From positions 1 through 41,949 of the forward strand of contig LSLI01000015.1 of the NCBI GenBank assembly GCA_001577345.1: a stretch of DNA of 41,949 nt, written 5' to 3'. The notes below the pieces were generated by a model. That model did no database searches, was not told the origin of the DNA, and saw only the letters and a program-made list of their open reading frames with translations. A program made the translations under genes and the position numbers. The first letter of the stretch is position 1. Each line of letters opens with the position of its first letter. The stretch is from Candidatus Gallionella acididurans (GTDB lineage: Bacteria; Pseudomonadota; Gammaproteobacteria; Burkholderiales; Gallionellaceae). Below are positions 1-41,949 of the stretch, piece after piece.

Positions 1-15
1 ACTAGTAGTTACATC

Positions 16-52
16 AGGTATCGAAGGGTGCATCTCTAACGATTCGATACCT
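16..52. repeat. 10-bp inverted repeat upstream of purB
   Basis: AGGTATCGAA at 16-25 is repeated in perfect inverted orientation as TTCGATACCT at 43-52, with a 17-nt spacer. No T-tract follows on the + strand. It may be the end of an upstream unit or an operator for purB; a TATATA at 67-72 lies 18 nt after TTCGAT at 43-48, so the right arm could overlap a weak -35 element. The regulatory role is inference. Confidence 0.4.
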
Positions 53-93
53 CACCGCGAACGGGCTATATAAGAACGGCACGATTCGCGTAA

Positions 94-1497
<1,404 letters not shown>

Positions 1498-1520
1498 TGC
1501 TCGCCAGGTCCGCAACCAAG

Positions 1521-1550
1521 AAAGCCCGCGATCGCGGGCTTTTTGTTTTA
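1521..1550 (+). terminator. Rho-independent terminator of purB
   Basis: AGCCCGCG (1523-1530) and CGCGGGCT (1533-1540) form a GC-rich stem followed by TTTTGTTTT. It starts 24 nt after the purB stop codon. Confidence 0.9.
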
Positions 1551-1650
1551 ACCGGCGGGACACAATCAGTGATTTAGTTCCGGCGCTTCGGTAGTTGTGG
1601 GGATAGCGTCATTTGCGCGGAAGCGGCCGGGTGGGTTCCCACCAAAATTC

Positions 1651-2325
1651 CTAAATCAAACCCTTTTCTGCAAATGACAGCGTTTTCCCCAGCGCTACCA
1701 CGAAGTGATCCAGCACCCGCACATCCACCAGCGCTAATGCCTGTTTGAGCGCATCGGTCAAAAGCCGGTCCGATTGACTCGGTTCTGCAACACCGGATGG
1801 ATGATTGTGCGCCAATATTACTGCAGCCGCGTTATGCGCCAGTGCGTGCTTGACCACTTCGCGGGGATATACACTGGTCTGGGTAAGCGTTCCGTGAAAC
1901 ATCTCCTCCGATGCGATCACGCGATGCTGGGTATCCAGAAACAGCACCACAAACACCTCCTGCTGCCGCGTGCCCAGCAGCAACTGCAAGTAATCGCGAA
2001 CCGCACGGGGCGAGTTGAGCGCATCGCCGCGCTGCAACTCTTCGCGCAACGCGCGCCGTGACATTTCCAGCACCGCCTGAAGTTGCACATACTTCGCCTG
2101 CCCCATGCCTTTTGTTTGGCAGAAATCAGGTTCGCTGGCGGCGACCAGCTGGCTCAGATTGCCAAACCGGGTCAGCAATTCGCGCGCCAAATCCACCGCG
2201 CTCTTCCCTGTCACCCCGGTGCGCAAAAATATCGCCAGCAATTCCGCGTCGGACAGCGATGCAGCTCCGCGTCTTAGCAGCTTCTCGCGCGGGCGCTCGC
2301 CTTCAGGCCAGTCTGTGATTGCCAT
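1651..2325 (-). CDS. radC: RadC family JAB/MPN-domain protein
   Basis: RadC (UPF0758) proteins have an N-terminal helix-hairpin-helix region and a C-terminal JAB/MPN metalloprotease-like domain. The historical DNA-repair assignment is doubtful and the true substrate is unknown. The chosen ATG at 2325 gives 224 residues starting [17 protein letters not shown], close to E. coli RadC (222), and is preceded by a strong GAGGGGG ribosome-binding site. An upstream in-frame start at 2451 would add 42 residues without family support. The zinc-binding JAMM motif is intact: Glu at about 156, then HNHPSG at 173-178 and Asp at about 186. The gene is divergent from the exported protein at 2523. Family membership is certain; function is not. 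Confidence 0.95.
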
Positions 2326-2522
2326 CACACCCCCTCGGTTTTCATACCAAAGCTCCGTGCTCCCGGGAACATTAACTGAGCCACCGGAAATACGTTCCCA
2401 CTCTACCGCAGTATGTGGCATGTTGTAACCGGCATTGCCCAGAATGGACACTGCAATGCCGATTGCGCTATGCTGGCATCGGTATTATGTACATACCATT
2501 CACTACACGGAAGGTAACCATC

Positions 2523-3254
2523 ATGAAAAAAAACTTGTCGACGCTATGTATCTTGGGGCCATGCATCCTGGGTTGTTTTGCACAATCCGCGCTGGCAGCC
2601 AATAACATCAATCTGGCGAATTTTACCGGGCCGGCTGCGCAATCCAACTTCAGAATCTTATCGGAAGACCTGGGCTCTGCGCTGAGTTACAAATCGGTAA
2701 CGCCGGCTGCGCCACTGGGCATCACGGGTATTGATATGGGCCTGGAGGCAACTTCAACCAAAATGAGAAATCTGGATACAGCCACCAACAGCTCGCTGAA
2801 TGATCTGATTATCCCCAAGCTGTACATCTCCAAAGGGTTGCCTCTCAATATCGATGTCGGCGCATTCTACTCCGCCGTTCCAACCACCAACATCAAGCTT
2901 TATGGCGGGGAATTGCGCTATGCCATACTTGAAGGCAGCGCGACCCAACCCGCGATAGGCATCCGTGGTGCCCTGACCAAATTGAGCGGGGTAAACCAAC
3001 TCGACCTGAACACAAAGAGCCTGGATGTTTCCATTTCCAAAGGTTTCGCGATGTTTACCCCCTATGCCGGGGTGGGGTCGGTTTGGGTCAACAGCAATCC
3101 CAATGGCACAACCGGATTGGCGAACGAATCCTTCCGCCAGAATAAAGTCTTTGTGGGCGGCAATCTCAACCTGGGATTCACGAATCTTGCCCTGGAATAC
3201 GACAAGACCGGTTACGCGCCTTCCTACAGCGCGAAACTGGGGTTCCGTTTCTAG
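2523..3254 (+). CDS. Exported beta-barrel-like protein (YfaZ-like)
   Basis: This is a 243-residue protein with a clear Sec signal peptide: MKKN, then a hydrophobic stretch, with likely cleavage after SALA near residue 25. The mature part is made of alternating short amphipathic strands, rich in Gly, Asn and Thr, and ends in an aromatic residue (KLGFRF). That C-terminal Phe is typical of outer-membrane beta-barrels recognised by the Bam complex. The pattern resembles YfaZ-type outer-membrane proteins, but I recognise it only loosely. The start at 2523 is supported by GGAAGGT just upstream; the open frame extends to 2415, but that part has no signal character. A terminator follows, so the gene looks monocistronic. 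The ligand or transported substrate is unknown. Confidence 0.75.
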   Translation: MKKNLSTLCILGPCILGCFAQSALAANNINLANFTGPAAQSNFRILSEDLGSALSYKSVTPAAPLGITGIDMGLEATSTKMRNLDTATNSSLNDLIIPKLYISKGLPLNIDVGAFYSAVPTTNIKLYGGELRYAILEGSATQPAIGIRGALTKLSGVNQLDLNTKSLDVSISKGFAMFTPYAGVGSVWVNSNPNGTTGLANESFRQNKVFVGGNLNLGFTNLALEYDKTGYAPSYSAKLGFRF

Positions 3255-3271
3255 GGATTGCTATCCAGTCC

Positions 3272-3315
3272 AAATGGGCGGTCAGGGCGGGGAACCGGCC
3301 TTGACCGCCCATTTT

Positions 3316-3316
<1 letters not shown>
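3272..3316. terminator. Bidirectional terminator between convergent genes
   Basis: AAATGGGCGGTCA (3272-3284) pairs with TGACCGCCCATTT (3303-3315), a perfect 13-bp stem with T residues after it on both strands. It lies between the exported protein (+) and the HugZ-like gene (-). Confidence 0.85.
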
Positions 3317-5823
<2,507 letters not shown>

Positions 5824-5892
5824 ACGCTTGTCCGGGGTGGATTATTGCGCTCTAATGCCCTGCGTTAATTTTCTGCAACTTACGGAGTGATG

Positions 5893-6480
5893 ATGAAACT
5901 ATTGGAAACCGTTTTTGAGGGCACGCTGTGGAACAGCCGCTTCGTGGTCATCGCCGCGGTGATAGGCAGCTTGCTGGCCGGCTTTGCAATTTTTTACATG
6001 GCGTCTGTGGACGTGGTGAATTTGTTCATGCATGCGCTGCATTACGCAGACTCCAACCTGACCGACGAGGCGCGCAAGGCGCTGCACGACAGCACCGTCA
6101 CGCACATCGTGGAAGTAGTAGATGGCTATCTGCTGGCGACGGTAATGTTGATCTTTTCGCTGGGCCTGTATGAATTGTTCATCAGCGACATAGATCAGGC
6201 GCATGGCAGCAGGGCATCCAGCAAGATATTGGTGATCAGCAGCCTGGATGACCTGAAGTCTCGTTTGGCCAAAGTGATCCTGATGATTTTGATCGTTACC
6301 CTGTTTCAGGAGGCGATCAACATGAAACTGACTACGCCGCTCGATCTGGTGTACCTGGGCGCGAGTATCGCGTTGATTGCGCTGGCGCTGTATTTCAGCC
6401 ATGCCGCCGAACCCGATCACGAAAAAACGGAAGGCCGCAATGATGAACCCCGCGATGAAACCGGACATCGCGATCATTGA
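5893..6480 (+). CDS. YqhA family (UPF0114) membrane protein
   Basis: A 195-residue integral membrane protein with about four hydrophobic segments (residues 18-40, 75-98, 125-145 and 155-175). LSLGLYELFIS-type and SSLDDLK(S)RLAKVI motifs are characteristic of the UPF0114 family, whose function is unknown. Three start codons lie in tandem (GTG 5887, ATG 5890, ATG 5893); the GGAG at 5884-5887 is best spaced for ATG 5893. The charged tail overlaps the beginning of the downstream thioredoxin gene, suggesting co-transcription. Confidence 0.85.
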   Translation: MKLLETVFEGTLWNSRFVVIAAVIGSLLAGFAIFYMASVDVVNLFMHALHYADSNLTDEARKALHDSTVTHIVEVVDGYLLATVMLIFSLGLYELFISDIDQAHGSRASSKILVISSLDDLKSRLAKVILMILIVTLFQEAINMKLTTPLDLVYLGASIALIALALYFSHAAEPDHEKTEGRNDEPRDETGHRDH

Positions 6481-7006
6481 CCATGCCATGCAATCAATGA
6501 CCGCCCGCTTGATTGTGTTTGGCACGGTCCGTTCAACCAGGCGCAAAGCAAACTTGTTGCGCGGGGCGCTGATTACCCTCCTGCTGGTTTGCTCAGGGCT
6601 GGCCTGCGCGGCGGATTTTTCGCTGCAGGATATACAGGGCAAAACCCACCGCCTGACCGATTATCGCGGCAAGTGGGTGCTGGTGAATTTCTGGGCAACC
6701 TGGTGTCCGCCATGCCTTAAAGAAATTCCCGAATTGGTCAGCCTGCATGACGCCCATCATGACAAGGATCTGCTGGTGATCGGTATTGCGATGGATTCGG
6801 GCTCAAAAAAACAGGTCGCCAAGTTCGCCAGGGCGCACGGCATCAGTTATCCGGTGGTAATGGGGGATCGCAGGAATACCGCCCAATTCGGCGTGCCGGA
6901 GATCCTGCCGGTCAGCTATCTGTACAACCCCGGTGGTGAACAGGTGAGTTATCAGGAGGGTGAAGTGACGCGCGCGAGTGTCGAAGCTTATATCAACAAG
7001 AAATAG
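6440..7006 (+). CDS. TlpA-like exported thioredoxin-fold protein
   Basis: A thiol-disulfide oxidoreductase of the TlpA/ResA type, with the redox motif WCPPC in a standard context (VNFWATWCPPCLKEIPEL) and a cis-Pro loop (PVSYLYNP). The family acts in the periplasm, often in cytochrome c maturation or reduction of periplasmic disulfides. A hydrophobic segment ending LVCSGLACA-ADF is a plausible signal peptide. The start is uncertain: ATGs at 6440/6443 have a GGAAGG ribosome-binding site but give a long charged leader. ATG 6497 or TTG codons near 6553-6556 would give a more ordinary signal peptide. The gene overlaps the 3' end of the yqhA-like gene. Confidence 0.85.
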   Translation: MMNPAMKPDIAIIDHAMQSMTARLIVFGTVRSTRRKANLLRGALITLLLVCSGLACAADFSLQDIQGKTHRLTDYRGKWVLVNFWATWCPPCLKEIPELVSLHDAHHDKDLLVIGIAMDSGSKKQVAKFARAHGISYPVVMGDRRNTAQFGVPEILPVSYLYNPGGEQVSYQEGEVTRASVEAYINKK

Positions 7007-7024
7007 ATCAAGCCACCAGACAGA

Positions 7025-7675
7025 TCAGTTCGCGGACGAATAATAGTTGCGGGCAGTGCCGCGCGACAAAGCCCAGTGATTATGCCAGGCGGCACGCACC
7101 AGATTCGGATATCCGGGTTTTCCCAGCGTGCCGTTGTAACGCCCCAGAGCACGGTACAAATTGCCTTTTTCCATGTCCAGGTAATAGCGCAGGATGGTGC
7201 AACCGTAGCGCAGGTTGACGCGCATATGGAACAAGTCCTGTTCTTTCGTGCCGAGTTCACTCACCCAGAACGGCATCACCTGCATATAGCCGCGCGCACC
7301 GGATCCGGATACCGCGTACTTGTTGAAATGACTCTCGACCTCGATCAAACCCAACACCAATTCCGGATCCAGCCCCGCGCGCGTGGCTTCGTAATGGACT
7401 GTCTTTAAAAAATCCATCCGATATTCGGCATCAGGCAAGTTTTTCTGCAAACGGCGCGACATCGTATTCAACCAGAAGTCCGCTTCATATTGCGTGGCAA
7501 ACGCAAGTTTGAGCGGAGCCTGATCGGACACGCTGCGCTGCAATACCGTGCGTACACTGGCAGATAGCGGTGCATAGATTTGCCCTCCGGCCTGTGCGGT
7601 GCCGGCAAACAGCATTCCCGCCACGCACAATGGCAGGGCAAAATACAGTGAGTGTGTGTGTCGTATCAGTCGCAT
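7025..7675 (-). CDS. Exported lytic transglycosylase, SLT domain
   Basis: The 216-residue protein starts with a signal peptide (cleavage near AQA-GG, about residue 29). It contains a C-terminal SLT (goose-lysozyme-like) domain from about residue 95. The catalytic Glu is in [15 protein letters not shown], followed by the family motifs [12 protein letters not shown] and ALGRYNG. Such enzymes cleave peptidoglycan between MurNAc and GlcNAc with formation of 1,6-anhydro-MurNAc. No lipobox is seen, so it is probably soluble in the periplasm. Its first codons overlap the proS stop by 10 bp, so it is the second gene of a proS transcript. Confidence 0.9.
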
Positions 7676-9381
7676 AGCCTTGATTCTACGAACTTCAGCG
7701 CATTTTGCAAGGGGATGGCCTGCGCTGCGGCATCGCGCCGCCCCTGATATTCCAGCATGCCATCCTTCAAGCCGCGCTCGCCTATGACAACGCGGTGGGG
7801 AATGCCGATCAGTTCCATGTCGGCAAACATCACACCGGGCCGCTCGTCGCGGTCATCCAGCAGCACCTCGATTCCGGCGGCTTGCAACCCGGCATAAAGC
7901 TGTTCCACCGCATTGCGCACCGCCTCGCTCTTGCCCATGCCGATCGGCACAATGACGATCTGGAAAGGGGCCATTGCCGCCGGCAGCATGATGCCGCGCT
8001 CGTCGAAATTCTGCTCGATGGCGGCGGCAACGATGCGCGACACGCCAATGCCGTAGCAACCCATCTCGATGACCTGCGCCCTGCCCTGCGCATCCAGAAA
8101 CGTGGCTTTCAGGGCTTCGGCATATTTGGTGCGCAACTGGAAGATGTGGCCCACTTCGATGCCGCGGCAGATTTCCAGCGTGCCTTTGCCGTCCGGCGCC
8201 GGGTCCCCCGTGACGACATTGCGAATGTCCGCAACCAGGTCGGGTTCGGGAAGATCCCGCCCCCAGTTCACTCCGGCGAGATGAAACTTGGGTTTGTTCG
8301 CGCCCACGACAAAATCGTTCATCATAGCCACGGTTCGGTCGGCGATGACACGTGTCCTGGCCCGATCGACACCTACCGGTCCAAGGAAGCCAGGCGGGCA
8401 ATTAAAATGGGCCCGTATCTCGTCTTCAGTGGCAAAGCGGAAACCGGCAAGTCCCGGCAACTTGCCGGCCTTGATTTCATTCAGGTTGTGATCGCCGCGC
8501 AACAGCAGGATATGCAAGGTATCCGAAGCCACCAGTGCCAGTAATTTCACCGTGCGCTGCAATGGGATAGCCAACAGTTCTGCCACCTGCTCACAGGTCG
8601 TCTGCCTGGGTGTTTCCACATCGCGCATCACTTCCGATGGCGCGGCGCGTGACCCTGCCGGCGCAACCGCTTCCGCCAGTTCCACATTGGCCGCGTAATC
8701 CGACGTCGGGCAGTAGGCCAGTGCATCCTCGCCCGAATCCGCCAGCACGTGAAACTCGTGCGAGCCGCTTCCGCCAATCGCTCCGGTATCCGCCGCGACG
8801 GCACGGAATTTCAAGCCGAGGCGGGTGAAGATGCGCGAGTAAGTCTCATACATCACGCGGTAGGTTTTCTCCAGGCTCGCATAATCGGCATGGAAAGAAT
8901 AAGCGTCCTTCATCAGGAATTCGCGCGCGCGCATCACGCCAAAACGCGGGCGCACTTCATCGCGAAACTTGGTTTGGATCTGGTAGAAGTTGACCGGCAA
9001 TTGCCGGTAACTGCGGATCTCGCGGCGCGCAATGTCGGTGACCACTTCCTCGTGGGTGGGACCGAAGCAAAAATCATTGCCGTGACGGTCCCTGATTTTC
9101 AGCATCTGCGGCCCGAACACTTCCCAGCGCCCGGTTTCCTGCCACAACTCGGCGGGCTGTACCGCAGGCATCAGCAATTCGATCCCGCCGCTGCGATCCA
9201 TCTCTTCGCGCACGATATTTTCCACCTTGCGCAGCACGCGCAGTCCGAGCGGCATCCAGGTATACAGGCCGCTGGCCAGCTTCCTGATATAGCCTGCGCG
9301 CATCATCAGCCTGTGGCTGGCAAGTTCTGCTTCCGAGGGGGCTTCTTTTAGCGTGGAGATGAAAAATTGTGAGACGCGCAT
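7666..9381 (-). CDS. proS: Prolyl-tRNA synthetase
   Basis: This class II aminoacyl-tRNA synthetase charges tRNA-Pro. At 571 residues it matches the long bacterial type (E. coli, 572), which carries an editing (INS) domain between motifs 2 and 3. Residues about 235-385 show this inserted region ([21 protein letters not shown]). Motif 2 is in [27 protein letters not shown], motif 3 in [17 protein letters not shown], and an anticodon-binding domain occupies the C-terminal 110 residues. It starts [19 protein letters not shown], a standard start. It is followed by the transglycosylase gene and is divergent from rppH. Confidence 0.97.
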
Positions 9382-9536
9382 GACTGGGTATGACCTGAAT
9401 ATGGTTATGGGTGCGGAATTTTACAGGTAATGCCCCCGGTACGGTATGCAGAGATGTTTCCAAAAAACCGATTCTCTTTTCTTTGCCGATGAAATGTGAA
9501 AGAATCAGGTCATTATAAATTTGAGTAGAGTTGAAA

Positions 9537-10049
9537 ATGATAGACCGAGACGGCTACCGCCCGAATGTCGGCATTATCATCACCAACAACAGGAATCAGG
9601 TACTTTGGGGCAAACGGGTAAGACAACATGCCTGGCAGTTTCCGCAGGGCGGCATCCAGCATGGCGAATCCCCCGAGCAGGCGATGTACCGCGAATTGCA
9701 CGAAGAGGTCGGCCTGATGCCGGAACACGTGAGAATACTCGGACGCACCCGGGACTGGATGCGTTACGAGGTTCCGCAAAACTGGAACAAGCGTGAGTCT
9801 CGCAGCGCTTATCGCGGGCAAAAGCAGATCTGGTTCCTGTTGCTTCTGGTTGGTCGTGATTGTGATGTCTGTTTGCGCGCCAGTTCGCATCCCGAGTTTG
9901 ATGCGTGGCGCTGGAACGATTACTGGCTGGACATCAATGCCGTGATTGAATTCAAACGCGAGGTGTACACGCTGGCGCTCAATGAGCTGGCCGGCTACCT
10001 CCCGGTACCCAAACATAACACCGCACATCTGCAACCTGCGCACAGGTGA
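9537..10049 (+). CDS. rppH: RNA pyrophosphohydrolase, Nudix
   Basis: RppH removes pyrophosphate from the 5' triphosphate end of mRNAs, triggering RNase E-dependent decay. The 170-residue protein begins [14 protein letters not shown], the family's invariant start. It has a complete Nudix box at about residues 38-60 (GG..HGES....M.REL.EEVGL). A TTG two codons upstream (9531) is open but not needed. The C-terminal [17 protein letters not shown] is also typical. Divergence from proS is a common betaproteobacterial arrangement. Confidence 0.95.
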
Positions 10050-10075
10050 TCCAGAATTAATTACCGGGAGTTCGC

Positions 10076-10672
10076 ATGATCAAGGAATACAGTCCGCTGT
10101 CCATCATCCATTTGAAAACGGGATCATCGTTTCTGCGCCCGGTCCAGACACTGCCGGAACTCGCCAAGCTGAGCGACCCGGCAATCAGCGTGATGACTGA
10201 TTTGACCAAGGTTTCGGTGGTGAGCGTGCGCGCCAGGACCTCAATGGACAAAGCCAATGCCAAAATGATCCGCTATGGGGTACGCCTGCTGCTGGTGCTG
10301 GACGACAACGAGCAAGTGGCGGGATTATTGACGGCTACGGATGTCCTTGGGGAAAAGCCGATGCGCTACCTGCAAAACATGGGCGGCACCCACGCCGACA
10401 TCATGGTACGCGACATCATGACTACACAGCGCGAGCTGGAAGCCCTGAAAATCGAGGATGTGAAAAATGCCCGGGTCGGAGAAATCGTCGCAACCCTGAA
10501 AAAATCCCACCGGCAACACGCGCTGGTTGTGGCTGAAGGCGCGGATGGCAAACAGGCAGTGTGCGGCCTGTTCTCTATCACACAAATCGCGCGCCAGCTG
10601 GGTGCCCAGGTGCAAAGCTTCGAATTGGCGCGCACCTTCGCCGAGATCGATGCAGTGATTTCGCGCGGCTGA
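10076..10672 (+). CDS. Tandem CBS-domain protein
   Basis: The 198-residue soluble protein consists of two CBS domains, at about residues 38-95 (VMTDLTKVSVVSVRARTS ... VAGLLTATDVLG) and 108-180 (VRDIMTTQRELEAL ... CGLFSITQIARQLG). CBS pairs bind adenine nucleotides and regulate enzymes or transporters; here there is no partner domain, so it is a stand-alone sensor of unknown target. GGGAG lies five bases before the ATG. It follows rppH by 26 bp and may be co-transcribed with it. Confidence 0.88.
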   Translation: MIKEYSPLSIIHLKTGSSFLRPVQTLPELAKLSDPAISVMTDLTKVSVVSVRARTSMDKANAKMIRYGVRLLLVLDDNEQVAGLLTATDVLGEKPMRYLQNMGGTHADIMVRDIMTTQRELEALKIEDVKNARVGEIVATLKKSHRQHALVVAEGADGKQAVCGLFSITQIARQLGAQVQSFELARTFAEIDAVISRG

Positions 10673-11418
10673 AAATCCGGCTTTGTGCGGGCATCCGCCA
10701 CGCAGACTCCCTGCTTGGCCCGCTTCTTCCCAACTGCAAGAGCTGCCGCCCTTCCGGCTGACCCAGCGAAACAGGCCGGGTTAACTTTGGGTTGATAGTC
10801 ATTTCACCACGTCGCGACAATACGGCGAACAAGTAGCTGTTGATACCGCGTTTCAGCAAACGCCTTCCCTGTACAACATATGCTTCTAAATGTGCACACA
10901 AGATTTTGGGTGCGCGCGAAGTTATATATCAGGCAATGTCACTTCTGCCCCACAGGGGTACTCCCATGGAAGTATATCGCCCACCCCATATTAACTATAG
11001 ACGCTCATATGGTTATTGGGATTACTATGGGTCATACAAAAATCTTAACAATTGGCTCAAGCGGGGGAGAATTCCTTTTAACAAAAAAATGCCTGAATAC
11101 CGCAGCCCGACTTTTTCCGGAATTGCTTTTGCTGAAAGATTCCATGGTTCCAGCAAATCTTTGGTGAGGCGTTCCGGATCAAATTCAGTCTTGCAGGTAG
11201 CCCGGGCGGGCTGAAGATTTCACGGCTGCACCCAACAAAAAATACATCGCTGTTCGTTTGGCGCAAGCGTGAAGTCACAGGATTTCCATTCAAGAATACT
11301 ATTATTAACATCTGCAAATAAATACCGGTAATTGTTTCCTGCACTTCGTTTTTCGTACTAAAAAGCAAAGGGTTTTGCACGCAATCAGAACTTAAAAAAA
11401 CATCACAGGGAGATAAAA
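10673..11418. other. Long intergenic region, lower GC, no convincing gene
   Basis: This stretch of 746 bases is clearly more AT-rich than its neighbours in its second half. Two overlapping + frames are open (10840-11214 and 10880-11167), but neither shows a recognisable domain or a good ribosome-binding site. A start at ATG 10966 would give an 82-residue Tyr/Arg-rich peptide (MEVYRPPHINYRRSYGYW...). A short GC stem (AGCCCG at 11199-11204 with CGGGCT at 11207-11212) lacks a T-tract. It may be a decayed gene; the sequence does not decide. Confidence 0.4.
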
Positions 11419-11718
11419 ATGGATTTTGATATCAACACAATTTTAAATGCCGTTGCCATACTGATTATGTTTTACTGCTTATATTTGGTGCTATCGCTCA
11501 AATCCAGCATCCCGGGCGGCATGATAGGCAAGCGTTGGAACTTTCTGACCCTGCTGGTGGCGCTGTTCAGTATCGGCTACCTGACAACCCCTTTCTTCGG
11601 CCGTCTGCCCGCTGAAATCCTGCGATTGGTTGATTCGCTCATTTTCATCTTTGGTGCAGTGTACGTGGCAGTAACCATACGCCTTATTTTCAACATTATT
11701 CGCGAACTGTCCGAATAG
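11419..11718 (+). CDS. Small three-segment membrane protein, function unknown
   Basis: A 99-residue hydrophobic protein with three predicted membrane segments (about residues 7-27, 45-62 and 68-93). It is preceded by a good ribosome-binding site (AGGGAG, eight bases before the ATG). I do not recognise the family. It is 12 bp upstream of the next gene in the same direction, and a terminator region follows that gene, so the two probably form one transcription unit. Confidence 0.7.
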   Translation: MDFDINTILNAVAILIMFYCLYLVLSLKSSIPGGMIGKRWNFLTLLVALFSIGYLTTPFFGRLPAEILRLVDSLIFIFGAVYVAVTIRLIFNIIRELSE

Positions 11719-11730
11719 GCGGGGATAGCC

Positions 11731-12195
11731 ATGCGCTCCGATTTGGTATTGTTTCGCACCCCGAAGGGTGAAGAGATTCTCCTTAGCCATGGGCATGAAA
11801 TCTCCGTTAACCAGCGTCGTGCTTTGCTGGCCATTGATGGCAAGACAACAGTTGCCGATCTGGCAAAAAAAGTATTTTGGGTCAGCGATGTGATTTCGGT
11901 GCTTGATGGGTTGTATGCAAAGGGATTCATTCATGATGACATCTCGATGATACCCGCCGTAGCCAGCCAGGCCGGAGGAGCAGGGATATTATTGAAGCTC
12001 CAACTTGCAGGCATTGCCAAAGAGCTGTTGGGCAATAACGCAGAACGCATTATCAAAAAACTGGAAGATGCTGATGGAACACCCGAATCGCTGGAGCAGG
12101 CGTTGCTGGGCTGCAAGAAACTGATCAAATTAACCATCAGTGAAGAAATGGCCGATACTTTCCTCCAGCGCACACTTCAGTTAATTGGCAAATGA
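11731..12195 (+). CDS. Soluble two-part protein of unknown function
   Basis: The 154-residue protein has two parts. Residues 1-70 look like a small winged-helix module (VNQRRALLAIDGKTTVADLAKKV ... LDGLYAKGFI), similar to segments in proteobacterial proteins that start with a predicted helix-turn-helix. Residues 85-154 form an all-helical segment (LQLAGIAKELLGNNAERIIKKL ... FLQRTLQLIGK), which resembles C-terminal helical domains of some uncharacterised signalling proteins. No catalytic motif is evident. Linkage to the small membrane protein upstream suggests a membrane-associated regulatory pair; this is inference. Confidence 0.7.
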   Translation: MRSDLVLFRTPKGEEILLSHGHEISVNQRRALLAIDGKTTVADLAKKVFWVSDVISVLDGLYAKGFIHDDISMIPAVASQAGGAGILLKLQLAGIAKELLGNNAERIIKKLEDADGTPESLEQALLGCKKLIKLTISEEMADTFLQRTLQLIGK

Positions 12196-12219
12196 CAGTC
12201 ATCCAGCGTAGTGATGATG

Positions 12220-12364
12220 GGCCTGAAGAATTGATTGCACTTCAGGCCTTCAGCAACCGCGCGCCTTTTTAACGGCAGAGTTTTTCAGCACAGCAGGCAC
12301 ATAGCTGCCCTGCTCCAGGCTCTGCTTTTTTGCGAGCCATGTATTTCAGCGGACGCTGAATTTT
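12220..12364 (+). terminator. Terminator cluster between convergent units
   Basis: Three hairpins lie between the 11731 gene (+) and dut (-). GGCCTGAAG (12220-12228) pairs with CTTCAGGCC (12240-12248) without a T-tract. GCAGAG near 12275 pairs with CTCTGC (12320-12325), enclosing a second AGCAGG/CCTGCT stem and followed by six T: this is the best terminator. TTCAGCG (12345-12351) and CGCTGAA (12354-12360) form a short palindrome followed by TTTT. Confidence 0.7.
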
Positions 12365-12373
12365 AGAAGTAAA

Positions 12374-12829
12374 TCAGTGCTTGCCGGTGCTGCCGAACCC
12401 CCCGCTGCCGCGTTCGCTGGCCGGGAACTCTTCCACGACATTAAACTTCGCCTGCATCACCGGCACGATCACCAGTTGCGCCATGCGCTCCATCGGCATC
12501 AGCGTAAACGGGATCTGGCTGCGGTTCCATAACGAAACGAATATCTGCCCCTGATAATCGGAGTCGATCAGGCCGACCAGATTGCCCAGCACGATACCGT
12601 GCTTATGGCCCAGGCCGGAACGCGGCAAAATCATCGCCGCATAACCCGGGTTACCCAAATGAATCGCGATGCCGCTCGGGATCAACTCGCTCTGCTTGGG
12701 CTGGATCACCATGTTGTGTTCGATGCAGGCGCGCAAATCTATCCCTGCCGAACCGGCGGTCGCGTAGCCGGGCATGTTTTCGTGCAAGCGATGATCGAGA
12801 ATCCTGACATCCACGTCGATGTGTTTCAT
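12374..12829 (-). CDS. dut: dUTP diphosphatase
   Basis: This enzyme hydrolyses dUTP to dUMP, preventing uracil incorporation and supplying thymidylate synthesis. The 151-residue product (E. coli: 151-152) has the trimeric dUTPase motifs in order: [33 protein letters not shown] and the P-loop-like C-terminal motif [11 protein letters not shown]. The ATG at 12829 has GAGGAG at correct spacing. It lies 11 bp downstream of the coaBC stop codon, the classic coaBC-dut pairing. Confidence 0.97.
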
Positions 12830-12840
12830 TGGGTGACTCC

Positions 12841-14115
12841 TCACTTAATGCGTTGTGCGATGCGCTGCATCAATTGACGTGCCAGCGTCAACTTGTCTGC
12901 GCGCGGCAGGGTTTGCCTGCCGCTGTCATCGAATAAAACCAGTTCGTTGTCGTCGCTGCCGACAGCCCGCTGCACCAGATTACCCACCAGCAGGGGCAAT
13001 TTTTTCTCACGGCGTTTTTTCTCGGAATTTTCCGCAAGATTTTCGCTTTCGGCTGCAAAACCCACGCAGAACGGCGGGTTGGTCAGGTTGGCGACATACG
13101 CAAGAATGTCCGGGCTGGGTACCAGTTCCAGTGTGAGGTTAGCGGCGCTCTTCTTTATTTTTTGCGCACTGGCTTGCGCGACGCGGTAATCGGCCACCGC
13201 CGCCACGCCGATAAAGATATCGCAATTGCCGACGTGCTGCTTTACAGCCTCGAACATCTGCTCGGCGCTTTGCACATCCACACTTTGCACCCCCTCGGGC
13301 TTGGCAAGCGCGGTCGGTCCGGATACCAGCGTTACTTTCGCACCCAGTTCCTGCGCGGCTTGTGCGATTGCATAGCCCATCTTGCCCGAGCTTCGATTGG
13401 TGATGCCGCGCACGGTATCTATCGCCTCGTAGGTGGGGCCCGCCGTCACCAGGATATTTTTGCCGGCCAATTTCCTGGCCAACGACTGCACTTGCCCCAC
13501 ATCCCTCCGAGGGAGTGATGGAGCGACCCCGATCGATGTATTACCGGCCTGCAAAAATGCAGCAATGTCCTGCGCCAACCGGACAGCCTCCAGCATCCGC
13601 CCCATGCCTTCTTCCCCGCACGCTTGCACCCCGCTATCCGGTCCCAGCACCTGCACGCCATCGGCAATCAGTTGCTTGACGTTGCGCTGCATCGCGGCAT
13701 TCAGCCACATCTCGCGATTCATCGCCGGAGCTATGATCAGCGGGCACACACGCGCCAGACATAGCGTGGAGAGCAGATCGTCCGCCAGACCATGCGCAAG
13801 CTTGGCAATGAAATCTGCACTCGCCGGTGCAATCAGGATCGCATCGGCGGCACGGCTCAGTTCGATATGCGCCATGTTGTTCGGCACGCTGGCGTCCCAC
13901 TGGTCGGTGTACACGCGCCTGCCGGACAGGCCCTGCATCGTGGTTGGCGTGATGAAATGGCAAGCCGCCTCGGTCATCACGACCTGCACTCCGATGCCCT
14001 GCTTCACCAGCAGACGCAGCAACTCCGCAGCCTTGTAGGCCGCAATGCCGCCGCTGACACCCAGGATGATCCGGGTCGCCGGCGAATCGGGATTTGTGGT
14101 TTCTTGTTCCATCAT
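12841..14115 (-). CDS. coaBC: Bifunctional PPC decarboxylase / PPC synthase
   Basis: CoaBC makes 4'-phosphopantetheine in coenzyme A synthesis. The N-terminal half (to about residue 190) is the flavin-dependent 4'-phosphopantothenoyl-cysteine decarboxylase, with [13 protein letters not shown], the catalytic His in [12 protein letters not shown] and the APAMN motif. The C-terminal half is the CTP-dependent synthetase ([28 protein letters not shown]). A start at 14115 or 14112 gives about 424 residues; E. coli has 406. The open frame runs to 14265 but has no CoaBC character there. The ribosome-binding site is weak. Transcribed with dut. Confidence 0.95.
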
Positions 14116-14202
14116 GTCGCGCATCTTACAAGAAAAGACACCGGCACAACTACTGCGCTTGCTCCAAACGGGATTTGGCGCCGGCATATGGCCTGGTTCA
14201 TG

Positions 14203-14237
14203 AAATGAAAATGGGCCGGCATGCATTGCCGACCCAT
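14203..14237 (-). terminator. Minus-strand terminator after the 31-codon gene
   Basis: ATGGGCCGGCA (14211-14221) pairs with TGCCGACCCAT (14227-14237). The single non-Watson-Crick position is a C-A mismatch in + strand RNA but a G-U wobble in minus-strand RNA, and the T-rich run (TTTTCATTTCAT) follows on the minus side. It is therefore a minus-strand terminator, about 140 bp after the 31-codon ORF and about 90 bp before coaBC. Confidence 0.6.
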
Positions 14238-14377
14238 CGAAAGGTGGATTCCACCGGCCTGACAAGCTTGCGGCCAGTTCGATCTTACCAAGTTAACCCG
14301 AAATGTTCAGGATAGTTCTAGTGCACCCGGATTACCGATCAGTACGCTTCAGGAACTCCGGGGCTTTGTCGAACCAA

Positions 14378-14473
14378 CTATTTCTTCTTCCTATCCCATC
14401 CTGCATCATCAGTAATAATGATAATACCTGTAAGGACAAACAAACCAATAAAGAATATCGCTACGTCCAACAT
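14378..14473 (-). CDS. 31-residue single-span membrane peptide
   Basis: This short open frame has a strong ribosome-binding site (GAGGAG, seven bases before the ATG at 14473) and ends in TAG at 14378. The predicted peptide starts MLDVAIFFIGLFVLTG, continues with four Ile residues, and ends in the charged tail TDDAGWDRKKK, giving one membrane helix with a Lys-rich, probably cytoplasmic, end. I do not recognise a family. CydX-, KdpF- and CcoS-like subunits are of similar size but differ in sequence, and no large partner subunit is nearby. A minus-strand terminator downstream supports real transcription. Confidence 0.55.
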   Translation of the reverse strand: MLDVAIFFIGLFVLTGIIIITDDAGWDRKKK

Positions 14474-14832
14474 ATAATTTCTCCTCGATAGTAAATTGAC
14501 AAGAACACCCCGGACAGCCCAACGTCACATCAACTTCCACAAGCCGGCAGAGCAAATGCTACAGTACTATTGGTTTCACCAGCCGACAAGCTACGGAAGC
14601 GACATAACCTTTCCAAACCGGGGATATTATAACGCCCATTAAAAGTTTTGGTAATTTTTTCATCTGTAGTCGACAAGAGTATTCGGGAATACGGCCTATT
14701 GTTTTTCACCGCAAAAGTACCCACACTGCCTGCCCTCCATGGCCGCAATTGTATTGAGAAATACATGGAGGCAGGTGAAGTTCCGAAAAATCCAGCGCAT
14801 GGTTTGCCGCACACCCGACCGGGACTGATATT
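14474..14832. other. Intergenic region, nothing recognised
   Basis: This stretch of 359 bases should hold the divergent promoters of the 31-codon gene (-) and the ferritin-like gene (+). An open minus frame at 14530-14814 has no domain or ribosome-binding site and is not credible. I see no repeat or RNA structure worth naming. Confidence 0.4.
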
Positions 14833-15675
14833 TTGAATCCTTCATCACCAATTAAAGAAGTTTCCAGCCCCACAGAATTAAGACTCGCGGCACTTTTCTG
14901 GCTTGCCGAAAGTGATCCGGCCCGCAAAGCCGCAGGCGTGCGCCTGCTGGCAAAAGCGTGGCTGTCCGGCGAGATCGGGCTGGACACCGATGCGGCACTG
15001 ACAGCCCGGCAAACCGTACCCGGCTATCCGGCCAAACCCGAGCTGGTCGCGCCGCGCCTGGTCAAGCGCCGCTCGATGATCACGCCGGAAGGCCGCGCCA
15101 TCCTGATCCATGCCTTGGCACATATCGAATTCAACGCCATCAACCTGGCGCTGGACGCGACGTGGCGGTTCGCCGACATGCCGCGTGAGTATTACGCCGA
15201 CTGGCTGCACGTGGCGGACGAAGAAGCGCTGCATTTCTCGCTGCTGACCGGTCACCTGCAAACCCAGGGTCACGCGTACGGAGACTTTCCCGCGCACAGC
15301 AGCCTGTGGGAAATGGCGGCCAAAACGCAGCACGACATCCTCGCACGCATCGCGCTGGTGCCGCGCACGATGGAAGCACGCGGACTGGATGCCACGCCGC
15401 AGGTGCGCGCCAAACTCGCGCAGGCGGGTGACATGGCCGCCGCAGCGATACTGGATATCATCCTGCGCGATGAGATCGGCCATGTCGCAATCGGCAACCG
15501 CTGGTACAACTGGCTGTGCGAGCAACGCGGCCTCGAGCCGGTCGCCACCTACGCCCGCCTGGCCGCCGAGTACCAGGCACCGGTCCTGCGCGGGCCGTTC
15601 AATCTGCCAGCCCGACGGGCGGCCGGATTCAGCGAATTGGAGTTGGCTGCGCTAGCCGATAACTCTGGTCACTAA
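14833..15675 (+). CDS. Ferritin-like DUF455-type protein
   Basis: The 280-residue protein has a four-helix ferritin-like core with paired metal-binding motifs: HIEFNAINLALDATWRF (about residues 97-113), ADEEALHFSLL (about 127-137) and RDEIGHVAIGNRWYNWLC (about 211-228). The E...EXXH pattern is that of a di-iron carboxylate protein. DUF455 proteins are uncharacterised, with a distant relation to MiaE-like tRNA hydroxylases. The start is a TTG at 14833 without a clear ribosome-binding site; no earlier ATG exists in a good position, and the N-terminus already aligns with the family. It is a single gene. Confidence 0.85.
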   Translation: MNPSSPIKEVSSPTELRLAALFWLAESDPARKAAGVRLLAKAWLSGEIGLDTDAALTARQTVPGYPAKPELVAPRLVKRRSMITPEGRAILIHALAHIEFNAINLALDATWRFADMPREYYADWLHVADEEALHFSLLTGHLQTQGHAYGDFPAHSSLWEMAAKTQHDILARIALVPRTMEARGLDATPQVRAKLAQAGDMAAAAILDIILRDEIGHVAIGNRWYNWLCEQRGLEPVATYARLAAEYQAPVLRGPFNLPARRAAGFSELELAALADNSGH

Positions 15676-16021
15676 TGGGACTGAAATGCCGAAGCATTAC
15701 TTTCCATTCAAACTTGCAGAAACAATACAACCCGGGTTTATTTGGCTCGGATAGCGCCAAGCACTACCATCGAAATGAACTTGTGACGATTGTTAATGTC
15801 TTCGTCTCGAATCCGAGTCTATGTATCCGCAACGGGTAGTATCCAAAGCGCGGTATGGAGAGGATGAGCATGCAATACGGCGAAGCCCATAGCCAAAGTA
15901 TCAAGATTTTAAAAAATTGGCAGAATGCCGGCAGTTCAAAACTTTAATGTCGAACAATTTAAGGGGTTTTCGCATAAGAAGCAGATAGTAATTATTCTGG
16001 GCATAGGGCGGGCTTCAGTCC
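15676..16021. other. Leader region of the two-partner secretion operon
   Basis: These 346 AT-rich bases lie before tpsB. I see no strong promoter. One tiny frame (15864-15947, 27 codons, MSMQYGEAHSQSIKIL...) has a GGAGAGG ribosome-binding site directly upstream and could be a leader peptide, but nothing else supports it. Confidence 0.35.
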
Positions 16022-17770
16022 ATGAACTCAACAACAAGTAGAAAGAGGGTGAAAAATTGCCCGGCATTCTTCATATCCATGTTCATTTTCATGAGCGATG
16101 GCTATGCCGCCGTGGACACAACAGACACCGAAGAACTGCGTAACCGCGCCATGCAGCAAGCGCAGGAACGCGCGCGCCAGCAACAAGCCCCCAACGTTAA
16201 CCTGCAGGGCGCAGTCCCGGAAGCGCAACCCTTTCAACTCCCCGCAGCAGAAACACCCTGTTTTACCGTCAACACATTTGTTCTGGAAGTGCCCGGCCAG
16301 CTTTCTCCTGCAGCGCATCGCTATGGTGCCAGCACCTCCTTGCTGGACCATTTTCATTTTGCGCAAAAATTTCTTGATCAATACAAAGGGAAATGTATCG
16401 GGCGCGAAGGTATCAATATACTCGTCAAGGGTGTTACTACGAAGATACTGGAACGCGGCTATTCCACCACGCGGGTGGCTATTCCTGAACAGGACATGTT
16501 GAGCGGCACACTCAAATTAACCCTGATTCCCGGCATCATTCATGAACTGCGGTTTGCCGATGCCGGTACTGCCGGAACCTGGAAGAACGCATTTCCGACT
16601 TCCGCCGGGAAACTGCTCAACCTGCGCGACCTCGAGCAGGGACTGGAACAGATGAAACGCGTAACCAGCCAGGATGTGAGCATGCAGATCGTCCCCGCCG
16701 GAAACCTGGGCGAAAGTGACGTCATCATCTCGGTCAAACGCAGTAAGCCCTGGAATGCCACCATCAATCTGGATGACAGCGGTATCAAGGCAACCGGCAA
16801 GACCCAGGCCGGACTACAGGCCGGGTGGGACAACCTGCTCGGCATAAACGACCTGTTCAATATCGGCACCAGCACCGATGCTGATCGCAACAACTATATG
16901 CGCGGAACATCGGGCAACAATTTTTCCTATTCAGTACCTTTCGGCTATTGGACGAGCTCGGTATCGGCGAATGAATTTGCCTATCACCAGCGCATCATGG
17001 GGATCGCGCAGAGCTTTGTCTCCAGCGGCAAAATGCAGAACCTTGATGCGAAAGTCAGCTACCTCTTTTATCGCGATCAATTCAGTAAAAGCAGCCTGCA
17101 ATTCCGCACCGGAAAATATTTCAGCCATTCCTACATCGACGATACAGAAATCCTGGTTCAAAAGCGCGATACGACTTTTGCCGAGATCGCTCTGATACAC
17201 AAACACTACATCGGACAGGCGCAGATCGATGCCACACTCGCCTGCCGCAAGGGGACACCCTGGTTCGGCGCGCAATCAGATCCCGCGAACTTGCCCAGCA
17301 CCAGTCCGCGATACGACTACACGCTCGAAACTCTGGATGCCACGTTGACCATGCCATTCCAGCTGAATGAACGTCAGCTTAGCTACAGCGCCACCCTACG
17401 CGCGCAAAATACCAACACCGCGCTCTATGCCGAAGACTGGTTTTCTATCGGCAACCGCTGGACGGTGCGCGGCTTCGATGGTGAATATCCGATGAGCGCC
17501 GAAAAGGGATTCTTTCTGCGCAACGAGATCGGTATTCCCATTTTCGGAACCGCACAATCCGCTTATGTAGGGCTCGATTTCGGTGCGGTGTATGGCAACA
17601 ACACCGCCACACTGCTGGGCAACAAATTGGCCGGCTTAGTGGCCGGGCTCAGGGGAAGCATCGCACAGGGCATGATGTACGAAGTGTTCGCCGGGTTTTC
17701 GCTGTACAAACCGGAATACTACCCTACCGATGTACCCGCGGCGGGATTCAGTCTGATGTATCAAATGTAA
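16022..17770 (+). CDS. TpsB outer-membrane transporter (ShlB/FhaC family)
   Basis: This is the transporter of a two-partner secretion (type Vb) system, which moves the TpsA exoprotein across the outer membrane. The 582-residue protein has a signal-like N-terminus ending near GYAA and a Gln/Arg-rich linker with a plug-helix character (residues 36-75). Two POTRA domains follow (about 78-160 and 165-240; the first has two Cys), then a 16-strand barrel to the C-terminus. The conserved L6-loop motif appears as VRGFDGE in NRWTVRGFDGEYPMS. The C-terminal residues GFSLMYQM fit a barrel end only loosely. It sits 49 bp upstream of its substrate gene. Confidence 0.92.
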   Translation: MNSTTSRKRVKNCPAFFISMFIFMSDGYAAVDTTDTEELRNRAMQQAQERARQQQAPNVNLQGAVPEAQPFQLPAAETPCFTVNTFVLEVPGQLSPAAHRYGASTSLLDHFHFAQKFLDQYKGKCIGREGINILVKGVTTKILERGYSTTRVAIPEQDMLSGTLKLTLIPGIIHELRFADAGTAGTWKNAFPTSAGKLLNLRDLEQGLEQMKRVTSQDVSMQIVPAGNLGESDVIISVKRSKPWNATINLDDSGIKATGKTQAGLQAGWDNLLGINDLFNIGTSTDADRNNYMRGTSGNNFSYSVPFGYWTSSVSANEFAYHQRIMGIAQSFVSSGKMQNLDAKVSYLFYRDQFSKSSLQFRTGKYFSHSYIDDTEILVQKRDTTFAEIALIHKHYIGQAQIDATLACRKGTPWFGAQSDPANLPSTSPRYDYTLETLDATLTMPFQLNERQLSYSATLRAQNTNTALYAEDWFSIGNRWTVRGFDGEYPMSAEKGFFLRNEIGIPIFGTAQSAYVGLDFGAVYGNNTATLLGNKLAGLVAGLRGSIAQGMMYEVFAGFSLYKPEYYPTDVPAAGFSLMYQM

Positions 17771-17819
17771 TAAAACGAATAATCAAACTAACAGCGGGCT
17801 GCAATCTGAAAGGCTCATC

Positions 17820-20800
17820 ATGTGCACACACAAACAAGTAAACGATGAACAGTATCAGTATGGCATCACTCAGCTTCGGCAGTCGCCACTGTGCCCCTCG
17901 ATTGCCTGGCTCACCCTTATTGCATATATCGGTCAGCCGCTGATCGTCACTGCACAGGTCATTGCAAACCAGGCAGCCGCGCCGAACAAGCGTCCCCTCA
18001 TCGATACCACGGCCAACGGCATACCTTTGGTACAGATCGCCACGCCCAACGCAGCAGGCGTCTCGCAAAACCAATATACCCAATTCAACGTCGATCCTGC
18101 CGGATTGATACTCAACAACAGCCAGTCCACCGTCCTCACCCGGCAAGCAGGCTATGTTGCTGGCAACCAGAACCTGGCCAATAGCGCTGCCAGCGTCATC
18201 CTGAATGAAGTGACCAGCACCAGCCGCAGTCAATTGAACGGTTACATCGAAGTGGCCGGGCAACAAGCCCAGGTCATCGTTGCCAACCCTAACGGCATCA
18301 CCTGTAACGGCTGCGGCTTCATCAACACCAGCCGTGGCGTGCTCACCACCGGCACTCCCGTCATAGGGACAAGCGGCAGTCTCGATGCACTTCGCGTGAC
18401 GGGCGGGGACATCCAGATCGGTACGGCAGGATTGAATGCCGGCAACATCGGCCAGATCGACCTCATTGCCCGCAGCGTCCAGGTCAACGGCCAACTCTGG
18501 GCGGGCAACCTCAATGTCATTACCGGTGCCAACCTCGTCAATTACAACACACTGGGTGTACAGATCATTGCAGGGGATGCAAACAAACCCACCGTCGGCA
18601 TCGACGTTGCCTTGCTGGGCGGCATGTATGCCAACAAGATTCGTTTGGTCGGTACCGAAGCCGGAGTCGGCGTGAACAGCCTGGGCAATCTCTCGGCACA
18701 GGCAGGCGATTTCACTTTGGATAATCAAGGCCAGATCACGTTGGGGGGCAGCACAACTGCCAGCGGCAACCTTGGTATCAACAGCAACACCGGCATTGCC
18801 AACACTGGCACACTCTCCAGCCAGCAAACCGTCCAGATTAACAGCTCCGGCAACATTCTCAACCGCACCGGCGCCATCATTAATTCTGGCAATACCGTGT
18901 TAAACACTGCCGCAGGCGACATCACCAACAACGGCTACATCTATGGTAACCAGATCAACACCCGGAGCAACAATCTCCACAACAACTATTCGATTATCGG
19001 AAACGCCGTCAACCTGTCCGCGAACAACCTCTATAACACCGGCGGCACAGCATTCATTGGTGCAACGCAGGCGGCTAACCTTATCGTTGCCAACGCATTT
19101 GCAAATACTGGCGGGGCAGTTATCAATAGCTTGGGCGATATCAATATCGGTTCCGACGTTACTGTTCAAGGCAGTGGATATCTAGCCGGCAATGCGGTCA
19201 GCATACTGAACCAATCCTCTACCATTGAGGCTACGGGTAACTTGCGACTTGCGGCCAACGCCATTAACAACCAGCGCACAGTGGTGGGGCTGGAGTATGG
19301 ACCATCGTGGACGGGCACACCGGTTGTAAATACGCCAGTACAAGGTGGGCCAACTGTAAATAGCTACACCCCAACCTACGCCAATCAACAATTCACCACG
19401 ACAACCACACCTGCTGCCCAGCTTTTATCCGGCGCCAACATGTGGCTTGGCGGCAGTACATTGAATAACAACTACAGCTCCATCATCGCGGGCGGAACAT
19501 TGACCACGCAAATGGCAATTAACAATTATGGGCCCGAGCTATCAAGAAGCGAAAACAGAACCGGTGTGTCCAGCGTTTGGGTGTCGACTTATCATCCCCA
19601 GCAAGGTAGTTGCGGTTTTATAAGTGTGGGTTGTGTTAATGCGTATATCTCCTGGGCACTTGTCACCACGCCTTACGCGTCGGCACAAAGCCCCACACCG
19701 ATATCGGGCCTGAATTACACCAATCAGAATAGCTCACCGTCCGCATATCTTGCTGCCAAAAACAATTCAACGGTCACGCTTCCCACCAGCAGTCTGTACA
19801 CCATACATCCGCAACCGGGCCAACCTTATCTGGTGGTGACGGACCCGCGTTTTACCAACTACGCCAACTTTGTTTCCAGCGACTACATGTTGAGCCGCCT
19901 GTCACTGGATCCGCAGCAAATACAAATGCGTTTGGGCGACGGATTCTATGAGCAGCAGCAGGTGACGCGGCAGATCACCGCCGACACCGGCCGTATATAT
20001 GTTAACGGCTACGCCGATGCCCAGTCGCAATTCATTGCGCTGATGAATTCAGGTGTCGATGCCGCCAAAGATTTTAATCTCACGGTCGGTGTGGCACTGA
20101 CGACCGCCCAGATCAATTCTCTCAAGCATGACATAGTCTGGATGGTGGATCGCAGCGTGACGCTGCCGAACGGCACGACCGAGCACGTTCTGGCTCCGCA
20201 GGTCTATTTGTCCAGCGTGCAGGAAGGGGGCCTCAAACCGAGCGGCGCATTGCTTGCGGCGAACGTGATCAATATCAACAGCAACAGCAACAGCAACAGC
20301 AACAGTGTCAATAATAGCGGTACCATCCGCGCCAACACAGCGCTCTCCATCAATGCGAGCGACATTACCAATCAGGGGGGGACGATCAGCAGCGGCGGCA
20401 ACGCCACGCTGGTAGCCGGCAACGACATTCTCAACCTCTCCGGCAACATCAGCGGGGCCAATGTCAGCCTGACAGCCGGGCGCGACATTACCAATGCACT
20501 CACCGGCCAGAACGTTACCCGCACGATCGGCAACGGCGTGGTGAACGGTACCGAACTCAACTCGACAGCCGGCATCAATGCCACCGGCTCCCTTGGCTTG
20601 AATGCGGGGCGAGATGTCTCCATTGTCGGAGCCACAATCAACGCGGGGGGTGATGCCACGATCAACGCGGGGCGTAACCTTACCGTCGGCGTGCTCACTG
20701 TGACCAATTCCGCCACTGCAAATCAATACGCAGCTTACGACACCGGAGTCACGCAACACACCAGCAGCATCCAGACGGGGGGTAACCTCAACCTCGCTTC

Positions 20801-23636
20801 CGGCAACGACATGCTCCTCACCTCAGCCGCCCTTAATGTCGGCAAAGATGCCACATTGGTTGCCGGTGGCGACCTGACACTCGACGCCAGCAAGAACAGC
20901 ACCTCCTCCGGTTACAACACGGGTTCGGCGATAGGGCGCTTCAAGGATGAAACCGTTCTCGGCTCCACACTGAATGCGGGTGGTAACGTTACTCTGGTTG
21001 CCACCCGGTTGAATACGGCTGCCACAACTCAGGCAAGCGACGGCGGCAGTTCATCCGGGCGTACCAATGGCAAGGGCAACATCACCTTGCAAAGCACCGA
21101 CATCACCAGCAAGACTGGCACACTTACGGTCGCTGCGGATGCCAACGTCAACATCGGCACGACAGCTGAGAATCACAATGCTTACACCGAGTCGCATGCT
21201 ACAGGGAGTGGATTGTTCACACACACCACACTTGATGTGCATAACGAAAGCTGGCGCACCGACAACATCGGCAGCAACCTGAGTGCCAACAGCATCAGCA
21301 TCACCAGTGGCAAGAACATCGGGGTTGTCGGCAGCACAGCCAGCGCAGAACACAACATCAACGTTGCTGCGATGGGTGATGTCAATATCTCAGCCGCCAC
21401 CAACACCTACGGCTCAGACAGCTACAGGCACGAAACCACCACCGGGCTGCAATTCGGCAGTGGCGGCAACCCCTACAGCATCACCGACAGCGGCCCCGAC
21501 ATTACCACCCAGGCCCGCACCGACGGCACCAAACAAAGCTATAGCCGCAGTAGTTTCACCAGCAACAGCGGCAATCTCAACATCGTGTCCGGCGGCAACC
21601 TCATCGCCAGCGGCACCGATCTCGCCGCCAATGCGGGCAACCTGGCACTGACCGCAAGCGGAACCGTCGCCCTGCTGGCCGGCCAGGACACCCTCAACCA
21701 AAGCAGCAGCACCGTGATCGTCACCAACCCCAACTTCTTCACCAAGCAACGCCACACGATTACCGACACCTACGCCAGCCTCGACTACCAGGGCAGCACA
21801 GTACAAGGCAACAGCATCAAAGTCAGCAGCGGAGCCGACACCGTCTTGCAGGCAGCCCAAGTCACCTCGGGCGCAGGCGGCATCAACATCGATGCCGGAG
21901 GCGACCTCAAACTGCTGGCTGCCGCGAACACCACCAGCAGCACCCATACCGAAACCCTCTCCACCGAAGGCACAGCCATCAAGGCCGATGGGACAGCCGA
22001 CTACGCTGCGACGCGCCGCATGAACAACACGGGTCAAGGACAGACCCAAACCAACCGGGTCACCACGCTCACCAGCGCGGGCGACATTACCACCCACTCC
22101 GGCGGCGATACCCTGATCGAAGCCGGCAAGCTGAATGCCCAAGGCGCGATCAACCTCTCGGCCACCGGCTATGCCGCCACTACCAATGCGGACGGCAGCA
22201 CCAACGCAGGCCGGGACGGCAAAATCACCTTTGCCGCCGTGAAGGACAGCACCTATACCAGTGTCGCCGACAGCAACAACTCTCTGGCCTGGCAAAACAG
22301 CAGCGGGGGCGGCGACTACGTCGAGACCCTCAAGCTTGCCAACATCAGCGCAGGCAAGGGCTTTAACGTGAACGCCAATGGCGGTGTCGTCGTCGACATC
22401 TCCAACGTACCGGCCACACCGGCCCCTGCACCGAAGCGGGACGCCAACGGCAAGCTCATCCCTGTCGTTCCGCTGACGCCGGAACAACAAGCGGCACAGC
22501 AAAAAGCCGACCTTAATAAACTCATCCAAAATCTCGCCAGCCAACCGGGCCAAGCGTGGATCGGCCAACTGGCGAACGATCCCAAAGTCAAAGTACAGTG
22601 GAACCAGGTCCAAGCTGCCGTACAACACTGGAACTATGCACATGACGGACTGACCCAGGAAGCGGTGGTGGTGATTGCGATTGTGGTTGCCTATTTCACC
22701 GCAGGTGCGGGCAGTTCACTGGTCGGAACTACAACCGCAGTAGAAGGTGGTGCCGCAGGGGCAACAGCAACAACAATTGGTGGAACAACGCTGGCTACTT
22801 CCGCCACGACTGCGGCCGGGGTGAGCGTCACCACCTACACAGTGGCAGGTGCGGTGATCAACGCAGGCTTTACCGCTCTGGCCAGCGAAGCCTCCATCTC
22901 CTTCGCTAACAACAAAGGCGATATCGGCAAGACCCTGAACGACATGGGGCAGAGTCAGAACGTGCGCAACGTCGTTGCAGCCATGCTGACGGCTGGGGTG
23001 GGAACGTCAATATCAAGCACTAATATGACTGGTGTACTGGCTCAAACAGCGACTGGCTGTGCAACGGGCGAGATGGTGGGGATTGGGTGTCAACAAGGTG
23101 CGACTAATGCAGCCGTGATAAGCGGCGCTGCGCTGGCATACCGTACAATGGTGGGATACTCGGCAGACTTAAGGCCGGGGGATAATCGACCAGGTTCGGA
23201 TACGGGGGATGCTACTTACAAATATATTGACGACCCCAAGTCGCCAAACTTTGGTCAACAGAAACTTGCTGATCAAGGCATGAATGTCGCAGGCTTTAAT
23301 AAGCTAGGCTCAATTGGCTCACAAGGTGGGGTGATTAGTAAAGTTCTGAATCAGGTGCCATTTATCAATGCAACAGCTGGATTGCATGACTACATATTTA
23401 ATGCGAATCTTCTGACTCAAAGTACCTTTAACAACATATGGACAATGGGAGCGACTGCGCTGCTAACGATACCTGCATCATTGAATGACCCAAGCTTATC
23501 TTGGCTTTTTATTAACGGTATGCCGTATAGACTTAACTCATCGCCAAAGCCACCACTCCCCCTTGGCATTATTAGCGTGCCAAGTACGACTCCGCAATCT
23601 GCGTTTAACGTTAATGTACAGGGGAGGATGCCATGA
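17820..23636 (+). CDS. TpsA hemagglutinin with toxin-like C-terminal tail
   Basis: A 1938-residue exoprotein of the FhaB/CdiA type. A signal-like hydrophobic segment lies at about 27-47. The TPS secretion domain is at about 60-310, with NPNGI at 156-160 in the context VANPNGITCNGCGF. A very long region of short beta-helix repeats follows to about residue 1530. Next comes a Pro/Gln-rich linker and a DUF637-like pretoxin region (VQHWNYAHDGLTQEAVVVIAIVVAYFTAG), a position where CdiA proteins carry it. The last 165 residues (from about 1774, YRTMVGYSADLRPG) are more AT-rich in DNA and contain GLHDY at about 1854-1858. No VENN motif is seen. Together with the overlapping downstream lipoprotein gene, this suggests contact-dependent inhibition. 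The toxin activity is unknown. Confidence 0.88.
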   Translation: MCTHKQVNDEQYQYGITQLRQSPLCPSIAWLTLIAYIGQPLIVTAQVIANQAAAPNKRPLIDTTANGIPLVQIATPNAAGVSQNQYTQFNVDPAGLILNNSQSTVLTRQAGYVAGNQNLANSAASVILNEVTSTSRSQLNGYIEVAGQQAQVIVANPNGITCNGCGFINTSRGVLTTGTPVIGTSGSLDALRVTGGDIQIGTAGLNAGNIGQIDLIARSVQVNGQLWAGNLNVITGANLVNYNTLGVQIIAGDANKPTVGIDVALLGGMYANKIRLVGTEAGVGVNSLGNLSAQAGDFTLDNQGQITLGGSTTASGNLGINSNTGIANTGTLSSQQTVQINSSGNILNRTGAIINSGNTVLNTAAGDITNNGYIYGNQINTRSNNLHNNYSIIGNAVNLSANNLYNTGGTAFIGATQAANLIVANAFANTGGAVINSLGDINIGSDVTVQGSGYLAGNAVSILNQSSTIEATGNLRLAANAINNQRTVVGLEYGPSWTGTPVVNTPVQGGPTVNSYTPTYANQQFTTTTTPAAQLLSGANMWLGGSTLNNNYSSIIAGGTLTTQMAINNYGPELSRSENRTGVSSVWVSTYHPQQGSCGFISVGCVNAYISWALVTTPYASAQSPTPISGLNYTNQNSSPSAYLAAKNNSTVTLPTSSLYTIHPQPGQPYLVVTDPRFTNYANFVSSDYMLSRLSLDPQQIQMRLGDGFYEQQQVTRQITADTGRIYVNGYADAQSQFIALMNSGVDAAKDFNLTVGVALTTAQINSLKHDIVWMVDRSVTLPNGTTEHVLAPQVYLSSVQEGGLKPSGALLAANVININSNSNSNSNSVNNSGTIRANTALSINASDITNQGGTISSGGNATLVAGNDILNLSGNISGANVSLTAGRDITNALTGQNVTRTIGNGVVNGTELNSTAGINATGSLGLNAGRDVSIVGATINAGGDATINAGRNLTVGVLTVTNSATANQYAAYDTGVTQHTSSIQTGGNLNLASGNDMLLTSAALNVGKDATLVAGGDLTLDASKNSTSSGYNTGSAIGRFKDETVLGSTLNAGGNVTLVATRLNTAATTQASDGGSSSGRTNGKGNITLQSTDITSKTGTLTVAADANVNIGTTAENHNAYTESHATGSGLFTHTTLDVHNESWRTDNIGSNLSANSISITSGKNIGVVGSTASAEHNINVAAMGDVNISAATNTYGSDSYRHETTTGLQFGSGGNPYSITDSGPDITTQARTDGTKQSYSRSSFTSNSGNLNIVSGGNLIASGTDLAANAGNLALTASGTVALLAGQDTLNQSSSTVIVTNPNFFTKQRHTITDTYASLDYQGSTVQGNSIKVSSGADTVLQAAQVTSGAGGINIDAGGDLKLLAAANTTSSTHTETLSTEGTAIKADGTADYAATRRMNNTGQGQTQTNRVTTLTSAGDITTHSGGDTLIEAGKLNAQGAINLSATGYAATTNADGSTNAGRDGKITFAAVKDSTYTSVADSNNSLAWQNSSGGGDYVETLKLANISAGKGFNVNANGGVVVDISNVPATPAPAPKRDANGKLIPVVPLTPEQQAAQQKADLNKLIQNLASQPGQAWIGQLANDPKVKVQWNQVQAAVQHWNYAHDGLTQEAVVVIAIVVAYFTAGAGSSLVGTTTAVEGGAAGATATTIGGTTLATSATTAAGVSVTTYTVAGAVINAGFTALASEASISFANNKGDIGKTLNDMGQSQNVRNVVAAMLTAGVGTSISSTNMTGVLAQTATGCATGEMVGIGCQQGATNAAVISGAALAYRTMVGYSADLRPGDNRPGSDTGDATYKYIDDPKSPNFGQQKLADQGMNVAGFNKLGSIGSQGGVISKVLNQVPFINATAGLHDYIFNANLLTQSTFNNIWTMGATALLTIPASLNDPSLSWLFINGMPYRLNSSPKPPLPLGIISVPSTTPQSAFNVNVQGRMP
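20277..20305 (+). repeat. AACAGC hexanucleotide tandem repeat inside tpsA
   Basis: Four perfect copies of AACAGC plus a partial fifth encode an (Asn-Ser)n run within the hemagglutinin repeat region. Because the unit is six bases, slippage would add or remove two residues without a frameshift. Confidence 0.85.
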
Positions 23637-24025
23637 AAAAACACCTTCTCCGTGTTTTTTGTGTCACGGTTGTTTTGATGAGTTCCTCGGGGGTGCTAAC
23701 GGGTTGCATGATGTGTTTTGACTGTAGGCGAGAATTACAAGATATGTGGTTAATTGATGCACGAATGCGAGTGGGGCAAAATATGTACGCACCGTATTGG
23801 CAAATTAGAAATAAAAGCTATTCTTTTTTTCGCAGCAAAGTATTGTTCAATGGAAATATTGAAAATGAGTATGTTGAAGGTGTGGGTTCTGTCCGTGGTG
23901 TCAATGGCGCGCCAAACTTTCATCCTTGCCACTACTTCTACGAATACGAACCAAAATCAGGGCTGATTGTAAATTTTCGCTTTGAAGAAAAAGAGAAATA
24001 CGATTGTAGAGCGACAGGAGCATGA
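23633..24025 (+). CDS. Probable immunity lipoprotein of the TpsA tail
   Basis: The 130-residue protein has a lipoprotein signal (MKKHLL, hydrophobic core, lipobox VLTGC with Cys near residue 25). The mature part is an unrecognised small domain ending EYEPKSGLIVNFRFEEKEKYDCRATGA. The start codon overlaps the tpsA stop (ATGA), as is usual for cdiA-cdiI pairs. Position, small size and a related copy at 24600 make an immunity function likely. A periplasmic lipoprotein would suit a toxin that acts on the periplasm or inner membrane. No homologue was identified by name; function is inferred from context. Confidence 0.7.
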   Translation: MKKHLLRVFCVTVVLMSSSGVLTGCMMCFDCRRELQDMWLIDARMRVGQNMYAPYWQIRNKSYSFFRSKVLFNGNIENEYVEGVGSVRGVNGAPNFHPCHYFYEYEPKSGLIVNFRFEEKEKYDCRATGA

Positions 24026-24297
24026 CGAGCGTCTTGCCAACTTTTGCAGGGATGGCCGTAATGCCAAATAGCTTCCTGGATAAGCTGCAGGAATCCTTTG
24101 CCGGTCCGCACGACTATTTTGGCGGTGTCGTCTGGAATGGCTATGACGCGTTGGGAAATGCAAACATCAATCAACCCGCATGGCTCAGGAATATTATGGC
24201 TGGCATCGATATTCCGCTGGTGATCCCAACTTTTCTACAGCAGATCAACTTTGACCCAGTGGCGATGAGCAATACTGTTCATAACGAAACCCATTAA
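24022..24297 (+). CDS. Orphan toxin-tail fragment
   Basis: The 91-residue frame overlaps the immunity gene stop by ATGA but has no signal peptide or TPS domain. It includes LDKLQESFAGPHDYFGGVVWNGYDALGN followed by IDIPLVIPTFLQQ. This resembles the GLHDY ... LLTIPASLND layout of the TpsA tail and of other CdiA-type C-termini. It is probably a displaced CdiA-CT fragment that can replace the TpsA tail by recombination, as described for orphan cdiA-CT modules in other bacteria. It could be expressed by coupling or be non-functional. Similarity was judged by eye only. Confidence 0.5.
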   Translation: MTSVLPTFAGMAVMPNSFLDKLQESFAGPHDYFGGVVWNGYDALGNANINQPAWLRNIMAGIDIPLVIPTFLQQINFDPVAMSNTVHNETH

Positions 24298-24345
24298 ATA
24301 ATAGGGGACAGCAACTGTCTTGATACCACCCAATGAACAGGTAGT

Positions 24346-24443
24346 TTAGGCGGCTTCATAATGCCACGCCTGATCATGCTTCATCATCGCATTCAATATC
24401 ACCAGCAACTTGCGCATACACGCGACCAAGGCCACGGTTTCCA
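24346..24443 (-). pseudogene. C-terminal remnant of an IS110-type transposase
   Basis: Read on the minus strand, this stretch encodes LETVALVACMRKLLVILN followed by AMMKHDQAW and a TAA stop at 24346-24348. That is the typical C-terminal end of IS110/IS1111-family transposases. Only about 35 codons remain; the rest of the transposase is missing. GGCCACGGTTT at its upstream side recurs inverted near 24500-24513, possibly part of the old element. It separates the orphan tail from the second immunity gene and suggests an IS-mediated rearrangement. Confidence 0.65.
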
Positions 24444-24599
24444 GATGTGCGCATAGTAACTTTCCATGGATTGGAACAACTAGCGAGTTCTTTCTCAGAA
24501 AACCGTGGCCTGTCCCAAATTACTATGTAAGAATGGTCAAAAATTTGACCAAGTCGCTGTTGTCGAAGGGCGAATCACCGAGATTCAAGGGGCGCGGCC

Positions 24600-24980
24600 A
24601 TGAAAATGGTTAAGCGCCTATCTTTAGGTATCTTGTGCCTATTAGCAGGATGTTTTCTGTTTATTGATACCAGCGTGCAAGCTCGGCATAACTGGTGGTT
24701 GGAAAGTCACCTTGAGCATATGAAGACACATCCCAATATATATGTGCCTTATTGGGCGAACAGGGCGAGTGGTTATGGTTTTGTGGGAAGTAAAACATTA
24801 CCCAATGGGAATATCGAAGACGAATATTTTGATGGTTTTAGCGATGTTCGCGATAAAAGAAATGGAGTATTCATTCACAATTGCATCTACTTTTACGAAT
24901 ACGAACCCAAGTCAGGGTTAATTGTGAATTTCCGATTTGAAGAGAAAAAGAAATACGATTGCAGAGCGGCGGGCGCGTGA
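24600..24980 (+). CDS. Second immunity-like lipoprotein, paralogue of 23633 gene
   Basis: The 126-residue protein has a lipobox (LLAGC, Cys near residue 18). Its mature part aligns with the immunity candidate at 23633: YVPYWANR / YAPYWQIR, LPNGNIEDEY / LFNGNIENEY, and a nearly identical tail EYEPKSGLIVNFRFEEKKKYDC. AGGGG precedes the ATG. It is likely an orphan immunity gene, protecting against siblings that carry another toxin tail. A short open frame ending at 24613 (tail KNLTKSLLSKGESPRFKGR) overlaps its first codons and may be the last trace of the matching toxin; this is speculative. Confidence 0.65.
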   Translation: MKMVKRLSLGILCLLAGCFLFIDTSVQARHNWWLESHLEHMKTHPNIYVPYWANRASGYGFVGSKTLPNGNIEDEYFDGFSDVRDKRNGVFIHNCIYFYEYEPKSGLIVNFRFEEKKKYDCRAAGA

Positions 24981-25044
24981 CTAATCAAAAATCCTTTCGC
25001 GCCAGGCCAGTGGTCAGCGAAAATCGGGGTTTTATACAGCCTCG

Positions 25045-25051
25045 TTAGCCA
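25045..25051 (+). other. attC-like core site (GTTAGCC)
   Basis: GTTAGCC in the context CCTCGTTAGCCATTC matches the integron core site consensus GTTRRRY. It lies 33 bp before the ORF at 25084 and is the reverse complement of the GGCTAAC found directly after that ORF. No integrase gene is in the window. Confidence 0.4.
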
Positions 25052-25083
25052 TTCAACAATTCCCTAAAAACTTCACAAACAAT

Positions 25084-25677
25084 ATGACTATCACAAAAAA
25101 CATTTTTACCCTGATATTCGGCTGCCTCATTGCCAACATAATTCATGCTCAATCTCTAGGGCAGCCCGTAACGCCAAAGCAATTGTTTCCCAGCAATACA
25201 CTGAATGTCTATTCTCCAGATGATAAAGGGTGGATCATCACTGGCGTAGCAAGCAATGGAATCTCATTCGGGAAAAGAGGAGCTGAAAACAATGAAACTT
25301 ATGGTGCACAAGTAATCATTTTTGAAAAACCACCGGTAAATAATGACAACGATGAGTTTATTAATTTCGTTAAAAAACGCATCGCCACCATGAATCCAAC
25401 TCCCCGTTTTCAAGAATTGAAGTCTAGCTACCAATACTCCGAGAGTCGCGGCTACCCTTGTGTCGACGTTCATATTAACTTTGTCGACACTGCTGCGGTC
25501 ACGTCCGCCGGTAAAGAGCAACTTAAGTTACAGGTTATTTCCTTGTACTGTCGCCACCCAACACAACAAAATATTGGCTTCTTCGCTGCTTATTCACATC
25601 GTGGAAAGACAATCGACGATCAACTTGAACGCCCAGCAAAAGATTTCATCGAGGGAATCAATGTTCCGAAAAAATAG
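25084..25677 (+). CDS. Exported protein of unknown function, cassette-like
   Basis: The 197-residue protein has a signal peptide (MTITKNIFTLIFGCLIANIIHA-QSL) and a soluble mature part without a motif I recognise. It contains two Cys (YPCVDVHINF and SLYCRHPTQQ) that could form a disulfide. There is no good ribosome-binding site. The gene is AT-rich compared with the chromosome and is tightly bracketed by GTTAGCC (25045) and GGCTAAC (25678). Such an arrangement, one promoterless gene between core sites, is that of an integron gene cassette. It was probably acquired horizontally. Confidence 0.65.
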   Translation: MTITKNIFTLIFGCLIANIIHAQSLGQPVTPKQLFPSNTLNVYSPDDKGWIITGVASNGISFGKRGAENNETYGAQVIIFEKPPVNNDNDEFINFVKKRIATMNPTPRFQELKSSYQYSESRGYPCVDVHINFVDTAAVTSAGKEQLKLQVISLYCRHPTQQNIGFFAAYSHRGKTIDDQLERPAKDFIEGINVPKK

Positions 25678-25735
25678 GGCTAACCCGGCAGTCAAGCGGG
25701 ACGCTTCGCCGAAGGTCGCCTGAAGCTTCCACGGC
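25678..25735 (+). other. Partial attC-like site downstream of the cassette ORF
   Basis: The stop codon of the ORF is followed at once by GGCTAACCCGGCAGTCAAGC, the form of an attC left half (inverse core GGCTAAC, then a GTCAAGCGGGACG-type inner box). A CTTCG-C-CGAAG hairpin follows at about 25703-25713. The matching right-hand GTTAGCC is not present in the next 100 bp, so the site is truncated or degenerate. Confidence 0.45.
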
Positions 25736-25778
25736 AGGCACATTCCCAAGGATTCCACAGTTCGGTCAAGCCCCCTGA

Positions 25779-26354
25779 TTACTTGGCAAACCACCCATCC
25801 CAGTTCGGATAATTCGGGATGTTCACGGTATCCGCGTCATAAACACCCATCGCGGCCTGGGTGTGGCATTTGTCGCAGAAGCTTAGCGACTTCACACCCT
25901 TGTTGCCCTTGATCATTTTCTCGGGGATCTCTTCGTGCTTGCGCGAGATATACAGCAGCCCGGTAATGCGCAGCGGAGCCGGGCCTGTCTCGGTGGCGAC
26001 GGCAATCTTGCGCGAGCGCTTGTACCAGGATTTATCCGCCGCATTGTCCACGGCGTAATCGTGTATCTCCTTCAGCGTGTCATCGTCGAGTTCGGCATTG
26101 GCGCCGAAATGCTTGCGCAACGCATCCTTGTTCAGCAGCGCCTCCCATGACCTGGCCGGCAGCAGTCCGGGCTGGTAGGCGAAGTGGCATCCGCCGCATT
26201 CTTCCAGGTAGGCTTTGTCGGTGACCGGCTTGACTCCCTTCTGGCGATTAAAGTTGATCAACCAGCCCCCAAAACTTTGCTCCGCTACTGCATAAGCGCT
26301 ATTCAATATCAGCGCTGCAGCCAGCAACGCGGTGATCTTCAATTTTTTTTGCAT
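25779..26354 (-). CDS. Diheme cytochrome c (last gene of the operon)
   Basis: The 191-residue exported protein has a signal peptide (to about residue 24, AVA-EQ) and two haem-attachment motifs, CGGCH at 53-57 and CDKCH at 160-164. The context CHFAYQPGLLPARSWEALL matches CHVAYPPGLLPAESWRAIM in the diheme protein at 27775, so the two are paralogues of the diheme cytochrome c (DHC-like) family. It would carry electrons in the periplasm between the membrane cytochrome b and a soluble acceptor. The ribosome-binding site is GGGGGAGAG. It ends the five-gene minus-strand operon. Confidence 0.9.
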   Translation of the reverse strand: MQKKLKITALLAAALILNSAYAVAEQSFGGWLINFNRQKGVKPVTDKAYLEECGGCHFAYQPGLLPARSWEALLNKDALRKHFGANAELDDDTLKEIHDYAVDNAADKSWYKRSRKIAVATETGPAPLRITGLLYISRKHEEIPEKMIKGNKGVKSLSFCDKCHTQAAMGVYDADTVNIPNYPNWDGWFAK

Positions 26355-26367
26355 GATCTCTCCCCCG

Positions 26368-27069
26368 CTACCAGGTCAACTTGACGGCGACAACCATGGC
26401 GGCCGCGCCCAGTTCGGCGATACCAGCATGGCTGGTTGGCACCGATGAATGAGCCGATTTGTCTATTGCATACAGCATCAGCAGCGCGCCCGTGCCGGCC
26501 AGTGCCACGTGCTGGTTATCCGGGTCGGCAAAACCGTCGCCCAGATGAAAGTCGTCCCAGTGATACAGCAGTCCGGTGATCACCGTGGCGATGGCCATCG
26601 CGCCGGTGGCGCGAGCCAGCCTCGTATGAGTGGTGCCGGATGTCTGCCTGGGCGGCTGCTGTGAAACGGGAGGGCAATTCTGTTCGCAGCCGTCTCCGCC
26701 GGGCGCGGCCAGTGCCGTGAGTCCGGCCAATGCGATGGTACCCAGGCCCAGATATTCATGGGCCTTTCTGCCCGACATCCACGGCGGCTGAAATTCAGGA
26801 GCAGGAGTGAAAGAAGTATCGCCCGCGCCGCCCGGTACTGATGCGCCGTCATTCGCCGCAATCAGGTAGCCCTTCGAATTGGCTGGCGAATTAGCCGGCC
26901 GCGTTTCAAACGTCTGGTTTTTCAAGGACTGGAAATTATTGGTATAGAAGCTCGCCGCAGACGTCGGCAAGTCCTTCTTCGCCGTTGTATCGTCCGCGTA
27001 TACCAAACCCGATAAGGCCGCCAGAAACAAGCTGGCGGCAGCATGCTGCAACATGAACCTGATTTTCAT
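26368..27069 (-). CDS. Unrecognised membrane protein of the cytochrome operon
   Basis: The 233-residue protein has a signal peptide (to about residue 25), a soluble linker of about 75 residues, and about four membrane segments. These carry conserved-looking His residues: RKAHEYLGLGTIALAG, HTRLARATGAMAIATVITGLLYHWDDF, DNQHVALAGTGALLML and SHAGIAELGAAAM. This distribution suggests a b-type haem-binding four-helix membrane protein, but no named family is recognised and a CXXCH is absent. A Cys pair (GCEQNC) lies in a loop. It sits between cytochrome b and the second diheme cytochrome c, so a role as a membrane electron carrier is reasonable inference. Confidence 0.75.
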   Translation of the reverse strand: MKIRFMLQHAAASLFLAALSGLVYADDTTAKKDLPTSAASFYTNNFQSLKNQTFETRPANSPANSKGYLIAANDGASVPGGAGDTSFTPAPEFQPPWMSGRKAHEYLGLGTIALAGLTALAAPGGDGCEQNCPPVSQQPPRQTSGTTHTRLARATGAMAIATVITGLLYHWDDFHLGDGFADPDNQHVALAGTGALLMLYAIDKSAHSSVPTSHAGIAELGAAAMVVAVKLTW

Positions 27070-27141
27070 TTAACACCCCTGAAATTCACCCCAAATCCTG
27101 ACTGGTCCGGATACACGAAATATCGCCCCACCCGTCTGCGC

Positions 27142-27762
27142 TCATCCAAGCGGATGCTTGACATAAGCGAACCAGAATACGACGACTGCAATCACCATCA
27201 ACACACCCAGCCAACCATAATGGTGATGGATGCCTTTTTCCGACTCGGCAGACTTCAATCCGCTAAACATCGAACGCACCAGATTTTCACGATGCAGGAG
27301 GCTGCTCATCAGCACGCCAACCAGGTGCAGCGCTATCACGCCCAGCATGACGTTGGTTGCGAGGCCGTGCAGTTCGACGACCAGATCGCTTGCGTCATCC
27401 TGCAGTGCCAGCACGCCTGTCACGCAGATGAACAGGCCCAGCGCCAACAGCAGCCAGACCGACACACTACCCGCCGGGTTGTGCCCCGGGTAATGCGCGG
27501 GCCTGCCTTTGACCATAGTCAACAAATAAGAAAAGATCTCTTTGGGGTTGAACAGGAACGATCGAAACCGCGCATAGCGTGTGCCGACAAAACCCCACAG
27601 CAACCTGAACACGATCAGTCCCAGCAGGATGTAGCCGAGCGCCACGTGGTAATTGCGCATGCGCTCCGAGAAAGCGGTCAGATAGGCCACTCCGAAGGAT
27701 AGCGCCTGCAGCCAGTGAAAAACCCGCGTGGGTACGTCCCATACTAAAATGCGTCGGACCAT
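27142..27762 (-). CDS. Cytochrome b561-type membrane protein
   Basis: The 206-residue protein begins MVRRILVWDVPTRVFHWLQA, the start of the b561/Ni-Fe-hydrogenase-type cytochrome b family. It has four main membrane helices plus a C-terminal hydrophobic segment. His residues in VFHW, RNYHVALGY, VELHGLATN and VIALHLVG would ligate two haems b. In Rhodobacter-like SHP clusters such a protein passes quinol-derived electrons to the diheme cytochrome c. The ATG has GGAAG upstream. It follows the diheme cytochrome gene by 12 bp. Confidence 0.9.
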   Translation of the reverse strand: MVRRILVWDVPTRVFHWLQALSFGVAYLTAFSERMRNYHVALGYILLGLIVFRLLWGFVGTRYARFRSFLFNPKEIFSYLLTMVKGRPAHYPGHNPAGSVSVWLLLALGLFICVTGVLALQDDASDLVVELHGLATNVMLGVIALHLVGVLMSSLLHRENLVRSMFSGLKSAESEKGIHHHYGWLGVLMVIAVVVFWFAYVKHPLG

Positions 27763-27774
27763 GATGCGACTTCC

Positions 27775-28266
27775 TTATCTGGGTATTTTTACATTGTCTT
27801 CGCTGAAATCACCGCTGTCCGCCGTGGTATGGCAGGCCCCGCAATTGGCGCGGCTCTTGACCCTGGGGTCTTTCCAGTGGCGCGCCGCCACTTCGCTGTG
27901 CTCGGACTTGAACCGGCGGGTTTCGGTGATGCGCAGCAACGGCTTGTCCGATAATTTATGTTTCCCGGTATCGGCATTTTTTTCCAGAAATGCTGTTATC
28001 TCATCGGCGGATGCTGCATCCAGACTCGCATCGCTGCCGAAATGCCTGGCCAGCCCCGACATGATAGCGCGCCAGGATTCGGCAGGAAGCAGGCCGGGCG
28101 GATAGGCGACGTGGCAGGCGCCGCATTCGCTTTTCCATGTGGCATTGTTGACGTTGAATTTGTAGTCGTCATCATCGTCATCGGCGTAGGCAACAGACGT
28201 TGCGGCCGCCATCAACAGCATTGCAACAGAGAATATCCGGGCGAAATTCGTAAAATCGAGCGCCAA
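27775..28266 (-). CDS. Diheme cytochrome c (DHC-like)
   Basis: The 163-residue protein has a signal peptide (VAYA-DDDDDDY) and two CGACH motifs at about 48-52 and 142-146. It starts with TTG at 28266, supported by AGGGGAA at good spacing; an internal ATG at 28221 is possible. The family is the DHC partner of SHP in the known Rhodobacter sphaeroides cluster. The acidic stretch after the signal may serve as a docking site for the basic SHP. Located 9 bp after the SHP-type gene. Confidence 0.9.
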   Translation of the reverse strand: MALDFTNFARIFSVAMLLMAAATSVAYADDDDDDYKFNVNNATWKSECGACHVAYPPGLLPAESWRAIMSGLARHFGSDASLDAASADEITAFLEKNADTGKHKLSDKPLLRITETRRFKSEHSEVAARHWKDPRVKSRANCGACHTTADSGDFSEDNVKIPR

Positions 28267-28275
28267 GGCGTTCCC

Positions 28276-28695
28276 CTAGTTTTTGGGTACGGTGAGCAGG
28301 TAAGCGAGCACGTCTCCCTTTTCCTGGGGAGTGCATTCCCGATCCAGCACATCATTGCAGTTGCGCTTGAACCACTTCGCCACTTTTTTCATGTCGGTGA
28401 ATCTTTCCGGATTGGCGGCCGGGGCAAGCGGCTTGATGAGCTTGTCGGTCTCGGCATGCTTGCCCTGCGCGGCGGGATTATCGGTATGGCACGAGGAACA
28501 ACTCAAATCGTGGCTGTGTTTGGTCTTGAAGAAACTTTCTCCGTGTGTCGCCGAGAACCCCTGAAAACCCGGCGTGGCCGATGCCTCCGTTTTTAGAGCC
28601 GCCAGCACTTCGACCGGGGTTTCAGCGTACGCCGGATTCACCAACAGCCCGGCAGCCGTAATGACCAAACCAAATACAGAAATTGCGCGCAGCAT
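28276..28695 (-). CDS. shp: SHP-type oxygen-binding cytochrome c (DUF1924)
   Basis: The 139-residue protein has a signal peptide (cleavage near AYA-ET) and one haem motif CSSCH at 66-70. The tail NPERFTDMKKVAKWFKR then NCND and DRECTPQEKGDVLAYL aligns with the sphaeroides haem protein (SHP), where the Asn in RNCN is the unusual sixth haem ligand that swings away to let oxygen bind. That residue corresponds to Asn112 here, and Cys113 and Cys121 match its disulfide. A second ATG out of frame lies just before the true start at 28695, which has GAGGAG at six bases. It is the first gene of the operon, divergent from hrcA. Confidence 0.9.
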   Translation of the reverse strand: MLRAISVFGLVITAAGLLVNPAYAETPVEVLAALKTEASATPGFQGFSATHGESFFKTKHSHDLSCSSCHTDNPAAQGKHAETDKLIKPLAPAANPERFTDMKKVAKWFKRNCNDVLDRECTPQEKGDVLAYLLTVPKN

Positions 28696-28895
28696 CCATG
28701 TCTCCTCGAAAATCGAAGTGACGTTGAGTAGCTTGTGAATGGGAAGTTCAGCATCAAATATAAACTTATCGCGCACACAATCAAGCAGATTTGTGCTAAG
28801 CCCTGAACAGCCCCGCCCGGCACCCCGTGTGCCAAGCATAGCCATCCTCTCGGCAATTTCAAGCCCGTATTTGCACGGGAAAGGCTTAAAGCCGC

Positions 28896-28923
28896 TTGAG
28901 CATCACAATGCCAATGGTAGAAT
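28896..28923 (+). promoter_or_regulatory. Sigma-70-like promoter of hrcA
   Basis: TTGAGC (28896-28901) and TAGAAT (28918-28923) are separated by 16 nt. The -10 ends 10 bp before the hrcA ATG, so the transcript would have almost no leader. No CIRCE element (TTAGCACTC-N9-GAGTGCTAA) is visible around it. Confidence 0.5.
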
Positions 28924-28933
28924 CCACCCCCAT

Positions 28934-29953
28934 ATGCTCAACGACCGTGCACAAATCCTGCTCAGGACCCTGGTGGAGCGCTATATCAGCGAAGGCCAGC
29001 CGGTCGGATCGCGCGCGCTGCTCCAGTATTCCGGCCTGGAGCTCAGCCCGGCAACCATCCGCAACGTGATGTCCGAGCTGGAAGAAATCGGCCTGGTCAG
29101 CAGCCCGCACACTTCCGCGGGCCGCATTCCGACCCGCATGGCATACCGTTTGTTCATCGACACGATGCTGGTCATCAAGCCGCTGGACAACGCGCGCGTG
29201 CAGCAGATGGAACACAAGCTGCAGCCGGACAACCCGTCTCGGCTGATCGCCCAGGCATCCAACCTGCTTTCCGAACTGACCCACTTCGCCGGCGTGGTCG
29301 CCACGGGGAAACGCAGCGCAATTACGGTGCGCCAGATCGAATTCCTGCGCCTGGGTGAAAAGCGCGTGCTGCTGATCATCGTGATGCCGGACGGCGAGGT
29401 GGAAAACCGCGTGCTGTTGCTGGAGCGCGACTACACCCAATCGCAACTCACCGAGGCGGGCAATTTCCTCAACCAGAACTACATCGGCTGCAGCTTCTCG
29501 CAGATACGCGACCGGCTGCGCGGCGAGCTGCAGCAACTGCACCAGGACATGAGCGCACTGATGGCAGCGGCACTGGCCGCCGGCGATGCGGCTGAAGCGA
29601 AACAATCGGGGGACTATGTCATCAGCGGCGAGCACAACCTGCTGCATGTGGCCGACCTGTCCACCGACATGAACCGCCTGCGCGGCCTGTTCAACCTGTT
29701 CGAGAAAAAAACCGAACTGCTGCAACTGCTGGATGCCGGGGGCCGCGGGCAGGGCATCCACATCTTCGTCGGCAGCGAATCCGGACTGGCCTCGCTGGAC
29801 GAATGCAGCGTGGTCACCGCGCCCTACTCCGCCAACGGAAAAGTCGTGGGCACACTCGCCGTGGTCGGCCCGAAGCGCATGGACTACGAGCGCGTGATCC
29901 CTATCGTCGACATCACCGCGCGCCTGCTCGGCAATGCGCTTTCGCAGAACTAA
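28934..29953 (+). CDS. hrcA: Heat-inducible transcription repressor HrcA
   Basis: HrcA represses groE and dnaK operons by binding CIRCE operators, with GroEL controlling its folding. The 339-residue product starting [21 protein letters not shown] has the N-terminal winged helix ([30 protein letters not shown]) and the GAF-like and inserted dimerisation regions of the family. The open frame extends to 28739, but the ATG at 28934 is the family start. It is followed by hemH (30 bp) rather than grpE, as in some betaproteobacteria; its targets are outside the window. Confidence 0.96.
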
Positions 29954-29983
29954 AGCTGACAAAATCTACTCCTGAGGATATTC

Positions 29984-31072
29984 ATGAACTACCAGACTGA
30001 GCCCGCATTCGCGCACGGCACTCCTGTCAAGACCGGCATTCTGCTGATCAATTTAGGCACGCCCGATGCGCCGACTGCACAGGCCGTGCGCCCTTACCTG
30101 AAGGAATTCCTCAGCGACCCGCGCGTGATCGAAATCCCCCGGGCGATCTGGTGGCTGATCCTGAACGGCATCATCCTCAACACCCGCCCGAAAAAATCCG
30201 CCGCAAAATACGCCACGGTGTGGTCGCCGGAGGGTTCGCCATTGCGCGTGCATACCGCAAAGCAGACTACACTGCTGCAAGGTTATCTGGGCCAGCGCAT
30301 CAGGTCGCCTTTCGTCGTGGACTATGCGATGCGCTACGGCAGCCCCTCGATCGCCAGCGTGCTGGGCAAACTCAGGGAACAGAACTGCCAGCGCATCCTG
30401 GTCGTGCCCATGTACCCGCAATATGCCGCCAGCAGCAGCGGCACAGCGGTTGACGGCGTGCTGCGTGAATTGCTGCAAATGCGCAACATGCCGGCGCTGC
30501 GCACCATCAAGAATTTCCACGATCATCCCGGCTACATCAAGTCGCTGGCGAACAACATCAGCGAATACTGGATGAAGAACGGCCGCCCGGAAAAACTGGT
30601 GATGAGCTTCCACGGCCTGCCGCAATTCTCGCTGGACAAGGGCGACCCCTACCACTGCGAATGCCACAAGACCGGGCGCCTGCTGGCGCAGGAACTCGGA
30701 CTGCAAGCCGGGCAATACCTGGTCAGCTTCCAGTCGCGCTTCGGCAGGGCCGAGTGGCTCAAGCCCTACACCACCGCGACGCTCAAGGAACTGGGCAAGC
30801 AAAAGACCAAACGCGTCGACGTGGTCTGCCCCGGCTTCGTCGCCGACTGCCTGGAAACACTGGAAGAGATCGCGATGGAAGGCAAGGAAGATTTCCAGCA
30901 CGCGGGCGGCGGCGAATACCACTACATCCCCTGCCTCAACGAACGCAACGACTGGATGCACGCACTGACCGACCTGGTGATGGACAATCTGCACGGCTGG
31001 CTGATTGAACCGAATGCGGCAGAACTGGAGCAAGGCAGGCTGAGGGCGCTGGAGATGGGAGCAAAGAAATAA
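29984..31072 (+). CDS. hemH: Ferrochelatase
   Basis: HemH inserts Fe2+ into protoporphyrin IX, the last step of haem b synthesis, at the inner membrane face. The 362-residue protein has [20 protein letters not shown], the metal-binding His in VMSFHGLPQ (about His210) and the conserved acidic residues in DCLETLEEI (about 289-297). GAGG precedes the ATG. A haem enzyme next to the cytochrome operon fits the haem demand, but the operon is divergent and the neighbourhood may be coincidental. Confidence 0.96.
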
Positions 31073-31121
31073 AAGGCAGGTTGGGTTGAGCATAACGATA
31101 CCCAATATTCAAAAACAACTT

Positions 31122-31157
31122 CAACACCGCCGGGCTACCCCCGGCGGTGTTGATTTT
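31122..31157 (+). terminator. Terminator after hemH
   Basis: CAACACCGCCGGG (31122-31134) pairs perfectly with CCCGGCGGTGTTG (31140-31152), followed by ATTTT. It lies 50 bp after the hemH stop codon and just before the PaiB-like gene. Confidence 0.8.
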
Positions 31158-31178
31158 GAGGATTTATTTACAATAACC

Positions 31179-31823
31179 ATGTACGCCCCCAAACATTTCG
31201 AAGAACCCCGTATCGATGTCATGCACGAGCTGATGCGTGCGCGGCCGCTGGCGACTCTGGTCACGCTGACTTCCGGCGGGCTCAATGCAAATCACATTCC
31301 GATGCACCTGTCGGATGCGCCTGCACCGTTCGGCACCCTGCGCGGCCATGTTGCGCGCGCGAATCCGCTGTGGAGCGATTACGCAAAGGACGTTGAGGTG
31401 CTGGCGATATTCCACGGCCCGGACAGCTATATCACACCGAGCTGGTATGCCACCAAGCAGGAGACCGGCAAGGTCGTGCCCACCTGGAATTACGCCGTCG
31501 TTCATGCCTATGGCACTTTGCGTATCATCGATGATCCCGTATGGATACGCGCCCAGCTCGAAGCGCTCACCGCACACAACGAAGCGGGCTTTGCCCACCC
31601 CTGGTCAGTAGCGGACGCGCCGCACGATTACACCGAAAAACTGATCGGGACCATTGTCGGATTCGAGATCGTCATCACCAGGCTGACGGGCAAATGGAAA
31701 GTGAGCCAGAACCAGCCTGCGCAAAATCAGGCGGGCGTCATCGAGGGACTAAACAACAGCGGACTCCCCGATGCAAAAGAGATGGCGGCGCTGGTTGCAG
31801 CGAGCATGAAGAATGCCCGCTAA
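31179..31823 (+). CDS. PaiB-like FMN-binding protein
   Basis: The 214-residue protein has the features of the FMN-binding PaiB family: MYAPKHFEEP start, ATLVTLTSGGLNANHIPMHL, LRGHVARANPLW, AIFHGPDSYITPSWYATK and VPTWNYAVVHAYGTL. In Bacillus subtilis PaiB was described as a negative regulator of sporulation and protease genes. In proteobacteria a flavin-linked role is more likely, and no DNA-binding motif is seen here. The ATG at 31179 is chosen over an earlier open start at 31086, which would lie before the hairpin. It overlaps murI by 11 bp. Confidence 0.9.
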   Translation: MYAPKHFEEPRIDVMHELMRARPLATLVTLTSGGLNANHIPMHLSDAPAPFGTLRGHVARANPLWSDYAKDVEVLAIFHGPDSYITPSWYATKQETGKVVPTWNYAVVHAYGTLRIIDDPVWIRAQLEALTAHNEAGFAHPWSVADAPHDYTEKLIGTIVGFEIVITRLTGKWKVSQNQPAQNQAGVIEGLNNSGLPDAKEMAALVAASMKNAR

Positions 31824-32652
31824 GAAATCGTCCCTGCCGACTGTGGAAAATCCTGTCGGTGTGTTCGATTCCGGCGTCGGCGGATTGTCGGTGCTGCGCG
31901 AGATCCGCCGCGAGTTGCCGGGCGAACATCTGCTGTATGTGGCCGATTCAGCCCATGCGCCGTATGGCGACAAACCCGCCGAGTTGATCGAGGCGAGGGC
32001 GATCGCGATCATCGAGTTCCTGGTCAGCCAGCGCGTCAAGGCTATCGTCGTGGCCTGCAACACGGCAACCGGGGTGGCGATTCAAATGCTGCGCGCAAAA
32101 TTTTCGCTGCCGATAATTGCGATGGAGCCGGCGGTCAAACCGGCAGTGACACACACCAAATCCGGGGTGATAGCTGTACTGGCCACCAGCCGGACAATCG
32201 CCAGCGACAACTTCGCAAAACTGCACGAACGCTTCGGCGCCAATGTGAAAATCCTGATGCAGGCGTGCCCCGGCCTGGTCGAACAAGTGGAAGCCGGCGA
32301 CCTGTCCGGTAAAAAAACCCGCTCATTGATCGAGCAATATATAGCCCCGTTGCTGGCGCAGGGTGCCGACACCCTCGTGCTTGGGTGCACTCACTATCCC
32401 TTCCTCGCTGCCTTGATCCGGGAGATCGCAGGGCCTGAGGTCGCCATCATCGACCCGTCCGCCGCGATTGCTCGCGAGCTGCGCCGCCGCCTGGAAAGCA
32501 CCGGCCTGCTGTCAACCGGAACCCATACTGGTACGGAGCAATTCTGGAGCAGCGCCCAGTCGGACACCACCCGCGCGGTGATCTCACAATTATGGCAGGC
32601 CGATGTTGACCTGCTGTATTTGCCGCATGTTCCGGCCATACCGTCGGACTGA
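31813..32652 (+). CDS. murI: Glutamate racemase
   Basis: MurI converts L-glutamate to D-glutamate for peptidoglycan. The 279-residue protein has the two catalytic Cys in VACNTAT (about Cys82) and LGCTHYPF (about Cys192), plus VFDSGVGGLSVL and ADSAHAPYGDK. The start ATG overlaps the PaiB-like gene. The C-terminal tail (LPHVPAIPSD) is unremarkable. Confidence 0.96.
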   Translation: MPAKKSSLPTVENPVGVFDSGVGGLSVLREIRRELPGEHLLYVADSAHAPYGDKPAELIEARAIAIIEFLVSQRVKAIVVACNTATGVAIQMLRAKFSLPIIAMEPAVKPAVTHTKSGVIAVLATSRTIASDNFAKLHERFGANVKILMQACPGLVEQVEAGDLSGKKTRSLIEQYIAPLLAQGADTLVLGCTHYPFLAALIREIAGPEVAIIDPSAAIARELRRRLESTGLLSTGTHTGTEQFWSSAQSDTTRAVISQLWQADVDLLYLPHVPAIPSD

Positions 32653-32759
32653 AACTGCCAGCCGCTGTTTTCCCTAAATCTTCTAGCCGGCCGCCGGATC
32701 ACCAGTATTCTGCGCCACGGAACCCCATACCCCGGTGTGTCCGTCACGCATAAATATGC

Positions 32760-32789
32760 CTTGAATTTTTAGTTTTCAGGACCATATTG
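32760..32789 (+). promoter_or_regulatory. Sigma-32-like heat-shock promoter
   Basis: CTTGAA (32760-32765) is followed after 14 nt by GACCATAT (32780-32787), close to the RpoH consensus CTTGAA-N14-CCCCATNT. It lies about 75 bp upstream of the Hsp20 start codon. No ROSE-type thermometer was evident in the leader by eye. Confidence 0.5.
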
Positions 32790-32861
32790 GATCAAGCCAG
32801 CAGTGGTTTTTGGAATACTGGTCAGTCTTTACCAATTCAACTTTTATTATGGAGGGTTATC

Positions 32862-33311
32862 ATGAACTTGGTTAAATGGGATCCATTCCTGGAGTTGGAG
32901 GATGTTTCCAAACACTTGAATCGAATCTTCGGACGTACTCCGGCGCGCATCGAGCCGGATCGCGAGTTATTGACCATGGCCGACTGGACGCCCAGCATCG
33001 ACATCACCGAAACCGACATGGCATACATGATCAAGGGTGAAATCCCCGGCGTGAGCAGGGAAAATGTCAAAGTCACGATAGAAGACGGCATGATCGCGAT
33101 AAGCGGCGAGCGCAAGCAGGAGAAAGAAGAGAAGGACAAGAAGTTCCACCGCATCGAGCGCTCCTACGGCAGCTTCATGCGCAGCTTCCGGTTGCCGGAC
33201 AATGTCGATGAATCCGCGGTCAAAGCCGAATTCAAGGACGGCATGATCAACGTCACGCTGCCGAAATCCGGCAAGACCAAAGCCAAATTGATCAATGTTG
33301 CGGTAAGCTGA
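32862..33311 (+). CDS. Small heat-shock protein, Hsp20 family
   Basis: The 149-residue chaperone holds unfolding proteins in oligomeric assemblies. Residues about 42-140 are the alpha-crystallin domain (DWTPSIDITETDMAYMIKGE ... IAISGERKQEKEEKDKKF ... GMINVTLPKSGK). The N-terminus MNLVKWDPFLELEDV is typical of proteobacterial Hsp20. The C-terminal I-X-I motif is weak (LINVAV). The ATG at 32862 has GGAGGG; an earlier in-frame start at 32787 is unlikely as it overlaps the promoter. Confidence 0.93.
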   Translation: MNLVKWDPFLELEDVSKHLNRIFGRTPARIEPDRELLTMADWTPSIDITETDMAYMIKGEIPGVSRENVKVTIEDGMIAISGERKQEKEEKDKKFHRIERSYGSFMRSFRLPDNVDESAVKAEFKDGMINVTLPKSGKTKAKLINVAVS

Positions 33312-33331
33312 AAACCAGCCCAAACCAGCGG

Positions 33332-33370
33332 CCCCGCATTTCTGAGTCTGAGCGTAAGTGAAATACGGGG
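33332..33370 (+). repeat. Inverted repeat after the Hsp20 gene
   Basis: CCCCGCATTTC (33332-33342) and GAAATACGGGG (33360-33370) pair with one mismatch around a 17-nt loop. There is no T-tract, so it may be a Rho-independent-like end or an mRNA 3' stabiliser. Confidence 0.45.
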
Positions 33371-33481
33371 ATCCGCAGTTACAGGGCAATGGGAGCCGCT
33401 AACCCCAGACGTGCCGCCAAGGAACGCCAATGGCCGAAGTGAACAATTTATTTGCGTTATTTGCGACGTGTCGTGACTTCG

Positions 33482-33769
33482 TTAATCGTCGCTATGGCGG
33501 GTTGACAACCCTTCTGCCGGTTCCCCCGTTTCCGGGTCTATCCAAGTAGAGATGCCGATTTCATCTTCCGCGTCTTCCAGCGACTCGCCCTCTTCAAAGC
33601 CGCTGTCGTTCTGGCTTTCCATGTCCTGAACGGCTTCCACCCTGGTCGGGAAAGGACCGTACATTTTTTCGGTCAGCATATCCTGCCAGTAAAAGCCATC
33701 CGGCCGTTCAAGCACCCGCGCCTGATCGTTGTCGGCTGAGCCAGGTACAACTGGTGTATGAGTGGTCAT
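33482..33769 (-). CDS. Small acidic protein, function unknown
   Basis: The 95-residue protein has no signal peptide. The central part (RPDGFYWQDMLTEKMYGPFPTRVEAVQDM) looks like a short folded unit seen in small conserved proteins of related betaproteobacteria, followed by an acidic Glu/Asp/Ser-rich stretch and IGISTWIDPETGEPAEG. The ribosome-binding site is strong (GGAGGT, five bases before the ATG). The gene is single and divergent from the poorly conserved region at 33770-33935. No function can be assigned. Confidence 0.75.
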   Translation of the reverse strand: MTTHTPVVPGSADNDQARVLERPDGFYWQDMLTEKMYGPFPTRVEAVQDMESQNDSGFEEGESLEDAEDEIGISTWIDPETGEPAEGLSTRHSDD

Positions 33770-33935
33770 TGGTTACCTCCAACTGTTGCCTGCCATTCGG
33801 TTGCCGTTAACCAGCGACTGGGTTGGCGTAGTGTGCCAATCCAGTCAGACGGCGATGCAAAGCCTTTGGCGCCCGAACAGAATGGCTAAAAATTTAATCA
33901 GCGCCGGCATACAGGCAAGCTTGTTATACGCTCTT

Positions 33936-34481
33936 TCAAAGCTTGATGAAATGTTCACGGTAATGTTTCATCTCGCTGATCGATTCGTAGATGTCGGCCA
34001 GGGCCTGGTGTTTGCCGTGCTTTTTAACCCCCTGCGCCATGTCCGGCTTCCAGCGCTTGGCCAGCTCCTTGAGCGTGCTGACGTCGAGATTGCGGTAATG
34101 AAAATAATCTTCAAGCTTGGGCATCCAGCGCGCCAGGAAGCGTCTGTCCTGGCAGATCGAGTTGCCGCACATCGGCGAGGTGCGCACCGGCACATATTCC
34201 TTGAGAAATTCGATCATCTGTTCCTCGACCGTCGCCTCATCCAGCGTGGATGCCTTTACCTTTTCGATCAGGCCGGATTTGGCGTGGGTGGATTTGTTCC
34301 ATGCATCCATGCCATCCAGCACGCTGTCCGGCTGATGCAGCACCAGCACCGGCGCTTCGGCGATCGTTTCCAGATTATTGTCGGTGATCACCAGCGCAAT
34401 TTCAATCACCCGGTCTGTGTCCGGGACCAGCCCGGTCATCTCCATGTCTATCCAGATAAGGTAGTTTTGGTTTTGTGCCAT
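33936..34481 (-). CDS. orn: Oligoribonuclease
   Basis: Orn degrades RNA dinucleotides and other very short oligonucleotides, including pGpG from cyclic-di-GMP breakdown. The 181-residue DEDDh exonuclease has Exo I (IWIDMEMTG), Exo II ([12 protein letters not shown]) and Exo III ([13 protein letters not shown]), with the C-terminus YREHFIKL identical to E. coli Orn. The start at 34481 gives [12 protein letters not shown]; an ATG at 34499 would add six residues, and neither has a strong ribosome-binding site. Confidence 0.96.
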
Positions 34482-34564
34482 AATTCGCGCATCCGACAAT
34501 TGAACAGTAAGGCGTATATTGTGTCACAACCGCGCCTGTTACAAACACTGAATATGACTCCGCC

Positions 34565-35827
34565 ATGACTGCCACGCAATTCACATTTATTTTTATCGCC
34601 GCCCTGGCTCTGACGACACTGGCCAAGCTGTGGCTGGCACGACGCCATTTGGCCCACATTGCAGCACACCGAACCGCAGTGCCGGAAGCGTTCCATGAAA
34701 AAGTCCGGCTGGGCGATCATCAAAAGGCAGCCGACTACACGTCTGCCAAAACGCGCTTCGACATGCTGGGAGCGCTGTTTGATGCGGCCCTGCTGCTGGC
34801 GTTTACCGTGGCGGGAGGCATTCAATACATTGCCGGAATGGTTTCCTCCAGACCGGACGGCTGGTTCGGCACGCCGATCATGCAGGGCATGGCCACCCTC
34901 GTTGCAGTGCTGGTGATTTATTCCTTGCTGGAAGCGCCATTCAATATTTATCGCACTTTCGTCATCGAAGCGCGCTTCGGCTTCAACAAGATAACCTTCA
35001 AGCTGTACCTGCTGGACGCACTGAAAGGCATATTGATAGGTGCTGTCCTCGGCCTGCCATTGCTGTTCGGCGTGTTGTGGCTGATGGAGCGCATGGGAAG
35101 TTACTGGTGGCTGTATGTGTGGCTGGTGTGGGTGGTGTTCAATCTGCTGATCCTGTTTATCTATCCCTCATTCATCGCCCCGCTGTTCAACAAATTCTCG
35201 CCACTGCAGGACGAAGCGATGAAATCGCGCATCGAAGCCCTGCTGACCAAGTGCGGCTTTACCGCACAAGGCCTGTTCGTGATGGACGGCTCCAAGCGCA
35301 GCTCGCACGGCAATGCCTACTTCACCGGCTTCGGCAAAACCAAGCGGATTGTTTTTTTCGACACCCTGCTGGAACGCTTGAGCATCAATGAAGTCGAGGC
35401 GGTGCTGGCGCACGAACTCGGCCACTTCAAACGCCGCCATGTGGTGAAGCGCATAGCCGCAACCTTTGCGCTGAGTCTGGGATTCCTGTGGCTGCTCGGC
35501 CTGCTGATGCAAACCACCTGGTTCTATCAAGGCCTGGGCGTCAGTACACCATCGACCGCACTCGCGTTGCTGCTGTTCTTCATGGTGCTGCCGGTATTCA
35601 GCTTCCTGCTGAGCCCGATCATGTCGGCCTATTCGCGCAAGCATGAGTTCGAAGCGGATGCCTATGCCGCCGGGCAGACCGATGCCGCCGACCTGGTCAA
35701 CGCGCTGGTCAAACTTTACCAGGACAACGCGGCGACGCTGACGCCGGACCCGCTGTATTCGAAGTTTTACGACACGCATCCGCCGGCCATGGTGCGCATC
35801 TCTCACCTGCAAGCCCTGCAAGCCTGA
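34565..35827 (+). CDS. M48 family metalloprotease, Ste24-like
   Basis: A 420-residue integral membrane zinc protease related to the CAAX-prenyl protease Ste24 and HtpX. It has about seven membrane segments, the zinc motif HELGH at about 283-287 (VLAHELGHFKRRH) and the third ligand in HEFEADAYA (about Glu363). Bacterial members probably take part in membrane protein quality control; prenylated substrates are not expected. Divergent from orn across 83 bp, and followed by the small exported peptide and the PCD gene, a common betaproteobacterial gene order. Confidence 0.92.
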   Translation: MTATQFTFIFIAALALTTLAKLWLARRHLAHIAAHRTAVPEAFHEKVRLGDHQKAADYTSAKTRFDMLGALFDAALLLAFTVAGGIQYIAGMVSSRPDGWFGTPIMQGMATLVAVLVIYSLLEAPFNIYRTFVIEARFGFNKITFKLYLLDALKGILIGAVLGLPLLFGVLWLMERMGSYWWLYVWLVWVVFNLLILFIYPSFIAPLFNKFSPLQDEAMKSRIEALLTKCGFTAQGLFVMDGSKRSSHGNAYFTGFGKTKRIVFFDTLLERLSINEVEAVLAHELGHFKRRHVVKRIAATFALSLGFLWLLGLLMQTTWFYQGLGVSTPSTALALLLFFMVLPVFSFLLSPIMSAYSRKHEFEADAYAAGQTDAADLVNALVKLYQDNAATLTPDPLYSKFYDTHPPAMVRISHLQALQA

Positions 35828-35843
35828 TCAAGAGGGAGCTTTT

Positions 35844-35951
35844 ATGAAGTCGGCACTGAAACTGATCGCTGCTCTGGTTTGCGTGGCGATTAACCTGCCG
35901 GGCACTGCAGCAGCCGCATCGGCCCGGCCCGTTACGAAAGGCAATGCATGA
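35844..35951 (+). CDS. 35-residue exported peptide, possibly a gene remnant
   Basis: The short frame starts with ATG at 35844, with GGGAG five bases upstream. It encodes MKSALKLIAALVCVAINL, then PGTAAAASARPVTKGNA and TGA: a near-perfect Sec signal peptide with cleavage at AAA, leaving only about ten residues. It overlaps the PCD start by 8 bp. It may be a real leader-like microprotein or the stump of a truncated exported protein. Confidence 0.5.
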   Translation: MKSALKLIAALVCVAINLPGTAAAASARPVTKGNA

Positions 35952-36291
35952 CATGAAATCCACAAGCGATCTAACCAGCAGGCGATGCAAGCCCTGCGCA
36001 CCCGGCACCCCCCCGTTATCCAACTCCGAAGCGGACAGTTTGATGAACCAACTCGAGGGTTGGCAACGTTACGATCACCTCATCAACAGGACCTACCGCT
36101 TCAAGAATTACTACGAGACCATCGCGTTCGTCAATGCGGTCGCATGGCTATCGCACAGCGAGGACCATCACCCGGAGCTGGCCGTTTCCTATAACAAATG
36201 CCAGGTTGAATACAGCACCCATTCGATTCACGGCCTGTCCGAAAACGACTTCATCTGCGCTGCAAAAGTAAACGCGCTGTTCAAGATTTGA
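35944..36291 (+). CDS. phhB: Pterin-4a-carbinolamine dehydratase
   Basis: The 115-residue protein has the PCD signature: EADSLMNQLEGW, YRFKNYYETIAFVNAVAWLSHSEDHHPELAVSYNKCQVEYSTHSIHGLS. The catalytic His residues in HSEDHHPE and THSIHGLS are intact. The family recycles oxidised tetrahydropterin after aromatic amino acid hydroxylation; in bacteria without a hydroxylase it has been linked to molybdopterin or folate metabolism. No hydroxylase is in the window. The start could be 35944 or 35953; neither has a well-spaced ribosome-binding site. Confidence 0.9.
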   Translation: MHDMKSTSDLTSRRCKPCAPGTPPLSNSEADSLMNQLEGWQRYDHLINRTYRFKNYYETIAFVNAVAWLSHSEDHHPELAVSYNKCQVEYSTHSIHGLSENDFICAAKVNALFKI

Positions 36292-36302
36292 AAACACCAA
36301 TC

Positions 36303-36380
36303 TGCCACAGAGTACACAGAGATCACAGAGAAAATGTGCACTACTGTTTCTCTCTCTGTGTCCTCTGTGATCTCTGTGGC
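36303..36380. repeat. CACAGAG-type imperfect inverted repeat
   Basis: The left arm (36303-36333) begins GCCACAGAGTACACAGAG and the right arm (36347-36380) ends TGTGATCTCTGTGGC; the arms are largely complementary and would form a long hairpin. The internal CACAGAG/CTCTGTG units recur several times. It lies between the PCD gene and the rsgA start and resembles dispersed intergenic repeats seen in many environmental bacteria. Confidence 0.75.
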
Positions 36381-36387
36381 TTGAATT

Positions 36388-37398
36388 GTGGTTTTTAGCT
36401 TGAATCCAACCATCAAAGGTCAAATCGTTGCCGCATTCGGCCGCCAGTATCTGGTTCGCCTTGCCGACGGCAGCGAGATAGCCTGTTTGACGCGCGGGAA
36501 AAAAAGCGAGGTGGCGTGCGGCGATCTGGTGGAAATCCAGCGCACAGCAGACGCATCGACAGAAAACGGAACCGGTGCGCAAGGAGTGATCGAACGCATC
36601 TCGCCGCGCCGTTCGCTTCTGCATCGCTCCGTTGCCTTCCGCGAAAAACTCATCGCGGCCAACGTCACGCAAATCATCGTGGTGGTCGCAGCGGAGCCCT
36701 CTTTCAGCGACGAGTTGCTGGCACGTTGCCTGGTCGCGGCTTTCGATCAAAAGCTCGAAGTGCTGATCGTGCTGAACAAATGCGACCTGCCTGCCGCCGC
36801 AGACGCCGCCCGCAAACGGCTCTCCACCTATACCGCCATCGGCTACCGCGTGCTGGAACTCAGTGCCAAAAATCCTACCAGCCCCTCCACGCTAGAAAAT
36901 ACGGAACAACCTGCCCCTCGTAAACTGGAGGGACGATTGCCTCCTCCCCCTGCCAAGGAAAAGATTGCGGGGGTGGTGGAGGGGGTGGACTCGCTGCGCC
37001 CGCTCCTGCACGGCCACACCAGCGTGCTGGTCGGACAATCCGGCATGGGTAAATCCACGCTGATCAATGCGCTACTGCCGGACGCACAAGCCGCCACGCG
37101 CGAAATTTCCACCGTGCTGGATTCCGGCAAGCACACCACCACCCATGCACGTCTATATCGTATCGATGAGTCCAGTGGCCTGATCGACTGCCCCGGCGTG
37201 CAAGCCTTCGGCCTGCATCACCTGAGCTTTGGCGGAATAGAACAGGGTTTTGTGGAATTTGCGCAATATCTGGGGCAATGCCGCTTCCGCGACTGCCGCC
37301 ACGCGCATGAACCGGGCTGCGCATTACGCAACGCTGTTGCGGAGGGAAAGATAGCCGCGCGCAGATTGGAACTGTTCCGGCAGATCGCCGGAAAGTAA
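36388..37398 (+). CDS. rsgA: Ribosome small-subunit GTPase A
   Basis: RsgA is a circularly permuted GTPase that assists late 30S maturation. The 336-residue protein has an N-terminal OB fold (about 10-85), then G4 NKCDL (130-134), G5 SA (159-160), G1 GQSGMGKST (216-224), G3 DCPG (267-270) and a zinc knuckle with Cys298, Cys303, His305 and Cys311. Between G5 and G1, residues 161-199 form a Pro/Lys-rich stretch not expected in the family. The start is a GTG at 36388 or a TTG at 36400, both without a clear ribosome-binding site, and the CACAGAG repeat lies directly upstream. Its stop codon touches the terminator of the antisense tracrRNA. Confidence 0.93.
   Translation: MVFSLNPTIKGQIVAAFGRQYLVRLADGSEIACLTRGKKSEVACGDLVEIQRTADASTENGTGAQGVIERISPRRSLLHRSVAFREKLIAANVTQIIVVVAAEPSFSDELLARCLVAAFDQKLEVLIVLNKCDLPAAADAARKRLSTYTAIGYRVLELSAKNPTSPSTLENTEQPAPRKLEGRLPPPPAKEKIAGVVEGVDSLRPLLHGHTSVLVGQSGMGKSTLINALLPDAQAATREISTVLDSGKHTTTHARLYRIDESSGLIDCPGVQAFGLHHLSFGGIEQGFVEFAQYLGQCRFRDCRHAHEPGCALRNAVAEGKIAARRLELFRQIAGK
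36868..36984. repeat. Probable repeat insertion inside rsgA
   Basis: These 117 bases encode the extra segment of RsgA (SPSTLENTEQPAPRKLEG then RLPPPPAKEKIAGVVEGV). The DNA has the C-rich/G-rich layout of dispersed palindromic repeats (CTCCTCCCCCTGCCAAGG on one side, GGGGGTGGTGGAGGGGGTGG on the other). Its length is a multiple of three and keeps the frame. That it is an inserted repeat is inference. Confidence 0.45.
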
Positions 37399-37424
37399 AA
37401 AGCCCCTCGCTTGCGCGAGAGGCT
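37396..37424 (-). terminator. Rho-independent terminator of the tracrRNA
   Basis: In minus-strand RNA AGCCTCTCGC pairs with GCGAGGGGCT around a GCAA loop and is followed by TTTTT (arms at 37401-37410 and 37415-37424). One pair is a G-U wobble on this strand but a C-A mismatch in + strand RNA, and the + side has no T-run. The hairpin therefore serves minus-strand transcription. Confidence 0.85.
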
Positions 37425-37520
37425 CATGGTTTACCCCTTGGGGTTATCCTGCGAAGATTCTCACTGAGAGTTTCCTCTTATTGTGAAAAGCAAGGCGGGC
37501 ATCGGTCAGTTACAATACGG
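37396..37520 (-). ncRNA. Candidate tracrRNA of the type II-C system
   Basis: This RNA would pair with pre-crRNA repeats and load Cas9. Reading on the minus strand, it begins about 37519. The anti-repeat occupies 37516-37481 (36 nt); its + strand reads TTGTGAAAAGC ... CAGTTACAAT, matching the usual ends of II-C repeats. The anti-repeat is followed by AAG and three hairpins: AGAG-GAAA-CTCT (37467-37478), ACCCC-AA-GGGGT (37433-37444) and the terminator stem (37401-37424). The CACAATAAG junction resembles the ACAAUAAGG of the Neisseria meningitidis tracrRNA. Length is about 124 nt. The gene is divergent from cas9 and convergent with rsgA. No CRISPR repeat is in the window, so pairing could not be tested directly. 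Confidence 0.8.
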
Positions 37521-37525
37521 GACGA

Positions 37526-37554
37526 AGTATAGTTGGCTGCGCTACAAATTACAA
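37526..37554 (-). promoter_or_regulatory. Promoter of the tracrRNA
   Basis: On the minus strand TTGTAA (37554-37549) and TATACT (37531-37526) are separated by exactly 17 nt. A start 6-8 nt downstream falls just before the anti-repeat, as expected for a tracrRNA. Confidence 0.75.
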
Positions 37555-37585
37555 CAAATGTGAATCAAGCACATATCAGCAGCCC

Positions 37586-37600
37586 TTCCTGAACTAGGAA
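37586..37600. repeat. Palindrome between the tracrRNA promoter and cas9
   Basis: TTCCT-GAACT-AGGAA is a 5-bp-arm palindrome 85 bp upstream of the cas9 start codon. It could be an operator; nothing else supports this. No clear cas9 promoter was found in 37555-37684. Confidence 0.3.
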
Positions 37601-37684
37601 GATCGAGGAGAGTTAAAGGTTAGGGAGCGTCAAGATCGCACCTTGGATTTTGCTTGCTCAACTGTCATTCACAAAGGGGGCATG

Positions 37685-40672
37685 ATGGGCAATTTCACTT
37701 TAGGACTGGATTTAGGCACCAACTCAATCGGCTGGGCACTGATTGATTTCGACGATAACCAGCAGCCCCAAAATCTCATTGCCTGCGGTTCTCGCATTTT
37801 TCAGGAAGCAGTCGAGGCAAAAACCGGCACACCGAAAAATCATGCCCGCCGCGCTGCGCGAGCAGCCCGCAAGCTAGTGGCGCGGCGCAAGCAGCGGCGC
37901 ACCAAACTGCTTAACCTCCTTGTTTGTCATGACCTGTTGCCGCAGGATGAAGCGGAACGCAACGCATTGCTGCTGGACAATCAAGCCAACAATCCCTACC
38001 AATTGCGCAAGCGCGGGCTGGATGAAAAACTGGAACCGTTCGCCTTTGGCCGCGCGCTTTACCACCTCGCCCACCGGCGCGGATTCCAGAGTAACCGCAA
38101 GGCCGCATCGGATGAGGATGGCAAAGTCAAAACTGCCATCTCGGCTTTGCGCGCCGAAATGCAAGGCCATACTCTCGGCGCATTTTTGGCCGATCAACCC
38201 ACCCAGCGCAGACGCTATACCGACCGCGCCATGTACGCGGAAGAATTCGAGCAACTGTGGAGCAAGCAGACAATCTTCGCACCTGAGCAACTGACGCAGG
38301 CGCTCAAGGTTGAAATCAAAAACAGCATTTTCTTTCAGCGCCCGCTCAAGTCGCAAAAACATCTGGTCGGTAAATGTACTTTTGAACCTACGCGCAAGCG
38401 TGCCGCCAAAGCCATCTTGCTGGCGCAACACTTTCGTATTCTGCAAGACGTGAACCATCTCGCCGTGAAGAATCCCATCACGCGCGAATTCCGCCCTCTC
38501 ACACAGGATGAGCGCAACAAACTCGCCGAAGCGCTCGACAAACAAAAAGGCATGAATTGGAGCGCGGTACGCAAAGTTATTGGCTGGAACAAGAAAGACA
38601 GCCTGCACGAAGGCGAAACCTTCAATCTGGAGGAAGGCAAAAAAGACAAACTGATCGGCAACCGCACCGCCTGCGATCTGCGCGGCGCGCTGGGTGATCG
38701 CTGGGATGCGTTCACCGCACCGCAGCAAGATGACTTGGTGACCGACCTGCTCACCATTGATAACCCCGATGGTTTTCTCAAACGCATGAAAACCCATTGG
38801 GGCTTTGACGATGCAACAGCCGAAGCTCTCGCCACCACAGAACTGGAACCCGGCTATGCGCGGCTATCCTCCAAAGCAATGCGCGCCATTTTGCCGCATC
38901 TCGAACAAGGCATGATCTACAGCGACGCCTGCAAAGCGGCCGGCTACGACCACAGCAACCCGAACCAGAGAACCATTACCGACAAGCTCGGCCTGCCCTC
39001 CAACGTGCGCAACCCGGTGGTGCAGAAGGCACTGTTCGAGACGCGCAAGGTGGTCAACGCCATCGTGCGCAAGTATGGCAAGCCAGCCGTCATTCGCGTG
39101 GAAATGGCGCGCGACATGAAACTCTCCAAACGCCAGAAGGAAGAATTGCAAAAGGAGCAGAACAAACAGAAGAAGGCCAACGAGCTTGCCGAAGGAATCC
39201 TGCGCAAAGAATTCGGCATTCAGCAACCCGCCCGCACCGACATCCAGAAATACAACCTATGGCTGGAGTGCAAGGAAGTCTGCCCCTATACCGGCACGGT
39301 CATCTCGCGCGAAATGCTCTATTCGCCGGAAGTGGATGTCGAGCACATCCTGCCATACAGCCGTTCGCTGGATGACTCGTACATGAATAAGACGCTGTGC
39401 ATGGCAACCTATAACCGCCAAACAAAGCTCAACAACACGCCTTATGAAATAGGCCAAGGCGATCCGGTAGCTTATGCGGAAATTTTTCAGCGCATCAAAA
39501 CGCTCCCCTTCCCCAAGCGCCGCCGCTTCGAGCAAAAGGAAATCGAAACGGATAAATTCATCGAACGACAATTGAACGACACGCGCTACATCTGCGTTGA
39601 GGTGCGGGACTTCCTGCAACAACTCGGCGCACCCGTGGAAGTCAGCAAGGGCGAAGCCACCGCGAAATTGCGTGGCCGCTGGAAGCTGAATACCCTCCTC
39701 TCTCCCGGCGGTGGTAACGAAAAAAACCGCGCTGACCACCGCCACCACGCGATAGATGCCGTGGTCATCGCGCTGACCAACCGCAGCCTGTTCCACAAAC
39801 TGTCGCGCCTGTCCGCGCAAAGCATATCGTTCGACAAAAGCCGCTTCGACGTGCCGCCGCCGTGGGATGATTTCTACGACGATGTGTACGAAAAAATAGA
39901 CAAGGTGATCGTCTCTCACGCCCCTACGCGCAAGATTAGCGGCGCGCTGCATGAAGCCACGGCATATGGCCATTTCAAAGAAGAGATTGCCGATCCTAAA
40001 ACGGGGAAATTCAGCATCGAAGATCGTTTTGTTTATCGCAAGCCGCTAACTACACTCACTGCAAATGAAGTCGGCAAAATACGCGATGCCAAAGTACGCG
40101 AGCTGGTAGAAGCACGATTGGCACAGTTCGGCAATAACAGCAAAGCTGCCTTCGGTGACCCAAACGAACCGCTGCTACACGCAGATGGCAAAACGCCTAT
40201 CCGCACGATAAGACTTACTACCAATTTCAACAAGACCACTACCCACGCAATTCAAAAAGGCCAAGACCGCGATTACAAATTTTTCAAATACGGCAACAAC
40301 CATCACGTCGAAATTATCGAGCATGTTGAAACTGGCAAACGCAAAGGCATTTTCGTTACGGCAATGGAGGCGGCACGGCGGGCGCGCGGCGTAGCCAACA
40401 CCGAGAAGAGCAACATCGTTCAGCGCAATCATGGTGACGGGTGGAAATTCGTGATGTCGTTGGCAGTCAATGACATGGTACGCACTGAAGATACCCAGGC
40501 AATCTATCGAGTACAAAAACTGGATGGATCGAACAACCGATTCACCTTGCGCTCACATAACGCGGCAACGCTGGATGATAAGCAAACAGGAGTTGATAAA
40601 ACACCGAACCTGTTTAAGGGAACAAAGATAATCGTTGACCCACTAGGCAACCTCACCCAATGCAATGATTAA
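37685..40672 (+). CDS. cas9: Type II-C CRISPR-associated endonuclease Cas9
   Basis: An RNA-guided DNA endonuclease cutting both strands of targets matched by crRNA. From ATG 37685 (tandem with 37682; AAGGGGG just upstream) it has 995 residues, a compact size near Campylobacter jejuni Cas9 (984). RuvC-I is LGLDLGTNSIGWAL (Asp9). The Arg-rich bridge helix is at about 52-76 (HARRAARAARKLVARRKQRR). RuvC-II is VIRVEMARDMK (Glu473). The HNH domain has VDVEHILPYSRSLDD (Asp551, His554) and YNRQTK (Asn577), and RuvC-III is ADHRHHAIDAVVIALT (His687, Asp691). All catalytic residues are present, so it should cleave. The PAM-interacting domain is the C-terminal 220 residues; the PAM cannot be read from sequence. 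It overlaps cas1 by 8 bp. Confidence 0.97.
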   Translation: MGNFTLGLDLGTNSIGWALIDFDDNQQPQNLIACGSRIFQEAVEAKTGTPKNHARRAARAARKLVARRKQRRTKLLNLLVCHDLLPQDEAERNALLLDNQANNPYQLRKRGLDEKLEPFAFGRALYHLAHRRGFQSNRKAASDEDGKVKTAISALRAEMQGHTLGAFLADQPTQRRRYTDRAMYAEEFEQLWSKQTIFAPEQLTQALKVEIKNSIFFQRPLKSQKHLVGKCTFEPTRKRAAKAILLAQHFRILQDVNHLAVKNPITREFRPLTQDERNKLAEALDKQKGMNWSAVRKVIGWNKKDSLHEGETFNLEEGKKDKLIGNRTACDLRGALGDRWDAFTAPQQDDLVTDLLTIDNPDGFLKRMKTHWGFDDATAEALATTELEPGYARLSSKAMRAILPHLEQGMIYSDACKAAGYDHSNPNQRTITDKLGLPSNVRNPVVQKALFETRKVVNAIVRKYGKPAVIRVEMARDMKLSKRQKEELQKEQNKQKKANELAEGILRKEFGIQQPARTDIQKYNLWLECKEVCPYTGTVISREMLYSPEVDVEHILPYSRSLDDSYMNKTLCMATYNRQTKLNNTPYEIGQGDPVAYAEIFQRIKTLPFPKRRRFEQKEIETDKFIERQLNDTRYICVEVRDFLQQLGAPVEVSKGEATAKLRGRWKLNTLLSPGGGNEKNRADHRHHAIDAVVIALTNRSLFHKLSRLSAQSISFDKSRFDVPPPWDDFYDDVYEKIDKVIVSHAPTRKISGALHEATAYGHFKEEIADPKTGKFSIEDRFVYRKPLTTLTANEVGKIRDAKVRELVEARLAQFGNNSKAAFGDPNEPLLHADGKTPIRTIRLTTNFNKTTTHAIQKGQDRDYKFFKYGNNHHVEIIEHVETGKRKGIFVTAMEAARRARGVANTEKSNIVQRNHGDGWKFVMSLAVNDMVRTEDTQAIYRVQKLDGSNNRFTLRSHNAATLDDKQTGVDKTPNLFKGTKIIVDPLGNLTQCND

Positions 40673-41549
40673 GCGCATCGTCGAAATCAGCAATCCCACC
40701 TACCTACATCTGCGCAACCGGCAGATGGTGATTGAGCGCGAGGGCGTGGAAGCTGGCAGCGTTCCGGTGGGGGACTTGGGTGTGCTGATCCTCGACCATC
40801 CCGGCATCACCCACACGCAAGCCCTGCTCACGGCCTGCTTTGAGAACAACGTGGTGGTGCTGATATGCGACAGCAAGCATCTGCCGAGCGCCATTCTGCT
40901 GCCGCTGGACGGGCACACGCTGCACAGCAAGACATTGGGGCAGCAGATTGCCGCGACCGAACCCACCTGCAAACGGCTGTGGCAGCACGTCGTGCAAGCC
41001 AAGATACGCGAACAGGCGAAGGTGCTGCATTCCGCGACCGGCAATGACAATCCGTTGCGCGCCTACGCGGCAAAAGTGAAAAGTGGTGACCCGGAAAATA
41101 TCGAGGCGCAGGCGGCACGTATTTACTGGCAGCGTCTGTTCGGCCCGGAGTTCCGCCGCAACCCTGATACACCCGGCATCAACGCTATGCTCAACTACGG
41201 CTACGCGGTGATGCGCGGTGCGGTAGCGCGCGCGGTGGTGGGCGCGGGGCTGCATCCGGCGCTGGGTGTGCATCACCGCAACCAGTACAACAGCTTCGCA
41301 CTGGCGGACGACTTGATGGAACCGTTGCGCCCGCTGGTGGACATCAAGGTGTACGAAGTGTGCGAGCTGATGCCGGATACGCCCGAACTCACGCCGGCAA
41401 ACAAACGCTCCCTGCTGGAAATTCTCGGCTGGGATTGCAGCATAGGCGAACGCAAATTTCCGCTGATGGTCGCGCTGCACCAATACGCCGCCAGCGTGCG
41501 CAAAGTGTTGGCAGGAGAAGAAAAGGAAGTGGAGATTCCAGTGTTATGA
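40665..41549 (+). CDS. cas1: CRISPR integrase Cas1 (type II)
   Basis: Cas1, with Cas2, integrates new spacers at the leader end of the array. The 294-residue protein has the metal-binding residues Glu147 (NIEAQAARIYWQRLFG), His203/204 (HPALGVHHRNQYNSFALA) and Asp216/Glu219 (DDLMEPLRP). The sequence is that of type II Cas1. The start overlaps the end of cas9 and its stop overlaps cas2 (ATGA), so all three are translated from one message. Confidence 0.96.
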   Translation: MIKRIVEISNPTYLHLRNRQMVIEREGVEAGSVPVGDLGVLILDHPGITHTQALLTACFENNVVVLICDSKHLPSAILLPLDGHTLHSKTLGQQIAATEPTCKRLWQHVVQAKIREQAKVLHSATGNDNPLRAYAAKVKSGDPENIEAQAARIYWQRLFGPEFRRNPDTPGINAMLNYGYAVMRGAVARAVVGAGLHPALGVHHRNQYNSFALADDLMEPLRPLVDIKVYEVCELMPDTPELTPANKRSLLEILGWDCSIGERKFPLMVALHQYAASVRKVLAGEEKEVEIPVL

Positions 41550-41875
41550 GTTTCGGAGGATTTCGCAGCATGTGGATCATCGCCATGTTTGACCTGCCCA
41601 CTGACACCAAGGCCGCGCGCCGCGCCTATCACGACTTCCGCGAATCCCTGCTCAATAATGGTTTCACCATGATGCAGTTTTCCGTGTACGGGCGGCATTG
41701 TCCCAGCGAAGAAAATGCCGATGTCCACGAGAACCGGATAAAATCGTTCCTGCCGAATGACGGCGAAGTGCGCGTGCTCACCGTGACGGACAAACAGTTC
41801 GAGCGCATGAAAGTTTTTTACGGCAAGGTGCGCAAAGCCACGGAGGCAGCACCAGAACAAATCAGCTTCTTTTGA
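41546..41875 (+). CDS. cas2: CRISPR adaptation protein Cas2
   Basis: Cas2 bridges two Cas1 dimers in the spacer-integration complex. The 109-residue protein has the ferredoxin-like fold starting MWIIAMFDLPTDTKAARRAY, with the conserved Asp in MFDLP, and QFSVYGRHC, VRVLTVTDKQFERM. The ATG at 41546 overlaps the cas1 stop; ATG 41570, preceded by GGAGG, would remove eight residues and is a fair alternative. No csn2 or cas4 follows before the window ends, which fits type II-C. Confidence 0.95.
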   Translation: MSFGGFRSMWIIAMFDLPTDTKAARRAYHDFRESLLNNGFTMMQFSVYGRHCPSEENADVHENRIKSFLPNDGEVRVLTVTDKQFERMKVFYGKVRKATEAAPEQISFF

Positions 41876-41919
41876 CGAAAAACTTTGTATGATCGAGAAA
41901 ATTCAAACGCAAAAATGCA

Positions 41920-41949
41920 AAACCAGAACGAAAAAGCCCGTTCTGGTTT
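41920..41949 (+). terminator. Hairpin after cas2, at the window edge
   Basis: AAACCAGAACG (41920-41930) and CGTTCTGGTTT (41939-41949) form a perfect 11-bp stem around AAAAAGCC. It is most simply the terminator of the cas operon, bidirectional in form; a T-run beyond the edge cannot be seen. It does not resemble the repeat predicted from the anti-repeat. Confidence 0.6.

What the first reader, a model, noticed from the sequence alone, without database searches (positions are those of the whole stretch)
37396..37554. Complete antisense tracrRNA gene between rsgA and cas9, predicting the unseen CRISPR repeat
On the minus strand I see a promoter (TTGTAA, 17 nt, TATACT), a start just before a 36-nt anti-repeat (37516-37481), three hairpins and a terminator whose G-U wobble and T-run are only favourable on that strand. 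The anti-repeat's + strand begins TTGTGAAAAGC and ends CAGTTACAAT, the form of II-C repeats. The array repeat is therefore predicted to be about 36 nt with those ends. The divergent arrangement with cas9 and the terminator touching the rsgA stop make a very compact locus.
Basis: partly seen in the sequence, partly recalled or inferred. Interest (0 to 1): 0.8.

Follow-up and report, generated by a model that had tools for sequence, protein, structure and literature searches.

The report
Type II-C CRISPR tracrRNA gene, confirmed

Summary
The minus strand at 37396-37554 carries a complete tracrRNA gene: a 9-of-12 sigma-70-like promoter, a 36-nt anti-repeat, two scaffold hairpins and a terminator. 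The repeat, unseen in the window, was found. Contig C113 of the same genome holds 7 copies of GTTGTGAATTGCGGGCGGGCATCGGTCAGTTACAAT with 29/30-nt spacers. The predicted start TTGTGAAAAGC is really GTTGTGAATTGC, because the duplex has a small internal loop and a bulge. The duplex is predicted at -60.5 kcal/mol, against -17.5 +/- 3.6 for shuffled repeats. The same gene lies ahead of cas9, on the same strand, in 20 of 20 related loci examined (two match only in part). Repeats and anti-repeats change together (1 of 20,000 permutations as good). A covariance model hits 2 of 399 genomes of the order, the two that carry this Cas9 lineage. The window contig breaks inside the cas2-array hairpin; C113 fits beyond the break in orientation. 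It is a new member of a known kind: a working system of the same layout, EHCas9, is published (PMC10281378). A possible self-capping fold of the free tracrRNA is weakly supported and unproven.

The parts
37396..37519 (-). tracrRNA gene, about 124 nt; start site inferred 7 nt after the -10 box
   Evidence: Covariance model R1 hit 37394-37516, 126.8 bits (the window is in its training set); fold z -3.4; 20 of 20 related loci carry it
37526..37554 (-). tracrRNA promoter: TTGTAA (37554-37549), 17 nt, TATACT (37531-37526)
   Evidence: 9 of 12; 0.6 expected by chance; of 12 loci scored, 6 reach 9 or more of 12; 6 do not, of which L024 and L025 score below the mean of their shuffles. Loci L017, L018, L021 and the six were not scored
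37481..37516 (-). anti-repeat, complementary to the 36-nt CRISPR repeat of contig C113 (L009:7244-7672)
   Evidence: duplex -60.5 kcal/mol against -17.5 +/- 3.6 for shuffles
37453..37477 (-). first scaffold (nexus) hairpin, lengthened by an insert in this lineage compared with L022-L028
   Evidence: Alignments A1/A2; 95.8% of cells of the closing helix paired
37428..37449 (-). second scaffold hairpin CCCC/GGGG closed by GG/CC, motif GCAGGAUA-hairpin-UAAACC
   Evidence: helices 2 and 3: 100% and 93.3% of cells paired
37396..37425 (-). intrinsic terminator of the tracrRNA; T-run overlaps the rsgA stop
   Evidence: strict terminator on the tracr strand in 19 of 21 loci; on the other strand weak ones in 4 of 21, none in the window
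36388..37398 (+). rsgA, ribosome small-subunit GTPase, convergent neighbour
   Evidence: TIGR00157, PF03193
37682..40672 (+). cas9, 996 aa, type II effector; RuvC-I motif at residue 7, HNH motif at 552, RuvC-III motif at 682 present
   Evidence: TIGR01865 712.7 bits; Pfam HNH_4, RuvC_III, Cas9_a; motif positions
40665..41549 (+). cas1, type II
   Evidence: TIGR03639 294.6 bits
41546..41875 (+). cas2 (ATG at 41546 is my reading; 41549-41872 was searched)
   Evidence: TIGR01573 71.4 bits
41905..41949 (.). left part of the cas2-array hairpin, at which the contig breaks
   Evidence: Full 26-bp palindrome in L018, 19-20 bp in L019, L022, L023; right arm on no other contig of the genome within 3 mismatches

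Best explanation
37396-37519 (minus strand) is the tracrRNA gene of a type II-C CRISPR-Cas9 system. It would be transcribed divergently from cas9 by sigma-70 RNA polymerase and end at the intrinsic terminator abutting rsgA. Its 36-nt anti-repeat anneals to the repeats of the pre-crRNA made from the array now on contig C113. The duplex has an 8-bp lower stem, a 2x2 internal loop and a long upper stem with one bulge. The two scaffold hairpins would hold the duplex in Cas9. Shown here: sequence, complementarity, co-variation with each genome's own repeat, conservation of scaffold and terminator, linkage to this Cas9 lineage. Inferred from established type II biology: transcription, duplex trimming (RNase III or not), Cas9 loading, interference.
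For: The own genome has 7 exact repeats on C113 and no other match within 3 mismatches of the 28-nt core. Duplex -60.5 kcal/mol against -17.5 +/- 3.6. Among 10 loci with their own array, 1 of 20,000 re-pairings is as good as the cognate one; for the repeat's last 16 nt alone, 0 of 20,000. Anti-repeat on the same strand ahead of cas9 in 14 of 14 relatives and 6 of 6 further ones. Strict terminator on the tracr strand in 19 of 21 loci. A covariance model finds the gene in 21 of 21 loci, 9 of them outside its training set, though L018 is nearly a copy of the window and L029 scores 27.6 bits, no better than some array repeats. In whole genomes of the order it hits 2 of 399: the own genome and G331, whose Cas9 is 78% identical. 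The 24 other genomes with a Cas9 match at E 1e-50 or better give none (strict filters that can lose weak matches). Three relatives (L018, L019, L022) share the exact repeat and carry the array just after cas2.
Against: No transcript data. The promoter motif alone is near chance in a 600-bp stretch, and in 6 of 12 loci the score stays below 9 of 12. The cognate pair is not always the best: L022, L023, L025 and L026 rank second or third in a row or column of the energy table because close relatives pair equally well or better. L027 and L029 match a repeat over only 24 and 21 nt. The scaffold hairpins show little co-variation of their own (1 compensated pair, reached by 129 of 500 shuffles). The array and the cas genes are on separate contigs; the join is inferred.
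Confidence: 0.97

Rival explanations
1. The anti-repeat is only a worn-out, isolated CRISPR repeat (a relic of an array) and makes no RNA of use.
For: It resembles a repeat along its whole length, including the 3' half that a mature crRNA is usually thought to lose (recalled).
Against: An anti-repeat with the scaffold behind it is kept in 20 of 20 related loci, in lineages whose repeats differ (L029 and L030 aligned only), and the covariance model is tied to this Cas9.
Confidence: 0.02
2. The stretch acts on the plus strand as well: the repeat-derived TACAAT at 37511-37516 is the -10 box of the cas9 promoter, so one element serves tracrRNA pairing and cas9 transcription.
For: In L022, L023, L028 and L029 the Cas9 match starts only 44-48 bp after the anti-repeat, so a promoter of its own would have to overlap the tracrRNA gene. 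TACAAT or TATAAT ends the plus strand of the anti-repeat in 8 of the 12 loci printed. Type II-C repeats are reported to carry promoters (PMC10281378 section 21; PMC12638026 passages).
Against: No -35 box: the best plus-strand score in the window is 7 of 12 and the scan found no plus-strand promoter. The other 4 of 12 loci (L027-L030) have altered ends. Being the mirror of the repeat explains TACAAT without any promoter role.
Confidence: 0.12
3. The tracrRNA serves another array than the one on C113.
For: The two are on different contigs of a 316-contig assembly.
Against: Only C113 matches in the whole genome (at E 0.001, within 3 mismatches); three relatives hold the identical repeat directly behind the same cas operon; C113 has the orientation expected at the contig break.
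Confidence: 0.02

Closest known systems
EH CRISPR-Cas9 (type II-C; PMC10281378, section 21 read in full, other passages by search)
   Same: cas9-cas1-cas2 only; [quoted passage not shown] array inferred to be transcribed in the tracrRNA's direction; 36-bp repeats, 29-bp spacer; contig also broken in the array; shown there to interfere with plasmids in E. coli
   Different: EHCas9 has 1070 aa and its closest homologues are in Alphaproteobacteria; this Cas9 has 996 aa with nearest relatives in Gallionella/Nitrosomonadales assemblies. The EH tracrRNA letters are in a figure not held, so they were not compared.
Neisseria meningitidis-type II-C systems
   Same: 36-nt repeat of the form GTTGT...ACAAT (recalled); array opposite to the cas operon (type II-C rule in PMC3936727, passages)
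   Different: No direct comparison was run. The nearest solved Cas9 by sequence (9ar4, species not given in the listing) reaches 293.9 bits over query residues 5-741; a difference of scaffold sequence is recalled only
Cas9 lineage of L017-L030 (Gallionella, Nitrosomonadales, Sulfuricella, Brocadia, Kuenenia and other assemblies)
   Same: tracrRNA ahead of cas9 on the other strand in 14 of 14; scaffold motif GCAGGAUA-hairpin-UAAACC in most, varied in L024, L029 and L030
   Different: The window and L017-L021 carry a longer first hairpin; the window, L017-L019 and L021 have 165-166 bp between anti-repeat and cas9, the other ten 44-77 bp

Membership tests
tracrRNA gene | anti-repeat outside the array that pairs with the genome's own repeat | tested here: met
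tracrRNA gene | scaffold hairpins and intrinsic terminator behind the anti-repeat on the same strand | tested here: met
tracrRNA gene | transcribed as a small RNA | not testable with these tools
   No RNA data; promoter motif only
tracrRNA gene | binds Cas9 and supports crRNA-guided cutting | not testable with these tools
   Needs a biochemical or E. coli interference assay
type II-C CRISPR-Cas | Cas9 with RuvC and HNH motifs, type II Cas1, Cas2 | tested here: met
type II-C CRISPR-Cas | no csn2 or cas4 in the locus | tested here: inconclusive
   No further gene was seen between rsgA and the contig end, but the contig stops 74 bases after cas2. In the 10 relatives printed the stretch from cas2 to the array is too short for a gene
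type II-C CRISPR-Cas | array transcribed opposite to the cas operon (rule as given in PMC3936727) | tested here: inconclusive
   The array sense is opposite to cas9 in 12 of 13 related loci with an array in reach; L030 is the exception. For the window it rests on the inferred join to C113, and transcription was not measured
type II-D / Cas9d | NCBIfam NF049971 above its cut-off | tested here: not met
   140.8 bits, cut-off 375
any Rfam family | covariance model above gathering score | tested here: not met
   0 matches in the window against 4227 families

The most novel reading that the evidence does not exclude
The free tracrRNA caps itself: the 3' side of the first hairpin and the GCAGG behind it (GUGAGAAUCUUCGCAGG in the window) pair with the crRNA-binding part of the anti-repeat (CUUGC, UUUUCAC). 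Nexus folding and crRNA pairing would then be kept apart until a crRNA invades. On A2 (12 sequences) 89.5% of cells pair, against at most 50.4% when slid; 2 of 500 shuffles reach the share paired and the covariation score, 16 of 500 the 3 compensated pairs. The cognate arrangement is matched by 26 of 50,000 swaps. The structure was taken from the window's own fold, which favours it in the slide control.
Probability: 0.12. Interest if true: 0.5.

Novelty: new member of a known kind. Interest (0 to 1): 0.3.

Why it matters
It shows that a tracrRNA gene read from raw sequence can predict an unseen CRISPR repeat and that the prediction can be checked in the rest of the genome. It also completes the guide RNA parts (repeat, tracrRNA, terminator) of a 996-aa Cas9 whose nearest relatives are in Gallionella/Nitrosomonadales assemblies and, further off, in anammox-type bacteria. 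A search of the held open-licence papers for tracrRNA, Cas9 and Gallionella together found none.

Tried and rejected
Pseudo-repeat idea: that the segment behind the anti-repeat is a copy of the crRNA repeat's 5' part. Rejected: the combined p over 11 loci is 0.086 and 13,167 of 20,000 re-pairings score as well as the cognate one.

Self-cap of the free tracrRNA: kept only as the novel case. Against it: with the downstream piece shuffled, the window's own cap energy is average (0.504 of shuffles as good), and 9 of 10 loci are not exceptional by that test; with the anti-repeat piece shuffled, 3 of 10 are below 0.05. The compensated pairs lie in and beside a gapped part of the alignment, one sequence each, and the crRNA duplex (-60.5) far outweighs the cap (-5.4).

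Protospacers: 19-21-nt seeds of the 6 unique spacers against IMG/VR gave 1 hit in 6 scans: spacer 3, 24 of 29 over the full spacer, inside a terminase large-subunit gene. Spacer 7 may be cut by the contig end. The array against phage records gave 7 records, all Microviridae by name or by the records read, all of spacer 6 (best 28 of 30, E 0.01). The 3' flanks are NCCAG in the 4 of 7 records read and GATCG for spacer 3; no PAM can be claimed. Of five relatives' arrays sent to the phage records (L030, L024, L028, L020, L023), four gave nothing and L023 one spacer match, in 5 Bordetella phage records, E 0.005; its flank was fetched but not analysed.

The right arm of the cas2-array hairpin was sought elsewhere in the genome: not found. 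Rfam: nothing in the window.

Full report
What is there. The stretch between rsgA (stop 37396-37398) and cas9 (ATG 37682) holds, on the minus strand, a sigma-70-like promoter TTGTAA-17-TATACT (37554-37526), a 36-nt anti-repeat (37516-37481), two small hairpins and an 11-bp terminator hairpin with a T-run (37425-37396). The terminator pattern exists on that strand only. The fold is better than all 200 shuffles, z -3.4. The promoter and terminator motifs taken singly are near the chance rate of the scan (0.6 expected each in 600 bp); what makes them convincing is their order and, for the terminator, its conservation. The promoter is less well conserved by consensus score: 6 of 12 loci reach 9 of 12.

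The predicted repeat. The window is the whole of contig C15 (41,949 bases) of a 316-contig genome, so the array could not be seen. Searching the genome with the stretch gave 7 further matches, all on contig C113. They are a CRISPR array of 7 exact repeats, GTTGTGAATTGCGGGCGGGCATCGGTCAGTTACAAT, 36 nt, with spacers of 29 or 30 nt, two of them identical, running to the contig end at 7701. A pattern search of the genome with the last 28 nt and up to 3 mismatches found no other copy. The 5' part differs at the loop and bulge: 32 matches, 3 mismatches and one gap against the anti-repeat. The duplex has 8 pairs, a 2x2 internal loop, 2 pairs, a one-base bulge and then unbroken pairing to the end, -60.5 kcal/mol; shuffled repeats give -17.5 +/- 3.6.

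Relatives. A scan of genome contigs gave 14 loci with related Cas9 (42-87% identity in the best segment), and a scan of 398 genomes of the phylum 6 more at E 1e-120 or better. In 14 of 14 and 6 of 6 an anti-repeat lies ahead of cas9 with the tracrRNA on the opposite strand. L027 and L029 match over only 24 and 21 nt. L017, L021, L027, L067, L070, L074 and L075 show no array of their own and were tested with a relative's repeat. Thirteen of the 20 loci have an array in reach. In 12 of these the repeat's sense is opposite to the cas genes, in L030 the same. L018, L019 and L022 have exactly the window genome's repeat. RsgA lies beside the tracrRNA in the window and in L018 only (1 of 20).

Co-variation. 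I paired the repeats of 10 loci (window, L020, L022-L026, L028-L030) with all ten anti-repeats. The cognate sum was matched or beaten by 1 of 20,000 permutations, and for the repeat's last 16 nt by 0 of 20,000. L018 and L019 were left out as copies of the window's pair; L072 and L073 were found later. Relatives are not independent, so these are not exact probabilities, and in four loci (L022, L023, L025, L026) a close relative's partner pairs as well or better.

Scaffold. Aligned tracrRNAs share AUAAG or a near form, a first hairpin, GCAGG or GUAGG, a hairpin with its closing GG/CC in the nearer lineage, a UAAACC or UAACC-like end and the terminator. On the 12 sequences of A2 the named pairs form in 95.5% of cells, against 61.4% at the best slide, but vary too little to show co-variation. 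In the window and L017-L021 the first hairpin has an insert. A covariance model built from those 12 finds all 21 loci in place, 9 of which it was not built from. Of these, L018 is nearly a copy of the window, and L029 scores only 27.6 bits, within the range of array repeats (up to 30.3). Fourteen loci of other Cas9 lineages show nothing at E 0.1, though some of those loci hardly reach past the start of cas9. In 399 whole genomes of the order it hits 2, the own genome and G331, which are the two with this Cas9 lineage. G331 also has three weak hits at E 0.002-0.008, one of them in its array behind cas2; the two on another contig were not examined. The 24 other genomes with a Cas9 match at E 1e-50 have no hit, under filters that can lose weak matches.

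The contig break. Behind cas2 the relatives L018, L019, L022 and L023 have a perfect palindrome of 19-26 bp, then 25-32 bp, then the array; L020 has 10 perfect pairs, and the more distant L024-L026, L028 and L029 at most 6. The window ends at 41949 inside that palindrome, and its right arm is on no other contig of the genome within 3 mismatches. C113 turned round begins with array in the sense seen behind cas2 in the relatives. So C15 and C113 most likely adjoin; this is inferred.

Cas genes. Cas9 has 996 aa, TIGR01865 at 712.7 bits, with RuvC and HNH motifs. It is below the cut-off of Cas9d. Cas1 is of the type II kind; Cas2 follows. The solved structure nearest in sequence reaches 293.9 bits.

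Compared with what is known. A tracrRNA gene between a promoter and a terminator upstream of cas9, with 36-bp repeats and an array inferred to be transcribed the same way, is described for the type II-C EH system, which works in E. coli (PMC10281378: section 21 read in full, other passages by search). PMC3936727 (passages) states that type II-C arrays run opposite to the cas operon and that Cas9 and dual RNA co-evolve. PMC7606464 (passages) finds tracrRNA placement and folds generally conserved within Cas9 clades. PMC12638026 (passages) reports for type II-C promoters in repeats and acquisition at the 3' end. The arrays here fit that: the cas2-distal last repeat is the degenerate one in L023 (1 change) and L024 (9 changes), while the other 9 arrays examined show no changed repeat. 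I saw nothing in the window that departs from this picture.

The one open idea. In the free RNA the anti-repeat's crRNA-binding part is predicted to pair with the 3' side of the first hairpin and the GCAGG behind it. Pair counting gives 3 compensated pairs (16 of 500 shuffles reach that; 2 of 500 reach the share paired and the covariation score), a second drawing of the cap gives 5-6 of 500, and swaps favour the cognate arrangement (26 of 50,000; 228 of 50,000 without L029 and L030). Shuffling the downstream piece, however, gives equally good caps in 9 of 10 loci, and the idea that this piece copies the repeat failed. I count it as unproven.

Verdict.

Noticed in passing
window 41905-41949; L018, L019, L022, L023 between cas2 and the array: A long perfect palindrome (19-26 bp arms) sits between cas2 and the array in the near relatives and its arms differ in sequence while staying complementary, as a two-way terminator between convergent transcripts would. 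The window contig ends inside it.
   Followed up: partly
L017:5390-5529: The contig folds back at this palindrome and ends in 66 bases that are the exact reverse complement of what precedes the loop, probably an assembly artefact.
   Followed up: partly
L009:7477-7505 and 7542-7570: Two neighbouring spacers of the C113 array are identical (a duplicated repeat-spacer unit).
   Followed up: no
L009:7607-7636: Spacer 6 resembles Microviridae pilot-protein genes (28 of 30 to MH992170, 27 of 30 to PP511556 and PP511417, 26 of 30 to MG945426), E 0.01 at best; a small ssDNA phage may be a target.
   Followed up: partly
L009:7412-7440; L059:2783-2802: Spacer 3 matches a viral contig with its last 20 nt exact (24 of 29 overall) inside a terminase large-subunit gene.
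   Followed up: partly
L030:10116-13832: Array of 57 repeats in the same sense as cas9, unlike the 12 other loci with arrays.
   Followed up: no
window 37517-37681: The window lineage has about 120 bp more between the anti-repeat and cas9 than L022 or L028; what the extra stretch does is unknown.
   Followed up: no
window 36300-36390: An inverted repeat of the 'CACAGAG...CTCTGTG' kind lies between the ORF ending at 36291 and rsgA; it was seen by eye only.
   Followed up: no
G331:C21:131-403: Two weak hits of the tracrRNA model (E 0.008) lie on a second contig of G331, perhaps repeats of an array there; not examined.
   Followed up: no
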